Source: Gammaproteobacteria bacterium HGW-Gammaproteobacteria-15
GTDB lineage: Bacteria; Pseudomonadota; Gammaproteobacteria; Enterobacterales; Alteromonadaceae
Assembly: GCA_002840125.1 (NCBI GenBank)
Contig: PGZF01000002.1
Coordinates: 310,001 to 374,000 of the forward strand
DNA length: 64,000 nt
Reading direction: 5' to 3'
Position 1 is the first letter of the stretch; every line of letters starts with the position of its first letter. The notes beneath the pieces are model-generated. The model was not told where the DNA came from. It worked only from the letters and a program-made list of their open reading frames with translations, and made no database searches. The position numbers and the translations under genes were made by a program. Below, piece after piece: positions 1 through 64,000 of the stretch.

Positions 1-117
1 TCTGATAATCAGGTCGTCAAACTTTACTCAGATGTTTACTACCTATACTTGGAACATCTGCCACCATTCAAATCACTGTTCAGTGCCCCATTTAATTTCC
101 AAACTTATTTTTTGGCT

Positions 118-582
118 ATGGGTTTCGTTATGCATGTACTTGCTTTTAGCGTAGAAAATCAGCGTTATGCAGTGGAACTTAGCTACGTGTATAAGGTTCT
201 GTCTGCGGTGGCAATAAGCCCGCTTCCGGATAGCCCGGCGTTTGTGGCGGGTTTGGTTAACGTGCATGGCAAATTGCTGCCAGTCGCCAATTTACGACAA
301 AAGTTTAATTTGCCTACCGTTGAATTAGCGTTGCAACATCGTTTTTTGTGGGTCAATACGTCTGAACGTGAATGGCTTCTGTGGGTTGACAGTGTCGAGG
401 GAGTGCAATTGTACCCCCTGGAGCAACAAGTACTGGCCGTTACGCTGCCACAACCGACGACACAGCTTAAAGCTATGATTGCATTGGCGGATGGCGTCAT
501 GCTGATCCAGGATCTGAGCTCATTACTCACTGCAGCGGAACAGGAGGTTCTGGACAATGCCCTTCACCACAGCTCCGGCTGA
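118..582 (+). CDS. cheW: CheW-like coupling protein, first gene of a Wsp-like chemosensory operon
   Basis: A single CheW domain fills the protein (about 154 residues): it opens with a beta-strand segment reading VLAFSVENQRYAVEL and continues with the family's PLPDSPAFVAGLVNVHGKLLPV pattern (split here: PLPDSP, AFVAGLVN, VHGKLLPV). CheW scaffolds link MCP tips to CheA at the inner membrane. The reading frame is open further upstream (to about 49), but the domain begins just after the ATG at 118 or 130; 130 is nearly as good, and no strong ribosome binding site decides it. It overlaps the following cheR by 26 nt, so the two are translationally coupled. By gene order it corresponds to WspB. Upstream of it the window ends, so a promoter cannot be judged. 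Confidence 0.9.
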   Translation: MGFVMHVLAFSVENQRYAVELSYVYKVLSAVAISPLPDSPAFVAGLVNVHGKLLPVANLRQKFNLPTVELALQHRFLWVNTSEREWLLWVDSVEGVQLYPLEQQVLAVTLPQPTTQLKAMIALADGVMLIQDLSSLLTAAEQEVLDNALHHSSG

Positions 583-1948
583 ACCCGGCTTAAACCCTGA
601 CATATTACGCCATTGCAATGACTTACTGAGCGCCCGGTTGGGGGTACATTTCCCGTCAGAGCGGCTGACCGATCTTGGCTGGCATGTTATGCAGTTGCTT
701 GACCATATGGGATTGCCGAATGTTGACGCGCTCCTGGTCAGGTTGCAGCAACCAGTTTGGCCGTCTTTGATGCAACAACAACTGGTTGAACAACTGACTG
801 TCGGGGAAACCTACTTTTTCCGTGATCCTGCCTTGTTCCAATACCTGCAGCAGCATTGGTTACCACCATTACTGGCGCAACGTCGGCGTGAAGGTGATCT
901 GAGGTTGCGTATCTGGAGTGCGGGCTGTTGCAGTGGTGAAGAAGTGTATAGCCTGGCCGCTGTAGTACAAGAGTTATTGCCGGATGCCGGTCATTGGGAT
1001 CTACAGTTTATTGGCACCGATATCAATCCTCTTTTCCTGCAGTGCGCCAAAGCAGGCGTGTACCGGTCCTGGTCGTTTCGCCAGCCTGACACCAGTTGGC
1101 GTGACCGTTATTGCAGCAAAGACAGCAATGGCGAGTACCATATCGTGCCGGCATTGCGCCGGGGGGTGTCATTTTTTCCGTTGAACCTGACAGAAGCGGT
1201 TTATCCCGATGCGTTGCGCCGGTTGGCTAATTGCGATCTGATATTGTGTCGCAACGTGTTGATGTACTTTAAGCCGGAACAGGCAGGCAATATTATCTGC
1301 CGGCTGCTACGCTGCCTGACAGCACAAGGTGTGCTGCTGCTGGCGCCAGCAGAAGCAATCTTGTGCCAGGCCGCAGGTGTCAGGGGACAGCACTGGCCTG
1401 AGGCGATTTCTCTGCAGCGGCACCGCCCGGCGATGCCCGCTGGCGACGCCGCACGGCCTGATGCGGCTCAGCCTGTCCGTGCTGTTAGCCTGCCCGTGCC
1501 TGCGCTTGTGCTGCCGTTAGCTGATATCAATCAGGCGCTGACACAAGCTCGCAACTGTGCCAATCGTGGTGCTTATGCATCAGCGCTACGGTGGGTCAGG
1601 CAAGCTATAGCAATGGACAAACTGCAGCCGGGTAGTTATTGGCTACTGGCGAACATTGAATGGGAAAATAACAATATACAGGCAGCTTTGCAGGCGTTAC
1701 GACAGGCGCTATATCTGGAACCGGATTTTGTGCTGGCGCATTTTCTCAGCGCCCGTTTGTACGACTGCTTAGTGCAAATAGCACAGGCAAGTCTGCATTA
1801 TGATATTTGTCTGTCGCTGTTGGATACGTTGCCGCCAAACCAGGAACTGGAGCAAGGTGAAGGGCTGACCGTAGCACAGTGCCGGCAGGGAGTGTTGATG
1901 GCGCGCCAGGCAAGGCAACAACGGAGTACTGCAAATGTTCAACACTGA
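557..1948 (+). CDS. cheR: CheR-type MCP methyltransferase with C-terminal TPR (WspC-like)
   Basis: SAM-dependent glutamate O-methyltransferase acting on the operon's MCP. The N-terminal helical domain is followed by the CheR catalytic core: TVGETYFFRDP (about residues 76-86), the SAM-binding IWSAGCCSGEEVYSLA segment (about 118-133), FIGTDIN and LILCRNVLMYF. Residues about 320-440 form TPR-like helices (for example GSYWLLANIEWENNN, ALRQALYLEPDFVLAHF), the same architecture as Pseudomonas WspC. ATG at 557 has AGGAGG at 541-546. It overlaps both neighbours (26 nt upstream, 14 nt downstream), typical of a tightly coupled chemosensory operon. Length about 463 residues is normal for the TPR-bearing CheR class. 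Confidence 0.92.
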   Translation: MPFTTAPAEPGLNPDILRHCNDLLSARLGVHFPSERLTDLGWHVMQLLDHMGLPNVDALLVRLQQPVWPSLMQQQLVEQLTVGETYFFRDPALFQYLQQHWLPPLLAQRRREGDLRLRIWSAGCCSGEEVYSLAAVVQELLPDAGHWDLQFIGTDINPLFLQCAKAGVYRSWSFRQPDTSWRDRYCSKDSNGEYHIVPALRRGVSFFPLNLTEAVYPDALRRLANCDLILCRNVLMYFKPEQAGNIICRLLRCLTAQGVLLLAPAEAILCQAAGVRGQHWPEAISLQRHRPAMPAGDAARPDAAQPVRAVSLPVPALVLPLADINQALTQARNCANRGAYASALRWVRQAIAMDKLQPGSYWLLANIEWENNNIQAALQALRQALYLEPDFVLAHFLSARLYDCLVQIAQASLHYDICLSLLDTLPPNQELEQGEGLTVAQCRQGVLMARQARQQRSTANVQH

Positions 1949-2459
1949 TACCACCGTGCTGGACACGCTGCAAGCCAGAGCGCGCAAGCTGGCCGTTGTT
2001 GAAACGCCGGTTGCGGATGAACCGACACTGGAGCTGTTTTATTTTGAACTGGCACAGGAGACCTACGCTGTTGAGGCCCGTTACGTCGTGGAGGTGTTGC
2101 CACTTCGTCAGTTGACATCGCTGCCGAATACACCGGATTTTGTGCTGGGGATTGTTGGCGTGCGCGGGCATATAGTGTCAGTTATCGATTTACGCTGCTT
2201 CTTTGATTTGCCACAGCAAGGACTATCCGATCTGAATCGAATTGCGATATTGCGCGATGGTCGGATGGAGTTTGCTTTGCTAACGGACCGGACAGTGGGA
2301 ACCTATAGTTTGCCCAGGCAAGCGTTGCAAGCCAGTCAGCCTCATCTCAATGGTATACGACGGGAATATTTGCTCGGTATCAGTGATGCGTCCTGGGCAG
2401 TACTGGATGCCGGCAAGCTGCTGTCCGACTCACGCTTGCAGGTAGAAAATCATGCATAG
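1935..2459 (+). CDS. cheW: Second CheW-like coupling protein (WspD-like)
   Basis: A CheW domain of about 140 residues follows a roughly 30-residue N-terminal extension; ELFYFELAQETYAVEARYV begins the domain and SLPNTPDFVLGIVGVRG is the characteristic CheW strand-turn. Having two CheW proteins around a TPR-CheR is the hallmark arrangement of Wsp-type (alternative cellular function) arrays. The ATG at 1935 lies inside the end of cheR and has GGAG about nine bases upstream. It couples the MCP to the CheA of the next gene, from which it is separated by only 12 nt. Confidence 0.9.
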   Translation: MFNTDTTVLDTLQARARKLAVVETPVADEPTLELFYFELAQETYAVEARYVVEVLPLRQLTSLPNTPDFVLGIVGVRGHIVSVIDLRCFFDLPQQGLSDLNRIAILRDGRMEFALLTDRTVGTYSLPRQALQASQPHLNGIRREYLLGISDASWAVLDAGKLLSDSRLQVENHA

Positions 2460-2471
2460 TAGTCTGGCATC

Positions 2472-4736
2472 ATGACAATGCAGCAGCAACTGTTACAGCA
2501 ACGTCTGCTAAAAGCGTTTCAACAGGAAGCGACAGAGCGCCTTGGCATTTTGCGTGATGCGCTGGCGCTGTTGGAACAACAAAGTGCGACAGCGGATATG
2601 CTGGAAAGCATGTATCGCGAAGTGCACAGTCTCAAAGGCGCAGCCCGCGCCGTTAATGCGCTGCAGTTTGAACGTCTATGTCAGAAACTTGAAACCTTCT
2701 TTTCAGCCCTGAAGCAGCAACAGCGTGGCCCGGGCAGTGAGCAAATTACATTAGTTAATCAGGCATTGCAGTCGCTGCAGCGGTTACTGAGCAGAACAGA
2801 CGAGCAGACTGCAGCGCCTGGCGACTCCGATGACACCGCGTTGCACACTTTGTGCACTGCGTTGGAGCTGTCCTGTGCAGAGCCGGATAGTAAAGTCTCT
2901 GTTGGACAGGTGAGCGTGCCGTCTGTGGTTGCTGCTATGCCTGAGCCTGGCATGTTACGGGTTAGCAGCCTGGCGCTAGACCAGTTGTGGTTTTGTGCCG
3001 AAGACTTACTCGATGCCCGGCTGGAAAGTGCCGAGCTGGCCACCGCGCTGCATCAGGCACAAACTGATTTCACCTGGTGGCGCCGGTACCGCCACGAATT
3101 GAGCGCCGCGTTACGGTTATTGCAGCAGCCAGTGGATGATAGCCACAGTGTAATCGCCGGAGCAGACAGAAACAGCATGGCGGTGCAGGCGCAACATACC
3201 ACAGTTGTTTTCGCGCAATGGGCGACAGAGTTTTTGCAGCAGTGGGACTACCGCATGAGCCAACTGGCAAGAATGGCGTCTCAATTGGCTAAGCGCAGCA
3301 GTAGCCTTGAGGCGACATTCAGGCAGGAATTGCAACAGGTGTTGCTGCTGCCCTGCACCAGCTTGACTGAAGGCATGCCGGCCATGGTGCGTGAATTGGC
3401 CCAGGCGACCGGCAAATCTGCAACACTATTGATAAGTGGTGCAGATTATCGGGTTGATAAACGTATTCTGGACGAGTTGCGAAGCCCGATACAGCATTTG
3501 TTGCGTAATGCCGTAGATCACGGAATTGAATCAGCGCAGCAACGCCAGGTTGCGGGGAAACCGGCTAATGCTACGCTGCGTATCGATTTTATGCAGCTAA
3601 GTAGTAATCGGTTCGGTCTGCGGCTCAGTGATGATGGCCAGGGCATTGATACCACCGCAGTCAGGGCGAAAGCCGTTCAGCAAAATTTGCTGACCCTGCA
3701 GCAGGCATCAGCATTAACGGAGGCGGAATGTTGCAGACTGATCTTCCGCTCGGGGTTCAGTACCAGCCCGATGCTTACTGAACTGTCTGGGCGAGGTCTG
3801 GGGTTGGCAATCGTCGAAGAAAAAGTGTTACGTCTCAATGGTGATATTGAGATCCACAACCACCCGGGACATGGCTGCAGTTTTGTACTGACATTACCCG
3901 TGAGTCTCAGCACCTACCGCACCTTACTGGTGCGGGTGGCAGAACAGCTGTTTGCCATTCCCTGCCAGACGATTAACCGCGTGCTCAGAATGCCAGCGAC
4001 GGCAATACGCAGCGTTGAGAATCGCACAGTGTTGGAGATAGCGCAGCAGTCGTTACCATTATGGCATCTGGCTGATCTGCTGCAGTTAGCTACCCGGTGC
4101 CATCAGCCTATGCTGCAACTGGTATTAGTTGAAACGACAGAATGTCAATATTTGCTGCAGGTAGATGAAATTCTTACCGATCAAGATATTACATTGAAAG
4201 GCTTGGGGCCGCAGTTGAAAAGAGTTACTTGTATTACCGGTGTAGCCCGGCTGGGTAATGGCCAACTGGTGCCGGTATTGAATATGCTTGATCTGTATCA
4301 GAGTGCTTGTCGCACTGACCGACCAGTGGCCGTGCCGTTGCCGGCAGTAACCGGGCATCGTCAGCAACTGTTAGTTGCGGAAGATTCAATTACCTCTCGC
4401 AGTTTAATGAAAAGCATTTTGGAAAGCGCCGGTTTTCAGGTAGTGACGGCTGTCGATGGCATGGATGCCTGGCAGGCGCTGCAGCACCATGATTTTGCTG
4501 CGCTAATCTCGGATATTGAAATGCCCGGACTGGATGGTTTCAGCCTGACAGAGAAAGTACGCTCTGACAGCCGGTTAGCGCATTTGCCAGTGGTGCTGGT
4601 GACGGCGTTACAAAGCCCTGAAGATCGTTTGCGCGGTTTAGAGGCTGGTGCCAATGCTTATATTCTGAAAAGCAGTTTTGATCAGGACAATTTGCTGGAC
4701 ATATTACAGCGGCTGTTATCAACGGAGCAGGGATAA
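2472..4736 (+). CDS. cheA: Hybrid CheA histidine kinase with C-terminal receiver (WspE-like)
   Basis: Histidine kinase of the array, 754 residues. Domains in order: HPt with the phosphorylated His in VHSLKGAAR (His52); a long variable linker; HATPase with N-box LLRNAVDHGIE, DDGQGID and GRGLGLAIVEEKV; a CheW-like regulatory domain (about 475-610); and a REC domain (about 635-750) with AEDS and the phospho-acceptor Asp681 in LISDIEMPGLDG. The CheA-REC hybrid matches WspE. The classical P2 CheY/CheB-docking domain is not evident, as usual in this class. The stop codon overlaps the start of the MCP gene (TAATG). Phosphoryl transfer to CheB and to the diguanylate cyclase/phosphodiesterase downstream is the expected output. 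Confidence 0.93.
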   Translation: MTMQQQLLQQRLLKAFQQEATERLGILRDALALLEQQSATADMLESMYREVHSLKGAARAVNALQFERLCQKLETFFSALKQQQRGPGSEQITLVNQALQSLQRLLSRTDEQTAAPGDSDDTALHTLCTALELSCAEPDSKVSVGQVSVPSVVAAMPEPGMLRVSSLALDQLWFCAEDLLDARLESAELATALHQAQTDFTWWRRYRHELSAALRLLQQPVDDSHSVIAGADRNSMAVQAQHTTVVFAQWATEFLQQWDYRMSQLARMASQLAKRSSSLEATFRQELQQVLLLPCTSLTEGMPAMVRELAQATGKSATLLISGADYRVDKRILDELRSPIQHLLRNAVDHGIESAQQRQVAGKPANATLRIDFMQLSSNRFGLRLSDDGQGIDTTAVRAKAVQQNLLTLQQASALTEAECCRLIFRSGFSTSPMLTELSGRGLGLAIVEEKVLRLNGDIEIHNHPGHGCSFVLTLPVSLSTYRTLLVRVAEQLFAIPCQTINRVLRMPATAIRSVENRTVLEIAQQSLPLWHLADLLQLATRCHQPMLQLVLVETTECQYLLQVDEILTDQDITLKGLGPQLKRVTCITGVARLGNGQLVPVLNMLDLYQSACRTDRPVAVPLPAVTGHRQQLLVAEDSITSRSLMKSILESAGFQVVTAVDGMDAWQALQHHDFAALISDIEMPGLDGFSLTEKVRSDSRLAHLPVVLVTALQSPEDRLRGLEAGANAYILKSSFDQDNLLDILQRLLSTEQG

Positions 4737-6487
4737 TGATGACATTTTATATTAACTTAAAAACCGGGCAGAAACTGACGCTGATGCTTGGTATTTTGGC
4801 ATTGCTGTTTCTGATGTTGCAACTGCATGCTCTGAGCAGTTTGCAGCAGGTGCAGCAATCGCAGCTGACATTGTATCACGGGGCCATGCAACCCTTGCTG
4901 CAACTCGAGGAGATACGGATTGATATTAATGAGCAACGCGCCCGCATGCTGGGTGGTAGTTTACGTGGCGAGCTGACCGCCGACGACGAGGCTGGACTGG
5001 GCGGCACACTGCAGCAACGCCAGCAGGTGCTGGATAATGTGCTGCAACAACTGAATAAGCATCAGATGTTGCAACCTGCGTTGCTGGAATTGCGACAGTT
5101 GCATACACAGTACATTGACACTACCGCGAAGCAAATTCTTCCGTTGCTGCGACAACAGCAAATGCAGCAAGCGCAAACTTTATTGCTGGATATCCAAACG
5201 GAACGGGTACAGCGTTTTCGCACCTTAGCGGCAGATATCAGCAATACGGTGAAGCAACAGGTTGAACATCAGCTGGCGGCCAGTGATCAACTGCTCAACG
5301 ACCAGCGGCAGGCCATGCTGGTGGGCATGACGCTCGTATTGCTGGTCATAGCGGCTGTTATCTGGAGCCTGAATCGTGCGCTGGTATTGCCGTTGATGGC
5401 CTTAACCCGCATTGCCAAACAAGCGGCAGCCGGTGAACAGGTGGGTGTTTCCGGTTTTGAGCAGAGGCGCGATGAAGTAGGTTTACTAAGCCGGGCTTTT
5501 GCTGACATGGGGGATTATCTGGTTGAGTTGGCAACCAAAGCACAATCTATCGCAGCAGGCGATTTGCGTGAACAAATTCAACCCCGTTCAGAGCGCGACA
5601 TACTTGGGCAATCGTTCAATACGATGAGCAACAATTTGCGTCAGCTGATAGGTGAATTGAACGAAGGAATAGAAATCCTCGCCAGTAGCAGTCAGGAGAT
5701 CCTGACCACCACCACTCAAGTGGTTACATCGGCACAGCAAACGGCCAGTGCTGTGCACGAAATCAGCACCACTATCGACGAAGTCAAGCAAACAGCCAAT
5801 ATGGCCAGCCAGAAAGCTAAGCACGTCAGTGACAGTGCCAGACAAACTACTCAGATCACTCAGGATGGCCGCAATGCTGTTACCTCAGCACTGGAGGGAA
5901 TGACGGCGATCCGCGAGCAAATGCAGGCGATGTCGGAGAGCATTATCCGATTGAATGAACAAAGCCAAACCGTAGGTGACATTGTGGCCACGGTGGCAGA
6001 TCTGGCAGAACAGTCCAACTTGTTGGGGGTGAATGCATCAATCGAAGCAGTAAAAGCTGGCGAGCAGGGCAAAGGTTTTTCAGTGGTAGCGCAGGAAGTA
6101 AAGTCGCTGGCAGAGCAATCTCGCAACGCCACAGTACAGGTGCGGACTATTTTGAATGACATTCAAAAAGCCATGAACAAAGTGGTATTGGTGACAGAGC
6201 AGGGAGGGCGAGCTGTTGACGCTGGCTACAATCAGACGCGTCTGTCTGGCGAGGCCATTCTGGCGCTGGCCGGGCAGTTTGAACAGTCCTCAGATGCGGC
6301 GATGCAGATTGCGGCATCCAGCCAGCAGCAGCTTATTGGCATGGATCAGGTTGCCACGGCGATGCGGGATATTAATAACGCCAGTCAGAATAATGTTGCG
6401 GGTGCAAGACAGGCGGAGCAGGCTGCCAAAGCGTTACACGATCTGGGGCATAAACTTAAGCAACGTGCGGCCACATTTCGCACGTAA
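4736..6487 (+). CDS. Methyl-accepting chemotaxis protein (WspA-like position displaced)
   Basis: Membrane chemoreceptor, 583 residues. TM1 is about residues 13-33, a helical periplasmic domain of about 160 residues (4HB-type, Gln/Leu-rich) follows, then TM2 (about 193-213), HAMP (about 214-268) and a cytoplasmic signalling hairpin. The hairpin tip reads EQSNLLGVNASIEAVKAGE, with Gly-Val-Asn where most MCPs have Ala-Leu-Asn. ATGATG at 4736 overlaps the cheA stop; GGAGCAGG provides the ribosome binding site. In Pseudomonas wsp clusters the MCP gene comes first; here it sits between cheA and cheB. The periplasmic domain has no recognisable ligand motif, so the stimulus (surface contact, envelope stress, small molecule) cannot be named. 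Confidence 0.9.
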   Translation: MMTFYINLKTGQKLTLMLGILALLFLMLQLHALSSLQQVQQSQLTLYHGAMQPLLQLEEIRIDINEQRARMLGGSLRGELTADDEAGLGGTLQQRQQVLDNVLQQLNKHQMLQPALLELRQLHTQYIDTTAKQILPLLRQQQMQQAQTLLLDIQTERVQRFRTLAADISNTVKQQVEHQLAASDQLLNDQRQAMLVGMTLVLLVIAAVIWSLNRALVLPLMALTRIAKQAAAGEQVGVSGFEQRRDEVGLLSRAFADMGDYLVELATKAQSIAAGDLREQIQPRSERDILGQSFNTMSNNLRQLIGELNEGIEILASSSQEILTTTTQVVTSAQQTASAVHEISTTIDEVKQTANMASQKAKHVSDSARQTTQITQDGRNAVTSALEGMTAIREQMQAMSESIIRLNEQSQTVGDIVATVADLAEQSNLLGVNASIEAVKAGEQGKGFSVVAQEVKSLAEQSRNATVQVRTILNDIQKAMNKVVLVTEQGGRAVDAGYNQTRLSGEAILALAGQFEQSSDAAMQIAASSQQQLIGMDQVATAMRDINNASQNNVAGARQAEQAAKALHDLGHKLKQRAATFRT

Positions 6488-6514
6488 TATCAGCTTAACC
6501 AGTTGGAGCATGTG

Positions 6515-7579
6515 ATGCTGAAGGTGTTGATTGTAGATGACTCTGCAGTAGTCAGCCTGTTACTGCGCAACACGCTGGAGCAGGGCGGGCTGGAGGTAGT
6601 CGGAGAGGCACGTGATGGCCGTCAGGCGTTGCTTATGGTCAGTCAGCTGAAGCCTGACGTGGTGGCAATGGATATCCATATGCCTAATCTGGATGGCTAT
6701 CAGACTACCAAGCAGTTGATGAGCGTCAATCCGTTGCCAATAGTGTTGGTAACAGCCAGCGAGGACCCGAATGATGCTGCAGTGGCGATGCGAGCCCTGG
6801 ACGTGGGGGCTCTGGCGGTAGTACAGAAACCACGCGGGCCGGGGCATCCTAAGTATCAGCAGGATGCGGCAGAGTTAGTGCGTACTGTGCGTAATATGGC
6901 ACAGGTTAAGGTAATCACCCGGGTTAACCGCCTCCAGCGTTCGGCAGAGACAAGTGATGCGGCGGTGGTTTCTCAATTGACTGGCCAAAAGCCAAAGATA
7001 ATTGTGCTTGGCGCTTCAACGGGCGGGCCGATGGCACTGCGTGAACTACTCAGTTCATTGCACTCAGTGTTGCCCTGGCCGCTGTTGGCGGTGCAGCATA
7101 TCAGCCATGGTTTTATCGGCAGTTTTTGCAACTGGCTAAATGAAAGTAGTGCCATACCGGTGCGTATTGCCAAACAGAATGAGATTGCTAAAGCCGGGCA
7201 GCTGTATCTGGCGCCGGATGATTGTCATCTGGGGGTGCGTCTGGATAGCTCTGGCGCCTGCTATTTGCAGTTAGCGGTATCTGAGCCGTGGTTAGGCCAA
7301 CGGCCGGCGGTAGGTTATCTTTTTAACTCTGTGGTTCAAAGCTATGGTGAACAAAGTGTGGTGGTGTTGCTGTCGGGGATGGGAACGGACGGTGCGGTGC
7401 AGATGTTGACATTAAAAAAACTGGGGGCGCTGACTATAGCGCAGGATAAAGCCAGCTCAGTGGTGCATGGCATGCCGGGTGAAGCGGTGCGGCTTAATGC
7501 GGCCACCTACACGCTATGCCCTCGGGATATTGCCGCCTTACTTAATATACTGGCGTTGCAGCACGCACCAGACGGATGA
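6515..7579 (+). CDS. cheB: CheB-type protein-glutamate methylesterase (WspF-like)
   Basis: Receiver-regulated MCP methylesterase. The N-terminal REC domain (residues 1-120) has DDS at 9-11 and phospho-Asp in VVAMDIHMPNLDG. The C-terminal esterase domain (about 160-350) has the catalytic Ser in GASTGG, His in VQHIS and Asp in GMGTDGA. The preferred start is the ATG at 6515, with GGAG at 6505-6508; TTG and GTG codons just upstream are in frame but poorly placed. In Pseudomonas, loss of WspF locks the pathway on; the same feedback role is likely here. The gene ends 13 nt before the start of the cyclic di-GMP enzyme. Confidence 0.92.
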   Translation: MLKVLIVDDSAVVSLLLRNTLEQGGLEVVGEARDGRQALLMVSQLKPDVVAMDIHMPNLDGYQTTKQLMSVNPLPIVLVTASEDPNDAAVAMRALDVGALAVVQKPRGPGHPKYQQDAAELVRTVRNMAQVKVITRVNRLQRSAETSDAAVVSQLTGQKPKIIVLGASTGGPMALRELLSSLHSVLPWPLLAVQHISHGFIGSFCNWLNESSAIPVRIAKQNEIAKAGQLYLAPDDCHLGVRLDSSGACYLQLAVSEPWLGQRPAVGYLFNSVVQSYGEQSVVVLLSGMGTDGAVQMLTLKKLGALTIAQDKASSVVHGMPGEAVRLNAATYTLCPRDIAALLNILALQHAPDG

Positions 7580-7592
7580 TATGGAGTGCAGT

Positions 7593-10394
7593 ATGATGTT
7601 ATTAAATGCTAACATTTTGGTGGTCGAAGACAGCCTGACCCAGGCGATACAGCTACAGGCGTTGCTGGAACAGCATGGTTGCACGGTTCAGTTAGCCAGT
7701 GATGGTGAGCAGGCACTACAATTGGTTAAGCAGCAACTGCCAGATTTGATTATCAGCGATGTGGTTATGCCAAATATGGACGGCTACACCTTATGTCATA
7801 AGCTGAAAAACGATGTGGCCACTCAGCATATTCCGTTACTGCTGGTCACCACGCTGACTAACTCCGCCGATGTGCTAAAGGGCCTGACTTGTGGCGCCGA
7901 CAACTTCATTACCAAACCTTATGAAGAACGCTATCTGTTATCGCGGCTGAATTATTTACTGGCCAATTTTGCACTGCATGATCAGCAACGCCTGAGTATG
8001 GAGCTGCAACTGGTATTGAACGGCAAGCGGCATGTGATTAATGCAGCACAGCAGCAAATCCTGGATTTGCTGATATCGACCTATGAAGAAGGTGTGCGGC
8101 TTAACCACGAACTGGCAGATAAGCATCGGGAACTGCAGCAAAGTTATAGTCTGCTACGCGGGCTGTTTGATTTTACCAATCAGCTAAGTGAACTACGCAG
8201 TGAATCTCAAGTGCTGCGTATTGCCCTGGAACAGGTCAGGGCGCTGCCGGGTGTTGTCGGGGCGTGGTTGTATGCTTCGGTGGCAGGAAATGGCAAGATG
8301 CAATTGGCGTGCATCACCGGCTCATTAGCATCCGTAGTAGCACTTGACCGGTGTTATGACGCCGGCTGTGCCTGCCGACAGCTGTTGCGCACCGATGCGC
8401 CTCCTGCAGCAGATATTGACGGTTGTCAGGCACTACTTGAGAACTTTAATCAGCAGCACCATGCCTGTGTTTCGGTGCGCCTTGGTGATAACACTATAGG
8501 GCTGCTGAATGTGTTGCGTGCCGACGGTGCGGCTTGGTCAGATGTGGCATTAGAACCGTTAAAAGCGTTCAGTCAGCAACTGGCCGTAGCGTGGGGCCGG
8601 GCCAGCCTGCTGCAGCAACTGCAGGCAAGGCTGGAGCGACAGGCAAACTTTGATGAACTGACGGCTTTGCCGAATCGCAGTTTACTGTTGGATCGCATTC
8701 AGCAAGCCATAGTACAGGCGCAACACAATAAGCATGGTTTTACCCTGGCATTTATCGATTTAGATAATTTTAAATATATCAATGAGAGTCTGGGGCACCC
8801 TGTAGGCGATCAGCTATTACTGCAGGTTGCTGAGCGGCTAAAGCACAGTATTACTGAGGTTGATACGGTATCACGGCTGGGCGGGGATGAGTTTGTGCTG
8901 GTGCTGGCAGAGCAACACGGTGTTGCGGCTATAAGCGGCACGCTCAGAGAGGTACTGAAGCTATTGGGGCAACCTTACCAACTGCAGGATATGATGCCGA
9001 TAGTGACTGCCAGCATTGGCTACTGCTTTTATCCGGAGGACGGCACCGATGCTACTACCTTACTAAAGCATGTTGACACTGCGATGTATCAGGCTAAAGC
9101 CAATGGCCGTAACCGGTTAAATGGTTTCACCAGCGATATGGATGATTTATTGTTAGAGCGGATGACACTGGAACAGCAACTGCGACTGGGGATAGAACAA
9201 AACGAGCTGGAGCTGCATTACCAACCCCAGTTGGATTTACATAGCAGCACTCTGAAGGGGTTTGAAGCACTGGTGCGCTGGCGCCATAACGGTGAGTTGC
9301 GTTCACCATTAAGTTTTATTCCATTGGCAGAGGAATGCGGGTTAATTGACCGGATTGACGCTTGGGTGTTACAGCAGGCGTGTCAGCAACTGGTGTGCTG
9401 GCAGCAAGGCGGCTGGCCGTCAGTGAGCATGTCAGTTAACGTCTCCTCCGGCAGTATCGAAGATGGCAGCTGTGTGGCTTTAGTGCAACAGACATTGAAA
9501 AGTACGGGGTTGTCGGCGTGCTTTTTGAAACTGGAAGTCACCGAAAGCGTATTAATGCGTAAACCTGATGACGCAGCCAGAACGATGAAAGCGCTGCGCG
9601 AAATGGGCGTAGAGCTGTCAATAGATGACTTTGGTACTGGTTATAGTTCGTTGACTTATATTAAGCGGTTTCCTTTTAGTGAACTGAAAATTGATAAGTT
9701 ATTTGTTGATGGAGTGGTGAACAACGCCGAAGATAATGCGCTGGTCAGGGCCATTGTTAAGCTGGGCCAAACTCTGAATATGAAAGTGGTAGCTGAAGGT
9801 GTTGAATCTGAAGCGCAGCAGAATATGCTGAACCGTTCAGGGTGTGATGTGATTCAGGGTTATCACTATGCAAGGCCCATGTCTGCAGTTATGTGTACAG
9901 ATTTTCTTTCCACCCTCACTCGTAAACAGACCTCAGCCCAAGTTGCGCTGGACAAGGGGGCGAGCCGTACGTTATTGATTGTGGATGATGATGAGAGTTT
10001 ACTGAAGGCACTGACCAGGCAATTACGTCATGAAGGGTATCACATTTTAACGGCCAGCAGTGCTGAACAAGGGCTGGAATTACTGAGTCTGCAGCAAGTA
10101 CAGGTAGTGCTGGCAGAGCATCAGCTGCAGGTAAGTAATAATCTGAATGGGCTGGATTTTCTGCGACAGGTCAAATTAATCCATCCTGATACAGTGCGCA
10201 TTGTACTCAGTGGCAACACACAACTGCAGGCAGTATTGCAGGCTGTAAATGAAGGGGCGGTATTTCGCTTTTTGACTAAGCCCTGGGATAAAGATAACTT
10301 AAACCAGGTGCTGAATCAGGCATTTTGTGAAAGTGATCTAAAAGGCGAAAACGCGCGTATGCGGGCACAACTGGAAGCGCTGCAAGCTAAGTAG
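7593..10394 (+). CDS. REC-GAF-GGDEF-EAL-REC cyclic di-GMP enzyme, output of the Wsp-like array
   Basis: A 933-residue response regulator. REC1 (about 4-125) has the acceptor Asp56 (LIISDVVMPNMDG). A helical linker and GAF-like domain (about 190-345, with DAGCACRQLL) follow, then GGDEF (intact RLGGDEF motif from about residue 430), EAL (FEALVRWRH, Glu about 558, plus SIDDFGTGYSSL and a conserved NVSS), and a second REC (about 795-915). In REC2 the DDD acidic pocket and C-terminal KPW are kept but the acceptor position reads VVLAEHQL, i.e. Glu842 instead of Asp. WspR is only REC-GGDEF, so this enzyme is potentially bifunctional. ATG at 7593 is chosen because GGAG sits at 7583-7586. Last gene of the operon. 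Confidence 0.93.
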   Translation: MMLLNANILVVEDSLTQAIQLQALLEQHGCTVQLASDGEQALQLVKQQLPDLIISDVVMPNMDGYTLCHKLKNDVATQHIPLLLVTTLTNSADVLKGLTCGADNFITKPYEERYLLSRLNYLLANFALHDQQRLSMELQLVLNGKRHVINAAQQQILDLLISTYEEGVRLNHELADKHRELQQSYSLLRGLFDFTNQLSELRSESQVLRIALEQVRALPGVVGAWLYASVAGNGKMQLACITGSLASVVALDRCYDAGCACRQLLRTDAPPAADIDGCQALLENFNQQHHACVSVRLGDNTIGLLNVLRADGAAWSDVALEPLKAFSQQLAVAWGRASLLQQLQARLERQANFDELTALPNRSLLLDRIQQAIVQAQHNKHGFTLAFIDLDNFKYINESLGHPVGDQLLLQVAERLKHSITEVDTVSRLGGDEFVLVLAEQHGVAAISGTLREVLKLLGQPYQLQDMMPIVTASIGYCFYPEDGTDATTLLKHVDTAMYQAKANGRNRLNGFTSDMDDLLLERMTLEQQLRLGIEQNELELHYQPQLDLHSSTLKGFEALVRWRHNGELRSPLSFIPLAEECGLIDRIDAWVLQQACQQLVCWQQGGWPSVSMSVNVSSGSIEDGSCVALVQQTLKSTGLSACFLKLEVTESVLMRKPDDAARTMKALREMGVELSIDDFGTGYSSLTYIKRFPFSELKIDKLFVDGVVNNAEDNALVRAIVKLGQTLNMKVVAEGVESEAQQNMLNRSGCDVIQGYHYARPMSAVMCTDFLSTLTRKQTSAQVALDKGASRTLLIVDDDESLLKALTRQLRHEGYHILTASSAEQGLELLSLQQVQVVLAEHQLQVSNNLNGLDFLRQVKLIHPDTVRIVLSGNTQLQAVLQAVNEGAVFRFLTKPWDKDNLNQVLNQAFCESDLKGENARMRAQLEALQAK

Positions 10395-10633
10395 TGCAGG
10401 ATGAGATTAAGTTGATACCCTACCAACGCAGCAGCAAAGCGTAGGCTGATATGCTAAGCGGCAATTCGTTGTAGTTTTTGGTTGCCTGCTGTTTTGCGGC
10501 GTTACCTGACCTATGGTTATGAAAATATATTTCGTCAGACAAAAATGGCAGCTGAACCTGTCTACCTTGCGACGTACGGAACCTTAATGACCGGTGAGAA
10601 AAATAAACTACCGGCAGATGACATCAAAGCCTG
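10395..10633. other. Intergenic region with a possible GGCT/AIG2-type gene remnant
   Basis: No intact gene is seen. A short frame on the + strand (ATG at 10545, stop at 10632-10634, 29 codons) contains YLATYGTLMTGEKN, which resembles the N-terminal YGTLxxGExN nucleotide of gamma-glutamylcyclotransferase/AIG2-like proteins but then stops. It may be a decayed fragment; a chance match is possible because only about 14 residues carry the signal. Confidence 0.25.
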
Positions 10634-10659
10634 AGGCGCAGTAAATGCGCCTTTGCTTT
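10634..10659. terminator. Stem-loop between convergent operon ends
   Basis: A perfect 7-bp stem (AGGCGCA / TGCGCCT) with a GTAAA loop is followed on the + strand by a weak T-rich stretch (TTGCTTT). It lies between the 3' ends of the Wsp-like operon and the oppositely oriented narK, so it may serve the + strand mainly. Confidence 0.5.
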
Positions 10660-10667
10660 GCCGGATA

Positions 10668-12284
10668 CTAGGGATTATAAAACTCGCCGTTTTTTCTCAG
10701 GTAAAAAAACCAGTTAATCAGCAGGCACAAGCCATAAAAGATGGCAAAACCTACCATGGCATACTCCGGTGTGGCGGCTTTTATTTGTTCACCCAGTACC
10801 TGCGGTATGTAAAAGGCGCCGTAGGCTGCTACCGCTGATGTCCAGCCCAGTACCGGGCCGGCTTGTTCTTTGGGAAATACCACTGCTATGGTGCGGAAGG
10901 TAGAACCATTACCAATACCACTGGCAGCAAATAAGCCTAAAAATATCAGGAAAAAAGGTACGAAGTACTGCTCCGGTGTTGGGCTTTGATAGGCCAGTTG
11001 CATATAGTAAGCCGCGCCTAAAGCACACAATATCATCACAACTGAGCATAACTGGGTGACAAAGGCACCGCCGAGTTTATCGGCTATCCAGCCACCCACC
11101 GGGCGAATTAACGCGCCAACAAAAGGTGCGATCCACGCATAGGTTAATGCACTGGGGCCATTCGGGTTTGGTGTGCTATGCGTCATAACGCCATCCACCA
11201 TAATATGGCTGTAGCCAAAAATTACCTGGATGGATAATGGAAAGGCTGCTGAGAAACCGATAAAAGAGCCAAAGGTCATTACGTACAATACACTCATTAC
11301 CCAGGTGTGCTTGTTATTAAAAATCTTATATTGCCTGTCCAGGCTGGTACGAATGGCGCCGGGCAAGAGTTTTAATAAGAAAACGGTGGCGAACAAAACT
11401 GCTATAAGCACAATTTCTTTTGGAATGCCAAAGCCGGAACCATTAGCCGATGCCGGTAAAATCAGCCATAAACCGGCAATAGAGGTCACAAAACCTATGC
11501 CGAGCATAGCCAGAATAATGCTGAAAGATTTCACTGCTGATGGCAGCTTGGGGGTGACTTCTTCGGTGTGGATATTATTGGTGCCAAACCAGAGTAAAAA
11601 AGCCAGTGGCACTAAGGTAATTAGCCAGGCAAAACCGGCGTTTTGGATCCAGGTTTGCGTACCCGCCGGTATGGTACCGGTAACAGTGCCACTGGCCTTA
11701 GCCAGCACCATAGGATCACCGCCACCCAGCAGAGTAAAGACGCCATACGACATAAAAATGGGCACCAGAATTTGCACTGTGGTGACACCAAAATTACCCA
11801 GGCCAGCGTTTAAACCCAGTGCTAAGCCCTGCTGTTTTTTCGGGAAGAAAAAACTGATGTTGGACATGGACGAGGCAAAATTGCCGCCACCAATACCAGA
11901 GAGCAATGCCATCAGCTGGAACATCCATAGCGGTGTATCAATGCTTTGCAGCGCTAACCCGGTGCCTACTGCTGGTATCATCAGTAAACTGGTGGTGAGA
12001 AACAACGTATAGCGCCCGCCGCATAAGCGTACAAAGAAGCTGGACGGAATACGCAAAGTCGCACCGGTTAAGCCGGCTATAGCGGTAAGGGTAAACAGCT
12101 CGGCGGTGCTGAACGGATAACCGACATTCAGCATTTGCACCGTAACAATACTCCACAGCATCCAAACACCGAAGCCACACAACAAGCTGGGGATCGAGAT
12201 CCACAGATTGCGGTTGGCAACGCGTTGGCCTGTGGTTTGCCAGAAGTGTTCATCTTCCGGCTGCCACTTTTTCAGGTCTGACAT
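10668..12284 (-). CDS. narK: NarK-family nitrate/nitrite transporter
   Basis: Inner-membrane MFS transporter of the nitrate/nitrite porter family, about 538 residues with about 12 transmembrane segments. The two NNP signatures are clear: GGGNFASSMSNISFFFP in TM5 (about residues 150-170) followed by GLALGLNAGLGNFGV, and an equivalent Gly-rich segment (AASGIGNGSTF) in TM11. The frame is open to 12350, but the ATG at 12284 (MSDLKKWQPEDEHFW) has an AGGAG ribosome binding site, so it is the preferred start. It is divergent from the narL-type regulator. It may import nitrate or exchange it for nitrite; the respiratory nitrate reductase itself is not in the window. Confidence 0.93.
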   Translation of the reverse strand: MSDLKKWQPEDEHFWQTTGQRVANRNLWISIPSLLCGFGVWMLWSIVTVQMLNVGYPFSTAELFTLTAIAGLTGATLRIPSSFFVRLCGGRYTLFLTTSLLMIPAVGTGLALQSIDTPLWMFQLMALLSGIGGGNFASSMSNISFFFPKKQQGLALGLNAGLGNFGVTTVQILVPIFMSYGVFTLLGGGDPMVLAKASGTVTGTIPAGTQTWIQNAGFAWLITLVPLAFLLWFGTNNIHTEEVTPKLPSAVKSFSIILAMLGIGFVTSIAGLWLILPASANGSGFGIPKEIVLIAVLFATVFLLKLLPGAIRTSLDRQYKIFNNKHTWVMSVLYVMTFGSFIGFSAAFPLSIQVIFGYSHIMVDGVMTHSTPNPNGPSALTYAWIAPFVGALIRPVGGWIADKLGGAFVTQLCSVVMILCALGAAYYMQLAYQSPTPEQYFVPFFLIFLGLFAASGIGNGSTFRTIAVVFPKEQAGPVLGWTSAVAAYGAFYIPQVLGEQIKAATPEYAMVGFAIFYGLCLLINWFFYLRKNGEFYNP

Positions 12285-12527
12285 AATAAACTCCTGTGAG
12301 GAACAGCAAACTAGACTGCGGAAACTATGCAGGCTGGGGCTTATTGTCACAATGTATCTTCGGAGTTAGCTGGCAGTAGCGTGGGGATAGTTGGAGGTAC
12401 CTACAAAGTGGTAAATTTTTAGTGTTGAGTTTTTAATTGTATTAAAAATCAAAGATATATTTTGCATTTTTTGCTGATGGCAGGCAGTAGCTGGTAACAG
12501 AGCTGAATAAGCTTATCGGCCATTTAA

Positions 12528-12571
12528 CTGATTTATATCAAAGTTAGCCCCGCCTTGTTATAAGCTAATAC
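12528..12571 (+). promoter_or_regulatory. FNR-type promoter of narL-moeA
   Basis: CTGAT-TTAT-ATCAA at 12528-12541 differs from the FNR consensus TTGATNNNNATCAA at one position. A TAATAC -10 hexamer at 12566-12571 places the predicted start near 12578, so the box would be centred near -42, the usual position for class II activation by FNR. The rest of the 320-bp narK/narL gap shows no other clear element; a narK promoter could not be assigned. Confidence 0.6.
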
Positions 12572-12604
12572 TCATACAGAAATACGTTAGGTTTGGAGCA
12601 AGAC

Positions 12605-13258
12605 ATGTCAGAGCAAAAATCCAGCATTATGCTGGTAGATGATCACCCTTTGCTGCGCAAAGGTTTAAAGCAGTTGTTGGCGTTGGAGGATGAACTGGAA
12701 GTTATTGCCGAAGCCGGTAGTGGCATCGAGGCGATACCGTTGGCTGTGGAATTGGATCCGGACCTGATTATCCTGGATTTAAATATGCAAGGTATGGACG
12801 GCATTGCCACGTTGAAGAAGATGCGTGACGAGGGCGTAACTTCGCGCATAGTGATGCTGACAGTATCCGATGCCGACGAAGATGTGGTTAATGCGATCAG
12901 TAACGGCGCCGATGGTTACCTGCTAAAAGATGCCGATCCGGAAGTATTGCTGGAGCAGATAAAGCGCGCGCTGAGCGGGAAAATGGTGCTCAGTGAAGCC
13001 ATTACCCAGGTTCTGGCCACGGCATTACGCCGCCCGGCAGTAAAAACATCGGCAGAGCTTAACAGCCTGACTAACCGTGAACACGAAATTTTAAGTTTTA
13101 TCGCCAAAGGTCTGAGCAATAAGCTGATTGCCCGTGAGCTGAATATTTCAGACGGTACGGTAAAGGTGCATGTAAAACACTTATTGAAAAAGCTTGGTCT
13201 GCGCTCGCGGGTAGAAGCTGCGGTGTGGATGGTAAACCAACAGGGAGCCAAAAGCTGA
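12605..13258 (+). CDS. narL: NarL/NarP-family response regulator
   Basis: Two-component regulator of about 217 residues: REC domain with VDDHPLLRKGL and the acceptor Asp in LIILDLNMQGMDG, then a LuxR/FixJ-type helix-turn-helix (LTNREHEILSFIAKGLSNKLIA, split: LTNREHEIL, KGLSNKLIA; ISDGTVKVHVKHLLKKL). Sequence around HPLLRKG and SDADEDV/GADGYLLKD closely follows NarL and NarP; choosing between them is not possible by eye. The ATG at 12605 has GGAG eight bases upstream. No NarX/NarQ sensor gene is adjacent. Its stop overlaps the moeA start (TGATG), tying nitrate signalling to cofactor maturation. Confidence 0.88.
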   Translation: MSEQKSSIMLVDDHPLLRKGLKQLLALEDELEVIAEAGSGIEAIPLAVELDPDLIILDLNMQGMDGIATLKKMRDEGVTSRIVMLTVSDADEDVVNAISNGADGYLLKDADPEVLLEQIKRALSGKMVLSEAITQVLATALRRPAVKTSAELNSLTNREHEILSFIAKGLSNKLIARELNISDGTVKVHVKHLLKKLGLRSRVEAAVWMVNQQGAKS

Positions 13259-14505
13259 TGCAAGACACCCGCGTCCAGAAGCCAATGCTAAGCGCAGAGC
13301 AGGCGATACTGCAGATGCTCAGCGAGGTACAACCATTGCAGCAGACTATAACAGTGCCGTTAACTGAAGCACTGGACCGGGTGTTGGCGCAGCCGCTGTT
13401 ATCCAATATTAACGTACCCGGCTACGACAATGCTGCCATGGACGGTTATGCACTGCGTGCGGCAGAGGTCGCTCCCGGTCAGCCGCTGGATGTGGCGGGT
13501 GTAGCGCTGGCTGGTCATGCTTTTAGCGACACTGTGCCGTCTGGCAGCTGTGTGCGTATTACCACCGGCGCGGTTATGCCACAGGGGCTGGATACTGTGG
13601 TAATGCAGGAGCAGGTGCAACTTACACAAAGCGATTTGCAGCAACAGGTTTTGTGTCAACTGGTGCCAACGCCGGGCGAGCATGTACGCCGCGCTGGCGA
13701 AGATATCGCCAAAGGCGCACAGGTGTTTGCCGCAGGCCATAAGTTACGCCCGGCAGATCTTGGTTTGCTGGCGTCGTTGGGTTTTGCCAACATAACAGTA
13801 ATGCGCCAGCTAAAAGTAGCCATTTTTTCCAGCGGAGATGAATTAGTGCCACCGGGCCAAAGCCTGCCAGATGGCCATATCTACGACAGCAACCGCTATG
13901 TTATCGCCGCTATGCTACAGCGTCTCGGCGTTCAGGTGCTTGACCTGGGTTTATTGCCGGACGATCCGGCGGCAATAGAGCAGGCGTTTAAACAGGCAAT
14001 GGCACAGGCCGATGTACTGATCACCAGCGCTGGCGTCTCGGTGGGCGATGCCGATTATACCCGGCAGATTTTACATAAACTGGGCCAGATTAACTTCTGG
14101 CAGGTGGCGATAAAACCGGGTAAACCCTTTGCTTTTGGTGCGCTTAATAACTGCTGGTTTTTTGGCTTGCCGGGTAACCCGGTCGCTGCAGTGGTAACGC
14201 TGGAGCAGTTAGTACAGCCAGTGCTGCGTAAACTTAGCGGTGAAACTGCCGCTCAGCCAGCAAAACTGCTCAGCGCCGAGTGCGAAGTGCCACTAAAAAA
14301 ACAACCCGGCCGCATGGATTATCAGCGCGGCTGGTACTGGCAGGGTGAGGGCGGTGTAAAAGTAAAAACCTTAGGTGTGCAAAGCTCAGGTATGCTTAGC
14401 TCCATTGCCAACGCCAATTGTTATATCGTACTGGCACGTGACAGCAGCAGTTTACCCGCCGGTGAAACGGTAAACATACTGCCGTTTTCTGAGCTGTTAC
14501 GTTAA
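13258..14505 (+). CDS. moeA: Molybdopterin molybdenumtransferase MoeA
   Basis: Inserts molybdate into adenylated molybdopterin, the last step of Moco synthesis in the cytoplasm. The 415-residue protein has the family's PGYDNAAMDGYALR, a RITTGAVMPQGLDTVVMQE block, the MogA/MoeA-type core with SAGVSVGDADYT and FGLPGNPVAAVVTLEQ, and the C-terminal beta domain. ATG at 13258 overlaps the narL stop and has GGGAG about ten bases upstream. Coupling of moeA to a nitrate-type regulator rather than to the moa/mod block 7 kb away is unusual but functionally sensible, since nitrate reductases need Moco. Confidence 0.94.
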   Translation: MQDTRVQKPMLSAEQAILQMLSEVQPLQQTITVPLTEALDRVLAQPLLSNINVPGYDNAAMDGYALRAAEVAPGQPLDVAGVALAGHAFSDTVPSGSCVRITTGAVMPQGLDTVVMQEQVQLTQSDLQQQVLCQLVPTPGEHVRRAGEDIAKGAQVFAAGHKLRPADLGLLASLGFANITVMRQLKVAIFSSGDELVPPGQSLPDGHIYDSNRYVIAAMLQRLGVQVLDLGLLPDDPAAIEQAFKQAMAQADVLITSAGVSVGDADYTRQILHKLGQINFWQVAIKPGKPFAFGALNNCWFFGLPGNPVAAVVTLEQLVQPVLRKLSGETAAQPAKLLSAECEVPLKKQPGRMDYQRGWYWQGEGGVKVKTLGVQSSGMLSSIANANCYIVLARDSSSLPAGETVNILPFSELLR

Positions 14506-14534
14506 TCTCCCTGTAAACGATCTACCTCCTTTGT

Positions 14535-14570
14535 GCTGGCGCAAGCCAGCGCATGCTTGATCTGTATCAA
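14535..14570 (+). promoter_or_regulatory. Perfect FNR box upstream of the ThDP decarboxylase
   Basis: TTGATCTGTATCAA at 14557-14570 matches the FNR consensus at all ten defined positions. It lies 60 bp before the start codon of the next gene. Just upstream (14535-14550) is a GCTGGC-GCAA-GCCAGC hairpin without a T-tract, perhaps a weak end for the narL-moeA transcript. Confidence 0.75.
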
Positions 14571-14629
14571 AGCTGACAATAGCAATTATCACCAGACTGC
14601 CAGACATAAAAAACAAACTGGAGTGGGTT

Positions 14630-16255
14630 ATGTTATTGGTTGATGCACTGCTGCAAGAGCTGGAGTTGTTTGGTGTTAAACAGCTATTTGGTATTCCCGG
14701 TGATTTTGTTTTGCCGCTGTTTGAACAGTTACAACAGCGCAACAGTTTGCCGTTGTATTATTTAAGCCATGAACCCTCTGCCGTGTTTGCCGCTGATGCT
14801 GCCGCGCGCATCAGCAATAAACCAGCTGTAGTGATACTAACATACGGTGCCGGTGCGTTAAATGCGGTGAATGCGGTAGCGCAAGCCTTTGTTGAACATG
14901 TGCCGTTGCTGATTATTGCCGGTTTCCCCAGCCAAAGCGAGCTTGAGCGCGGCTTGCTTATTCACCATCAGGCCAAAAGCGTTAACTCCCAGCGCGATAT
15001 TTATAAAGAAATTACTGCTGCCCAGTTGCGCTTAGATAATCCGGCGCGTGCCGGCGAAGATATTCGCCTGGCGCTTAAAACCGCGCAGGAACAAAGCCGG
15101 CCGGTGCTGCTGGAAATACCGCGCGATGCGGTGCAGTTTAACACCACACCGGCAGGAGACTACCAGCCACCGGCCGTGCCGGAAGATGAGCTGATGCTGG
15201 CAACCGCGCATCTGGCCGAGCGCTTAGCTTACGCCCAGCGCCCGGTTATTCTGGCAGGGGTGGATGTGCGCCGCTTTGATGCGGTAGCAGAGCTTGAAGC
15301 CTTAGCAACTCAGTTGAATATCCCTTTTGTCAGCACCCTGATGGGCCGCGCCAGCTTTAACCAGCAGCACCCGCTGTACGGCGGTATCTTTCTTGATAAA
15401 ACCGACATTCGCCCGACGCAACTGCTGCGTGATGCCGATTTGATTTTGCAAATTGGCGTAATTAAAACCGACAGCAACTTTGCTGCTCATAGCGAGCTGT
15501 TTCCCGCCCATAAAGTGGTTTGCCTTGAACAAAACCAGCTGACGCTTGGTGTTGCTACCTACCATCAGTTGGCAATAAAACCTTTGCTGGCGGCGGTACT
15601 ACAACAGCCTATAGCGCCGTTTGATAACACAACACTGCCGGAACCAGCAGTGTTGACGATGGCGCCGCAGCACCTGACAGCCAGCAGTCTGGTACAGCAG
15701 TTGGATAAGTTTTTAACTCAGCGGCAAGACATAGTGCCGCTGATTTCCGATATCGGTGATTGCCTGTTTGCGTCCTTGCATGCCAAACCCAGCTTAATGT
15801 TGGCTCCGGCATTTTATGCCTCAATGGGTTATGCGGTGCCAGCGGCTTTTGGTGTGCAGGCCGTTACCGGGTTGCGCCCGGTAGTGCTGGTGGGGGATGG
15901 CGCCTTTTTAATGACCGGGCTCGAACTAGGCCACTGTGCCCGTTACGGCTTTGCGCCGGTAATTATTGTGTTTAATAACCAGCGCTGGGACATGATAGAC
16001 GCCTTTGCTCCCGGCCTGACTTGCACCAACTTAAGCAACTGGCATTATGCCGAACTGGCCCGCAACATGGGTGGTAACGGTATGCAGGTGCGCAGTCTGG
16101 ATGATTTTACTCAGGCATTGCAGCTGGCATTTGATAACAAGCAGCATTTTAGTTTGATTGAAGTCATGTTACCAACGGGCAGCCGTACGGAGCGTTTAAC
16201 TAACTTTGCCGCTGGTTTTAAAGCCTGCAGCCAGAGTGAACCGTGTCAGTGCTAA
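14630..16255 (+). CDS. Thiamine-diphosphate-dependent alpha-keto acid decarboxylase (indolepyruvate/phenylpyruvate type)
   Basis: A 541-residue member of the pyruvate/indolepyruvate decarboxylase family. The cofactor-activating Glu is in YLSHEPSAVFAADAAAR (about residue 50), the catalytic His-His pair in LLIHHQAK, and the ThDP/Mg motif in VGDGAFLMTG through IIVFNNQRWD. These residues favour a decarboxylase over acetolactate synthase, which lacks the HH pair. Substrate cannot be told from sequence: indolepyruvate, phenylpyruvate or branched keto acids are all possible. The ATG at 14630 has GGAG. A perfect FNR box upstream suggests induction without oxygen, so a role in disposing of keto acids or reducing equivalents during oxygen limitation is an inference. 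Confidence 0.82.
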   Translation: MLLVDALLQELELFGVKQLFGIPGDFVLPLFEQLQQRNSLPLYYLSHEPSAVFAADAAARISNKPAVVILTYGAGALNAVNAVAQAFVEHVPLLIIAGFPSQSELERGLLIHHQAKSVNSQRDIYKEITAAQLRLDNPARAGEDIRLALKTAQEQSRPVLLEIPRDAVQFNTTPAGDYQPPAVPEDELMLATAHLAERLAYAQRPVILAGVDVRRFDAVAELEALATQLNIPFVSTLMGRASFNQQHPLYGGIFLDKTDIRPTQLLRDADLILQIGVIKTDSNFAAHSELFPAHKVVCLEQNQLTLGVATYHQLAIKPLLAAVLQQPIAPFDNTTLPEPAVLTMAPQHLTASSLVQQLDKFLTQRQDIVPLISDIGDCLFASLHAKPSLMLAPAFYASMGYAVPAAFGVQAVTGLRPVVLVGDGAFLMTGLELGHCARYGFAPVIIVFNNQRWDMIDAFAPGLTCTNLSNWHYAELARNMGGNGMQVRSLDDFTQALQLAFDNKQHFSLIEVMLPTGSRTERLTNFAAGFKACSQSEPCQC

Positions 16256-16361
16256 TGGCCCGGCTTTTGCGGCAGATCAAAGCCAGCGCTCACCACGGCG
16301 TTAGAATAGCCGCCTTTTTTGCTCCTTTTGGCAGCGTTTTATAACGGCAGAGGCAAATGCT

Positions 16362-17687
16362 ATGTTAATACCTGAACTACTCTCTCCGGCCGGCAGTTTA
16401 AAAGCCATGCGTCTGGCCTTTGCTTATGGCGCAGATGCCGTTTATGCCGGCCAGCCACGTTACAGCCTGCGGGTGCGCAATAACGAGTTTGATTTAGCCG
16501 GGCTTGCAACCGGTATCACCGAGGCGCATGCACTGGGTAAAAAGTTCTATGTGGTAGTCAATATTGCACCGCATAACAGCAAGCTCGTTAGCTTTATTGC
16601 TGATATGGCACCGGTGGTGGCGCTGAAGCCTGACGCATTGATCGTGTCAGACCCTGGCGTGGTGTTTTTACTACGCCAGCATTTCCCGCAAATACCGCTG
16701 CACTTATCGGTGCAAGCCAATACGGTGAACTGGGCCGCAGTAAAGTTCTGGCAGGTACAGGGCGTAGAGCGGGTTATTTTATCGCGCGAGCTGTCGGTGG
16801 ACGAAATTGGCGAAATTCGCCGTGAAGTGCCGGATATGCAGTTGGAGGTGTTTGTGCACGGCGCGCTGTGTATGGCCTACTCCGGTCGTTGTTTGTTATC
16901 CGGCTACATTAACAAACGCGACCCAAACCAGGGGGCTTGCACCAACAGCTGTCGCTGGCCTTATCAGGTGCATGCGGCAGCAGAGGATGAAGTTGGCCAG
17001 TTTAATCCTATCCAGTTTACCCCTATAAGTACGCCGGCATTGCTGGAAGAGCAGGGCCGGCCGGGCGAGCTGATGGCAATAGATGAAGATATACATGGCA
17101 GCTATATTCTTAACTCAAAAGACTTACGCGCTATTGAGCATGTGCCGGCATTAACGGCCATGGGCGTGCATTCGCTGAAAATAGAAGGCCGCACTAAATC
17201 GCCATATTATGTGGCGCGAACCGCCCAGGTATACCGCCAGGCAATAGACGATGCTGTTGCCGGTAAAGCCTTTAACCCTGACTTACTGGGTGAGCTAAAC
17301 GGCATGGCCAACCGCGGCTTTACCGAAGGTTTTTTACGCCGGCATAAACCGCAGGATACACAAAACTATGACACCAGCCATAGCGTGGGGCAGCAGCTGT
17401 TAGTCGGTGAGTTTATTGCGCAGCAGGATAGCGAAGGCTTTGCCTTGCTTGAGGTAAAAAACCAGTTTGCTGTTGGTGATACGCTGATGCTGATGACCCC
17501 ACAAGGCAACCATGCTTTTACGCTGGCAGCACTGCGCGATAAACAGAATAACGCCATAGTACTGGCACCGGGCGCCTGTTATCAGTTAAAGGTAAAGCTG
17601 CCGGCGCAACACGACTTACGCTTTGCTATGCTGTTAAAACAGCTGGCACCCGAAGACAACAATTTAGCTATTAGCGCGGCGGGCTGA
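16362..17687 (+). CDS. trhP: tRNA uridine-34 hydroxylation protein TrhP (YegQ, U32 family)
   Basis: Peptidase-U32-family protein of 441 residues very close to E. coli YegQ/TrhP, which with prephenate and Fe-S chemistry makes 5-hydroxyuridine at position 34 of tRNAs. Near-identical blocks include AYGADAVYAGQPRYSLRVR, HALGKKFYVVVNIAPHN, LSVQANTVNWAAVKFW, FVHGALCMAYSGRCLLSGY (conserved Cys pair) and NKRDPNQGACTNSCRWPY (two more Cys), consistent with an iron-sulphur cluster. Despite the old name it is not a protease. It is followed after 2 nt by a YfhL-type ferredoxin, so the two are probably cotranscribed. Confidence 0.9.
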   Translation: MLIPELLSPAGSLKAMRLAFAYGADAVYAGQPRYSLRVRNNEFDLAGLATGITEAHALGKKFYVVVNIAPHNSKLVSFIADMAPVVALKPDALIVSDPGVVFLLRQHFPQIPLHLSVQANTVNWAAVKFWQVQGVERVILSRELSVDEIGEIRREVPDMQLEVFVHGALCMAYSGRCLLSGYINKRDPNQGACTNSCRWPYQVHAAAEDEVGQFNPIQFTPISTPALLEEQGRPGELMAIDEDIHGSYILNSKDLRAIEHVPALTAMGVHSLKIEGRTKSPYYVARTAQVYRQAIDDAVAGKAFNPDLLGELNGMANRGFTEGFLRRHKPQDTQNYDTSHSVGQQLLVGEFIAQQDSEGFALLEVKNQFAVGDTLMLMTPQGNHAFTLAALRDKQNNAIVLAPGACYQLKVKLPAQHDLRFAMLLKQLAPEDNNLAISAAG

Positions 17688-17689
17688 TA

Positions 17690-17902
17690 ATGCCCGCCGT
17701 GATAGACGTGAGCTGTATAAATTGCGATATGTGCGTACCGGAGTGCCCGAACGAAGCCATCAGTATGGGGCCACGTCACTATGAGGTAGACGCTGCATTA
17801 TGCACCGAGTGTGTTGGTTATTACGATAAGCCAACCTGTATTGCCGTCTGCCCGATAGATTGCATTGATTTGGCGGCAGAGCGATGCCAGGCGGCAAAGT
17901 AG
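17690..17902 (+). CDS. yfhL: YfhL-type 2[4Fe-4S] ferredoxin
   Basis: A 70-residue ferredoxin with two cluster motifs: CINCDMCVPECP (Cys 9, 12, 15, 19) and CTECVGYYDKPTCIAVCP, where the spacing in the second motif is widened as in the Alvin/YfhL family. It begins 2 nt after trhP, suggesting that it supplies electrons or an Fe-S partner to TrhP; that functional link is inferred from adjacency. Confidence 0.9.
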   Translation: MPAVIDVSCINCDMCVPECPNEAISMGPRHYEVDAALCTECVGYYDKPTCIAVCPIDCIDLAAERCQAAK

Positions 17903-17924
17903 CGATAATTAAGGTAACAAGCTT

Positions 17925-18329
17925 ATGAATATGCTGGTAAACATTGATGTTGAGGACCTTGAAAAAGCAGTTCGTTTTTATACAGCCGCGTTCGGTCTGC
18001 GCATTGGCCGTCGCTTTAGCTCTTTTGGCGTAGAAATGCTTGGCAGTTCGGCGCCCATTTATTTACTGGCCAAAGCCGCTGGCACACCCGCAGCGGAAGC
18101 GTTGCCACAATTGCGGGATTACCAGCGCCATTGGACCCCGGTTCATCTGGACTTTGTTGTAGAAGATATTGAAGGCAGTGTTCAGCAGGCTGTTAGCGCC
18201 GGCGCCAGATTAGAGAAACCAATCATGACGCAAAACTGGGGTAAGTTGGCGCCGATGGCAGACCCATTTGGCCACGGCTTCTGCTTTGTGCAATTCCTCG
18301 GCGCGGGTTATGACGAAATCGCGGATTAG
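17925..18329 (+). CDS. VOC (glyoxalase/bleomycin-resistance fold) family protein
   Basis: A 134-residue single-domain protein with two beta-alpha-beta-beta-beta halves: NIDVEDLEKAVRFYTAAFGL at the start and LDFVVEDIEGSVQQAVSAGA in the middle, ending with PMADPFGHGFCFVQF. A metal-binding His may lie in PVHLDFV, and Glu in VEML. Members include glyoxalases, dioxygenases and antibiotic-binding proteins, and the substrate cannot be inferred. It follows yfhL by 22 nt and may end that operon. Confidence 0.75.
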   Translation: MNMLVNIDVEDLEKAVRFYTAAFGLRIGRRFSSFGVEMLGSSAPIYLLAKAAGTPAAEALPQLRDYQRHWTPVHLDFVVEDIEGSVQQAVSAGARLEKPIMTQNWGKLAPMADPFGHGFCFVQFLGAGYDEIAD

Positions 18330-18725
18330 CGGATAGTGCGCATAATGAGAACGTTGTCTGCCAGGACAATTACAGGAATAGGTTTATTTTTCATCGGCCT
18401 CCAATAACGAGGCCGGCAGGCAGGTGCTAATACGGCACGTAATGGGCGGCAAGCAGCAACTGCGGGCTTTTATATTACAGCCGGCAAACTAACGCCTATA
18501 GAATACTTCGCCAAGTACCACTCTGCTTAACCACCAGCGCAAACCAGCGTTATCCAGCCATTCAAGCCCATGCCATTTAAATGCTTGACCAAGTGTGTTT
18601 TTCGGTAAATGTAGCAGTTGGTTTAAGGTTAAAGCGCTTATTTATGCTGAAGCGGAAATGTATGTCAAATCGCAAGATTTTGACCCTCGGTGCTTGCAGT
18701 AGAAACTACTAAAAACGTAGTCGCT
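18330..18725. other. Gene-poor gap before the retron, with possible transposase remnant
   Basis: No intact gene. A CGGCCTC/GAGGCCG inverted repeat lies at 18395-18415 without a T-tract. On the minus strand 18489-18641 stays open and encodes a segment with LPKNTLGQAFKW, reminiscent of the PKSxLGQA stretch near the C-terminus of IS66-type transposases, but the rest does not align by eye and no ATG is present. An ACTAC/GTAGT hairpin lies at 18705-18721. The stretch marks the left edge of the AT-rich retron island. Confidence 0.3.
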
Positions 18726-18754
18726 GAGTTTATACATGGGTGTTGCTTTATAAT
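18726..18754 (+). promoter_or_regulatory. Probable promoter of the retron ncRNA
   Basis: A perfect TATAAT -10 hexamer lies at 18749-18754; the -35 region (about 18726-18731, GAGTTT) is weak. Transcription would start near 18761, about 16 nt before the a1 segment of the ncRNA. Confidence 0.5.
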
Positions 18755-18776
18755 TTTAAACAATCTACTATTCAAA

Positions 18777-18939
18777 AACTCTTTAGCGTTTAGGCTGTTG
18801 TAAATTACTGCCTTGTCCGGCGTTTCGCTAGACACTAAATTATTGAGCACATTTGGGCTGCGTTAGATATTTATCTACCGATCCTTCGTGCCTCACGAGC
18901 GGTAGATAAATATCTAACGCTTCCTCTGAGTAAAGAGTT
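18777..18939 (+). ncRNA. Retron msr-msd non-coding RNA
   Basis: The RNA is bounded by complementary ends a1 AACTCTTTA (18777-18785) and a2 TAAAGAGTT (18931-18939), a perfect 9-bp pairing. Directly after a1 the sequence reads TTAGCG overlapping the a1 end, the same TTAGCG as in Eco1 (Ec86) and supplying the candidate branching guanosine (about 18786). The msr part has two hairpins: 18792-18813 (AGGC/GCCT) and 18814-18834 (TGTC/GACA with an inner GGCG/CGCT). The msd part ends in a long hairpin at 18860-18920. Total length (about 163 nt) and layout match Eco1-like retrons. The reverse transcriptase uses the msd portion as template to make msDNA. Confidence 0.85.
18860..18920 (+). repeat. 21-bp perfect inverted repeat, msd stem of the retron
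   Basis: Arms 18860-18880 and 18900-18920 are exact reverse complements (GCGTTAGATATTTATCTACC... and its complement), separated by 19 nt that can form a further TCGTG-CCT-CACGA stem. Reverse transcription would give a hairpin DNA with almost no unpaired loop. Confidence 0.9.
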
Positions 18940-18946
18940 CACAAAT

Positions 18947-18967
18947 GGGGCAAAAAGCCCCATTTTT
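18947..18967 (+). terminator. Terminator-like hairpin just after the retron ncRNA
   Basis: GGGGC-AAAAA-GCCCC followed by ATTTTT, eight bases after a2. It could end or attenuate the ncRNA transcript before the protein genes. It also shows that the ATG at 18945 is unlikely to be the effector start. Confidence 0.65.
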
Positions 18968-19001
18968 ATGTCAGACATTGCAAGGATGTAGGGGACGTAA
19001 C

Positions 19002-19967
19002 TTGAGTGAAAGGTTTGAAAACACTTTAATTGAAATGTTTGAAAAACTTTCTACTGAAAAATTTAAGGTTAACCTTGAAACTCACCATCTTTTTGTATGC
19101 GGTGGACGTGTTGATGTGAAAGCTGATTTTCCTCAAAGTTTTAGACATCACTTTATATCTTACTCTGCATCGAAATTTCCGTTGATACATGACGCTATAG
19201 TCCAAGCCGAAACTTTCAAAGATTATTTCAAAGAGAATGCTTATCCTGACCTTCTTGTATTTGAAGAGGAGATTGCCAACTTAGCATCACTTGTGATTAT
19301 CTTTTTAGAAAGTCCAGGATCCTTGGTGGAGCTAGGCATGTTCTGTACGAAGCCTGGGTTTTATAGAAAACTTCTTATAGTTGCACCTCAGGAAGAGGTA
19401 AGAGAAGAAGATTCATTTATTTATTTGGGGCCTTTAGAAAATATAAAAAAGAAAGAGCCCACGGCAGTTTCAATTTATCCTTGGCCCAGTTCCAAAAAAG
19501 ACAATTATGATCGAGCGCACCTTGAAGATTTATGCATCACAATAGCTGAGAAATTATCAGCATTACCTAAAAATGTGGAGTTTGATGGAGATAACTCAGG
19601 CCATATAGCGCTGCTTATAACAGAAATTATTAGGATTAATTATCCAATTTTACTGGGTGAAATAGAGTATGCGTTAATAGCACTAAACCTAGATATAAAA
19701 TCATCTGAAGTTGCTAGGCATATTTATCTGCTTGTTAAAATGGAGTTAGTTGATTCAATATTTTACAGTCGTTATAAATATTACTATCCAAGAAAACCTG
19801 CAAACAAGATTTTTTCTTTCGGTAAAAAATCATCTGGTATTGGCTTTGATGAAAGGTCTTTCAGAGTGAAAATGGTGCAATCTTTTGCTTTATCAGATGA
19901 TGAACAGTCTAGAAAGAGGCAAAATGCATTGCGCCAAATATTGCCATTGATAGAAGGTGGTAAGTAA
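19002..19967 (+). CDS. Retron effector: nucleoside deoxyribosyltransferase-like protein with C-terminal winged helix (Eco1/St85 type)
   Basis: About 321 residues. The N-terminal half has the NDT-like pattern of the Eco1 effector: HLFVCGGRVD (about 30-38), a hydrophobic strand LASLVIIFLESPGSLVELGMF (split: LASLVIIF, LESPGSLVELG, about 94-112) whose Glu110 is the likely catalytic residue, then RKLLIV. The C-terminal 130 residues look like a winged helix (AEKL..., SSEVARHIYLLVKMELVDSI). In type II-A retrons this protein is a toxin held inactive by RT-msDNA and released on phage attack; that role is inferred by homology. TTG at 19002 with AGGGG at 18990-18994 is preferred over ATG 18945, which lies in the hairpin. 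The gene is visibly A/T-rich against its neighbours. It overlaps the RT start (TAATG). Confidence 0.85.
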   Translation: MSERFENTLIEMFEKLSTEKFKVNLETHHLFVCGGRVDVKADFPQSFRHHFISYSASKFPLIHDAIVQAETFKDYFKENAYPDLLVFEEEIANLASLVIIFLESPGSLVELGMFCTKPGFYRKLLIVAPQEEVREEDSFIYLGPLENIKKKEPTAVSIYPWPSSKKDNYDRAHLEDLCITIAEKLSALPKNVEFDGDNSGHIALLITEIIRINYPILLGEIEYALIALNLDIKSSEVARHIYLLVKMELVDSIFYSRYKYYYPRKPANKIFSFGKKSSGIGFDERSFRVKMVQSFALSDDEQSRKRQNALRQILPLIEGGK

Positions 19968-20899
19968 TGATAATAAATTACCTATCAGATTCTCTGTTCA
20001 TGTCTAAAGATGATATTGTTAGATTTTCTTTAACTGCGCCGCATCGCTATAAAGTGTATGAAATCCCTAAAAGAAAATCTGGACAAAAAAGAGTTATCGC
20101 CCATCCGTCAAAAGAATTAAAATTCATTCAGAGAAGTTTGATTGATATCCTTAAGCTTTACCTGCCAGTGCATGATGCTGCTTTTGCTTACAGAAAAGGC
20201 ATTGGAATAAAGGAAAACGCAAAGCAACACTTGAATTCTAAGTATTTGCTAAAAATGGATTTTGAAAATTTCTTCCCTAGCATAACTCCAGCGCTATTTT
20301 TTAAAACCCTAGAAGAGCATGGATTTGTGCTCGACGGAGATGATAAGTTAGTTTTAAGTGGCTTACTTTTCTGGAAGAAAAAAGATTTTGATGGTTTGAC
20401 TCTCAGTATTGGCGCACCGACTTCACCATTGGTTTCGAACTCTGTGATGTACCTATTTGATAAGAAAATTAGTGAAATTTGTTTGAGTAGAAAAATTTCT
20501 TATACAAGATATGCGGATGACATAACTTTCTCTACTAACATTAAGAACATTTTATTTGACATTCCTGAACTAGTCTCGAGTGTTTTGAATGAGTTGGTTG
20601 ATGGTGTTAAATTAAATTGTAAAAAAACCATATTCACATCCAAAGCTCATAATAGGCATGTTACTGGCGTTACGCTGACGAATGATGGTAAGTTGTCAAT
20701 TGGTAGAGAAAGGAAGCGTCTAATATCATCTATGATACATCAATCGAAATTTTGTAATTTGACTATGGATGAAGCGTCAAAATTGCTTGGTTTGATATCT
20801 CATGCTGAACATATAGAGCCTGGCTTCCTTAAGAGGATGATTCATAAGTATGGTGAAGAGGTTTTGAATAACATAAAATCTCGAGCAAGTGGAGTTTAG
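19967..20899 (+). CDS. Retron reverse transcriptase
   Basis: A 310-residue RT with every retron hallmark visible: retron-specific NAKQH (NAxxH, residues 84-88) in region X, the palm Asp in LLKMDFENFFPSI, GAPTSP (GxPTSP), the catalytic YADD at 182-185, and VTG (232-234) in region Y, followed by a basic thumb (GRERKRLISSMIHQ) that recognises the msr stem. Full length for the family. It makes the branched msDNA from the upstream RNA. Organisation ncRNA-effector-RT equals Eco1. Start ATG 19967 overlaps the effector stop by one base. Composition is A/T-rich, suggesting horizontal acquisition. Confidence 0.95.
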   Translation: MIINYLSDSLFMSKDDIVRFSLTAPHRYKVYEIPKRKSGQKRVIAHPSKELKFIQRSLIDILKLYLPVHDAAFAYRKGIGIKENAKQHLNSKYLLKMDFENFFPSITPALFFKTLEEHGFVLDGDDKLVLSGLLFWKKKDFDGLTLSIGAPTSPLVSNSVMYLFDKKISEICLSRKISYTRYADDITFSTNIKNILFDIPELVSSVLNELVDGVKLNCKKTIFTSKAHNRHVTGVTLTNDGKLSIGRERKRLISSMIHQSKFCNLTMDEASKLLGLISHAEHIEPGFLKRMIHKYGEEVLNNIKSRASGV

Positions 20900-20945
20900 T
20901 ATTGCCGCGCTCTGAGTGTTTCAGCCACGGGTATTTTCCGTTAAC

Positions 20946-20999
20946 TTAATCCAACACCACTACCTTAATCTGCGCATATACCTGTTGGCCAACCTGGAA
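20946..20999 (-). pseudogene. Orphan copy of the modC 3' end
   Basis: On the minus strand this stretch encodes QVGQQVYAQIKVVVLD and a stop, matching the end of the intact modC (QVGQQVYAQIKAVALD) about 360 bp away. Over about 54 nt there are seven differences, so it is an old or foreign duplicate rather than a recent one. It lies immediately after the retron RT, as if the island had been inserted or exchanged at the modC tail. Confidence 0.75.
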
Positions 21000-21091
21000 A
21001 ACGCAGGGGGCAGGTCAGATTTTGCCAATCAACAAAAAAAGATACGACGCGGAGACGCTCAGCACTACCTTTTGAATGTGCGGCGAATATA

Positions 21092-21283
21092 TTAAACAAA
21101 CATCGCTGCTGGTATACCAACCCGCTTGGACAATGCCCGGATATGGCCGAGCGTTAGCGAGCGCTTGCCGCTGAGTATTTTCGATACCAGCGATTTACCG
21201 CCGCTCTCTTGCTGAAAATCATTTAACGTAAGATCATGCTGGTCTATCAGCCGCTGCAGCATGGCTATGTCTGGAACTGAGGT
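21092..21283 (-). pseudogene. Truncated HigA-type antitoxin
   Basis: Minus-strand frame closed upstream by an in-frame TAA at 21284-21286. It encodes the C-terminal half of an XRE-family HigA-like antitoxin: MLQRLIDQHDLTLNDF, GGKSLVSKILSGKRSLTLGH and IRALSKRVGIPAAMFV. A complete HigA is roughly twice as long, and no HigB toxin is seen on either side. It is interpreted as the remains of a toxin-antitoxin module in the same variable spot as the retron. The flanking DNA 20900-21303 holds nothing else recognisable apart from the modC-tail copy. Confidence 0.65.
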
Positions 21284-21303
21284 TTACAAATAGTAAACTG
21301 CCG

Positions 21304-22413
21304 TTAATCCAACGCCACTGCTTTAATCTGCGCATACACCTGCTGGCCTACCTGCAACCCCAGTCGCTCTGCCGATTGCTTGGTTAGCAATGCCTGCAGT
21401 GGTTGGCCATCCAGTTGTAGTTGTACCAGGGTTTCGGCTGGGTGGGTGGCGCTGTTAAAACCGCTGATGCTGACTTGCAACTGATTGCTGACTGAGCTGT
21501 CGGTTAGCGGCGTGAGGCTTAGCGCCACATCGCGGGCCTGAATGCGTAAGCGGTATGCTGCCTGAGTGCTGGCGCTGCTGCTTAGCGGTGCCGGTAGTTG
21601 TAACTGCTGCTTGCCAATACTCAGTTGTAAAAGATGGTTGTTACAGCCATGGCTTTTGGCATACAACAGTGACATAGCGCCGATTGCAGCAAGTTGTGGC
21701 TGCAGCAATTGCTGTGGCAGCGGGCCCTGGCTGATAATGCGGCCTTCTTGCATCAGCACCAGCTGATCGGCCAGTTTAACAACATCATCTAACTGATGGC
21801 TTACCAGCAGCATAGGAATGCCGGTTTGATTAGCGATACGCTGTAAAAACGGCAGAATGTCGTTGCGGCTTTGCTGATCCAATGACGCCAACGGCTCATC
21901 TAACAGCAGTAACTGCGGCTGGCTAAGCAAAGCCCGGCCCAGGGCGATACGCTGGCGCTGGCCGCCGGACAGATTTTCCGGCGCTTGCTGCAGTAAGGGC
22001 GTTAATTCGAGCAGTTGGATCACCTGTTCGGGCTGCAGCTGTATCGGACTATACTTTGCCCGGCGGTTAAAACCGTATAACAGGTTTTGCGCCACCGATA
22101 AGTGCGGCAGTAAGCTGCTGTGCTGAAATACCATACCGATACGGCGCTGATGCACCGGTATAAAGTGATTGCCTTGTTGCCCAGCGCTACTTTGCCCAAG
22201 GCTACTTTGGCAACCGCCGCTTTGCCAAATAGTATCGCCAAAGCGGATATTGGCACCTGGGTGGCGGTCCAGCCCGGCAATGGCGCGCAGCAGCGTGGTT
22301 TTGCCACAGCCGGAGCGGCCAAATAACGCCGTAACGCCTTGCAGCGGCAGGCTGTGATCAACTGCCATGCTAAAAGCGCCGCGTGTCAGCTGTAGCTGCA
22401 AAGATAACGTCAC
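21304..22413 (-). CDS. modC: Molybdate ABC transporter ATP-binding protein ModC
   Basis: ATPase that drives molybdate import. 369 residues: Walker A GRSGCGKTTLL (about 32-42), signature LSGGQRQRIALGRALL, Walker B LLLLDEPLASLD and switch His in LLVSHQLDDV, then a C-terminal TOBE/Mop-like domain (about 290-365) that binds oxyanion. An insertion near residues 65-80 (SGGCQSSLGQSSAGQQGNHF) is not typical. It overlaps modB by 4 nt (ATGA), last gene of the moaA-to-modC operon. Confidence 0.95.
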   Translation of the reverse strand: MTLSLQLQLTRGAFSMAVDHSLPLQGVTALFGRSGCGKTTLLRAIAGLDRHPGANIRFGDTIWQSGGCQSSLGQSSAGQQGNHFIPVHQRRIGMVFQHSSLLPHLSVAQNLLYGFNRRAKYSPIQLQPEQVIQLLELTPLLQQAPENLSGGQRQRIALGRALLSQPQLLLLDEPLASLDQQSRNDILPFLQRIANQTGIPMLLVSHQLDDVVKLADQLVLMQEGRIISQGPLPQQLLQPQLAAIGAMSLLYAKSHGCNNHLLQLSIGKQQLQLPAPLSSSASTQAAYRLRIQARDVALSLTPLTDSSVSNQLQVSISGFNSATHPAETLVQLQLDGQPLQALLTKQSAERLGLQVGQQVYAQIKAVALD

Positions 22414-23102
22414 AGCAGTGCCCCGCGTTCAAAGCGGCGGTTTAAGCCATAGACAATAAACAACACGACAAAGGCGGTGATTAACAGCCCAAGCGATAAC
22501 TGATGTGCCTGAGTGTAATTCATCGCCTCGGTGTGGTCGTAAATCAGTACCGACAGCACCTGGGTTTCACCGGGGATACTGCCGCCGAGCATTAAGATCA
22601 CGCCGAATTCGCCCAGCGTATGGGCAAAGGTCAAGGTGGCAGCAACAATAAAACCGCCACGGCACAGCGGCAGCACCACACTAAATAACTGATCCAGCTT
22701 GCCGGCGCCTAAGGTGGCGGCCACTTCCAGCGGCCCTGGCCCCATACGGCGAAAGCTTTCCAGCAGCGGCTGTACGGTAAAGGGCAGCGAATAAATGACC
22801 GAGCCGATTAAAATGCCGCTAAAGCTAAACGCCAAATGCGAGAGCCCCAGTTGCTCTAAAGAGCTGCCGACAGCGCCATGCGGCCCGAGTAACAGCAATA
22901 AATAGAACCCCAGCACGGTGGGCGGCAACACCAGCGGCAGTGCCACTATCGCCTGAATGGCAGTGCGTAATTTGCTTTGGCTACGTGATAACCACCAGGC
23001 CAGTGGTGTACCCAACAGCAGTAAAATGGCGGTGGTATATAAACACAGCTTTAGTGTCAGTTGAATGGCTTGCCAGTCCTGCGGGCTGAGCGCAATCATC
23101 AC
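22410..23102 (-). CDS. modB: Molybdate ABC transporter permease ModB
   Basis: Inner-membrane permease of about 230 residues with five to six transmembrane helices. The BPD-transport EAA loop is seen as LEVAATLGAGKLDQLFSVVLP (split: LEVAATLGAG, KLDQLFSVVLP), which docks to ModC. The N-terminal region LTLKLCLYTTAILLLLGTPLAWW is the usual ModB TM1. It sits 2 nt after modA and overlaps modC by 4 nt. Confidence 0.95.
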   Translation of the reverse strand: MMIALSPQDWQAIQLTLKLCLYTTAILLLLGTPLAWWLSRSQSKLRTAIQAIVALPLVLPPTVLGFYLLLLLGPHGAVGSSLEQLGLSHLAFSFSGILIGSVIYSLPFTVQPLLESFRRMGPGPLEVAATLGAGKLDQLFSVVLPLCRGGFIVAATLTFAHTLGEFGVILMLGGSIPGETQVLSVLIYDHTEAMNYTQAHQLSLGLLITAFVVLFIVYGLNRRFERGALL

Positions 23103-23104
23103 TG

Positions 23105-23899
23105 TTACTCCTGCAGTTGTTCAGCAGCAGATTGCTGAAAGTTCGTCTTTGCAACATCGGGCTGTTCAAAACCAAAACGTTGCATAATGCTTAGCACTTC
23201 AGGTGCGGCCATAAAAGCAGCGAACTGCCGCGCTACACTGTTATCGGCGCCATGGCGGGTGATGACATAAGCCTGTGTCAGTGGCTGATGCAGCTCTGCC
23301 GGAATAAGTTGGTAACCCTGTTTAGCTAATTCAGGAAACTTCGCCAGCGACAGCGCAATAATGGCAATATCGGCACCGCCGCTTTGTGCCAATTGCGCGG
23401 TTTGGGCGATATTTTCGCCATAGACAAGTTTCGCCTCTATTGCCTGCCATATACCAGCTGCCTGCAAGGCTTCTTTGGCACGCTGGCCATAAGGGGCATG
23501 GGCCGGTTGAGCGATGGCGAGGCGATTAAAGTCCAGCTGAGCCAATTGGCTAAGTGGTATGCCTGCCATATTGCGGCGCGGGCTCCAAAGTACGATACGG
23601 CCCAGCGCATACAACTGTGGCTCGGTGGCCGCATGGCCGTCGCTATACAGTTGTTCAGCGAATTTAATATCAGCCGAGAAAAACATATCATAGGGCGCAC
23701 CATGGCGGATTTGCGTACTAATTTTACCACTGGAGCCATAGATCACGCGGATGTCAGTATTGGGTTGCTGTTGCTGAAACAGGCTGATAATGTCATCCAG
23801 TGCGTAGCGCAGGTCTGCTGCTGCCGCTATGGTCAGTTTGTCACTGGCAAAAACAGCGGGCACGTTAATAAAGCAAAGCAGCAATAAAATGCGGATCAT
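23105..23899 (-). CDS. modA: Molybdate-binding periplasmic protein ModA
   Basis: High-affinity molybdate/tungstate receptor of about 264 residues. The signal peptide MIRILLLLCFINVPAVFAS precedes the mature start DKLTIAAAADLRYALDDI, in which the AAAADL strand carries oxyanion-binding residues; VIYGSSGKISTQI supplies the second binding loop (SSG). The rest shows the type II periplasmic binding fold to the C-terminus. It lies 3 nt after moaE, so uptake and cofactor synthesis share one transcript. Confidence 0.94.
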   Translation of the reverse strand: MIRILLLLCFINVPAVFASDKLTIAAAADLRYALDDIISLFQQQQPNTDIRVIYGSSGKISTQIRHGAPYDMFFSADIKFAEQLYSDGHAATEPQLYALGRIVLWSPRRNMAGIPLSQLAQLDFNRLAIAQPAHAPYGQRAKEALQAAGIWQAIEAKLVYGENIAQTAQLAQSGGADIAIIALSLAKFPELAKQGYQLIPAELHQPLTQAYVITRHGADNSVARQFAAFMAAPEVLSIMQRFGFEQPDVAKTNFQQSAAEQLQE

Positions 23900-23902
23900 C
23901 GG

Positions 23903-24352
23903 CTATTCCCAGCGCGCCAGCGCTTGCTTGTCGCTGGCTTTGGCTTCTACCCAATAATCGCCTTGCGCGGTGTGCTCTTTTTTCCAGAACGGCGCGCGGT
24001 TTTTCAGGTAATCCATAATAAATTCGCAGGCGGCAAAGGCGGCAGCGCGATGCGCGCTGGCAATGCCAACAAATACAATCTGCTGATGTGGTTTAAGTGT
24101 GCCAACCCGATGAATAATATGCACCGCGCCAAGCTGCCAGCGCTGCTGCGCCTGTTCGGCAATAGCAATCAGGGCTTGTTCGGTCATGCCGGGGTAGTGC
24201 TCCAGCGTCATGCTGTGCAGGGTGTTGTCGCTAAGCTCGCGTACCAGGCCGCTAAAGGTCACCACAGCGCCGCAGCCGGCATGCTGGCGTAGTTCGTTAT
24301 ATTCACTGGCGACACAAAAATCATCGCTTTGCACTGCTACAAAGATGCTCAT
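23903..24352 (-). CDS. moaE: Molybdopterin synthase large subunit MoaE
   Basis: Catalytic subunit (149 residues) that transfers sulphur from MoaD thiocarboxylate to cyclic pyranopterin monophosphate. Family blocks are visible: GAVVTFSGLVR (about 28-38), LEHYPGMTEQAL, HRVGTLKPHQQIVFVGIASAHR and AFAACEFIMDYLKNRAPFWKKE, where the Lys residues of the last block bind precursor. It follows moaD by 15 nt. Confidence 0.95.
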   Translation of the reverse strand: MSIFVAVQSDDFCVASEYNELRQHAGCGAVVTFSGLVRELSDNTLHSMTLEHYPGMTEQALIAIAEQAQQRWQLGAVHIIHRVGTLKPHQQIVFVGIASAHRAAAFAACEFIMDYLKNRAPFWKKEHTAQGDYWVEAKASDKQALARWE

Positions 24353-24367
24353 ATTAACCGCCGCCTC

Positions 24368-24619
24368 TTAACCACCCGTTACAGGGGGAAAAAATGCCAG
24401 CTCGTCGCCGTCCTGCACGCTGGCCGTTAGCGGCACCAACTGCTGATTTACGGCGCAAAGCAAATCAGAGCGGCTAAGTTCCTGCTGCCAGTTATTGCAG
24501 CGGTTTCTAAGCTGTTCCAGTACGCTGGCAACATTCAATATTTTACCATCGCAACTTAGCAGATATTGCTCGCACTCAAGCCGCTCACGCAGGGCGGCGA
24601 AAAACAGGATTTTAATCAT
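24368..24619 (-). CDS. moaD: Molybdopterin synthase sulphur carrier subunit MoaD
   Basis: Ubiquitin-fold protein of 83 residues ending in FFPPVTGG; the C-terminal Gly-Gly is adenylated and thiocarboxylated to deliver sulphur. The N-terminal strand MIKILFFAALRERL is typical. The gene lies between moaC (79-nt gap, the largest inside this operon) and moaE. Confidence 0.94.
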   Translation of the reverse strand: MIKILFFAALRERLECEQYLLSCDGKILNVASVLEQLRNRCNNWQQELSRSDLLCAVNQQLVPLTASVQDGDELAFFPPVTGG

Positions 24620-24697
24620 TAGTCTGCTCCTGAAGTATCATTGAGGAGGTAGGTTGGATTACCTCTGGCTATTTGTTTAGTCAAGCTTCCGGTTGCA

Positions 24698-25219
24698 TTA
24701 ATCGTTATCCTGTTGTTGATACCAATAATGCCCCGACTTGCCACCGGTTTTTTCCAGCAGGCGGATATTGCTGATAGTCATCGCTTTATCTACCGCTTTA
24801 CACATATCGTAAATGGTTAAGGCGGCAACGGAGGCGGCGGTGAGAGCCTCCATCTCCACGCCGGTGCTGCCGCTTAGCAAACAGCTGGTTTCGATCTGAA
24901 TTTGGCCTTGCTCTGGCAACAGCTGAAAATCGACTGATACCTTGCTTAGCAGCAGTGGGTGGCACAGCGGAATAAGCTCGCTGGTTTTTTTCGCCGCCAT
25001 AATGCCCGCGATGCGGGCGGTGGCCAGTACATCGCCTTTTTTTAGTAATGCTTGTGCAATTAAATGCAGTACTTCCGGCGTGGTTTGCACCAGGGCTCCC
25101 GCACGGGCCAGCCGGGTTGTGGCTGGTTTGCTGCTGACATCAACCATTGCAGCCGCTCCGTTTTTATCTATATGAGTCAAATTCATAGGGCTAAGTTGAT
25201 CTGTTGCTATTGCTGTCAT
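24698..25219 (-). CDS. moaC: Cyclic pyranopterin monophosphate synthase MoaC
   Basis: Second enzyme of Moco synthesis, 173 residues. Conserved stretches include [36 protein letters not shown] (His of the active site), [20 protein letters not shown] and the Lys motif in KAVDKAMTI. The ATG at 25219 has GGAG seven bases upstream; a second Met (MNLTHID) 11 codons on would give the more usual length. It follows moaB by 1 nt. Confidence 0.95.
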
Positions 25220-25220
25220 A

Positions 25221-25760
25221 TCAAACTCCGCAGCTTTTCGTTGGGCTGTTTTTAACGTGTGCTAAAAAATTACAGGGGCCGGTTTGGCCATTTAGCTGTG
25301 GTAATATCAGTTGCTGCATCGCCAGCGTACAAGCGCTACCTGAACCAGGCATAGCAAATAGCAGAGTGCTGTTGGCCAGGCCCGCCACCGCACCGGATTG
25401 CAGTGCGGCCGAGCCAAGTTCAGCAAAAGACAACTGACGAAATAGCTCACCAAAGCCTGGTACCTGTGTATCCAGCAGCGGAGTCAGGGCTTCAATCGTA
25501 CAGTTACCTGCGGCGTAGCCGGTACCGCCATTTATAAGTATCACCTGAATATTACTGCTTGCGATCCAGTGGCTTAACAATGCGCGCAACGCGTATTTAT
25601 TGCTAGCCAGCAAAGCGCGGGCGAAGAATTGATGGCCGGCTTCACGCACCAGATCACATAGCAGATCGCCGCTGCTGTCATTCGCGCTGGTGCGGGTGTC
25701 TGATACCGTTAAAACAGCGATATTGAGCGGATAAAACCGGCTTAAATCAGGCTTTGGCAT
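25221..25760 (-). CDS. moaB: MoaB/MogA-family molybdenum cofactor protein
   Basis: MogA/MoaB-type domain of about 179 residues: [20 protein letters not shown] at the start, then [19 protein letters not shown] (the GGTG molybdopterin-binding loop) and [13 protein letters not shown]. Members adenylate molybdopterin or act redundantly with MogA. The frame is open further upstream, but the ATG at 25760 ([12 protein letters not shown]) overlaps the end of mobA by 14 nt and gives the standard length. Confidence 0.92.
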
Positions 25761-26313
25761 AAAGGTTCCCCTTGCTAAATATATCCAAACAACGCTGCCA
25801 GTCTTGCGGTGTATTAGCATTTAGCAGCTCACTGGGTGATATCGGCACAGCTATGGCGTTAAGCTGTGCTAACAGGCCTTTTACCGAGCGCAGGCCCCGG
25901 TGCAGTTGCGTGGCAATTATTGTGCTGAGCGCCGCAGTTACCGGTAATACGCAGGGCAAGGGGCTGTTAGCGAAGTGGCTTGCTGTGCCATCTGCTTTTT
26001 GCAGCAACAGCTTAAGGCTGGTAACGCCTAGCCGTGGCGTATCTATTGGCAGCACCAGCAAATGCGAACTGGTACAGTGCTCAAGTGCAGCTAAAATGCC
26101 CGCCAGCGGACCAAATTGCCCCGGCGCATCTTGGATAAAGCCCGGCTGATTGCGGCTAACTAACACTTCGCTGGCGCCCGCGGTTAACGCGAGTTGCTGC
26201 ATATGTATCAGTAAACTCTGGCCATTAAGTTGCAGTAGTGCTTTATCCTCGCCCATGCGGCTGGATTGTCCACCGGCTAAAATCAGTGCGCTAAATTGAA
26301 CAATGCCAGTCAT
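25747..26313 (-). CDS. mobA: Molybdenum cofactor guanylyltransferase MobA
   Basis: Attaches GMP to Mo-molybdopterin, making the bis-MGD form required by NasA-type nitrate reductases. 188 residues with the nucleotide-binding signature LILAGGQSSRMGEDKALL near the N-terminus, GPLAGILAAL, and Asp in LVLPIDTPRLG. ATG at 26313 is preferred to the in-frame GTG at 26322 because AGAGG lies at a proper distance. It follows moaA by 12 nt. Confidence 0.93.
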   Translation of the reverse strand: MTGIVQFSALILAGGQSSRMGEDKALLQLNGQSLLIHMQQLALTAGASEVLVSRNQPGFIQDAPGQFGPLAGILAALEHCTSSHLLVLPIDTPRLGVTSLKLLLQKADGTASHFANSPLPCVLPVTAALSTIIATQLHRGLRSVKGLLAQLNAIAVPISPSELLNANTPQDWQRCLDIFSKGNLYAKA

Positions 26314-26325
26314 CTTAGCCACCTC

Positions 26326-27297
26326 TTATCCGCCAATTTGCGCTAAATGCCGGGTGCTGCCGCTGTAGTCCTGTTGTAACTGGTGGCTGGCGGCTTTGCC
26401 TTGTACGGCCTGTTGTAAAAAACGCATTACCGGCGCGCTGTCATCGTTTTGCAGCAGGTTGCGCAGATCCTGATAACTGTCGGTAAACAGGCATAAATAC
26501 AGCTGACCGGTGCTGGACACCCTAAGCCGGTTACAGTCGGCACAAAAGTCTTTGCTGTAGGGCATAATCAGGCCAATGCGGCCCTGATAATCGCTGTGGG
26601 AATACTCTAACGCCGGACCATCGGTTTTTGCTTTAGTGTTCAACTGCCAGCCCTGGGCCAGTAATTGCTGCTGAATACTAGCGCCGCTTAAATGCTGGCG
26701 CTGATAAAAGCCGGCATTGTCACCGGTACGCATCAGTTCAATAAAGCGCAGCGCAATATCTTGCTGTTGAATAAACTGCAGAAAGTCCGGCAGAGCCAAC
26801 GCATTGTGCTGCTTTAGCAGTACGGTGTTAATTTTCACCTGTTTAATGCCAATGGCCTTGGCGTGAGCAATACCATCGAGAATATCAGCAAGTTTGTCCT
26901 GGCCGGTGACCAGATGAAAGGTGTCGGCATCTAAGCTATCGACACTGACATTAACCGCATCCAACCCCGCCTCTTGCCAGGCCAGCGCATCGCGTTTTAA
27001 GCGATAACCGTTGGTGGTCAGCGCCACTTTTTCAATACCCGGTACGGCTTTGCAGGTGGCGATAATTTCAGTTAAGTCTTTACGCAGCGACGGTTCACCA
27101 CCGGTAATGCGCACTTTGCGGGTGCCGAGCTTAGCAAAGGCAGTAACTAAACGGCGAATTTCACTTAAGTTAAGTTCGCCGGTGCGTGAGTCGCAATCAT
27201 TGCCGTCAGGCAGGCAATAGCTGCAGCGGAAATTGCAGCTTTCAGTGACAGACAGCCGTAAATAGCTAAAGCGGCGCGCATAGGCGTCAGTTAACAT
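26326..27297 (-). CDS. moaA: GTP 3',8-cyclase MoaA (radical SAM)
   Basis: First enzyme of Moco synthesis: with SAM it rearranges GTP to a cyclic precursor for MoaC. 323 residues; the radical-SAM motif is CNFRCSYC (about 16-23), followed by RITGGEPSLRKDL. The C-terminal second [4Fe-4S] site is CADCNRLRVSSTGQLYLCLF (three Cys), and the protein ends in the functionally important Gly-Gly (QIGG). It heads the moaA-mobA-moaB-moaC-moaD-moaE-modABC operon, with AAGGTG as ribosome binding site buried in the riboswitch expression platform. Confidence 0.96.
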   Translation of the reverse strand: MLTDAYARRFSYLRLSVTESCNFRCSYCLPDGNDCDSRTGELNLSEIRRLVTAFAKLGTRKVRITGGEPSLRKDLTEIIATCKAVPGIEKVALTTNGYRLKRDALAWQEAGLDAVNVSVDSLDADTFHLVTGQDKLADILDGIAHAKAIGIKQVKINTVLLKQHNALALPDFLQFIQQQDIALRFIELMRTGDNAGFYQRQHLSGASIQQQLLAQGWQLNTKAKTDGPALEYSHSDYQGRIGLIMPYSKDFCADCNRLRVSSTGQLYLCLFTDSYQDLRNLLQNDDSAPVMRFLQQAVQGKAASHQLQQDYSGSTRHLAQIGG

Positions 27298-27301
27298 AGT
27301 T

Positions 27302-27412
27302 CACCTTTCCAAGTGGGGAGGTAAGGCCGTTTCCCGCCGTACCCGGTGGCGATAGTGCCACGGCAAAGGCTTCATTGCTTTTCAGCTTTAGAACGCCTTG
27401 CTCGGTGTTGTG
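27302..27412 (-). promoter_or_regulatory. Moco (molybdenum cofactor) riboswitch upstream of moaA
   Basis: The minus-strand leader carries the Moco RNA pattern also found before E. coli moaA: GCCTTTGCCGTGGC, TCGCCACCGGG, a variable GGCGGGAAACGGCC-type hairpin, then CCTCCCCACTTGGAAAGGTG ending at the moaA start. In E. coli the corresponding parts read CTTTGGCCGTGACA, TTGCCACCAGGG, CGCCTCCCGTATCTGGAAAGGTG (shortened here). The AAGGTG is the moaA ribosome binding site, so sequestration would repress translation when cofactor is plentiful. A TATAT-type -10 lies upstream near 27415-27420. Confidence 0.85.
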
Positions 27413-27548
27413 TATATAAGCTTAAAAGCTTTGTGCCGGTATTGTTATTGCCATTAAGGGGCGACTAACTACCTCTTAGAGAGTAACTATCAGGTACTAC
27501 CCACTGGGATTTGCTTACTGTTGTCATTACTATGCTCCTTTGAATCCG

Positions 27549-28859
27549 TCAGGCGGCTTGTTGCCGACGATCCGTTACTGCAATAGCCGCGGTTTCTGGT
27601 GTGTCATTGCTGATGTCGTTTACACCCAGTAATAAAGTCGTGCGACAACCGTAATAGGGCTGTTGCCGGTTAATCAGCTGGCTTAGTTGCAGGCTCAGGC
27701 TGGTATCACCATACAGCACAGCACCGGCTAAATAAGGCCCGCGCCACCACAGACGGCGGTACTCGTTAAGCTCAATATCCAGATAATCTGTACAGGCATC
27801 GAAGCTGGCTGGGTTAGCACAAAGCGTGGCAATATCACCACAAGAGCTAAGTGCAATGCCGCTTATTTTTAGTTGGGTTGCCGTATTTTCGCTGCAATAG
27901 GCCGTGCTTTCGCCGCACAGTGTTTGTGCCAGCTGTTTCGCCTGGGTGTTAATGGGGGCCACTAAACCAAAGGTTTCACCGTTAAGCTCAATACATTCGC
28001 CCAGTGCATAAATGGCACTGTCTGAGCTCTGCAGCTGCGGGTTTACCACTATGCCACGGTTAACCCTGAGCCCCGCTTGTTGCGCCAGGCCGATATTCGG
28101 GCTAATGCCCAGTGCCAGTACCACTAAGTCGGCCTTTAACTGTTGGCCGCTTTTTAGCCTGACCGACTGTAATTGGCCGTGCCCGTCGCGGTTACCTCTA
28201 TGGTAGCTAAGCTGGTCAATTTCGCTGTCGGTGAAAATGCTTAAACCGCGCGCGCTGAGTTGTTGTTGCAATAAACCGGCGGCACGGGCATCAAGCTGGC
28301 GGTTTAGCAGATAAGCACCGCGTTGCAGCAGGCTAACCTGCATACCGAGTTTACGCAGGCCCTCGGCCGCTTCCAGGCCAAGAAAACCACCGCCTACCAC
28401 TACCGCATGTTCCAGCTGCTGGCCAGCCAAACGCAGCGTAGCCAGATCCTGCCAGTTACGAAAATGGCAAATACCCGGGCGCAAGGTCTGGTTGCTATCT
28501 TCTGCGTAAACCGGCGTTAGCGGCAGGGCACCACAAGCCAGCACCAGTTGCTGATAACGCCGGTAGCGACCATGGCGGCTCACCACTAACTTACGCTCAC
28601 GATCAATCAGCACTACAGCATCGTCGCAAATCAGCTCGATATTGTGCTCTGCGTACCAATCCGGGCTTACCAGTTCGGCGGCGCTGTCGGGTCGCTCATT
28701 GCTTAGCAGGCTGGACAACAACACGCGGTTATAGGCCGCTTTGCTCTCGGCGCCAAATACCACTATCCGTGTTGGCCGGTTTGGCAGCAGCACCAGCTCG
28801 GCCAGCAGCCGCTGACAGGCCATGCCATTGCCGATAATAATCAGCTCTGCCTCTGTCAT
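27549..28859 (-). CDS. NAD(P)/FAD-dependent oxidoreductase of nitrate assimilation (NirB N-terminal/NasB-like)
   Basis: A 436-residue flavoprotein resembling the N-terminal half of the NirB nitrite reductase. FAD-binding Rossmann segment ELIIIGNGMACQRLLAEL, NAD-binding VVVGGGFLGLEAAEGL (about 150-165), and LVLALGISPNIGLA. It lacks the sirohaem/4Fe-4S half, so it is not itself a nitrite reductase. Because nasA across the divergent promoter ends in a BFD-type [2Fe-2S] domain, this protein is probably its NAD(P)H-oxidising electron donor, as in two-subunit assimilatory nitrate reductases. It overlaps nrtD by 4 nt (ATGA). Confidence 0.82.
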   Translation of the reverse strand: MTEAELIIIGNGMACQRLLAELVLLPNRPTRIVVFGAESKAAYNRVLLSSLLSNERPDSAAELVSPDWYAEHNIELICDDAVVLIDRERKLVVSRHGRYRRYQQLVLACGALPLTPVYAEDSNQTLRPGICHFRNWQDLATLRLAGQQLEHAVVVGGGFLGLEAAEGLRKLGMQVSLLQRGAYLLNRQLDARAAGLLQQQLSARGLSIFTDSEIDQLSYHRGNRDGHGQLQSVRLKSGQQLKADLVVLALGISPNIGLAQQAGLRVNRGIVVNPQLQSSDSAIYALGECIELNGETFGLVAPINTQAKQLAQTLCGESTAYCSENTATQLKISGIALSSCGDIATLCANPASFDACTDYLDIELNEYRRLWWRGPYLAGAVLYGDTSLSLQLSQLINRQQPYYGCRTTLLLGVNDISNDTPETAAIAVTDRRQQAA

Positions 28860-29698
28860 GCCCGTTTCTCCTCTGCTGCAGCCGTTGTTACAGCCTTGGT
28901 GTTCAATACCTCGATCTTGCGCTGTTTTTCATACAAAAAGCTCAGCACCTGATGGCGGTAATGGTTGTAGGTGGGGCAATCGGCCAGCGCGATGCGGTTG
29001 CGCGGCCGTGGCAGCTCAATCTGCAGAATTTCACCGATAGTGGCCGCCGGACCATTGGTCATCATCACGATGCGATCCGATAACAGCACGGCCTCGTCAA
29101 CATCGTGGGTGATCATAATCACGGTGTTATTCAGCCTGGCCTGTATTTCCATTAACGAGTCCTGTAAGTGGGCGCGGGTCAGGGCGTCTAAGGCGCCGAA
29201 TGGCTCGTCCATTAGCAGCACCTGTGGCTGCATCGCTAAGGCGCGGGCAATACCGACCCGCTGCTTCATGCCGCCGGAAATTTCTGCCGGGCGCTTATCG
29301 CGGGCATGGCTCATTTGCACCAGTGCCAGGTTATGCTCAATCCAGTCGCGCATTTCCGTTTTGCTTTTTTGGCCGCGAAATACCTGCTTTACTGCCAGCT
29401 CGACATTCTGATACACGCTAAGCCAGGGCAGCAGTGAGTGGTTTTGAAATACCACCGCGCGCTCGGGTCCGGGCGCATTAACTTCTTTCTGGTTTAAAAT
29501 AACGCCGCCCGAGCTTGCCTGCAGTAAACCGGCCACCAGATTCAGTACCGTTGATTTACCGCAGCCGGAGTGGCCAATCAGGCTGATAAATTCGCCTTTG
29601 CCAATTTCCAGGTTAACGTTTTGCAGCGCGACAAAAGGCCCCTTTGGTGTGGGGAAGCTGATACCCAGCTGGCTGAGTTCTAAATGTGGTTTTTGCAT
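28856..29698 (-). CDS. nrtD: Nitrate ABC transporter ATP-binding protein
   Basis: ABC ATPase of about 280 residues: Walker A GHSGCGKSTVLNLVAG, Q-loop region AVVFQNHSLLPWLSV, signature ISGGMKQRVGIARALA and Walker B VLLMDEPFGALD, with switch His in MITHDVDEAV. The NrtD/TauB/SsuB class is clear. Unlike cyanobacterial NrtC it has no C-terminal binding-protein domain. It energises NrtB, from which it is separated by 51 nt. Confidence 0.92.
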   Translation of the reverse strand: MQKPHLELSQLGISFPTPKGPFVALQNVNLEIGKGEFISLIGHSGCGKSTVLNLVAGLLQASSGGVILNQKEVNAPGPERAVVFQNHSLLPWLSVYQNVELAVKQVFRGQKSKTEMRDWIEHNLALVQMSHARDKRPAEISGGMKQRVGIARALAMQPQVLLMDEPFGALDALTRAHLQDSLMEIQARLNNTVIMITHDVDEAVLLSDRIVMMTNGPAATIGEILQIELPRPRNRIALADCPTYNHYRHQVLSFLYEKQRKIEVLNTKAVTTAAAEEKRA

Positions 29699-29749
29699 GG
29701 TGTTTTTCCTCTAAAGCGCGGCTGGCGCACTACTATTTATCTGAGCTGC

Positions 29750-30736
29750 TTATCTAAGCTGCGCGCTTTTATCCCAGTTTACGCGCTGCTGCAGTTGCAA
29801 CATCAGCCGGTCCAGTGCGTAGCCAATTAAGCCAATCACCAGCACTGCCACGCAGATGCGGCTGAGCGAGTCTGACGAGCCGTTTTGAAATTCATCCCAG
29901 ACAAATTTGCCCAGCCCGGGGTTTTGCGCCAGCATCTCGGCGGCAATAAGCACCATCCAGGCAATACCGAGCGACAAGCGCAGGCCGGTAAAAATCATCG
30001 GTACTGCTGAGGGCAGTACAATGCGCCGCACATGGGTTAGCCAGTTCAGCTGCAATACGCGGCTGACGTTTTGTAAATCAGGCGAAATATTACTGACGCC
30101 AACGATGGTGTTAAGCAAAGTGGGCCACAAGGAGCACAGCGTAACGGTAAATACCGACACCAAAAACGAGCGGGCAAACAGCGGTTGCTCGCTTTGATAC
30201 AAGGCGCTGACCAAAATAGTCACCAGCGGCAACCAGGCCAGTGGCGATACTGGTTTAAACAGCTGAATAAGCGGGTTAAAGGCGCTGTACAGCCGTGGGC
30301 TTAGGCCGATAACAATACCGGCCGGTATCGCCAGCACTGATGCCAGTACAAAGCCGGTTAGTACGGTGTACAGGCTGGTAAAAATCTGGCTGAAAAAAGT
30401 CGGCCGGCCGTTATAAGGCCGCACTGTTACCACGGCATCCGGGTTGGCTGCCAGGGTGGCGCTGTTACGCTCCAGCTGGCGCTGATAAAACGCTGCCTCA
30501 CGGGCATGTTCTGCTTTATGCTCGGCCACCAGACCGGACCATTGCTGCACTACCTGTAGCGGGCCGGGGAAACTGCCCAGCGATGTATTAATCTGGCTGG
30601 CCAGCAATTGCCATAGCAGCACAAATACGGCGATGCCAGTGGCGGATAACAGGCTTTGTTTTAGCCAGTTACTCAGTTGCTGTTGGCCGGGCAACACGCT
30701 TTTTACCCGTGACCATTGCGTTGGAATAGTGCTCAT
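29750..30736 (-). CDS. nrtB: Nitrate ABC transporter permease
   Basis: Inner-membrane permease of 328 residues with about six helices. After TM1 (TGIAVFVLLWQLLA) there is a roughly 80-residue periplasmic stretch with AEHAREAAFYQRQLERNSAT, a feature shared by NrtB/NasE permeases. The EAA loop (QNVSRVLQLNWLTHVRRIVLP, split: QNVSRVLQLN, WLTHVRRIVLP) and GLRLSLGIAWMVLIAAEML are the ABC-permease signatures. It lies 12 nt after nrtA. Confidence 0.92.
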   Translation of the reverse strand: MSTIPTQWSRVKSVLPGQQQLSNWLKQSLLSATGIAVFVLLWQLLASQINTSLGSFPGPLQVVQQWSGLVAEHKAEHAREAAFYQRQLERNSATLAANPDAVVTVRPYNGRPTFFSQIFTSLYTVLTGFVLASVLAIPAGIVIGLSPRLYSAFNPLIQLFKPVSPLAWLPLVTILVSALYQSEQPLFARSFLVSVFTVTLCSLWPTLLNTIVGVSNISPDLQNVSRVLQLNWLTHVRRIVLPSAVPMIFTGLRLSLGIAWMVLIAAEMLAQNPGLGKFVWDEFQNGSSDSLSRICVAVLVIGLIGYALDRLMLQLQQRVNWDKSAQLR

Positions 30737-30748
30737 TTTGCTGCTCCT

Positions 30749-32119
30749 TTAGTCTTTCTGGCCAATGGCAAATTGCTGCAAATAGGCGTTTGGCGCAGTG
30801 GCATCAAACTGTTTACCGTCGATAAAGCGGGTGGCGTCAAGCGGCCGGTAGCCGCTTTCCACGCTAAAATCGGGAAAGTCGGCAGCAGTCAGCTTACCTT
30901 CGGCTATTAACGCTTTGGCTGCGCGTTGGTACAGCGCCGGCTGAAACACCTGTTTGGCAATATCCTGATACCAGCTGTCCGGCTTGGCTTCGCTGATTTG
31001 GCCCCAGCGCCGCATCTGGCTTAAATACCAGACTGCGTCCGAGTAGTAGGGGTAGGTGGCGTGATAGCGGAAAAACACATTAAAATCCGGCGTTTCACGG
31101 ATATCATCCCGGGCATAGGCAAACACCCCGGTCATGCTGTTGGCAATAATCTTTTCATCGGCACCGACATAAAATGGCTGAGAAATCAGCTTGGCCGCCG
31201 CAGCGCGGTTGGCATTGTTGTCGGCATCCAGCCAGTGGCCGGCGCGGATCAGCGCTTTTACCAGATGAAAGTGGGTTTGTGGGTAACGCTCAGCCCAGCT
31301 TTGGCTGACACCAAACACTTTTTCGGCCAGGTTAGTGTGAATATCGTAATTGGTCACCAGCGGCACGCCTAAATCGCGCAGCACCGCCTGCTGGTTCCAT
31401 GGCTCGCCAACGCAATAGCCATCAATGGTGCCAGCTTCCATTGTTGCCGGCATTTGTGGTGGCGGGGTAACCGACAGCAACACATCGGCTTGCAGCTGGC
31501 CGCTGTTATCGCCGTTTTGGGGTGCATAAAAACCCGGGTGCACGCCACCGGCTGCCAGCCAGTAGCGTAGCTCGTAGTTATGGCTCGATACCGGAAACAC
31601 CATACCAAACTGCAGTTTTTTACCCTGTTTGGTTTTGGCCGCCAGCGCCGCCTGCAGTGCATCGGCCGTTACCGGATAAACCGGTTTACCGGCGCTGTTG
31701 CGTTCGACCTTATCTGCTATCTGCTGCCATGTCGCATTGCTGACGGTGCAGGCATTGCCGTTTAAATCCAGCACTAAAGCGGTTTGCATTGAGGCCTTGG
31801 TGCCAATACCAATACTGGCGGCCAGTGCTTGACCGGCCAGCATATGAGCGCCATCGAGCTGGCCATCTATTACCCGGTCCAGCAGTACTTTCCAGTTGGC
31901 CTGCGCTTCTAACTGCACATAGAGGCCTTCATCTTCAAAGTAACCGCGCTCCAGCGCCACGGCCAACGGCGCCATATCGGTCAGCTTAATAAAGCCCAGT
32001 TTTACATCCGGCTTTTCCGGTGCGGCCAGCACTGGCAGGGTAAGGCTTAAGCTACAACTGAGGCTAAAGCCCAGGGCCAACAGCAGGCGGGCGCTTTTAT
32101 TGCGATGTGGCTGTGTCAT
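30749..32119 (-). CDS. nrtA: Nitrate-binding periplasmic protein of the NrtABD transporter
   Basis: Substrate-binding protein of about 456 residues. Signal peptide ARLLLALGFSLSCSLSLTLP-VLA-A is followed by KPDVKLGFIKLTDMAPLAVA, the NrtA/NasF beginning. AHMLAGQALAASIGIGT, VFPVSSHNYELRYWLAAGG, and IDGYCVGEPWNQQAV are the family blocks forming the nitrate pocket. Long length compared with taurine-type binding proteins is normal for NrtA. First gene of nrtABD plus the FAD oxidoreductase; its leader holds an attenuator and a sigma-54-type promoter. Confidence 0.93.
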   Translation of the reverse strand: MTQPHRNKSARLLLALGFSLSCSLSLTLPVLAAPEKPDVKLGFIKLTDMAPLAVALERGYFEDEGLYVQLEAQANWKVLLDRVIDGQLDGAHMLAGQALAASIGIGTKASMQTALVLDLNGNACTVSNATWQQIADKVERNSAGKPVYPVTADALQAALAAKTKQGKKLQFGMVFPVSSHNYELRYWLAAGGVHPGFYAPQNGDNSGQLQADVLLSVTPPPQMPATMEAGTIDGYCVGEPWNQQAVLRDLGVPLVTNYDIHTNLAEKVFGVSQSWAERYPQTHFHLVKALIRAGHWLDADNNANRAAAAKLISQPFYVGADEKIIANSMTGVFAYARDDIRETPDFNVFFRYHATYPYYSDAVWYLSQMRRWGQISEAKPDSWYQDIAKQVFQPALYQRAAKALIAEGKLTAADFPDFSVESGYRPLDATRFIDGKQFDATAPNAYLQQFAIGQKD

Positions 32120-32150
32120 CTATGTTGTCCTTTTAATAAAAGTCTGGTGC

Positions 32151-32210
32151 AAAAAAAACGCCATCTGGTTGCACCCTGTTATGGGCACAACCAGATGGCG
32201 CCTTTGCCAT
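32151..32210 (-). terminator. Leader attenuator of nrtA with ANTAR-type hexaloop hairpin
   Basis: Reading the minus strand: a hairpin ATGGC-AAAGGC-GCCAT (32210-32195) has a six-base loop with A at position 1 and G at position 4, the ANTAR target rule. Its 3' arm is also part of the 5' arm of a 13-bp perfect terminator stem (32188-32200 with 32159-32171) followed by eight T. The two structures exclude one another. The upstream P1 hairpin expected for an ANTAR site could not be assigned here. Confidence 0.8.
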
Positions 32211-32248
32211 ACTGTATAAGTACTGTTTTATCTACTGGGTAAAAGTAA

Positions 32249-32263
32249 GCAGTTAGTATGCCA
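32249..32263 (-). promoter_or_regulatory. Sigma-54-type promoter for nrtA
   Basis: TGGCATACTAACTGC on the minus strand has the GG-N10-GC spacing and resembles TGGCACN5TTGC, with two departures. The predicted start near 32237 leaves a leader of about 115 nt containing the attenuator. Confidence 0.55.
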
Positions 32264-32427
32264 TTTTTTAAAGTTGTTTATTTTCATTAACTTAAAATGT
32301 TTCAGTCATTATTTTAAGCCATGTCTGGGCACAGTATTGGTGCAATTTGCACTGTACTAAGGCAAAGGCAGCTTTATCGTATCGAGTTGATTTTATATAA
32401 TTGATTGATAATTAACTGATTTTTCTA

Positions 32428-32444
32428 TTGGTATCGATGTTGCA
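32428..32444 (+). promoter_or_regulatory. Sigma-54-type promoter for nasA
   Basis: TTGGTATCGATGTTGCA on the + strand has GG-N10-GC spacing and a perfect TTGC -12 element. A start near 32455 puts both ANTAR hairpins of the nasA leader at the beginning of the transcript. No NtrC sites were identified with confidence in the AT-rich DNA between the two promoters (32264-32427). Confidence 0.55.
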
Positions 32445-32466
32445 TAATTCAGGCTGCAATAAAATT

Positions 32467-32547
32467 TACTAAAAAGCATAAGTATATCGAGCAACGACGC
32501 TCGCTGTGTCATCCGGTTCGCCGGCTCACACAGCGGGCGTTTTTTTT
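32467..32547 (+). terminator. Leader attenuator of nasA with two-hairpin ANTAR motif
   Basis: P1 (32467-32484): TACT-A-A stem, loop AAAGCA, T-A-AGTA, with one A/A mismatch. P2 (32488-32503): CGAGC-AACGAC-GCTCG. Both loops are six bases with A1 and G4, matching the ANTAR RNA motif. P2's 3' arm is also the 5' arm of a 13-bp terminator (32497-32509 with 32528-32540, one G/T pair), with an inner CCGG-TTCG-CCGG hairpin and eight T (32540-32547). A NasR/NasT-like protein binding P1-P2 would prevent termination. Confidence 0.85.
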
Positions 32548-32576
32548 CGACTTTTTACCGGAGCTAACCTAAGCAC

Positions 32577-35270
32577 ATGAGTAACATCTTAATCAGCACC
32601 TTAACCACCTGCCCTTATTGCGGCGTGGGCTGTGGTATCAGTGCCAGCGCGCCAGATCAGGCAGTGACAGTACAAGGCGATAGCACGCATCCGGCTAATT
32701 ATGGACGGTTGTGTGTTAAAGGCAGTGCGCTGGCGCAAACCTTGTCTGCTGAGGGGCGCTTACTACAGCCGCAGGTTAACGGAAATGATTGCGACTGGCC
32801 AACGGCTATTAGTGCGGTAGCAGAGGGCTTGCAGCAAACCATAGTGCAGCATGGCCCGGGCGCCGTGGCGATGTATTTATCGGGCCAGCTTTTGACTGAA
32901 GATTATTATGTGGCCAATAAGTTGATGAAAGGTTTTATCGGCAGCCCGCATGTCGATACCAATTCAAGGCTGTGTATGGCCTCTACCGTTGCCGGGCATA
33001 AGCGCGCTTTTGGTGCGGATGTGGTGCCCGGTTGTTATGACGATATTGAGCAGGCGCGGCTATTTGTACTGGTTGGCGCGAATATGGCCTGGAATCATCC
33101 GGTATTGTTTGGCCGCATCCAGGCAGTACTGCAGGCCCACCCGGAAGCTAGACTGGTGGTAATAGATCCAAGGCGCAGTGCCAGCTGTGAAGCCGCGCAG
33201 TTGCATTTAAAACTGCGCCCCGGCAGCGATGTACTGCTGTTTACCGGTTTACTGAGTTTTCTGGCTGAGCAAGGTAAGCTCGATTATCGCTTTATTAATA
33301 TGCACACCGATGGCTTTGCAGAGGCATTGGCCAGTGCCCAGCTGCAAGCGGCTACTGTGCAACAGGTTGCAGCCGGTTGTGACATGCCCTTAGAGGATGT
33401 GCTGCTGTTTTACCGCTGGTTTGCCGACCAACCACTAAGCCTGACGCTGTTTTCGCAGGGCGTAAATCAGGCTGTAGATGGCACCGATAAAGTTAATGCC
33501 ATTATTAACTGCCATCTGGCCAGCGGCCGTATTGGTAAGCCCGGTTGTGGCCCGTTTTCGCTGACCGGTCAGCCCAATGCGATGGGCGGGCGCGAGGTAG
33601 GCGGCTTAGCTAACCAACTGGCGGCACATATCGATTATAGCGATAAGGCCCAGCAAGCTTTGGTCAGTGAGTTCTGGAAGGCTCCTAACTTAGTCACGCA
33701 ACCGGGTTTTAAAGCTGTAGAGCTGTTTGATGCCATTGAGCGCGGCGAAATTAAAGCAGTATGGATTATGGCCACTAACCCGGTGGTTAGCATGCCGCAG
33801 GCCGATAAAGTTAAAGCCGCACTGGCCAAATGCCCGCTGGTGATCGTAAGTGATATTTATCAGCATACCGATACGTTAGAACTGGCAACCATTAAACTGC
33901 CGGCGCTGGGCTGGAGCGAAAAAGATGGCACTGTAACTAATTCTGAGCGGCGTATTTCCCGCCAGCGTGCGCTGTGTGCACCGTTTGGCCAGGCCAAAGC
34001 CGACTGGCAAATTATTTGTGATGTAGCAAAAGCCTTGGGTTTTAACCAGGGCTTTAACTTTGATAGCGCCGCGCAAATTTTTGCTGAGCATGCGGCGCTG
34101 TCCGGTTTTGGCAATGCAAGTGAACGGGCATTTGATATTTCTGGCTTACAACACTTAACGACAGAGCAATATCAGAAGCTTGCACCAATACAGTGGCCGG
34201 TAACCAGCACACACCCAAAAGGTACGGCGCGCTTATTTGCCGATGGCCGGTTTTTTACTGCTAATGGCCGGGCGCAGTTTATTGCTGTGCAGCAAGGTAC
34301 GTTGAAGCCAGCTATGGCGGATGCACCATTGCGGTTAAATAGCGGCCGGTTGCGTGATCAGTGGCATACTATGACCCGTACCGGCGAGGTAGCCAGCTTG
34401 ATGCAGCATACGCCGGAACCTTTCGTTACGCTGCACCCCTCTGATGCTGCTTTGTACGGTATTACTACAGGCGAGCTGGTGAAGTTGGCTAACAACAACG
34501 GTGCGATGTTGGTGCGCGCACAGATCAGTGACAAGCAGCGACCCAAAGAGCTGTTTATACCCATGCACTGGAGTGCACAGTTTGCCAGCCAGGCGCGTGC
34601 TGATGTGCTGTTTGCTGCTGATACTGATCCTATCTCTGGCCAGCCGGCATTAAAGCTAAGCCAGGTAGCTCTAACTCGCTTTGCACCAAAATGGCAGGCC
34701 TTCCTGTTTACCAAAACACTATTAACACCAGGCCAACTGCAGCGATTCAGTCAGCACTATCTTGCGCGGGTGCCGCTTACCGGCTGTCAGAGCTACCGCC
34801 TGGCACTTAGCACCGCGCCAGATAACGATAAACATGTATTACAACTGCTGCAGCTAACACCCACACTGTATTGCCGTGAGCAGAGCAGTAGCGCTGAGTT
34901 TACCTATCGTGCCGCCGCTATTGCTGATAATCAACTGCAGTGGCTGTTGCTGGCAGGCCCGGCACTACCGGATATTGATATGACCTGGATTAATCAACAG
35001 TTTAGCGTGCCGTTAAGTAAACAAACACGGCAGTATTTGCTTAGTGGTCAGGCTGGGCAGGGCATAGCCTGCGACAACAGCGCCCTGATTTGCAGCTGTT
35101 TTAATGTGCGCAGCAAAGCTATATGTGAAGCGATACAAAATGGTGCTGACAGTACTGCGCAGTTGGGTAAACAGCTGCAGTGTGGCACTAACTGTGGCTC
35201 CTGCCTGCCAGAGTTAAGTGCACTGCTGGCGCAACAATTAAATAAAACGCTTAGTGATGTTGCCGGGTAG
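32577..35270 (+). CDS. nasA: Assimilatory nitrate reductase catalytic subunit NasA
   Basis: Cytoplasmic bis-MGD molybdoenzyme reducing nitrate to nitrite, 897 residues. The N-terminal [4Fe-4S] motif begins CPYCGVGCGI; the Mo-ligand Cys is in NSRLCMASTVAGHKRAFG (about residue 135). Typical MGD-binding blocks follow (SQGVNQAVDGTDKVNAI, TGQPNAMGGREVGG, WIMATNPVVSMP). The C-terminal 50 residues hold a BFD-like [2Fe-2S] domain: CSCFNVRSKAICEAI and CGTNCGSCLPEL. This points to electron delivery from an NAD(P)H flavoprotein, likely the one encoded after nrtD. No nitrite reductase follows it. Confidence 0.95.
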   Translation: MSNILISTLTTCPYCGVGCGISASAPDQAVTVQGDSTHPANYGRLCVKGSALAQTLSAEGRLLQPQVNGNDCDWPTAISAVAEGLQQTIVQHGPGAVAMYLSGQLLTEDYYVANKLMKGFIGSPHVDTNSRLCMASTVAGHKRAFGADVVPGCYDDIEQARLFVLVGANMAWNHPVLFGRIQAVLQAHPEARLVVIDPRRSASCEAAQLHLKLRPGSDVLLFTGLLSFLAEQGKLDYRFINMHTDGFAEALASAQLQAATVQQVAAGCDMPLEDVLLFYRWFADQPLSLTLFSQGVNQAVDGTDKVNAIINCHLASGRIGKPGCGPFSLTGQPNAMGGREVGGLANQLAAHIDYSDKAQQALVSEFWKAPNLVTQPGFKAVELFDAIERGEIKAVWIMATNPVVSMPQADKVKAALAKCPLVIVSDIYQHTDTLELATIKLPALGWSEKDGTVTNSERRISRQRALCAPFGQAKADWQIICDVAKALGFNQGFNFDSAAQIFAEHAALSGFGNASERAFDISGLQHLTTEQYQKLAPIQWPVTSTHPKGTARLFADGRFFTANGRAQFIAVQQGTLKPAMADAPLRLNSGRLRDQWHTMTRTGEVASLMQHTPEPFVTLHPSDAALYGITTGELVKLANNNGAMLVRAQISDKQRPKELFIPMHWSAQFASQARADVLFAADTDPISGQPALKLSQVALTRFAPKWQAFLFTKTLLTPGQLQRFSQHYLARVPLTGCQSYRLALSTAPDNDKHVLQLLQLTPTLYCREQSSSAEFTYRAAAIADNQLQWLLLAGPALPDIDMTWINQQFSVPLSKQTRQYLLSGQAGQGIACDNSALICSCFNVRSKAICEAIQNGADSTAQLGKQLQCGTNCGSCLPELSALLAQQLNKTLSDVAG

Positions 35271-35603
35271 TAGGTGTATAGCGCAGATTGCGTACTGAAT
35301 AACGACAACGCTGCTTGACGTATTAGCTAAGCGGCGAATTCCCCACCTGATAAGAAAAACGTACAAAGCCCATGAATAATTTACCGTCTCCTGTACTAAG
35401 GATATTGCAGTAATTTGTTCATTAGATGGCAGGCTGGATCTTTAAGTTACTGCTGTTAAACCGGTAAATAGTGCTGTGCGGAAAAACTGGTACTTCTCTA
35501 ACCCTGTGGCACAGATCTCGCTTGGTTACTAAAAGATTAGAAAATCATTACTTGTGTGTAGCGTGGGAGGTTCAGTATCTCTCATCAGTTTGGAGGGGTG
35601 TAA
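35271..35603. other. Intergenic region, nothing recognised
   Basis: 333 bp between nasA and the GntA-like gene. No ORF, RNA gene, strong hairpin terminator or promoter could be supported by eye. Confidence 0.5.
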
Positions 35604-36272
35604 ATGTCCGCAGATATTAATGCTGTGACGAGTTTTAACGAATTTGTGGGGCAGGCGGCGTATCCATGTGTTGGGGCAAAAATTGCTCATAACAAAGGGC
35701 GAATCGAACTACATCGTTTTCAAAATATCTACGATGATAATGAGGATCGACTGTTGCTTGCCCAATTATATGACTTTATAGCGCGTTACAATCGTCAAAA
35801 GCATATATTTTTCAGTTTCGTATGCATCTTCACCGATTGCGAGGTGGGTAGTGATGCTGGTTTTGAGCGGGCGCTATGGGCACGTTTACAAGCTCTGCAC
35901 GACAAAGATTGCCAAAAACATGGCTGGGATGCGCGTGTCAGCAATAATCCTGCTGATCCTAACTTTAGCTTTAGCCTCGGTGGTGAAGGTTTTTTTATCA
36001 TTGGTTTGAATCCATACAGCAAGCGCCGCTCGAGAAAGTTTCAATACCCGGCTATCGTATTTAATTTGCACAGCCAATTTCAGCAGCTCAAAGATGAAGA
36101 GAAGTTTGATAGCATGAAAAAACGGATCCGCAAAAATGATACGCTGTTTTGTGGCCAGATGAACGCTACCCTGGCCGATCACGGTGAAGCGTCTGAAGCG
36201 CGTCAATACAGTGGCAGAACTGTGGGAAGCAAATGGCAATGTCCTTTTTCTCCAAGGAACAACAATGAATGA
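35604..36272 (+). CDS. GntA/YqcI-YcgG family haem-dependent N-hydroxylase homologue
   Basis: A 222-residue full-length member of the YqcI/YcgG family, whose characterised member GntA N-hydroxylates a guanidino substrate in guanitoxin synthesis. Family blocks are all present: AAYPCVGAKIAHNKGRIELH near the N-terminus, SLGGEGFFIIGLNPYSKR, RSRKFQYPAIVFNLHSQF and the C-terminal DHGEASEARQYSGR followed by WQCPF. The substrate here is unknown. The ATG at 35604 has GGAGG. The gene overlaps the DUF1989 gene by 8 nt, so the two proteins are made together. It lies just beyond the nitrate genes, on the same strand as nasA. Confidence 0.8.
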   Translation: MSADINAVTSFNEFVGQAAYPCVGAKIAHNKGRIELHRFQNIYDDNEDRLLLAQLYDFIARYNRQKHIFFSFVCIFTDCEVGSDAGFERALWARLQALHDKDCQKHGWDARVSNNPADPNFSFSLGGEGFFIIGLNPYSKRRSRKFQYPAIVFNLHSQFQQLKDEEKFDSMKKRIRKNDTLFCGQMNATLADHGEASEARQYSGRTVGSKWQCPFSPRNNNE

Positions 36273-36852
36273 AGTAATACCACCGCGCAGCGGTGTAGCA
36301 TTTACAATGAAGGCCGGCCAGCTCTTGAAAGTGATAGACCCGCACGGCGAGCAGGTTTCAGATCTGTATTGTTTTAACCAGCACAACGTCAATGAGTATC
36401 TGTCGTCCGGCCGCTCGCTGGACTACAACGAATCTCTGCAGTTTTGCTGTGGTAGTAAATTGTATTCAAATTTCAGCAATGTGATGTTTGAAATTACCGA
36501 AGATAAAGTGCAAAGCCACGATTTCCTGCTAACACCTTGCAGTAAAGATACTTTCAGGCATTTTTACCCCGAGGAAGAAGCCGTTCCCGGCTGTTATGGC
36601 AACCTGGCCCGGGCATTTGCCGACTTTGGCATTGCGGAACATCTTATAAGCACTACCTTTAATACGTTTATGCACGTAGATATTGACGCTAGTGGGCGCA
36701 TACGCGTACTGCCACCTAAAAGCAGAGCGGGGGATTACACCGTATTTGAGGCAAAGATGGATTTAATTGTCGGTTTGACCGCCTGCTCTGCCGGGCAGTC
36801 TAACAACTTTAAATACAAACCTATCCATTACGAAGTGCTTGAACCGATGTAA
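36265..36852 (+). CDS. DUF1989 (urea-carboxylase-associated) family protein
   Basis: About 195 residues of the DUF1989 fold: VIPPRSGVAFTMKAGQLLKV, VIDPHGEQVSDLYCF, SNFSNVMFEIT, LLTPCSKDTFRHFYP (conserved Cys), HVDIDASGRIRVLPPKSRAGD and LIVGLTACSAGQSNNF (second conserved Cys). Some DUF1989 proteins (CgdA/CgdB) are carboxyguanidine deiminases in guanidine breakdown; others are uncharacterised. ATG at 36265 with AAGGA upstream is chosen over the open frame from 36184. Coupling to a GntA homologue suggests a two-step pathway on a guanidino or amino compound. Confidence 0.82.
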   Translation: MNEVIPPRSGVAFTMKAGQLLKVIDPHGEQVSDLYCFNQHNVNEYLSSGRSLDYNESLQFCCGSKLYSNFSNVMFEITEDKVQSHDFLLTPCSKDTFRHFYPEEEAVPGCYGNLARAFADFGIAEHLISTTFNTFMHVDIDASGRIRVLPPKSRAGDYTVFEAKMDLIVGLTACSAGQSNNFKYKPIHYEVLEPM

Positions 36853-36912
36853 TACCTGAACTTAGCATTAGCGCCTGCTGAAACCATTGGCTTACTGCTT
36901 CGATTAAAATGC

Positions 36913-36941
36913 AAAAACGCCGCTCATTGAGCGGCGTTTTT
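36913..36941. terminator. Bidirectional rho-independent terminator
   Basis: AAAAACGCCGCTC-ATT-GAGCGGCGTTTTT: a 13-bp perfect stem including A and T tracts, suited to end both the DUF1989 transcript (+) and the tRNA-Val transcript (-). Confidence 0.92.
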
Positions 36942-36953
36942 GCTGGAATATGT

Positions 36954-37030
36954 TGGTGCGTCCTAGTGGACTCGAACCACCGACCCCCACCATGTCAAGG
37001 TGGTGCTCTAACCAGCTGAGCTAAGGACGC
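36954..37030 (-). tRNA. tRNA-Val(GAC)
   Basis: Full cloverleaf on the minus strand: acceptor GCGTCCT/AGGACGC, discriminator A, encoded CCA, D-arm AGCTCAGCTGGTTAGAGC, anticodon stem CCACC/GGTGG with loop TTGACAT (anticodon GAC), and T-arm with GGTTCGAGTCC. 77 nt including CCA. Confidence 0.96.
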
Positions 37031-37160
37031 ACACTTTACGTTGCAGGCCAAAGCTTAGCTTGGCAGACAACGGCGGCTATGTTATTGCGCCGCCGGGGCA
37101 ATGGCAAGTGTTTTTCTGCTAACACTGTGTGTTTGGTGTATTTTTCGCCGTATCGGCAGC

Positions 37161-38171
37161 TTACTGCTGTGTGGTAAGTTTAACCGGGCATTGGCTGTTT
37201 AGTGCTTGCCACCACTTTACATGGTTGCTTAGTTCGGTGCGCATATCCAGATAAGTTTGTTCAAAGCGCAAGGTGAGTGGGCTGTTAAGTTCGGTATGTT
37301 GATACAGCTGTTGCAATAAAGGCCACAACTGCTGCTGGTAGCGGCTTAGCTCGCTGGTGTACAGCTGTACTTCAGCAACAAAATACTTGCTGAACACATT
37401 GGCTAAAATATGCAGCTGCTCGCTGTCACGCTGCTGTGGGCACAGCGCTGATGGTGCTTTGGCCTGGCTAAGTTGATTAAGTTGTGCCAACTGATGGCTG
37501 GCAGTACGTAAGCTGTATTGCAGCCGGGCAATAAAGTTATAGCGGTACAGCAGCTGCAGTTGTTGTTCAATATTAATCTGGCTGGCAGCCTGCCAGTTTT
37601 GCTCCGCTATAAACTGTTGCAGCTGATTAAGTTCGGTTAATGCCTGCCAGGTTTCGCTAAAGCCGGGCGCTGCTTTTAGCGGCAGGGCTTTGCGTATTCC
37701 CAGTAGTTCTTTGCGCAGTGTATCGTCGGTTAGCAGCATATTGTTAAAGGCAATATCAATACTGTGTTGTTTCTGCTGATACACTTGCTGCAACTGATTT
37801 AGCAGTGTGGTGTTGTCCCAGCTTTGCTCAAGGCAGCGTTGTAATTGGCTGAGAAAACGCAGCTCATAACTTAGCTGCTTGCTGGCGTTGTACACTTTGC
37901 CTAAGCTGCTGTTACGCTCACCAATTAAGGTGTCAAGGCTGCAGCGCCGTGTAGCATAGGCGTCGGTAAGGTCCAGCCGTATATCCGGCAGCGGTTGTTT
38001 TAAATCGCGTTGTGCTGCCATGACTGCAGCATCGGGTAGGGCGGTATTTTTCTGCGATATATCCAGTACCCGCTCCAGGCGCTGTTGGTAGTTTTGCAGC
38101 GCTTTATCACCATTGTAGTCGGTGCAGGCACTGAGGCTAATCAGCAGCAATGGTAGCAGACATGCCTTCAT
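37161..38171 (-). CDS. DUF3080-type lipoprotein
   Basis: A 336-residue predicted lipoprotein: signal peptide MKACLLPLLLISLSAC with lipobox LSAC (Cys16), then an all-helical, Gln/Leu-rich body beginning NYQQRLERVLDISQKN. It looks like the DUF3080 family known from Shewanella and Alteromonas relatives; the function is unknown. Only four Cys follow the lipobox. The start overlaps the norM end by 35 nt, so it is cotranscribed with the efflux pump, but no mechanistic link is evident. The N-terminal Asp-free +2 residue (Thr) suggests sorting to the outer membrane. Confidence 0.7.
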   Translation of the reverse strand: MKACLLPLLLISLSACTDYNGDKALQNYQQRLERVLDISQKNTALPDAAVMAAQRDLKQPLPDIRLDLTDAYATRRCSLDTLIGERNSSLGKVYNASKQLSYELRFLSQLQRCLEQSWDNTTLLNQLQQVYQQKQHSIDIAFNNMLLTDDTLRKELLGIRKALPLKAAPGFSETWQALTELNQLQQFIAEQNWQAASQINIEQQLQLLYRYNFIARLQYSLRTASHQLAQLNQLSQAKAPSALCPQQRDSEQLHILANVFSKYFVAEVQLYTSELSRYQQQLWPLLQQLYQHTELNSPLTLRFEQTYLDMRTELSNHVKWWQALNSQCPVKLTTQQ

Positions 38172-39516
38172 ATTCTAACCTGTGTAAATTGCGTTTTAAG
38201 ATAATGGCTAACAATACGGCAGCGACGCTTAAACCGACAATAATACCGATCCAGAAGCCATGTGCGCCCATCGCCGGTACCAGCAAGTTAGTTAAACCGA
38301 GTACGGCCCCCAGGCCAAAACCGATTGGCCAGTACGCAATAAAGGTAATAAAAAATACCGGCTTGGTTACTTTCATACCGCGCAGCGCACAGGCTGACAC
38401 CACCTGAATTGCATCGGATACCTGATAAAAACAGGCCAGAATAAGTAACGACGCCGCCAGTGCAATAACCGTTGGGTCCGGCGAGTACAGCGCTGCAATG
38501 CTGCCTCTGAGGACAAAGGTCAGGCTGGCGATAACAAAAGACATCAGCACGGCCAGTATAATGGCGGTAGATACGGCTTTTTTCAGCTCAGTAAGGCTTT
38601 GCTGCCCTACCAGATGGCCGACACGGATAGTGGTGGCCATACCCAACGACAGCGGCAGCATAAATACGATACCACTGTAGTTTTGTGCTATCTGATGGCC
38701 GGCTACCATAATAGGGCCAAGGTGTACTATCGCCAGCGGGATACAGGCAAATAAGGTGACTTCAAAGAAGATGGAAAAGGCGATAGGCGTGCCGATACAG
38801 ACAATTTGCCAGATATCTTTAAGGTGAACCCGGTAGCTGTCGGGGTGCAGCCGGTAGCGCCTGGTGGTGCGGCTAAACCAGCCGTAGATTAAAATGGCAA
38901 TAAACATGGCTAAAAACACCAGCGCCGTGGCGATACCACAACCGGCACCACCCAGTGCCGGCATGCCCAGCTTGCCGTAAATAAATATATAGTTGGCCGG
39001 AATATTCACCAGAATACCGACAAAGCTGATCCACATGCTGGCTTTGGTATTGCCGATCCCTTCAAACATGCTGCGCAGTACCATATAGCCTGCCGCCGGA
39101 AATAAACCAAAGCTGACGTAATACAGATAATCCAGCGATTTTTGCCGCAGCGTTTCATCCATATTTAACAGGTCAATCGGTACGTGCACATACAACATCA
39201 CGATAAACAGCGCTGCTGCCAATGCCATGGCCAGATACATCGCCTGCACGGTGAAATGGGTAACCGGCTTGGTTTGGTTGCTACCGTAGTACTGCGCCAC
39301 TATTGGTGTTAAGGCCAGCAGCAAACCTTGCATGGTCATCACCACCGGAAACCATAAACCGGATGCCACTGCGATGGCGGCCATATCGACGGCGCTATAA
39401 CGGCCGGCCATTACAGTATCGACAAAGTACATTAAGGTTTGTGTCAGCTGTGCCAGTACTATGGGGCCGGAAAGTTTTAGTATGGTTCTGGCTTCGAAGC
39501 GGGAAAAAGGTAACAT
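38137..39516 (-). CDS. norM: MATE-family multidrug/sodium antiporter (NorM-like)
   Basis: Twelve-helix inner-membrane exporter of 459 residues. LKLSGPIVLAQLTQTLMYFVDTVMAG and the mirrored second half (ALRGMKVTKPVFFITFIAYWPIGFGLG) show the duplicated MATE repeat; GLWFPVVMTMQGLLLALTPIVAQYYG is the NorM-type TM2-TM3 region. Likely expels cationic drugs or metabolites using Na+ or H+. It is divergent from ribE across 59 bp, an arrangement seen in Vibrio and Shewanella. Confidence 0.92.
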   Translation of the reverse strand: MLPFSRFEARTILKLSGPIVLAQLTQTLMYFVDTVMAGRYSAVDMAAIAVASGLWFPVVMTMQGLLLALTPIVAQYYGSNQTKPVTHFTVQAMYLAMALAAALFIVMLYVHVPIDLLNMDETLRQKSLDYLYYVSFGLFPAAGYMVLRSMFEGIGNTKASMWISFVGILVNIPANYIFIYGKLGMPALGGAGCGIATALVFLAMFIAILIYGWFSRTTRRYRLHPDSYRVHLKDIWQIVCIGTPIAFSIFFEVTLFACIPLAIVHLGPIMVAGHQIAQNYSGIVFMLPLSLGMATTIRVGHLVGQQSLTELKKAVSTAIILAVLMSFVIASLTFVLRGSIAALYSPDPTVIALAASLLILACFYQVSDAIQVVSACALRGMKVTKPVFFITFIAYWPIGFGLGAVLGLTNLLVPAMGAHGFWIGIIVGLSVAAVLLAIILKRNLHRLEYEGMSATIAAD

Positions 39517-39575
39517 AGTAAGTCTGTTGTATCAGCAGCGTGTAATGGCGCGCAATGTAGCACAAATGAGGGCTT

Positions 39576-40205
39576 ATGTTTACCGGAATAGTTCAAACCA
39601 AAGCAGAGTTAACGACCATTCGTGACGACACAGCATTTCGGCAGTTAACCCTGCAACCAGGGGCTGCGCACCTGCAAAACCTAAGCCGTGGCGCCAGTAT
39701 TGCCATAAACGGCGTTTGTTTAACCGTAACCGATTTTGACAGCAAGGCCGGTTGGGTTTGCTTTGATGTGATAGCAGAAACCTTAAGTAAAACCAACCTT
39801 GGCCGGTTAAACGTGGGCGAAGCGGTGAATTTTGAGCGTTCGTTAAGCTTTGGCAGTGAATTAGGTGGCCATATTGTTTCCGGCCATATCCAAACCACCG
39901 CGACAATAACAGCACTGGATAAAAGCACCAATAACTGTTCGGTGCGCCTGACACTGGCGCCGGACTATATGCGTTATATTCTCAGCAAAGGCTTTGTTAC
40001 GGTAGAAGGTTGCAGCTTAACCGTAGGCGAAACCTATAGCGATGGCTTTAGTTTGTATTTGATCCCGGAAACGCTGGCCATTACCACGCTAGGGCAAAAG
40101 CAAGTGGGTGATATAGTGAATATTGAACTGGATCAGCAAACACAAACCATAGTGCAAACGGTAGAGCGTATTATGGCCGAACGCTTCGGTGCGGTTACCG
40201 GCTAA
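39576..40205 (+). CDS. ribE: Riboflavin synthase alpha chain
   Basis: Dismutates two lumazines to riboflavin. 209 residues of two repeated lumazine-binding domains: MFTGIVQ start, GASIAINGVCLTV in the first and GFVTVEGCSLTV in the second, plus the linker SFGSELGGHIVSGHIQ. The normal size and internal repeat are clear. Its stop codon overlaps that of the convergent CPXCG gene by 4 nt. No FMN riboswitch fits in the 59-bp space upstream. Confidence 0.95.
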   Translation: MFTGIVQTKAELTTIRDDTAFRQLTLQPGAAHLQNLSRGASIAINGVCLTVTDFDSKAGWVCFDVIAETLSKTNLGRLNVGEAVNFERSLSFGSELGGHIVSGHIQTTATITALDKSTNNCSVRLTLAPDYMRYILSKGFVTVEGCSLTVGETYSDGFSLYLIPETLAITTLGQKQVGDIVNIELDQQTQTIVQTVERIMAERFGAVTG

Positions 40206-40402
40206 TAATACTGCTCATCATCGGCGTCAATAAACAGCTGCACACTGTGGTGCAGCTCGTCTTTATGTACCCGCACATGGATAGGGTTGCAGCAGTTGCT
40301 GCAATCTTCAATGTAATCCTGATCTTCGTCGGTAACTTCTACACTTAAATGCATAGGGTGGCCGCAAAATGGGCATTCAATAGTTTTTTGCAACAAGCTC
40401 AT
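40202..40402 (-). CDS. CPXCG motif-containing cysteine-rich protein
   Basis: A 66-residue zinc-ribbon-like protein with CPFCG (Cys 10, 13) and CSNCC (Cys 35, 38, 39), an acidic centre and a C-terminal DADDEQYY. The CPXCG family is conserved in gammaproteobacteria but has no known role. Its stop codon interlocks with that of ribE. Confidence 0.85.
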   Translation of the reverse strand: MSLLQKTIECPFCGHPMHLSVEVTDEDQDYIEDCSNCCNPIHVRVHKDELHHSVQLFIDADDEQYY

Positions 40403-40436
40403 AGCACTTCCTCCGGCCGGTTTAGCCTGTTAAGTA

Positions 40437-41198
40437 TCAGGCTTTATGGGCACTACTTAAACTGCGACCACCATCCACCGTAATGATATGCCCGGTGATA
40501 TAAGGCGCTTTTAGCAAAAATAACAGCGTTTGGGCGATATCGGTGGCGGTGCCCAGCTGCTGCAACGGAATTTGCGCCAGTATGGCCTCTTTATCGTGTT
40601 GTTTTAGCGCAACCGATTGTTCACCTGGCCATAAAATGGCACCAGGCGCTATACCATTGACTCTGATCGCCGGTGCCAGTTCAAGCGCCAGTGATTTTGT
40701 CATCATTAGCAATGCCGCCTTTGCCATACAGTAAATACTGTGGCCAGCTAAAGGTTTGCTTGCATGAATGTCGACCATATTAACAATAGCACCATTATGG
40801 CGCGCCAGCTCAGAAGCCAGCGCCTGGCTTAAAAAATAGGGTGCCTTAACGTTAGAGCCAAATAAATCCTGCCATTGTGCAGTATTGGCTGCCTCTACCG
40901 GGGTGGGGTAAAAACTGGATGCGTTGTTTACCAGCGCATCCAGCCGGCCAAAACAGGCTACGGCCTGCTTTGCCAACTGTGGCCAGCTGGCCTCTTGCAA
41001 TAAGTCAGCCTGTATCACGGCGGCACTGTCAGGGCGTTGTTGGTTCAGTTGCTGGGCCAGAGTATCAGCCTCTGAGCGTGAGCGATTGCAGTGTATTATT
41101 ACGCGGTAATCGTTAGCGTGCAGGGTTTCGATCATTTTCCGGCCAAGCCGTTTGGCGCTACCGGTGATCAGCGCCACGGGTTGCTGGGCAACTTGCAT
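40437..41198 (-). CDS. Pteridine reductase-type short-chain dehydrogenase
   Basis: SDR of about 253 residues of the PTR1/FolM type. NADPH-binding is indicated by ALITGSAKRLGRKM and IIHCNRSRSEA (Arg residues select NADPH); active-site residues lie in NNASSFYPTP, NMVDIHASKPL and the catalytic YCMAKAALLMMTKSLA (Tyr-x3-Lys). Substrates would be dihydropterins or dihydrofolate. Upstream on the same strand is a fructosamine kinase gene. Confidence 0.85.
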   Translation of the reverse strand: MQVAQQPVALITGSAKRLGRKMIETLHANDYRVIIHCNRSRSEADTLAQQLNQQRPDSAAVIQADLLQEASWPQLAKQAVACFGRLDALVNNASSFYPTPVEAANTAQWQDLFGSNVKAPYFLSQALASELARHNGAIVNMVDIHASKPLAGHSIYCMAKAALLMMTKSLALELAPAIRVNGIAPGAILWPGEQSVALKQHDKEAILAQIPLQQLGTATDIAQTLLFLLKAPYITGHIITVDGGRSLSSAHKA

Positions 41199-41258
41199 AA
41201 ATAGCTTTCCGTAAAGTCAGGTACTGCTGGGGGTATAAAACAACCTGTCGCAATAAGT

Positions 41259-42119
41259 TTAATGAAATAGTTGCTTAATCATCTCCTGTGCCTGTACCAG
41301 ATAGGCACCCCGAAATAAATAAGCATGGTTAAGTATATGATACAGATTATAAAGATCTTTACGATCACTGTAAGCATCATCCAATGGATAATGCTGCTGA
41401 TAGCTGTGATAAAAATCATCCGGAAAACGGCCAAACAAAGTGCTGTAGGCCAGATCAGTTTCTCTGTCACCGAAATAGCAGGCCGGGTCAAACACTGCTG
41501 CTGTGTCACCGGTAAAGCCAACATTACCGCGCCATAAATCACCATGCAGTAAACTTGGCGCAGGTTGATGATGATGCAGGCGTTGCCGGCATTGCTCTAC
41601 CAACTGGTCGATATTGCCAAAACCGAAGCCTTGTTCCAACAGTAGCTGCAATAGCCAGCCGATTCGTTGTTCCGAGAAAAAGCTGCTCCAGTTTGCCTGC
41701 CATTTATTCGGCTGCGGTGTACTGCCAAGCATGTTGTCCCAGTCAAAACCATACATAGCCTGATCATGTTGCTTATGCAGTTGCGCCAGCTGCCGGGCCA
41801 GATCCCGCCAGCCATTTGTGGTTTCGCCGCCCAGAGGTAAATACTCCAATACCAAAAAGGCTTTATCTAGAGTTTGGCCAGAGCAAATCAGCTTTGGCAC
41901 CCTAATGCTGTGGCTTTGCTGCAAAGCTTGTAAGCTAAGCGCCTCTGTTTCAAATTGCTCCAGTTGCTCACGCTGATTAATTTTGACAAAAAAATGTTGC
42001 CCCTGGCCGCTGATATGCCAGGCAAGGTTAATACTGCCACCCGTTAACTGGCTTTTCTGTTCAATCTGAAAATCGATATCTAATTCACTGTTAATATGCT
42101 CAGCAATTGCCTGCCACAT
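41259..42119 (-). CDS. Fructosamine kinase family protein
   Basis: A 286-residue kinase of the FN3K/YniA family that phosphorylates ketosamine adducts on proteins or small molecules, promoting deglycation. GGSINLAWHI and FFVKIN (ATP-binding Lys) are the N-lobe motifs, LLHGDLWRGNVGF carries the catalytic Asp and AVFDPACYFGDRETDLAYS the metal-binding Asp. The GGAGG before the ATG is well placed. A 62-codon frame between this gene and thrS is judged non-coding. Confidence 0.9.
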   Translation of the reverse strand: MWQAIAEHINSELDIDFQIEQKSQLTGGSINLAWHISGQGQHFFVKINQREQLEQFETEALSLQALQQSHSIRVPKLICSGQTLDKAFLVLEYLPLGGETTNGWRDLARQLAQLHKQHDQAMYGFDWDNMLGSTPQPNKWQANWSSFFSEQRIGWLLQLLLEQGFGFGNIDQLVEQCRQRLHHHQPAPSLLHGDLWRGNVGFTGDTAAVFDPACYFGDRETDLAYSTLFGRFPDDFYHSYQQHYPLDDAYSDRKDLYNLYHILNHAYLFRGAYLVQAQEMIKQLFH

Positions 42120-42382
42120 GTGTTGCCTCCGTATGCGCTTAATGTGAAGTATGGCTGATAAAGCTAAAAAATCACGGCTTCTGCCTGGGTTAAAGTTTTT
42201 CCTAATATGGTCAAGCCAGCAGGCTGATGCTACTATAGCGCTGCTTTTTTTACCGGCTGCCGTGCCCGGTTTAGCAGATGGCTTCTTGTATAGGCCATTA
42301 ACTGCTTTGCTGCACTGCGGCTTTAGCCTCGTTATTTAACATGTGACCCTTGGTATGGGCCACCACTGTATAAGGATTTATC

Positions 42383-44293
42383 ATGCCAGTTATTACTCTG
42401 CCAGATGGCAGCCAGCGCGCGTTTGATCATGCTGTTTCAGTTATGGATGTTGCCAAAGACATAGGCCCGGGCTTAGCCAAAGCCACCATCGCCGGCAAAG
42501 TGAATGGCCAGTTAGTTGACGCCTGTGATCCCATTACAACAGATTCAACCTTAAGCATTATTACCAGCAAAGATCAGGACGGCCTGGAAATTATCCGCCA
42601 TTCCTGCGCGCACTTATTAGGCCATGCCATTAAGCAGCTGTGGCCGAATGTAAAAATGGCCATCGGGCCGGTAATAGATAACGGCTTTTACTATGACGTT
42701 GATTTAGACCAGCCGATCAGCAGCGACGATTTAGCTAAGTTGGAAGAGCGTATGCTGCAACTGGCAAAAACCGAATACGACGTAATTAAGAAAAAAGTAA
42801 GCTGGCAAGAAGCGGTAGATACCTTTACGGCCCGTGGTGAGAGCTACAAGCTGGAAATCCTTGAGCAAAACGTTAGCCGTGACGACCAGCCTGGTTTGTA
42901 TCACCACGAAGAATATATTGATATGTGCCGGGGCCCGCATGTGCCAAATATGCGCTTTTGCCAGCACTTTAAAATTATGAAAGTGGCCGGAGCCTACTGG
43001 CGCGGCGATGCGAAAAACAAAATGCTGCAGCGCATATACGGCACCGCCTGGGCTGATAAAAAGCAGCTGGCAGCGTATTTACTGCAGTTAGAAGAAGCCG
43101 AAAAGCGCGACCACCGTAAAATTGGTAAAGCGCTGGGCTTATTTCACTGGCAGGAAGAAGCACCGGGTATGGTGTTCTGGCACAACGATGGCTGGACTAT
43201 CTTTCGTGAGCTGGAAAGCTTTGTGCGTGAAAAGCTGGGCGAGTACGACTACGACGAGGTAAAAGGCCCGTTAATGATGGACCGAGTGCTGTGGGAGAAA
43301 TCCGGCCACTGGGAAAAGTACGCCGATAATATGTTTACTACCCAGTCAGAGCACCGTGAGTACGCAATTAAGCCAATGAACTGCCCGGGCCACGTGCAGA
43401 TTTTCAACCAGGGCTTAAAATCTTACCGCGATTTACCGCTTAGGATGGCTGAGTTTGGTTGCTGCCACCGTAACGAGCCATCAGGTGGCTTGCACGGTTT
43501 AATGCGTGTACGCGGCTTTACTCAGGATGATGCGCATATCTTCTGTACAGAAGATCAGGTGCAGGCCGAGGTGACCAAATGTATCCAGATGGTGTTCGAC
43601 ACCTACAGTACTTTTGGCTTTAAAAACGTCGCTGTAAAACTGTCTACACGGCCGGCACAGCGTATCGGTACTGACGAGATGTGGGACCGCGCTGAGCAAG
43701 GCCTGACAGAAGCGTTAAAAGCCAATGATATCGCCTATGATTTACAGCCGGGCGAGGGCGCGTTTTACGGCCCTAAAATTGAATTTACCCTGCATGACTG
43801 TTTAGGCCGCGCCTGGCAGTGTGGTACTGTGCAGTTAGACTTTGCGTTGCCGGGCCGTTTAGGTGCCACTTTTGTGGCTGAAAGCGGCGAAAAGCAAACG
43901 CCGGTAATGATCCACCGTGCTATTTTGGGTTCAATTGAGCGTTTTATCGGTATTTTAATTGAAGAATATGCCGGTTTATTTCCTGCCTGGTTAGCACCGA
44001 CTCAGGTGGTGGTGATGAACATTACCGATAATCAGGCCGAATATGTACAGAATTTAGTAAAAACTTTCAAATCTCACGGTATTAGAGTCATAAGTGACTT
44101 GAGAAATGAGAAGATAGGCTTTAAAATTCGCGAGCACACGCTTAAGCGCATTCCTTACCTTGTTGTCGTTGGTGATAAAGAAATGGAAGCCGGTGATATT
44201 GCACTGAGAACGCGCAAGGGTGAAGATTTGGGTAAAATGTCGGTTGCAGCCTTTGTAGAAAAGCTGACAACAGAAATTAAAACCCGGGTTTGA
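42383..44293 (+). CDS. thrS: Threonyl-tRNA synthetase
   Basis: Class II synthetase, 636 residues: TGS domain (1-62, starting [15 protein letters not shown]), editing domain with [11 protein letters not shown] and MCRGPHVPN, catalytic core with [44 protein letters not shown] (split: [24 protein letters not shown]), and an anticodon-binding C-terminus ([12 protein letters not shown]). The Cys and two His Zn ligands are present. AAGGA precedes the ATG. It starts the conserved thrS-infC-rpmI-rplT translation cluster. Confidence 0.97.
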
Positions 44294-44335
44294 GCTTAAT
44301 TAAGCGTATAAGATTAATTTTCGGAGGAACATACT

Positions 44336-44878
44336 ATTAAAGTAGGAAAGAAAACATTACCTGCAAACCGTCCTAACAGGATCAATGAAGAAATTAACCT
44401 GCCAGAGGTACGGTTAATTGGTATTGAAGGTGAGCAGCTGGGTGTAGTAAGTATTGCTGAAGCCATTCGTTTGGCCGAGGAAGGCGGTGCAGATTTAGTA
44501 GAGATCAGCCCGACAGCCGAACCGCCAGTATGTAAGTTGATGGACTACGGTAAGTTCCTGTTTGAAAAGAGTAAAGCTCTGAAAGAGCAGAAGAAGAAGC
44601 AAAAACAGATCCAGATTAAGGAAATAAAATTCCGGCCTGGAACTGATGAAGGCGATTACCAGGTAAAACTACGCAACCTGCGTCGCTTCATTGAAGAGGG
44701 TGACAAAGCTAAAGTAACGCTGCGCTATCGTGGTCGTGAAATGGCGCATCTTGACATTGGTATTGATATGTTAAATCGGATTAAAGACGATTTATCAGAT
44801 ATTGCCTTGTGCGAATCTTTCCCTTCACGGGTGGAAGGTCGCCAGATGATCATGATGCTGGCCCCAAATAAGAAGTAA
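44336..44878 (+). CDS. infC: Translation initiation factor IF-3 with AUU start
   Basis: IF-3 of 180 residues. The first ATG in frame is far inside, but homology starts at an ATT (44336): [20 protein letters not shown], with GGAGG at 44323-44327. An AUU start is the classical feature of enterobacterial infC, allowing autoregulation because IF-3 rejects non-AUG initiation. The N-domain ([23 protein letters not shown]-like block), linker [23 protein letters not shown] (split here: [23 protein letters not shown]) and C-domain RQMIMMLAP are present. Confidence 0.95.
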
Positions 44879-44895
44879 TAGGTGCTTTCAAGTGT

Positions 44896-44921
44896 AACCC
44901 CGCACTGCAAAGTGTGGGGTT
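44896..44921 (+). promoter_or_regulatory. Hairpin between infC and rpmI
   Basis: AACCCCGCACT-GCAA-AGTGTGGGGTT, 11 bp with one G/T pair and a GNRA-type loop, no T-tract. It lies where E. coli has the L20 translational control region of rpmI-rplT, so it may be an attenuator or part of the L20 operator. Confidence 0.45.
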
Positions 44922-44966
44922 AACGCCTTATTATTCGTTGTAACTTAACAATGCGAGTTTTTAACT

Positions 44967-45164
44967 ATGCCAAAGATGAAAACCAATAAAGGTGCTGCGA
45001 AGCGTTTCAAAAAAACCGCTTCTGGTAGCTTTAAACGTAAGCAATCACACCTTCGCCACATTCTGACGAAGAAGACCTCTAAGCGTAAGCGTCAGTTAGG
45101 TCCAAAAACCTTAGTCGCTAAAGTAGACATCGCCGGCTTAGTCCGTTGCATGCCATACGCATAA
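44967..45164 (+). CDS. rpmI: 50S ribosomal protein L35
   Basis: 65-residue basic protein: [34 protein letters not shown] and the C-terminal VRCMPYA are the L35 pattern. Only a weak ribosome binding site precedes the ATG, as in E. coli where rpmI translation is subject to L20 control. Confidence 0.97.
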
Positions 45165-45181
45165 TTAATTAGGAGTCTGAC

Positions 45182-45541
45182 ATGCCAAGAGTTAAACGTG
45201 GTGTAACGGCGCGCGCGCGCCATAAGAAGGTGTTAAACCAGGCCAAAGGTTACTACGGTGCCCGCAGTCGTGTTTATCGTGTTGCTTTCCAGGCCGTTAT
45301 TAAAGCCGGCCAATATGCTTACCGTGACCGTCGTCAACGTAAGCGTCAGTTCCGTCAACTGTGGATCGCGCGTATTAACGCTGCGTCACGTATGAATGGT
45401 TTATCTTATAGCCGTTTCATTGATGGCCTGAAAAAAGCCTCTGTTGAAATCGACCGTAAGATTTTAGCTGACATCGCGGTATTTGATAAAGCAGCCTTTA
45501 CTGCTTTAGTGAGCAAAGCGAAACAAGCCTTAGCAGCGTAA
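45182..45541 (+). CDS. rplT: 50S ribosomal protein L20
   Basis: 119-residue rRNA-binding assembly protein: [30 protein letters not shown] and [15 protein letters not shown] are standard. AGGAG precedes the ATG; 17 nt after rpmI. In relatives it represses rpmI-rplT translation. A strong terminator follows. Confidence 0.97.
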
Positions 45542-45554
45542 TTTACGCCGCAAT

Positions 45555-45583
45555 AAAAAAGCCACCGCAAGGTGGCTTTTTTT
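45555..45583 (+). terminator. Rho-independent terminator after rplT
   Basis: AAAAAAGCCACC-GCAA-GGTGGCTTTTTTT, a perfect stem with a long T-tract. The A-tract on the other side means it could also work for the convergent lipoprotein gene. Confidence 0.93.
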
Positions 45584-45630
45584 ATGTCTGCACTGGCGCA
45601 AACTGCGCTGATAGAGCTAAGTTGCTGCGG

Positions 45631-46737
45631 TTAGTTAACCGCAGGCTTAAACTGCAAAATAAGCTGATTATTTTTAAACAACTGTAATTTATCGCCATTT
45701 ACTTCAGCACGGTCGGCCGATTGCAGTGATTGGGTAAACTGTTGCTCCAGCTCACTACTTTCAGCACAGAACTTACGTGTGCTTACCAGCGGTTGTACTG
45801 TTAACTGATTAGAGCGCTGCTTGTAATTACCGTTAAAGTTATTGCAGCCGGCAAACCCATATAAGCGGTCGTTCTGATCAAAAATCACCCTGACATTAAG
45901 CTGTTGCGGTACATAACGGTCAGTCAGTTTTTCTGCACGCCAGACAATACCCTGCATTTTTCCAGGTTGGATCTGATCGGGGCAGGTGGCGCCTGGCCAG
46001 AATTGTTCAAATTTATCAATAAACAGCGTATTGGCCTGATCGTCCTGGCCTCTGCGGCCTACTAAGGTGGCAATAACGGCATTACCGTTAAAACGGGCGT
46101 CCTGCTGATACTGGCGCATTACTGGCAAGTGATGCTGGGTATTGGCTACATTTAGGCTGTCGCCACTACGGCAACTGGTAAAGGTTGCCTGATTATTACT
46201 CAGCATATATAAGCCAAGCATAGCCTGGCGGGTATCAAGTTTTTTAAATTCAGCGGCACGTTGCAACTGATACTGTTGATTAGCGCTGATAGGTTTGCCG
46301 CTTAAATCCAGCATGGTTAATTGCCGGTTAGATAAAAAATGAAAGGCGGGCAGGGTTTGCTGCTGATTAACCAGATGCAGACTACGGTTTTCCAGTAACC
46401 AGATCCCTTTTACCAGATTAACCTGATTCCGTTCCAGATACTCCTGGCGCACCTCAAAACGGCCATCACGGTACAGGTTAATATGATAGCTGATACCCGG
46501 ACAATCAGCGCACGGCAGAGTGCCGCTGAATGTCATATCACTATCCACAAAGATATGCTCAAAATCGGTGGCTACAGACTCTGCTGTGTCGGAATTTTCG
46601 ATTACTACTTCTTCAGGCTCTGACACCGCCGCAGGTTGTGGCGGCACATTAAGGGTAGTAGTGTCTGCAGGTCGCTCAGACGGTAAATGGCTACAGGCAG
46701 ACAGCAGCATTGCGGTAACTAATAAACGCTTTTTCAT
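45631..46737 (-). CDS. NlpE-like/META-HslJ domain lipoprotein
   Basis: A 368-residue lipoprotein: MKKRLLVTAMLLSAC with lipobox LSAC, a Pro/Glu-rich spacer, an NlpE-N-type domain (FSGTLPCADCPGISYHI, about 75-100, CxxC as in E. coli NlpE) and a C-terminal META/HslJ domain (FAGCNNFNGNYKQ, ending FTQSLQSADRAEVNGDKLQLF). E. coli keeps NlpE (surface/envelope stress sensing to Cpx) and HslJ as separate proteins; here both folds are on one chain. The start ATG 46737 is preferred over the open frame to 46812 because it yields a signal peptide. Confidence 0.78.
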   Translation of the reverse strand: MKKRLLVTAMLLSACSHLPSERPADTTTLNVPPQPAAVSEPEEVVIENSDTAESVATDFEHIFVDSDMTFSGTLPCADCPGISYHINLYRDGRFEVRQEYLERNQVNLVKGIWLLENRSLHLVNQQQTLPAFHFLSNRQLTMLDLSGKPISANQQYQLQRAAEFKKLDTRQAMLGLYMLSNNQATFTSCRSGDSLNVANTQHHLPVMRQYQQDARFNGNAVIATLVGRRGQDDQANTLFIDKFEQFWPGATCPDQIQPGKMQGIVWRAEKLTDRYVPQQLNVRVIFDQNDRLYGFAGCNNFNGNYKQRSNQLTVQPLVSTRKFCAESSELEQQFTQSLQSADRAEVNGDKLQLFKNNQLILQFKPAVN

Positions 46738-46796
46738 CTGGGGTTCCAGGTTAATATTTTCGTCATTATAACGGAATTCAGGCCGTGTATTAACAG

Positions 46797-47687
46797 CTAT
46801 TTCAACTGACAATTCAGTGCTCTAACCGCAAGCTGAATATACTGTGCCGCCGATTGTGGATCTTCCTGCATAAAGCAGTGGCCGCCGCTGACTTGTTCAA
46901 CACTGACAGCGGCATTACGTTTTTGCCATTTACCCAGTGATTTAGCGATAAAGTCATAACTTTTATCACCGTAAATTACATGTACCGGCGGGCACGGCTG
47001 TGCCAGTTGCTGCCAAAGTTTATGCGGGTATGAGGCAAAAATATCAGCTTCGCGCTGCGGTAAACATTTTAAACTCAGGCCTTGCTCTGACGGCTTTAGC
47101 GCATGATCGATATAGGCAGCCAGTGCATCGGGGTGCCAGTTGGCAAACATGCCGCGATTATTCAGGTAATTTAGGGCGGTATCTCTGTCCGGCCAGTGCT
47201 GGCGGCGGCGCAGTGCTGCTTTGGCCAGCGGATTTTTATGGTATAGCCGTACACCGTTTAGTGTACTCATTACCGTTAGCATACCGGGGGTAAATAGCAC
47301 CGGGTCAAGCAAGATGGCAGCGGTAAAGGGGCTGGGGGCAACTGTGTGGATTAATGCTGTTAAAATGCCGCCAAAGCTGTGGCCGACACCGTATACCGGT
47401 ACAGAGGGATAGACGTTTTTGTGCGCCAGCCAGGCTTCGGCTGCCAATGTGGCACTGTTGTTCCAGCCGACAAAGGCGCCGCCGTGATCGCTGTCGCCAT
47501 GGCCCTGAGCATCTGATAAAAACAAGTCATAGTCCGCTGCCAGTAGTTGCAGCATGGGTTGATACATCCGGCTGCAAAAACCATTGCCATGCAAGATATG
47601 CAGTACCGGCTTGCCGCTGGCTTCGCTGCGATAGCCGCGCAGGGTAAAGCCTTGGCGGGTGTGATAAGACCAGGGAATTAACTGCAC
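46797..47687 (-). CDS. Alpha/beta hydrolase
   Basis: About 296 residues with a complete hydrolase triad pattern: oxyanion region LHGNGFCSRMY, DAQGHGDSD, nucleophile Ser in GVGHSFGGIL, Asp in HVIYGDKSYDF and His in SGGHCFMQED. The substrate is unknown; an esterase or lipase-like role is plausible. The frame extends to 47732 inside upp, but a GTG at 47687 with AAGGA six bases upstream, just after the upp stop, is the better start. Downstream of upp on the same strand. Confidence 0.78.
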   Translation of the reverse strand: MQLIPWSYHTRQGFTLRGYRSEASGKPVLHILHGNGFCSRMYQPMLQLLAADYDLFLSDAQGHGDSDHGGAFVGWNNSATLAAEAWLAHKNVYPSVPVYGVGHSFGGILTALIHTVAPSPFTAAILLDPVLFTPGMLTVMSTLNGVRLYHKNPLAKAALRRRQHWPDRDTALNYLNNRGMFANWHPDALAAYIDHALKPSEQGLSLKCLPQREADIFASYPHKLWQQLAQPCPPVHVIYGDKSYDFIAKSLGKWQKRNAAVSVEQVSGGHCFMQEDPQSAAQYIQLAVRALNCQLK

Positions 47688-47697
47688 TGGGTTGTCC

Positions 47698-48324
47698 TTA
47701 TTTGGTGCCAAACAGTTTATCGCCGGCATCACCTAAGCCGGGCAGTATATAGCCGTGCTCGTTCAGGCAACGGTCAACCGCAGCGGTGTACAGCTCGACA
47801 TCCGGATGGGCCAGGCGCAGTGCCGCAATACCTTCCGGCGCGGCTACCAGTACCAGGGCTTTAATATGGTTGGCACCGTGCTGTTTTAACAAATCAATAG
47901 TGGCGATCAGTGAGCCGCCGGTTGCCAGCATAGGATCAACCACTATCGCCAGGCGTTGGCCAAGATCGGACGCCAGTTTTTGAAAATACGGCACTGGCTG
48001 CAGGGTTTGCTCATCGCGATAAATACCCACCACACTGATGCGTGCGCTGGGCAATAGCTCCAGTACACCATCAAGCATGCCCAGGCCGGCGCGCAATATT
48101 GGCACTATAGTGACTTTTTTACCCTGAATTTGCTCAATCTGGACCGGGCCGCTCCAACTGTCGATAGTAACGGTTTCTGTGGCTAAGTCCTTCGTGGCTT
48201 CGTAGGTTAGCAGGCTACCCAGTTCTGCCGCCAGTTGGCGAAATTGCTTGGTACTGATATCCGCAGCGCGTAGCAGGCCAATTTTATGTTTTACCAGCGG
48301 GTGGCTAACTTCGGTCAGTTTCAT
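47698..48324 (-). CDS. upp: Uracil phosphoribosyltransferase
   Basis: Salvages uracil to UMP with PRPP. 208 residues: [23 protein letters not shown]-terminus (split: [22 protein letters not shown]), [13 protein letters not shown], the PRPP loop [12 protein letters not shown] and the uracil-binding [18 protein letters not shown]-terminus. GAGGA precedes the ATG. No uracil permease gene is adjacent, unlike in many relatives. Confidence 0.97.
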
Positions 48325-48441
48325 GTATTAATTCCTCTTTTTATCGCAGCTAAGCATAACGCAAGCGGCTTTTTCTTGCAGTTTGGCCTGAAGCATTATA
48401 CAAACGGCAAGCAAAATTAAATCAAAGTCGCAGGGACAATA

Positions 48442-50661
48442 ATGCACGTTAAATTACCACGTTTTGTACTGGCACTGTGTTTACTATTCGGAGGCAGCAA
48501 CATGCTTAATGCTAAGCAACTGGAGTTAGAGCGCTTATTTGCTGATCCGGCATTAAGCGGTGCCACACCACGCTCATTAAGCATGGCGCCGGATGGTAGC
48601 AGGGTAACTTACCTTAAAGGCAAGGCCGGGGACGCTAACCGGCTGGATTTATGGCAGTACCATATTAAAGAAGGCAAACACAGCCTGTTAGTTGACGCCG
48701 ACAGCTTAATCAGCGGCGCTGAAACCTTGTCTGATGAAGAGAAAGCCCGCCGTGAGCGTATGCGCCTATTTGCCTCGGGCATTATCAGTTACAGTTGGTC
48801 GAAAAACAGTGATGCACTGTTATTTCCATTAAACGGTGATTTGTACTACTACCAACTAAGCAGCAAAAGCGCGAAAAAGCTGACCGATACCAGCGAATTT
48901 GAAACCGACGCTACGATTTCGCCTACCGGGCGTTATGTGGCTTTTATCCGTAACCAGAACCTGTTTGTGCTGGACATTGCCAGCGGCAAAGAAACACAGC
49001 TAACCTCTGACGGGGGCGGCGATATTAAAAACGGCATGGCAGAATTTGTTGCCCAGGAAGAAATGGACCGTATGACCGGCTACTGGTGGGCACCGGATGA
49101 CAGCAAAATTGCCTTTACCCGTACCGACGAAAGTGGCGTGGCAGAGGTGGTGCGTAACGAAATTTATGCCGACGAAATTAAGCTGTTTAACCAGCGCTAT
49201 CCCTATACCGGCACCGCCAATGCCAAAATTCAGCTGGGTGTGGTTACGCTAAAAGACGGCAGTATTAACTGGTTGCCACACGGTGATAACGAAGATATTT
49301 ATATACCGCGGGTTGAGTGGACAAAAAATGCCCGTTATTTAAGTTATCAGTGGCAAAGCCGCAATCAACAGCAGTTGGAGCTGCGGTTGGTCGACTTAAA
49401 CAATAATCAGCAAACAGTGCTGCTTAGCGAAAGCAGCAACACCTGGCTGAACCTGCATGTCGACTTACATTTTCTGGCTAACGACCAGGGCTTTATTTGG
49501 GCCTCTGAGCGTGATGGTTATAAGCACCTGTATTACTTTGACTTTAAGGGCAAATTACAACGCCAGCTAACCAGTGGTAACTGGGTAGTGGATGAACTGG
49601 ATGCGGTGAACGAAAAGCAGGGCATGGTGTATTTTACCGGCCGTAAAGATACGCCGCTGGAGCGTCATCTGTATCAGGTGAGTTTAAAGGGCGGCAATAT
49701 TAAGCGTTTAACCGAAGCCGGTTTTGACCATGCTCTGGTCATGGCCAAAGATGGCAGCAGTTTTATCGACAGCTTTTCTAATGTCAGTACGCCAACTAAA
49801 GTAGCGCTGCGCGGCCTGGATGGCAAGGTACTGACCTGGCTGGAACAGAACGAGCTGAACAGCAGCCATGTGCTGACGCCGTACCACGCTGAATTGACTG
49901 CGCCACGTTTTGGTACGCTTGAGGCAGAAGATGGCCAAACTATGCATTACCGGCTGTTTGCGCCAAAAACACTGCAGCAGGATAAAAAATACCCGGTGAT
50001 AGTCAGTGTTTATGGTGGCCCGCATGCCCAGCGTGTAACCAATAGCTGGAGCCCGCGTGACTTGTATCTGCATTATTTAGTACAGCAAGGCTATCTGGTA
50101 TTTCAGCTGGATAACCGCGGCTCCTATAACCGCGGCAAAGCTTTTGAAGATCCAATTTATTTGAAACTGGGTGAGGTAGAGTTAAATGACCAAATCCGCG
50201 GTGTAGAATACCTGCGCAGCTTACCCTATGTTTCCGCAGATAAGATTGCTATTTACGGCCACAGCTATGGCGGTTATATGGCAATAATGGCGATGTTTAA
50301 AGCCGGAGATTACTTCACTGCCGGTGTGTCCGGTGCACCGGTTACGGATTGGGCACTGTATGACACCCATTATACTGAGCGCTATTTAGGCCACCCTGCG
50401 CAAAATGCTCAGGGCTATACCGACAGTGCGGTATTTCCTTACACCGATGGTTTAAAAGGTAACTTGCTGATTTATCACGGCATGGCGGATGACAACGTGC
50501 TGTTTACCCACAGCACCAAGCTGTATAAACAGCTGCAGGATAAAGGCTTACTGTTTGATATGATTAATTACCCGGGCAGTAAGCACTCTATGTTCGGTCA
50601 ACCGGTACAAACCCATCTGCATAAAAGCATTACGCAGTTTTTTGACCGGCATCTGAAGTAA
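48442..50661 (+). CDS. Dipeptidyl peptidase IV-type S9 serine peptidase
   Basis: A 739-residue exported peptidase that removes X-Pro dipeptides. Signal peptide VLALCLLFGGSNMLNA, then an eight-bladed propeller (about 40-490) with the double Glu VAQEEMDRMTGYWWAPD that binds the peptide N-terminus, then the alpha/beta hydrolase with Ser in YGHSYGGYMA, Asp in GMADDNVL and His in GSKHSMFG. The EE motif favours DPP-IV over oligopeptidase B or acylaminoacyl peptidase. AGGGA before the ATG. Stands alone as a single-gene unit. Confidence 0.92.
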   Translation: MHVKLPRFVLALCLLFGGSNMLNAKQLELERLFADPALSGATPRSLSMAPDGSRVTYLKGKAGDANRLDLWQYHIKEGKHSLLVDADSLISGAETLSDEEKARRERMRLFASGIISYSWSKNSDALLFPLNGDLYYYQLSSKSAKKLTDTSEFETDATISPTGRYVAFIRNQNLFVLDIASGKETQLTSDGGGDIKNGMAEFVAQEEMDRMTGYWWAPDDSKIAFTRTDESGVAEVVRNEIYADEIKLFNQRYPYTGTANAKIQLGVVTLKDGSINWLPHGDNEDIYIPRVEWTKNARYLSYQWQSRNQQQLELRLVDLNNNQQTVLLSESSNTWLNLHVDLHFLANDQGFIWASERDGYKHLYYFDFKGKLQRQLTSGNWVVDELDAVNEKQGMVYFTGRKDTPLERHLYQVSLKGGNIKRLTEAGFDHALVMAKDGSSFIDSFSNVSTPTKVALRGLDGKVLTWLEQNELNSSHVLTPYHAELTAPRFGTLEAEDGQTMHYRLFAPKTLQQDKKYPVIVSVYGGPHAQRVTNSWSPRDLYLHYLVQQGYLVFQLDNRGSYNRGKAFEDPIYLKLGEVELNDQIRGVEYLRSLPYVSADKIAIYGHSYGGYMAIMAMFKAGDYFTAGVSGAPVTDWALYDTHYTERYLGHPAQNAQGYTDSAVFPYTDGLKGNLLIYHGMADDNVLFTHSTKLYKQLQDKGLLFDMINYPGSKHSMFGQPVQTHLHKSITQFFDRHLK

Positions 50662-50770
50662 TAAAAAGGCCGCTGTTTGTGTCTGACAGTGGTCAGTTTA
50701 TCGTCTTACATGACGCGGTTTGCTCACATCAACACGGCATGAATCTTCCCTGAGGCTCGACTGCAAAGAA

Positions 50771-50846
50771 CTCCTGTCCTTTGCCCGTCGGGCCAGCAAA
50801 GCTGTCCAAATATGTTCCTGACATATTTGTCCGGCCATCCATGGCC
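50771..50846. repeat. Structured intergenic element with nested palindromes
   Basis: Three inverted repeats follow in close order: CTTTGC/GCAAAG around CCGTCGGG (about 50779-50801), CAAATATGT-TCCTG-ACATATTTG (50807-50829, perfect 9 bp) and GGCCAT-CC-ATGGCC (50833-50846). No T-tract follows. Such compact palindrome clusters are often dispersed chromosomal repeats; one copy only is seen in this window. Confidence 0.4.
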
Positions 50847-50896
50847 TCCAACGGTTGATTTAGAGCAAACCGGTCATGCTTATCTGTAAAGTAGCA

Positions 50897-52156
50897 TCAG
50901 GGCTTGCCCTGAATATGGTAGCTGACCTGTGCTCTGGGGTTGAGGTATTCCGCAATATGCTGCGGGAGCGACTGAATTTTAATTACTTTGCTGATACTGA
51001 GTTTATCCGGCTCTAATGTCAGAATTGGCGCTTCCAGTCTTGGAACATCAGCGTCGTATACCAGCACATTCGGGCACAGCAGGCTGTCGCTGTTTACGGA
51101 CATGACAATGCCCAGCCGTTGATCTGACAACAAAACAATAGTGCCTGGTGGGTACACGCCCATCATTTTAATCATCACTTTCATTTCACGATCAGGCAGT
51201 TTGCCTTTCATACTACGGTACATATACGACAGCGCATGGTGCGGCGAGCGTGATTTACTGATATCCAGCGGATGGCACAAATTGTCAAACGCATTAACCA
51301 CTGCCACAATTTTAGCTAAGGCATCGATTTGTGGCTCTTTTAAAGCCTTAGGGTAGCCGCTGCCGTCAATATACTCGTGGTGTTGCTCAATAATAGGCCA
51401 GGCGTCCAGCGGAAAGGTATCGGTTAAACCCACTAACTCCACACCATATTTGGTATGCAGCTTTAGCAGGTTTTGCTCTGGCGTACTCAGCTCTGTGGTT
51501 TTGCGTAAAATCTGGCTGGGTATTTTAATTTTGCCAATATCATGGAACAAAGCGCCAATGCCTACGGTTTTAACCTGCGCTGGCGACAGGTTAAGGTTTT
51601 TTGCCAGCATCATTGACAAAGTAGCCACATTCAAAGAGTGATAATACAGGCCTTCCTGCTCTTTAGCTGCACCGGAAATTAAATGCAGCACCAGCGAATC
51701 GGCTCCGAGCAGAATATCCGCCATGGCGCTGATCAGGCTGCCGGCCTCTTCTATAGCGTTGAGCGGGCGGCTGTTAATTTTGCTCATCAGGCTTTTTACC
51801 TGCAGTAAAGATTGAGCAAAGGCTTTTTCAGTGCGCTGTAAATCACGCCGGTGCGCTTTGGCCTGCTCAATGCGCTGCATTTTTTCCTGCTGCATTTTCA
51901 GCTGCGCTTCACTGGCTGCCATATTAAACCCGGCTGTGTCCTCGTCGCTTAACTCTGCCGGTTGTGCAACTTGGACACTTTTATCCGGGTAAAAAAACAC
52001 ATAATCCAGATTGAGCGATTTGATAATTTGTAGCTGCTGGCTGTTTTCTATAATCATATTGCCAGACAAGAATGGATGTTTTAGCCAACCGGCAGGCAGC
52101 TTAATGGCATAGCCCAGTTTTAACGCTTCGGGTTTTATTTTCAGCACAGGTAACAA
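50897..52156 (-). CDS. HD-GYP domain cyclic di-GMP phosphodiesterase with DUF3391
   Basis: About 419 residues. The N-terminal DUF3391 domain (LKLGYAIKLPAGWLKHPFL, DYVFFYPDK) is followed by a helical linker (about 95-140) and a HD-GYP domain: YYHSLNVATLSMMLA, LFHDIGKIKIPSQIL (HD), QHHEYIDGSGYPKAL (GYP intact) and VNAFDNLCHP. Metal-binding His and Asp residues are kept, so it should hydrolyse c-di-GMP. The start is uncertain: frame opens at a TTG (52156), and a GTG three codons on is nearly as plausible. With the Wsp-like cluster, it is the second c-di-GMP module of the window. Confidence 0.88.
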   Translation of the reverse strand: MLPVLKIKPEALKLGYAIKLPAGWLKHPFLSGNMIIENSQQLQIIKSLNLDYVFFYPDKSVQVAQPAELSDEDTAGFNMAASEAQLKMQQEKMQRIEQAKAHRRDLQRTEKAFAQSLLQVKSLMSKINSRPLNAIEEAGSLISAMADILLGADSLVLHLISGAAKEQEGLYYHSLNVATLSMMLAKNLNLSPAQVKTVGIGALFHDIGKIKIPSQILRKTTELSTPEQNLLKLHTKYGVELVGLTDTFPLDAWPIIEQHHEYIDGSGYPKALKEPQIDALAKIVAVVNAFDNLCHPLDISKSRSPHHALSYMYRSMKGKLPDREMKVMIKMMGVYPPGTIVLLSDQRLGIVMSVNSDSLLCPNVLVYDADVPRLEAPILTLEPDKLSISKVIKIQSLPQHIAEYLNPRAQVSYHIQGKP

Positions 52157-52279
52157 GAGCTCCGGTAAAGCTAATGAGAGTAAGCCACTAGTTTAAGTTT
52201 CAAACTGCACAATACCAAAGAGGTAAAACAAAAAAATCCCGACAATTGCACCAGGTTAGACCAGTTGCTGATTTGCCGC

Positions 52280-52323
52280 TTGACAGTATTTAAATTCAAA
52301 CGTACATTTCAAACATGCGTTTA
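52280..52323 (+). promoter_or_regulatory. Sigma-70 promoter and PsrA-type operator of psrA-fadE
   Basis: TTGACA (52280-52285), a 17-bp spacer and TACATT (52303-52308) form a strong promoter. CAAAC-ATGC-GTTTA (52310-52323) directly over the start site fits the PsrA operator pattern G/CAAAC-N2-4-GTTTG/C except for the last base. The placement suggests autorepression relieved by long-chain acyl compounds. Confidence 0.65.
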
Positions 52324-52338
52324 AATATTGGTGGCGTT

Positions 52339-53025
52339 ATGTCTGTTAAGCACAGCACCCAACATAAAATTCTCGATGCGGCGCAAACATTGTTTGCCGA
52401 AACGGGCTTTACCGATACCTCTTTGCGGCAAATAACCAGTATGGCTGAGGTTAATTTAGCGTCGGTTAATTACCATTTTGGTTCAAAAAAAGAACTTATT
52501 CAGGCCGTGCTACAGCGCTATTTGGTGGTGCTGATGCCACGCTTGGATCAGGAGTTTACCCGTTTGCTGGCTGTGCAACAGCCAAACAGCTTAAGCCAGG
52601 TGCTCTCGGTGTTTGTAAAGCCGTTACTGGAGCTAAACAAAGTACATCAGAACGGCGCACGTATTTTTTTACAACTGCTGGGTCGTGGTTATACCGATGT
52701 ACAGGGGCACTTGCGTTGGTTTTTTAACCATCATTATGGCCGTGTACTGGATAAGCTGGTATTACTGGTGCAGCAGGCCTGTCCGGATTTACCACCCAGC
52801 GAGCTATTCTGGCGGTTGCATTTTTCACTGGGTACTGTGGTATTTACCATGGCATCTAATGAAGCCTTAGCTGAAATAGCCGAAGCAGATTTTAATGAAA
52901 AAGTTGATATTGAAGGCGTAATTTTACGCTTACTGCCGTACTTGTCCGCAGCCATTGCTGCGCCTGTTGCCACTGTTACTCAATTAAGTCATACCGCGCC
53001 TGCAATGGCGAGTGAAGGAAGATAA
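52339..53025 (+). CDS. psrA: TetR-family fatty-acid regulator PsrA
   Basis: TetR-type regulator of about 228 residues. The DNA-binding domain reads ILDAAQTLFAETGFTDTSLRQIT and AEVNLASVNYHFGSKKELI (split: ILDAAQTLFAETGF, TDTSLRQIT), very like PsrA of Shewanella and Pseudomonas. The ATG at 52339 is chosen over 52315 because the predicted transcription start is at about 52315. One nt separates it from fadE, an arrangement typical of PsrA-controlled beta-oxidation genes. Confidence 0.86.
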   Translation: MSVKHSTQHKILDAAQTLFAETGFTDTSLRQITSMAEVNLASVNYHFGSKKELIQAVLQRYLVVLMPRLDQEFTRLLAVQQPNSLSQVLSVFVKPLLELNKVHQNGARIFLQLLGRGYTDVQGHLRWFFNHHYGRVLDKLVLLVQQACPDLPPSELFWRLHFSLGTVVFTMASNEALAEIAEADFNEKVDIEGVILRLLPYLSAAIAAPVATVTQLSHTAPAMASEGR

Positions 53026-53026
53026 T

Positions 53027-55342
53027 ATGTTGATTCTATTAGTATTGGTTGTCACGCTGGCGGTGATTTTTGGCGTTGCTGATATTCGCCGTAATTTAAT
53101 TACCAAACCTGTGTTTACCATGTTCAAAAAAATTCTGCCGCCACTGTCTGATACAGAACGTGAAGCGATGGAAGCAGGTGATGTATGGTGGGACGGTGAT
53201 CTGTTTCAGGGGAAGCCAGATTGGCACAAGCTGCATAGTTTCCCTAAAGCGGAGCTAAACGCTGATGAACAGGCTTTTATGGACAATCAGGTAGAAACCC
53301 TGCTGAAAATGCTCGATGACTACAAGATTGTGCAAGAACAGCGGGATTTGCCTACCGAGGTATGGGATTTCTTAAAACGTGAAGGCTTCTTCGCGATGAT
53401 TATTCCTAAATCCTACGGTGGCCGCGAGTTTTCTGCTATTGCCAACTCAACTATTGTTTCGCGTATTGCTACCCGCAGTTTAACTGCAGCAGTAACCGTA
53501 ATGGTGCCTAACTCATTAGGCCCTGGCGAGTTGCTAATGCACTACGGCACACAGCAGCAGAAAGACTTTTGGTTGCCCGGTTTAGCCAATGGTACTGATG
53601 TGCCCTGTTTTGCGTTGACGGGCCCAGAGGCAGGCTCTGACGCTGGTGGTATTCCAGATACCGGTATTATATGTAAGGGGGAGTTTGAAGGTAAAGAAGT
53701 CGTTGGTATTCGTCTTAACTGGGATAAACGCTACATTACATTAGCACCGGTGGCAACAGTGCTGGGGTTGGCCTTTAAACTGTATGATCCGGATGGCTTA
53801 ATTGGGAATAAAGAAGAGCTGGGTATTACCTGTGCGCTTATTCCTACCAGCCATAAAGGTGTTGAGATTGGTGACCGCCACTTCCCGATGAATATGGCGT
53901 TTATGAATGGTACCACCTACGGTAAAGATGTGTTTATTCCACTGGAATGGATTATTGGTGGCCCTGATTATGCCGGCCGTGGCTGGCGGATGCTGGTTGA
54001 ATGTTTATCAGCAGGCCGGGGTATCAGTCTGCCAGCCTTAGCCACCGCTACCGGGCACCTGGCAGCGCGAATGACCGGTGCCTATGGCTATGTACGCCAG
54101 CAGTTTGGCTTATCGATTGGTAAGTTTGAAGGTGTTCAGGAATCACTGGCCCGTATCGGCGGTTTTACCTACAGCCTTGAAGCCATGCGGGTTATGACAG
54201 CCGGTGCTATCGATATGAAGCTAAGCCCAAGCGTGGTAACGGCCATTGCCAAATACCACATGACTGAAATGTCGCGAACCTTAATGAATGATGCCTTTGA
54301 TATTCATGCTGGCCGCGCTATTCAGATCGGGCCGAAAAACTACCTGGCACATGGTTATATGGGTATACCCATTTCCATTACGGTAGAGGGCGCAAATATT
54401 CTGACCCGTAACCTGATGATTTTCGGTCAGGGCGCAACGCGTTGCCATCCCTATGTACTGGCGGAACTGGAAGCGGCGGCAAACCCGGATGCAGAGCAGG
54501 GCTTAAAACAATTTGACAGCTTGCTGCTTAAGCATATCGGCTTTGCTATGGGGAATACTTTCGGTGCGCTGTGGCAGGGTATAACAGCAGGTGCTTTAAA
54601 CACTGCTCCAGTATCTGGTGAAACTGCTAAATATTATAAACAGTTAAGCCGTATGAGCCGTGGCTTGGCATTAAGTGCAGATTTTTCGATGCTGATTTTA
54701 GGCGGTGAGTTAAAACGCCGTGAAATGCTGTCAGCGCGCTTAGGTGATGTATTAAGCCAGCTGTATATTGCCTCCGCTGTATTAAAATTCTATGAAGATA
54801 ATGGTCGTCAGCAATGTGATCTGCCATTTGTGCATTACAGCCTGCAGCGGGCGTTGTTTGAAATTGGCCGTGCTTTTGATGGCTTCTTTGCTAACTTTCC
54901 TAATCGCTTTGTTGCCGGGTTATTGCGTGTTCTGGTATTTCCGTTCGGCATAGGCTACAAAATGCCAGATGACGATACCGCTATTCAGATCTGCGAAGCG
55001 ATGTCCAAACCTGGTGTGGTACGCGACCGGTTAACACATCTGTGTTACATCGGCGAGGGGGAGGACGATGCAACGGGGTTGATGGAAAGCGCTTTTATAG
55101 CAATGTATGAAGCGCAGCCTGTAATGAAGAAGATTTATCAGGCCCAGCGCGATGGTAAGCTGCCGCGTAAGCAACCACTGGAGCAAACCATTGAGCAAGC
55201 CTTACTGGCTGAAGTGATAAGCGACACGGAATCTAAACAGTTATTGAAAATGAATGCCTTGCGTTTTAGCGCTATCAGCGTAGACAGCTTTAAGGCGGGC
55301 GATCTGGAAAGTCGTGCTTTAGTCTCAGCTGACGTCGTCTAA
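53027..55342 (+). CDS. fadE: Acyl-CoA dehydrogenase FadE
   Basis: First step of fatty-acid beta-oxidation. A 771-residue long-form FadE with an N-terminal membrane helix (MLILLVLVVTLAVIFGVADI), the ACAD N-domain, FAD/substrate strands CFALTGPEAGSDAGGIPDTG, GRGISLPALATATGHLAARM and HAGRAIQIGPKNYLAHGYMG, and a C-terminal DUF1974-type domain specific to FadE. ATG 53027 with GAAGGA is preferred over the GTG at 53012, which lies inside psrA. Cotranscribed with psrA; a terminator follows. Confidence 0.95.
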   Translation: MLILLVLVVTLAVIFGVADIRRNLITKPVFTMFKKILPPLSDTEREAMEAGDVWWDGDLFQGKPDWHKLHSFPKAELNADEQAFMDNQVETLLKMLDDYKIVQEQRDLPTEVWDFLKREGFFAMIIPKSYGGREFSAIANSTIVSRIATRSLTAAVTVMVPNSLGPGELLMHYGTQQQKDFWLPGLANGTDVPCFALTGPEAGSDAGGIPDTGIICKGEFEGKEVVGIRLNWDKRYITLAPVATVLGLAFKLYDPDGLIGNKEELGITCALIPTSHKGVEIGDRHFPMNMAFMNGTTYGKDVFIPLEWIIGGPDYAGRGWRMLVECLSAGRGISLPALATATGHLAARMTGAYGYVRQQFGLSIGKFEGVQESLARIGGFTYSLEAMRVMTAGAIDMKLSPSVVTAIAKYHMTEMSRTLMNDAFDIHAGRAIQIGPKNYLAHGYMGIPISITVEGANILTRNLMIFGQGATRCHPYVLAELEAAANPDAEQGLKQFDSLLLKHIGFAMGNTFGALWQGITAGALNTAPVSGETAKYYKQLSRMSRGLALSADFSMLILGGELKRREMLSARLGDVLSQLYIASAVLKFYEDNGRQQCDLPFVHYSLQRALFEIGRAFDGFFANFPNRFVAGLLRVLVFPFGIGYKMPDDDTAIQICEAMSKPGVVRDRLTHLCYIGEGEDDATGLMESAFIAMYEAQPVMKKIYQAQRDGKLPRKQPLEQTIEQALLAEVISDTESKQLLKMNALRFSAISVDSFKAGDLESRALVSADVV

Positions 55343-55359
55343 ACAACTTGCTACACTCA

Positions 55360-55398
55360 AACGCCGACAGAGCCTGATGCTGTGTCGGCGTTTTTTTT
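55360..55398 (+). terminator. Rho-independent terminator after fadE
   Basis: AACGCCGACA / TGTCGGCGTT, a 10-bp stem around a 13-nt loop and followed by eight T. Confidence 0.93.
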
Positions 55399-55417
55399 AT
55401 TGCTTTAAGGAGCTGTT

Positions 55418-55915
55418 ATGTCTGATAAAATTCATTTGCGTTTAGCCACCCCGCACGATGTACCTGTTATATTAACTTTTATTCAAGGGCTGGCTGAATA
55501 TGAAAGGCTGTCAGATCAGGTTGTGGCTACAGAAGAAAAATTACAACAGACATTATTTGGTCACAAAGCTTATGCTGAGGTTGTCATCGCAGAATATGAT
55601 GGTAAGGCTGCCGGCTTTGCATTGTTCTTTCATAATTATTCAACATTTTTAGCTAAACCAGGTATTTATCTGGAAGACCTGTTTGTACTGCCTGAATATC
55701 GCGGTAAAGGTTTGGGCCGGGTACTGCTGAGTTATCTTGCAAAACTGGCTGTCGAGCGCGACTGTGGCCGTCTTGAGTGGTCTGTACTAGACTGGAATCA
55801 ACCTGCGATAGATTTTTATCAGGCACAGGGCGCCACTATGCTGCATGATTGGCGGATAAACCGGGTTACCGGTGCATCGTTGCAGCAGCTGGCGGCTAAA
55901 TATACAGTTAGTTAA
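55418..55915 (+). CDS. GNAT-family N-acetyltransferase (diamine/thialysine acetyltransferase-like)
   Basis: 165 residues; acetyl-CoA-binding loop PEYRGKGLGRVLLSYLAKLA (about 92-111), and LEDLFVLPEYRGKG plus RLEWSVLDWNQPAIDFY, which resemble SSAT-type diamine or thialysine acetyltransferases. The N-terminus (RLATPHDVPVILTFI) is typical. AAGGAG precedes the ATG. Substrate specificity is not provable from sequence. Confidence 0.85.
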   Translation: MSDKIHLRLATPHDVPVILTFIQGLAEYERLSDQVVATEEKLQQTLFGHKAYAEVVIAEYDGKAAGFALFFHNYSTFLAKPGIYLEDLFVLPEYRGKGLGRVLLSYLAKLAVERDCGRLEWSVLDWNQPAIDFYQAQGATMLHDWRINRVTGASLQQLAAKYTVS

Positions 55916-56049
55916 TATTATTGTGAACTTGATGTGACTCTAAATAATTTAGTATATGAAATTCGCATTGTTAGATGATTTTACTATGTAAAACAAACAA
56001 AGAGTGGCTACTATATTTACTGAGTCTAATGTATTAACTGGATATCATC

Positions 56050-56823
56050 ATGGATTGTGTCAGCCTGGCCGACAACTTTAAGCAGTATTTTGAAATTAAG
56101 TTTGCCGCTTCAACAGCATTACGACAAGAGTCTTTTAAAATCAGACACTCAGTGTACTGTGAAGAACTGGGCTGGGAGCCGTTGCGCGAAAATGGTATGG
56201 AAACCGATGAGTGTGACGAGTACTCTTTCGCCTTGCTGTTGGTGCATAAAAGGACTGGCCAGTATGCCGGCACCGCACGGCTGGTTATTCCTCCAGCGGA
56301 ACACCCGTCTTATCAGTTGCCGTTTGAACAGCACTGCTTATCGTCAGTCAGAACCGATTTAATTGATCTGTCTGAATTTGAACGCGGATCTTTCAGTGAA
56401 ATTTCCCGGCTTGCTGTGCCTGAAGCGTTTCGCCGTCGGTTAGGTGAGCAAAACACGCCCTATGTCATCAACGAGATTAATCTGGAAAAAGATGTATTTT
56501 CAGAAGAGGAGCGCAGAAATTTCCCCAATATTGCTATAGGCTTATACCTGAGCATTATAGCGCTGGTACAAATGTGTCATCACAAGGCTATGTTTGTTGT
56601 GGTAGAACCCCGGTTAAAAAAACGCCTTGAGCGATTGGGGCTGGCGTTTGAGCAAATCGGTGATGAAATGGATTATCATGGCACCCGCGCGTTGTTTTAT
56701 CTTCCTGAGCATAAGTTCATTTCGGCACTTAACCCGGAAATTCTGCAGCTGTTTAATATGCTCAAAAGCCAGTTAGCTCCGCAACTGCGGCTTTACCCTT
56801 ATTTAATCCGGCAAAAGGACTAA
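56050..56823 (+). CDS. PEP-CTERM/exosortase system-associated acyltransferase
   Basis: A 257-residue protein of the AHL-synthase-like acyltransferase family found with exosortase loci. It shows LRQESFKIRHSVYCEELGWEP (split: LRQESFKIRH, SVYCEELGWEP), YAGTARLVIPPA, the SEISRLAVPEAFRRR block and IGLYLSIIALVQMCHHK. LuxI-like Arg/Asp/Glu residues (RHSVYCEEL, EISRLAV) are kept. It presumably acylates an amine using acyl-ACP or acyl-CoA; the acceptor is unknown. The E1-nitroreductase fusion follows after 4 nt, so the two act together. No clear ribosome binding site precedes the ATG. Confidence 0.85.
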   Translation: MDCVSLADNFKQYFEIKFAASTALRQESFKIRHSVYCEELGWEPLRENGMETDECDEYSFALLLVHKRTGQYAGTARLVIPPAEHPSYQLPFEQHCLSSVRTDLIDLSEFERGSFSEISRLAVPEAFRRRLGEQNTPYVINEINLEKDVFSEEERRNFPNIAIGLYLSIIALVQMCHHKAMFVVVEPRLKKRLERLGLAFEQIGDEMDYHGTRALFYLPEHKFISALNPEILQLFNMLKSQLAPQLRLYPYLIRQKD

Positions 56824-56827
56824 TCGT

Positions 56828-58795
56828 ATGAGTTCATCCGATTTTGACTACTACAAAGCGTTTTCGCGCAATATTGGCTGGCTCACCTTAGCAGAGCAGC
56901 AATTGCTGGCCAGTAAGCGCGTGGCAATTGCCGGTATGGGAGGGGTTGGAGGAGCACACTTACTGACGTTGGCCCGGCTTGGGGTTGGCCGGTTTCACCT
57001 GGCAGATTTCGACAGTTTCGATATTGAAAATTTTAACCGTCAGGCTGGTGCCAGATTATCTTCCGTTGGCCAAAAAAAGCTCGATACACTGGTAGCAATG
57101 GCGCTGGACATTAACCCTGCTCTGGAAATAACCACTTTTGCAGACGGTGTTACTGAAAGTAATATCGATGCTTTTTTACAGGATGTTGATGTATATATTG
57201 ATGGCCTTGATTTTTTTGCGCTGAAAATCAGAAGCCTGATGTTTCAAAAAGCCTATGATGCGGGTATTCCGGCTGTAACCGCTGCGCCTTTGGGAATGGG
57301 GGTGGCGAACCTGAACTTTTTGCCCGGCAAGATGACATTTGAGCAATATTTTCTGCTTGATGGCTGTGATGAAAATGAACAGTATTTGCGCTTTTTTGTC
57401 GGGTTATCGCCTGCCAGACTGCACAGCGCCTATTTAGTGGTGCCGGAGAGTATTAATTTACCTGAACGCAAAGGGCCGTCAACTATTATGGCTTGCGAGC
57501 TTTGCGCTGGTGTTGCAGCAACTCAGGCATTAAAGTTAATGCTAAACCGCGGGAAGGTTATTGCGGCGCCCAGAAGCTTGCAGTTTGACGCCTATCGTAA
57601 TAGCTATAAAGTGAGCTGGCGGCCTTTTGGCAATGCCAATCCAATAAACCGGCTGGCACTTCAACTGGGCCGGAAGTATTTTCTGAATCAACCTGTGCAG
57701 GTAGCGCCTAAAACTGCACCGGAGCAAGATCCATTACGTTATGTATTAGATAAAGCCCGCTGGGCGCCCAGTGGGGATAATACCCAATGTTGGCGTTTTC
57801 GACCGACATCGGCATTAAGTTGCGACATTCTGGGCAATGATACCCGCCACGATGTGGTATACGATTTAAACGGCTTCGCCAGCAATATGGCCCACGGTGC
57901 TTTACTCGAAACTGCCCGTATCGCGGCTTCTGAACGCGGATATCAGCTGGAAATAAGCGATATTGACCGCTCTGATGCAGAGCATCCGGTGTACAAAATT
58001 GCTTTGCTGCAAGACAGCAGCATTAAAGCTGATGCGCTTGCCCCCTATATTGAAACCCGAACCGTACAACGCAGGCCAATGGGCACTGCGGCACTGAGCG
58101 CAGAGGAAAAGCGTCAGCTTGAAATGGCCTTACCAGCCGGCTTTGCGGTGCATTGGTTTGAAAGTACAGCTGAGCGCTGGACTATCGCTAAGTTATTATA
58201 TGGTAATGCTTACACCCGGCTCATTATGAAAGAGGGCTATGATGTACATAGTAAAATTATCGATTGGGGTAAGCAGTTCAGTATAGACAAAATCCCCGAG
58301 CAGGCATTAGGGGTAGATGCCGCCACGGCAAAACTGATGAAATGGGCGCTGGCAAGCTGGGAGCGCTTTGAGTTTATGGCCAAATATATGGGGGGAACCA
58401 TAGCACCCAGGTTGCAACTGGATTTATTACCGGCATTACGCTGCAGCGCACACTTTGTGCTGTATAGCACTGCTGCTGATGCTCCGCTAACCCTGGATCA
58501 GCAGGTAGCCGCAGGGCGCGCTTTACAGCGTTTTTGGCTTACGGCAACTAAGCTAAAACTAGGCTTTCAGCCTGAACAGACACCGGTTATTTTTTCCGGC
58601 TATTTGCGTGACAACGTGCAGTTTACCACTAACCAGCAAGCATTTGACAACGCAGTGGCGATGGACAAAAAGCTGGCTGCGTTATTACCGCCACAAGTAT
58701 TTACTAATAAGGTATTTTTTGGCCGGGTAGGGCGTAGTGAGCAACCAGCTTCGCGTTCGCTGCGGTTTAGCCTGCAACAATTGCTGGTAGAGTAA
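56828..58795 (+). CDS. ThiF/E1-like adenylyltransferase fused to nitroreductase domain
   Basis: A 655-residue fusion. The N-terminal 290 residues are a ThiF/E1-like domain: VAIAGMGGVGGAHLLTLARLGVGRFH (split: VAIAGMGGVGGAHLLTLA, RLGVGRFH), DFDSFDIENFNRQ (Mg-ATP-binding Asp, Asn, Arg, Gln), YIDGLDFF and a CELC motif. Residues about 300-650 resemble the FMN nitroreductase fold: RYVLDKARWAPSGDNTQCWRF, ETRTVQRRPM, and GRALQRFWLTATKLKLG. E1-nitroreductase fusions are known in comparative genomics but their chemistry is undescribed to my knowledge. AAGGA precedes the ATG. Next to an acyltransferase and PEP-CTERM genes. Confidence 0.82.
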   Translation: MSSSDFDYYKAFSRNIGWLTLAEQQLLASKRVAIAGMGGVGGAHLLTLARLGVGRFHLADFDSFDIENFNRQAGARLSSVGQKKLDTLVAMALDINPALEITTFADGVTESNIDAFLQDVDVYIDGLDFFALKIRSLMFQKAYDAGIPAVTAAPLGMGVANLNFLPGKMTFEQYFLLDGCDENEQYLRFFVGLSPARLHSAYLVVPESINLPERKGPSTIMACELCAGVAATQALKLMLNRGKVIAAPRSLQFDAYRNSYKVSWRPFGNANPINRLALQLGRKYFLNQPVQVAPKTAPEQDPLRYVLDKARWAPSGDNTQCWRFRPTSALSCDILGNDTRHDVVYDLNGFASNMAHGALLETARIAASERGYQLEISDIDRSDAEHPVYKIALLQDSSIKADALAPYIETRTVQRRPMGTAALSAEEKRQLEMALPAGFAVHWFESTAERWTIAKLLYGNAYTRLIMKEGYDVHSKIIDWGKQFSIDKIPEQALGVDAATAKLMKWALASWERFEFMAKYMGGTIAPRLQLDLLPALRCSAHFVLYSTAADAPLTLDQQVAAGRALQRFWLTATKLKLGFQPEQTPVIFSGYLRDNVQFTTNQQAFDNAVAMDKKLAALLPPQVFTNKVFFGRVGRSEQPASRSLRFSLQQLLVE

Positions 58796-58853
58796 GCAGA
58801 GATACTACGCAAAAAAATGCTCACTCAGAACATACAGTGTAAAAGACAATAAA

Positions 58854-58877
58854 AAAGGGCATCATCAGATGCCCTTT
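58854..58877. terminator. Bidirectional terminator between ThiF-nitroreductase and PEP-CTERM genes
   Basis: AAAGGGCATC-ATCA-GATGCCCTTT, perfect 10-bp stem, with an A-run on the left and TTTCTAATT on the right; serves the two convergent genes. Confidence 0.88.
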
Positions 58878-58895
58878 CTAATTAGCGCTGATACA

Positions 58896-59657
58896 TCAGG
58901 CTTTGTTACGACGGTTCAGACGTAAACCTAACAGACCTAAACCTAACAATGCTAAGCTTGCTGGTTCTGGTACAGTGAAGGTTTGGTTACCATCGTGACG
59001 GATTTGGAATTCCTGAGTAGAACCTGGAACACCGTTATAGTTTGGTGATAAACCAATAATGTTCTGCACAGTAACAATCAGTTGTGAGTACACAGCATTG
59101 TTACCAGAGATATCATTACCATTGTGGTAGAAGTAACCTGGGTTAGCGTTAAACTTCATGGTGATATCACAAGCACCAACACCAGCAACACTTGTCATAC
59201 AGTTGCCGTTAACCAATGAAAAAGTACCTAAAGCAGTCGCAGTACCTGCATCGTAAGCACCGTTTACAGTGGTGTCAGCCCATAAAGTGGCAGAACCGCC
59301 AGCAAATAAAACCTGAATTAAACCGCCGAAGTTAGGGAAGGCTTCTGCTGTACCATTAAATTCATAGTCCAGGAATACTTCGTATGCTGATGGTAAAAAG
59401 TTTGGCATACCTGATTGTTTGAAGTTAACCATTAATGTCTGGCCGAACTCCATAAAATCATCCTGACCACCAAAAATTGAACCATTGCCGTTAGTGTCAG
59501 TTTGAGTCACTTGTGCCAGATCCGGATCCCAGTCGATTTCGTCAAACATGGTAGAACCTGAACCGCCAAATGAGCTGTCGTCAAACATAATTACTGAAGC
59601 ACTGGCGTTAAAGGCCGCCGCTCCAGCTAAAAATAATCCTGCAAGTAATTTTTTCAT
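58896..59657 (-). CDS. PEP-CTERM sorting-domain exported protein
   Basis: About 253 residues. Signal peptide MKKLLAGLFLAGAAAFNASA, an extracellular Gly/Asn/Asp-rich middle of beta-type with few charges and one Cys pair (NCMTSVAGVGACD), and a C-terminal sorting signal VPEPASLALLGLGLLGLRLNRR, i.e. PEP motif, hydrophobic helix and basic tail. It should be cleaved by an exosortase and anchored in or released to the extracellular matrix. Overall it is like the flocculation-type PEP-CTERM proteins; identity is not certain. ATG 59657 has AAGGA; 59663 is an alternative. Confidence 0.88.
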   Translation of the reverse strand: MKKLLAGLFLAGAAAFNASASVIMFDDSSFGGSGSTMFDEIDWDPDLAQVTQTDTNGNGSIFGGQDDFMEFGQTLMVNFKQSGMPNFLPSAYEVFLDYEFNGTAEAFPNFGGLIQVLFAGGSATLWADTTVNGAYDAGTATALGTFSLVNGNCMTSVAGVGACDITMKFNANPGYFYHNGNDISGNNAVYSQLIVTVQNIIGLSPNYNGVPGSTQEFQIRHDGNQTFTVPEPASLALLGLGLLGLRLNRRNKA

Positions 59658-59737
59658 TTTCATTTCCTTAGTGAAGTTTCCACACAAGTTAGCTGGGGTG
59701 CCCCGCAAACTTATCCTCAAGCAATCGACTTATATAT

Positions 59738-59755
59738 AAGCAGTTTTGGTGCCAA
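59738..59755 (-). promoter_or_regulatory. Sigma-54 promoter of the PEP-CTERM gene
   Basis: TTGGCACCAAAACTGCTT on the minus strand: TTGGCAC is a perfect -24 element, and CTGC stands for TTGC with exact GG-N10-GC spacing. A start near 59727 gives a leader of about 70 nt. PEP-CTERM genes in XrtA systems are known to be controlled by the PrsK/PrsR pair with RpoN. Confidence 0.75.
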
Positions 59756-59876
59756 CTTTTTTTATTGTTTTTTATCAATAACTTGCGAGCTTGGTGGTGA
59801 GGGTGGAAACTGATGTTGTAAAATTACGTGACAGTAGCCGGAGGTGTTTTTTCATAGTGAAGCTGCTTTAACAGAG

Positions 59877-59902
59877 GCTGTGCTGCATTGCTGCAGCACA
59901 GC
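59877..59902 (+). other. Hairpin between prsT and the PEP-CTERM gene
   Basis: GCTGTGCTGC-ATTGCT-GCAGCACAGC, 10 bp, followed on + by AGTTTTATC. It could end transcription from the left weakly; for prsT on the minus strand no T-tract follows. Confidence 0.35.
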
Positions 59903-59909
59903 AGTTTTA

Positions 59910-62666
59910 TCACAACATGCTATTAATGGCGTCGACCCGTTTGATGATTTCAGCATCACGGCTTTTTACATTAGCCAATACCGTTTTAGCTTTGCTTTTA
60001 TTATCAGAACGTACCAGTGCTTCTGCATAATTAAGTTTAACCAGATCATTCTCAGGCCTTATCGCCAGAGACTGCTCAAAGGCTTTTATGGCGTCTGGCA
60101 GGTTGTCCATCTTCATCAGTACTTTGCCATAAGTGTCTAATACGTCGGGGTGCTTTGGTGCCTGCTTTATCGCTTTTTCAATATGCTGTTTGGCTTCAGG
60201 TAACTGGTTTTGCTCTGCCAGGATCCAGGCATAGTTATTCAGTATGATGTAGTTGTCAGGAGAGGCCTGCAAAATTTCATCATAAAGGCCGAAGGCTTTT
60301 TTCTTATCAGATTCCAGTAGCAGGTTGGCGTAAAACAGTTTCAGGTTGCCACTAGCCTGGTTTTTACTGAAATGGCCTTCTAAAAACTCTACAGCACGTT
60401 GGTGTGAATAGTCTTTTGAATAAATTTCAGCAATAAACATGGCTGTCTGATCTGTTGGCGCTAACTGATAGCTTTGATTAAAAGCAGTAATTGCCGGTGG
60501 GATCTGGCCGTTTAAAAACAGTACCCGGCCTTTTAAAAACTGCATTTCAGCCGTTGCTGCATCTTGCTCTGTCAGGTTTTTGAAGCTATCCAAAGCTTTG
60601 GTGTAGTCTTTAGATTCAGACAATGCCATGATTTTACTGCGCAGCAGCATTGGGTTTTTCGGATGTTTAACCAGTTGTTTATCAGCAACATTTATCGCTT
60701 CCGCATGGCGTTTAGCCAGGCTGAGGCTGGTAGCATAGAAGTATGCTGCCCGCAGGTTTTCGGGCTCTTGCTGGTACCAGCGTTCGCTTAAAGCCAGCAC
60801 CTCTTTCTGATTACCAAGCTGGGCATGTGAGTCTATTAAAGTCAGCCAGTAAGCTGCTGTGGCATTAACCATATTCACTGATGGATCGCCAATTACCTCT
60901 ATAGCTTTTTTAAAGTCTTGTTGTTGGTAATGCATACGGGCTAACGTTAATCGTAGTGCGTTGTTGCCCGGGTTATCTTTTAAAATAGCGCCAGCCCGTT
61001 TTATTGCGTCAGCACCTTTGTCATCATCTTTGCTCAGCGCATAGTACTGCTGTAATGCCGGCAGGTAAGTTGGATGCTTCTCTATCGATCTAACCAGAAG
61101 TTGCTTTGCTTGCACAAAATCACTTTTCGTGCCGGCAACAAGGGCTTGCAATAGTAAAGTAAAAGGTTGGTCAGGAGTGGCTTGCTGCGCTTGTTGCAGA
61201 AACACTTCAGCTTCATCAAACTGCTTTTGTAGCATAGCGCCATAAGCTTTCAGATTGTAGCCAACAACAGCCAGCTTTTCGTCTGTCAGCCACTCATCAA
61301 CTATGGCTGAGGCTTTGTCATACTCTTTTTGTCTGAGGTAACTGATAGCAAGCACCACGCGGGTCTGACTCTGGCTTGGGTCCAATTGCAGGGCTTGTTC
61401 AAGATCGCGTAAGCCGCTTGATTCCTGGCCATCAATGCCCATTTTAAGCAGGCCTAAAGTTGTCATTGAGGCGACATCTTTACTGTTTTCACTTAATTCA
61501 TATTTGGCAATCAGCTCTTGTGCTGCACTGCCGGAACCTTGTTTAATCAGTTGGAAAGACGTTGCTGCGAGTAACTTGTAATCCATTGCCTGCGGATCCT
61601 GGTTAACCAGAATCGCCTGAGCCTGGTCAAGCTGGCCAGACTTTAATTGCAGTGAAGCGTAAAGATTTTGCAACGGCGGATATTGCGGCAATTGGTTTTG
61701 TATCGCGCTCAGATGGTTTAATGTCTGGCTCTCCAGCCCCAGATGCAGAGATGCTAATGCAGCAATAATACGTGCGCTGGTATTACGCAGGCCATTGTTG
61801 ATGGCTTTTTCAACATGTTCTTTGGCCAGGGTGTAGTTCTCGCGCTCATACTCCAACACCGCTTTCAAATAATTAGTAAACGGCTGATTTGGAAATGCTT
61901 TTAGCAGCAAGGCTAATTCTTTATCTGCTAAATCAAACTGCTCTGTGCTGACAAGGTTTTGCGTCAGCATCAGGCGGGCCTGCAAGTTATTGGGCACCAT
62001 GGTCAGATAGTTGCGCATGCTTTCAATAGAGGCGGCATGCTGCTCTTCTGCTAACTGAGTTCTGCCTTGCAGAAATAATGCTTCAGCATAAAGTAAGCTG
62101 TCAGGCTGCACCTGATTAATGATCTCAAGCGCCTGGCTATTATTGCGATTGGCAATAAGTAAGTGCGCCTGGGCATAAATTGCCGCATCGCTGAAGTTGT
62201 TTTGTGTTGCCAGTTGGTCAAAAAGTGCTATTGCAGCCTCGGCGTCACCGAGCTCTAACTGAGCCAGAGCTCGGTATACGTCAATATAAACTTGCTGTTC
62301 CGGTGGTAGTGTCTCATCAGAAAAGTGCGCCAGCACTGCCTGATAATCACCCGCCTGATAGCTACTGCGAACCAGCGGCAAAGCCACTTTCTGTTTGTCA
62401 GTGCCATAACTCAGTGCGCGGGCCAGCTCTTTTTCTGCAGATATACTGTCGCCAATCTGCAACTGGAGTAAACCAAGAGCCAAACGGTATTCTGCATTTT
62501 CCGGTTCTTGCTGCACAGCCGATTTTAATTCGATTACAGCAGCGCTGTATTGTTTATTCTGAATAAAGCTCAGCGCATCACTGTAATGCTCTGTTGCGTC
62601 TTTACTGCCACAACCGGAAAGCAGCGCCAGCATAACGGCGCTGGCGAGCAGGGTAGTTTTTTTCAT
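59910..62666 (-). CDS. prsT: PEP-CTERM system TPR-repeat lipoprotein PrsT
   Basis: About 918 residues. Lipoprotein signal MKKTTLLASAVMLALLSGCGS (lipobox LSGC), then TPR-like repeats across nearly the whole chain (for example QYSAAVIELKSAVQQEPENAEY, SIESMRNYLTMVPNNLQARL, DAIKAFEQSLAIRPENDLVK, all in the classic A-x-P-N/D phase). This is the architecture of the XrtA/PEP-CTERM system TPR protein that accompanies exopolysaccharide export. The ATG at 62666 with AAGGAG is preferred to the frame opening at 62729. It follows wecC by 31 nt in the same direction. Confidence 0.9.
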   Translation of the reverse strand: MKKTTLLASAVMLALLSGCGSKDATEHYSDALSFIQNKQYSAAVIELKSAVQQEPENAEYRLALGLLQLQIGDSISAEKELARALSYGTDKQKVALPLVRSSYQAGDYQAVLAHFSDETLPPEQQVYIDVYRALAQLELGDAEAAIALFDQLATQNNFSDAAIYAQAHLLIANRNNSQALEIINQVQPDSLLYAEALFLQGRTQLAEEQHAASIESMRNYLTMVPNNLQARLMLTQNLVSTEQFDLADKELALLLKAFPNQPFTNYLKAVLEYERENYTLAKEHVEKAINNGLRNTSARIIAALASLHLGLESQTLNHLSAIQNQLPQYPPLQNLYASLQLKSGQLDQAQAILVNQDPQAMDYKLLAATSFQLIKQGSGSAAQELIAKYELSENSKDVASMTTLGLLKMGIDGQESSGLRDLEQALQLDPSQSQTRVVLAISYLRQKEYDKASAIVDEWLTDEKLAVVGYNLKAYGAMLQKQFDEAEVFLQQAQQATPDQPFTLLLQALVAGTKSDFVQAKQLLVRSIEKHPTYLPALQQYYALSKDDDKGADAIKRAGAILKDNPGNNALRLTLARMHYQQQDFKKAIEVIGDPSVNMVNATAAYWLTLIDSHAQLGNQKEVLALSERWYQQEPENLRAAYFYATSLSLAKRHAEAINVADKQLVKHPKNPMLLRSKIMALSESKDYTKALDSFKNLTEQDAATAEMQFLKGRVLFLNGQIPPAITAFNQSYQLAPTDQTAMFIAEIYSKDYSHQRAVEFLEGHFSKNQASGNLKLFYANLLLESDKKKAFGLYDEILQASPDNYIILNNYAWILAEQNQLPEAKQHIEKAIKQAPKHPDVLDTYGKVLMKMDNLPDAIKAFEQSLAIRPENDLVKLNYAEALVRSDNKSKAKTVLANVKSRDAEIIKRVDAINSML

Positions 62667-62697
62667 AGTTACACTCCTTGTAGCGAAATGGTTTTCG

Positions 62698-63942
62698 TTA
62701 ACCGAAAATGCCTCTGGTATCAATAACAACTTTGGTTGCTACATCTACCGGGTGCAGGGTTTTAAACTGCTTATGGTCGACCAGAACCACCAATACATTG
62801 GCTTGCTCTAATGCTTGTGGCAAAGAAGTTAGCTTGTCGTTGTGGTCTGCATACTTTTTCGGTAGCTGTTTAATATTAGGCTCTACCAGCAAAATTTCGC
62901 CAATATTGTCTTTTAATAATGACATGGCGATATCCAGCGCCGGGCTTTCACGTAAATCGTCAATATCAGCTTTAAACGCTAAGCCTAAACAGGCTATTAC
63001 CGGCTTTTTAAACTGATCAGCGGCCTGCTTTATTTTATCAATCACGTAAAGCGGTTTACTGTCGTTAATTTCACGCGCCTTGCGGATAATCTGCGCCTGC
63101 TCTGGCGCGGAGTCAACAATAAACCATGGATCAACAGCGATACAGTGGCCACCTACGCCAGGGCCTGGTGTTAAAATATTAACCCGTGGGTGGCGGTTGG
63201 CCAGTTTGATCAGTTCCCAGACATTAATTTTTAAGTGATCACAAATCATCGACAGTTCATTGGCAAAAGCGATATTGACGTCGCGGAACGAGTTTTCTGT
63301 CAGCTTAGCCATCTCTGCTGTGCGGGCGTTGGTTAGTAAACATTCGCCGCGGACAAACAGGTGGTACAGGGCAACGGCTTTTTGCGCACAACGCTCGGTA
63401 ATACCACCAATAATCCGGTCGTTGCTGACCAACTCCTGCAATACCCGGCCAGGTAATACGCGCTCGGGGCAGTGGGCAATAAAAACATCGGCTTTGTCCG
63501 GGTCCTGATGTGGCATAACCAAATCCGGGCGCAGTTCAGCCAGCCAGGCTGAAATTTTATCGGTAGTACCAACCGGAGAGGTTGATTCAAGCACAATAAG
63601 GTTGCCTTTCGCGATAACCGGGGCAATATTTTCCAGCGCAGCCTTGATATAGCTTAAGTCAGGGGTTTTATTTTCTTTAAACGGCGTGGGCACCGCTATC
63701 ATAAAAGCTTCAGCCGGTTCCGGTGTTAAAGATGCCTTTAATTTCCCGGTGGTGACGGCAGCTTGTACCAGCATATCCAAATCAGGTTCGACAATATGAA
63801 TTTTGCCCTGATTGATGGTGTTAACCGCATGCTCTGACACATCAACGCCGAGCACTTCCACCCCACGGGAGGCGATAACTGCGGCGGTAGGTAAACCTAT
63901 ATAGCCCAAACCTATTACTGATACACGGGAAAAACTCTGCAT
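62698..63942 (-). CDS. wecC: UDP-N-acetyl-D-mannosamine dehydrogenase
   Basis: Oxidises UDP-ManNAc to UDP-ManNAcA for polysaccharide synthesis. 414 residues: NAD-binding VIGLGYIGLPTAAVIA, VPTPFKENKTPDLSYI, LESTSPVGTT, ERVLPG and the catalytic Cys in GPGVGGHCIAVDPWF, with CLGLAFKADIDDLRESPA in the C-terminal domain. WecC/TviB-type rather than UDP-glucose dehydrogenase is indicated by the HCPERVLPG pattern. AAGGA before the ATG. Probably part of the exopolysaccharide/exosortase locus that continues beyond the window end. Confidence 0.92.
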   Translation of the reverse strand: MQSFSRVSVIGLGYIGLPTAAVIASRGVEVLGVDVSEHAVNTINQGKIHIVEPDLDMLVQAAVTTGKLKASLTPEPAEAFMIAVPTPFKENKTPDLSYIKAALENIAPVIAKGNLIVLESTSPVGTTDKISAWLAELRPDLVMPHQDPDKADVFIAHCPERVLPGRVLQELVSNDRIIGGITERCAQKAVALYHLFVRGECLLTNARTAEMAKLTENSFRDVNIAFANELSMICDHLKINVWELIKLANRHPRVNILTPGPGVGGHCIAVDPWFIVDSAPEQAQIIRKAREINDSKPLYVIDKIKQAADQFKKPVIACLGLAFKADIDDLRESPALDIAMSLLKDNIGEILLVEPNIKQLPKKYADHNDKLTSLPQALEQANVLVVLVDHKQFKTLHPVDVATKVVIDTRGIFG

Positions 63943-64000
63943 ACTGTGTCCTTTATACCTAAGGTTTTACTGTCTGACGCTGTACCATATAAGGCATAAT

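Follow-up and report, generated by a model that had tools for sequence, protein, structure and literature searches.

What kind of retron lies beside the 3' end of modC in this genome, and what could its msDNA detect? The window, that is, the whole analysed stretch of 64,000 nucleotides, contains at positions 18777-20899 an intact type II-A retron of the St85 branch, arranged in the order ncRNA, effector, and reverse transcriptase (RT) (Table 1). A preliminary description, made from the letters alone, had listed an ncRNA with 9-bp a1/a2 ends, an effector with ESPGSLVELG, and an RT with NAKQH, YADD, and VTG; all of these were recovered in place, and its assignment to complete type II-A systems is borne out by the Rfam and NCBIfam matches and by the gene order. 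The modC tail, noted there as adjoining the retron, is indeed its right-hand neighbor (21304). Both reading frames are open and contain all expected motifs, and the effector stop codon shares one base with the RT start codon. G 18786, located just after a1, is presumably the branching guanosine, to judge by its position in known retrons. The hairpin at 18945-18969 was not called in a consensus terminator scan. The locus is one more member of a described retron type, an ordinary St85-type retron, and is likely functional, given the open frames, conserved catalytic motifs, and constrained RNA.

Table 1. Features of the retron and of its flanks, in window coordinates.
Feature	Position	Strand	Details
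Dispersed intergenic repeat of the genus (flank, not retron)	18408-18687	+	Also found between cargo genes in relatives
a1 repeat, ncRNA 5' end	18777-18785	+	AACTCTTTA; 9/9 bp pair with a2; changes on both sides at 5/9 pairs of helix 1
msr RNA	18778-18851	+	RF00170, 61.5 bits, gathering 52
msd template, msDNA of about 80 nt	18850-18930	+	24-nt arms 18860-18883 / 18897-18920; exact msDNA ends predicted
STnc400 match	18853-18977	+	RF02058, 88.8 bits, gathering 80
GATC, 5' arm of msd hairpin tip	18880-18883	+	Faces GAGC 18897-18900 (mismatch); candidate methylation-sensor site
a2 repeat, ncRNA 3' end	18931-18939	+	TAAAGAGTT; perfect complement of a1
GC-rich hairpin followed by T run, directly past a2	18945-18969	+	Terminator-like by eye; inside the STnc400 match (to 18977)
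Effector, retron St85 family	19002-19967	+	TTG start; NDT-like N-terminal domain, winged-helix C-terminal part
Retron reverse transcriptase, 310 aa	19967-20899	+	NAKQH, YADD, VTG
Truncated copy of modC 3' end (flank), 54 bp	20946-20999	-	87% identical to 21304-21357
Open remnant of about 63 codons (flank)	21092-21283	-	C-terminal part of HTH-antitoxin-like gene (by eye from translation)

The search of the effector against retron profiles, proposed in the preliminary description, placed it above the NCBIfam St85 cut-off (NF038232, 238 bits, cut-off 100), and the PADLOC model NDT_II-A gave 288 bits. Within the protein, which carries ESPGSLVELG, E110 aligns with E106 of the Ec86 effector. The longest open reading frame would begin at ATG 18945; however, the true start is probably TTG 19002, as in two relatives (L157, L158) no start codon is available before the equivalent TTG. 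The predicted structure suggests, with moderate confidence, an NDT/winged-helix fold like that of the Ec86 effector (structural alignment); this match is taken as supportive only, since the best of five models had a mean pLDDT of 69.6 and the other four did not exceed 48. The nearest relatives of the system are found in Bowmanella pacifica (L003/L012; 73% identity in the effector and 67% in the RT) and Shewanella aestuarii (L004/L085; 71 and 70%, respectively), and their neighboring genes differ from those in the window. A member of the St85 family from E. coli (L127) shows 53% effector and 56% RT identity to the window proteins.

The ncRNA (18777-18939) folds with a predicted energy of -62.5 kcal/mol (z = -6.2; as good in none of 200 shuffles). 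The msd arms form an inverted repeat with 96% complementarity, and the msd folded as DNA has z = -8.4. The structure of the window ncRNA was imposed on 18 aligned ncRNAs, one of them that of the window: 85.9% of cells were paired, 31 of 50 pairs had changed on both sides, and 98 cells were double-changed, each value being reached by none of 500 shuffles, while shifting the partner by 1-3 columns lowered pairing to 37-48%. Double changes affect 20 of the 24 msd stem pairs; with the relatives at hand, the lower msd stem is seen to vary freely with compensation, and the tip is more conserved. The msr and STnc400 matches lie side by side (E 0.1 or better, several below gathering) in 14 of 16 scanned St85-like loci, L013 and L092 being counted as one; the exceptions are L128 (STnc400 only) and L010 (msr only). 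The latter, from Hahella, was retained in the ncRNA alignment though its msd arms are unpaired, and it is missing from the RT tree, its RT being absent from the contig. The ncRNA had been regarded as new in sequence, which did not hold: it scores above threshold for two Rfam families and shares 92.6 and 92.0% identity with its counterparts in Bowmanella and S. aestuarii, respectively.

The RT matches NF038233 with 337 bits (cut-off 235). The group II maturase model gave 47.8 bits (cut-off 300), by which a group II intron RT is ruled out; placement outside the retron clade, named in the preliminary description as the outcome that would count against it, was thus not observed. A tree of 41 RTs (L006, whose RT is cut by the contig end, was left out) groups the window RT with the NDT-associated RTs of B. 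pacifica and S. aestuarii (support 100/99), whereas the 11 PtuAB-associated RTs form one separate branch (93/95, just below the strong mark of the tool). The tree was rooted at the midpoint for drawing only; with this root, the PtuAB branch is nested among the NDT-associated RTs, which would imply that the effector changed once, from NDT to PtuAB. By its placement in the tree, the system therefore belongs to type II-A of the St85 branch, is not Eco1-like, and is probably not a recombinant. Of the former label "Eco1/St85", the St85 part stands, and the Eco1 part has to be dropped, as the RT has 98.8 bits to Ec86 (Retron-Eco1) versus 283 bits to Ec78. The locus resembles Ec86 in having an NDT effector with an RT, in the predicted fold, and in the glutamate at E106, but Ec86 belongs to the other II-A branch. 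With St85 itself (Retron-Sen2 of Salmonella, type II-A) it shares the order of the parts, the msr and STnc400 families, and the NCBIfam models of both proteins.

A reading that is scarcely credible sees in the locus a type I-A retron, similar to Ec78 or Ec83, in which the PtuAB effector was swapped for an NDT effector. It draws on the PADLOC scores, 416 bits for RT_I-A and 400 bits for RT_II-A, and on the best solved relatives of the RT, Ec78 and Ec83 (256 bits for the latter). Such a recombinant is contradicted by the grouping of the window RT with NDT-associated RTs, apart from the PtuAB branch, and by the msd tip, which is of the kind found in the NDT clade (GATCCTTCGTGCCTC) and not of the CTCGTTCCTCC kind found in several PtuAB retrons. 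Ec78 and Ec83 share the msr family with the locus, but their RT is followed by PtuA/PtuB-type effectors, and their msd tip is of another kind; PtuA ATPase and PtuB HNH genes are absent downstream of the window RT, the modC-tail remnant and modC being there instead. A type I-A assignment on the strength of the higher RT_I-A score was ruled out by the RT tree together with the effector. It is also improbable, if less so than the swap, that the retron is decaying, with intact frames but active msDNA or effector no longer made. No promoter was called upstream of the ncRNA in a sigma-70 consensus scan, the tip sequence ACGAG (AGGAG in close relatives) weakens the apical pairing compared with these relatives, and gene remnants occur in the flanks, all of which would fit decay; however, the frames and motifs are complete, the 9-bp a1/a2 helix is perfect, the msd stem has kept its complementarity, and the identical ACGAG tip occurs in Alteromonas flava (L014).

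The preliminary description, which noted the A/T-rich composition, also proposed horizontal acquisition, and this is supported. The GC content is 0.356 in the retron versus 0.493 in the window; among stretches of equal length taken every 100 bases, the lowest GC of the window is 0.353, in the stretch starting at 18701. Relatives of the effector were found in one of the 12 genus genomes searched (the window's own), and in 8 of 246 genomes of the family; the effector family was found in 12 of 295 genomes of the order. Gain from another bacterium is well supported, since the retron coincides with the GC minimum, was found in one of the 12 genus genomes searched, and has its nearest relatives in other genera. 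It is very improbable, though a little less so than the effector swap, that the retron is a cassette of a chromosomal integron and not an insertion by other means. Integron integrases over the cut-off are encoded in 28 of 31 genus genomes, the window's own included (C1:415559-416506), and cargo is known to lie at the modC end; however, this integrase lies on another contig, the repeats flanking the retron are unlike that region, and no attC-like site with 6/7 core bases was found on either strand of window positions 18201-21500, in a simple consensus scan that is insensitive, as it detected only one site in the 16.6 kb beside the integrase.

No integrase gene and no phage or plasmid genes were seen beside the window retron, and prophage or plasmid carriage at this locus was rejected, as no such genes adjoin it. 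Elsewhere, effectors with about 30% identity are found in Pf-type Pseudomonas phages (four phage records matched), an St85-like retron is located on a Vibrio plasmid, and E. coli copies have integrase or phage-polarity-suppression genes as neighbors. At the DNA level, plasmids and phages yielded single, partial matches, the effector search of viral_contigs gave no match, and among 5,426 E. coli genomes 27 had a DNA match to the locus, none covering 80% of it. Several E. coli St85-family retrons (L128, L129, and L143) are adjacent to phage polarity suppression and ogr/Delta genes or to an integrase, a setting that resembles a P4-type satellite. The S. aestuarii retron is directly preceded by a gene (L158:4259-5671) that, judged by eye from its sequence, resembles a tyrosine recombinase.

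The complete retron, carried as cargo at the modC 3' end, very probably works as a tripartite abortive-infection system; msDNA production, the complex, toxicity, and the trigger are extrapolated from studied relatives. The ncRNA would fold, and the RT would prime at the branching G beside a1 and reverse-transcribe the msd into msDNA with a hairpin. An inactive complex would then arise from the NDT/winged-helix effector together with RT and msDNA, and from it the effector could be freed by a phage enzyme (methylase or nuclease) altering or removing the msDNA; the freed effector would probably destroy NAD+ or a related nucleotide, leading to growth stop. The likeliest trigger would be a phage DNA adenine methylase that modifies the GATC at the tip of the hairpin. 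For Retron-Asa1 and Retron-Squ1, both of type II-A and both with GATC in the ncRNA, escape mutations are described in a phage adenine methylase of GATC specificity; for Asa1 a phage glycosidase matters as well, and the methylase expressed in the native host of Squ1 reduced growth only when the retron was present (PMC12548924). Two further sources state that Ec86 is switched on by a phage (Dcm-like) methylase that targets its msDNA, with NAD+ being depleted, and Sen2 by a phage exonuclease degrading the msDNA (PMC12409349, PMC13158370). Such findings make the chain from msDNA alteration through effector release to NAD+ loss the most likely one. The trigger may nevertheless be other than methylation, since Sen2, as described, is fired by the exonuclease and Asa1 also needs the glycosidase. 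Two sequence features may likewise speak against a GATC methylase as trigger: 5 of the 18 aligned ncRNAs have no GATC at the tip, and ACGAG shifts the predicted pairing in the window ncRNA, so that most of the GATC falls in an internal loop, both as RNA and as DNA.

The tip GATC is likely a sensor site, by analogy, because a phage GATC methylase sets off two other II-A retrons, Asa1 and Squ1 (PMC12548924); such a sensor must somehow tolerate host methylation, as the host encodes Dam (305 bits, cut-off 114.85). GATC is present at the tip in 13 of the 18 ncRNAs. It faces GAGC in nine rows (eight with GATC in the 5' arm, ShewOnc in the 3' arm) and GTTC in two (G009 and G140), and is found in both arms in another two; one-armed GATC with an internal mismatch is therefore the state of 11 ncRNAs, including that of the window (11/18, or 11/13 of those with a tip GATC), and thus one strand only has a methylatable adenine, the mismatch falling within the tetranucleotide. 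The pair at the GATC adenine of the window (columns 155/180) is the weakest of the msd stem: 11 of the 18 rows leave it unpaired, against 5 for the next weakest. This count of 11 is inexact and falls to about 9 without the two rows, G140 and G289, that the aligner put out of register. Read row by row, these 11 comprise eight with A opposite G, one with U opposite U (G009), and the two register shifts; the stem of G289 is fully paired when its hairpin is read directly. The window tip also differs from the STnc400 consensus, which has GATC in both arms, and from St85, whose msDNA stem is described as being without mismatch (PMC4569332).

From these observations a broader proposal can be drawn, which we regard as rather unlikely: the msDNA tip of the St85 branch would be a dedicated methylation sensor, in which a GATC methylatable on one strand, at a single adenine beside a mismatch, sets a threshold, so that host Dam mostly spares it, while phage adenine methylation sets it off; the tip would have been replaced when related RTs switched to PtuAB. 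The mismatch is not needed for coexistence with Dam, since the GATC is fully paired in E. coli L127 and L143, whose hosts are expected to have Dam; L143, which is outside the 18-row alignment, has it in both arms. Nor is a mismatch unusual as such, because a review calls mismatched or wobble pairs general in msd stems, and adds that overproduced msDNAs whose stems are mismatched probably sequester MutS (PMC6868368). The likely role of the tip GATC as a sensor site aside, the tip mismatch can be considered a modest comparative lead. Among the 11 PtuAB loci, seven had a readable hairpin, two of these with GATC, and none of the three readable hairpins of more distant NDT loci (L086, L097, L100) had it. 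In a later check, 12 newly fetched effector loci (L159-L164, L165-L170) were inspected; seven had no readable ncRNA and were set aside, and all five with readable msr and msd had a one-armed GATC facing GAGC, new tip evidence coming only from L166 and L168, since the other three are 96-100% identical to rows already used. With the one-armed GATC in 11 of 18 ncRNAs and a different tip in the PtuAB sister branch, what the msDNA senses becomes testable.

In this genus the modC 3' end serves as a variable site for cargo, which includes defence or toxin-antitoxin genes. Other cargo found there includes Schlafen/AlbA_2 (L063), HipA (L068), and Mrr-STAND with PDC-S31 (L071); in G253, AbiE genes are found about 2 kb away from a displaced modC tail (L078). 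No integrase was noticed among the listed open reading frames at L063, L068, and L071, where ten proteins were tested per scan in two scans. In L065, L069, L070, and L074, 12 to 161 bases separate the modC stop from the point where the ferredoxin match ends, which is taken as the empty state of the site. In 20 stretches around modC or copies of its tail, taken from 18 other genomes of the genus, no NDT or RT match was found; two of these stretches (L072 and L080) end 319 and 118 bases past modC. The truncated modC end and the HTH-antitoxin-like remnant lie between the retron and modC; copies of the remnant were detected by blastn in five relatives (L072, L067, L078, L062, L068). Partial copies of the modC 3' end occur at cargo sites also at L078:4107-4565 and L079:4572-4793, as if modC tails travelled with, or were left behind by, cargo inserted there. 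The genus repeat upstream of the retron, 200-280 nt long, has two near-full copies and two fragments in the window's own genome, the second near-full copy (C2:171622-171857) being 86% identical. A second retron-type RT is encoded in the same genome near a type I restriction gene (C5:35619-36410; L096:5596-6720, minus strand); an RNA family search of L096 gave no match at E 0.1, and the protein scores 455.6 bits with the PADLOC model RT_IX.
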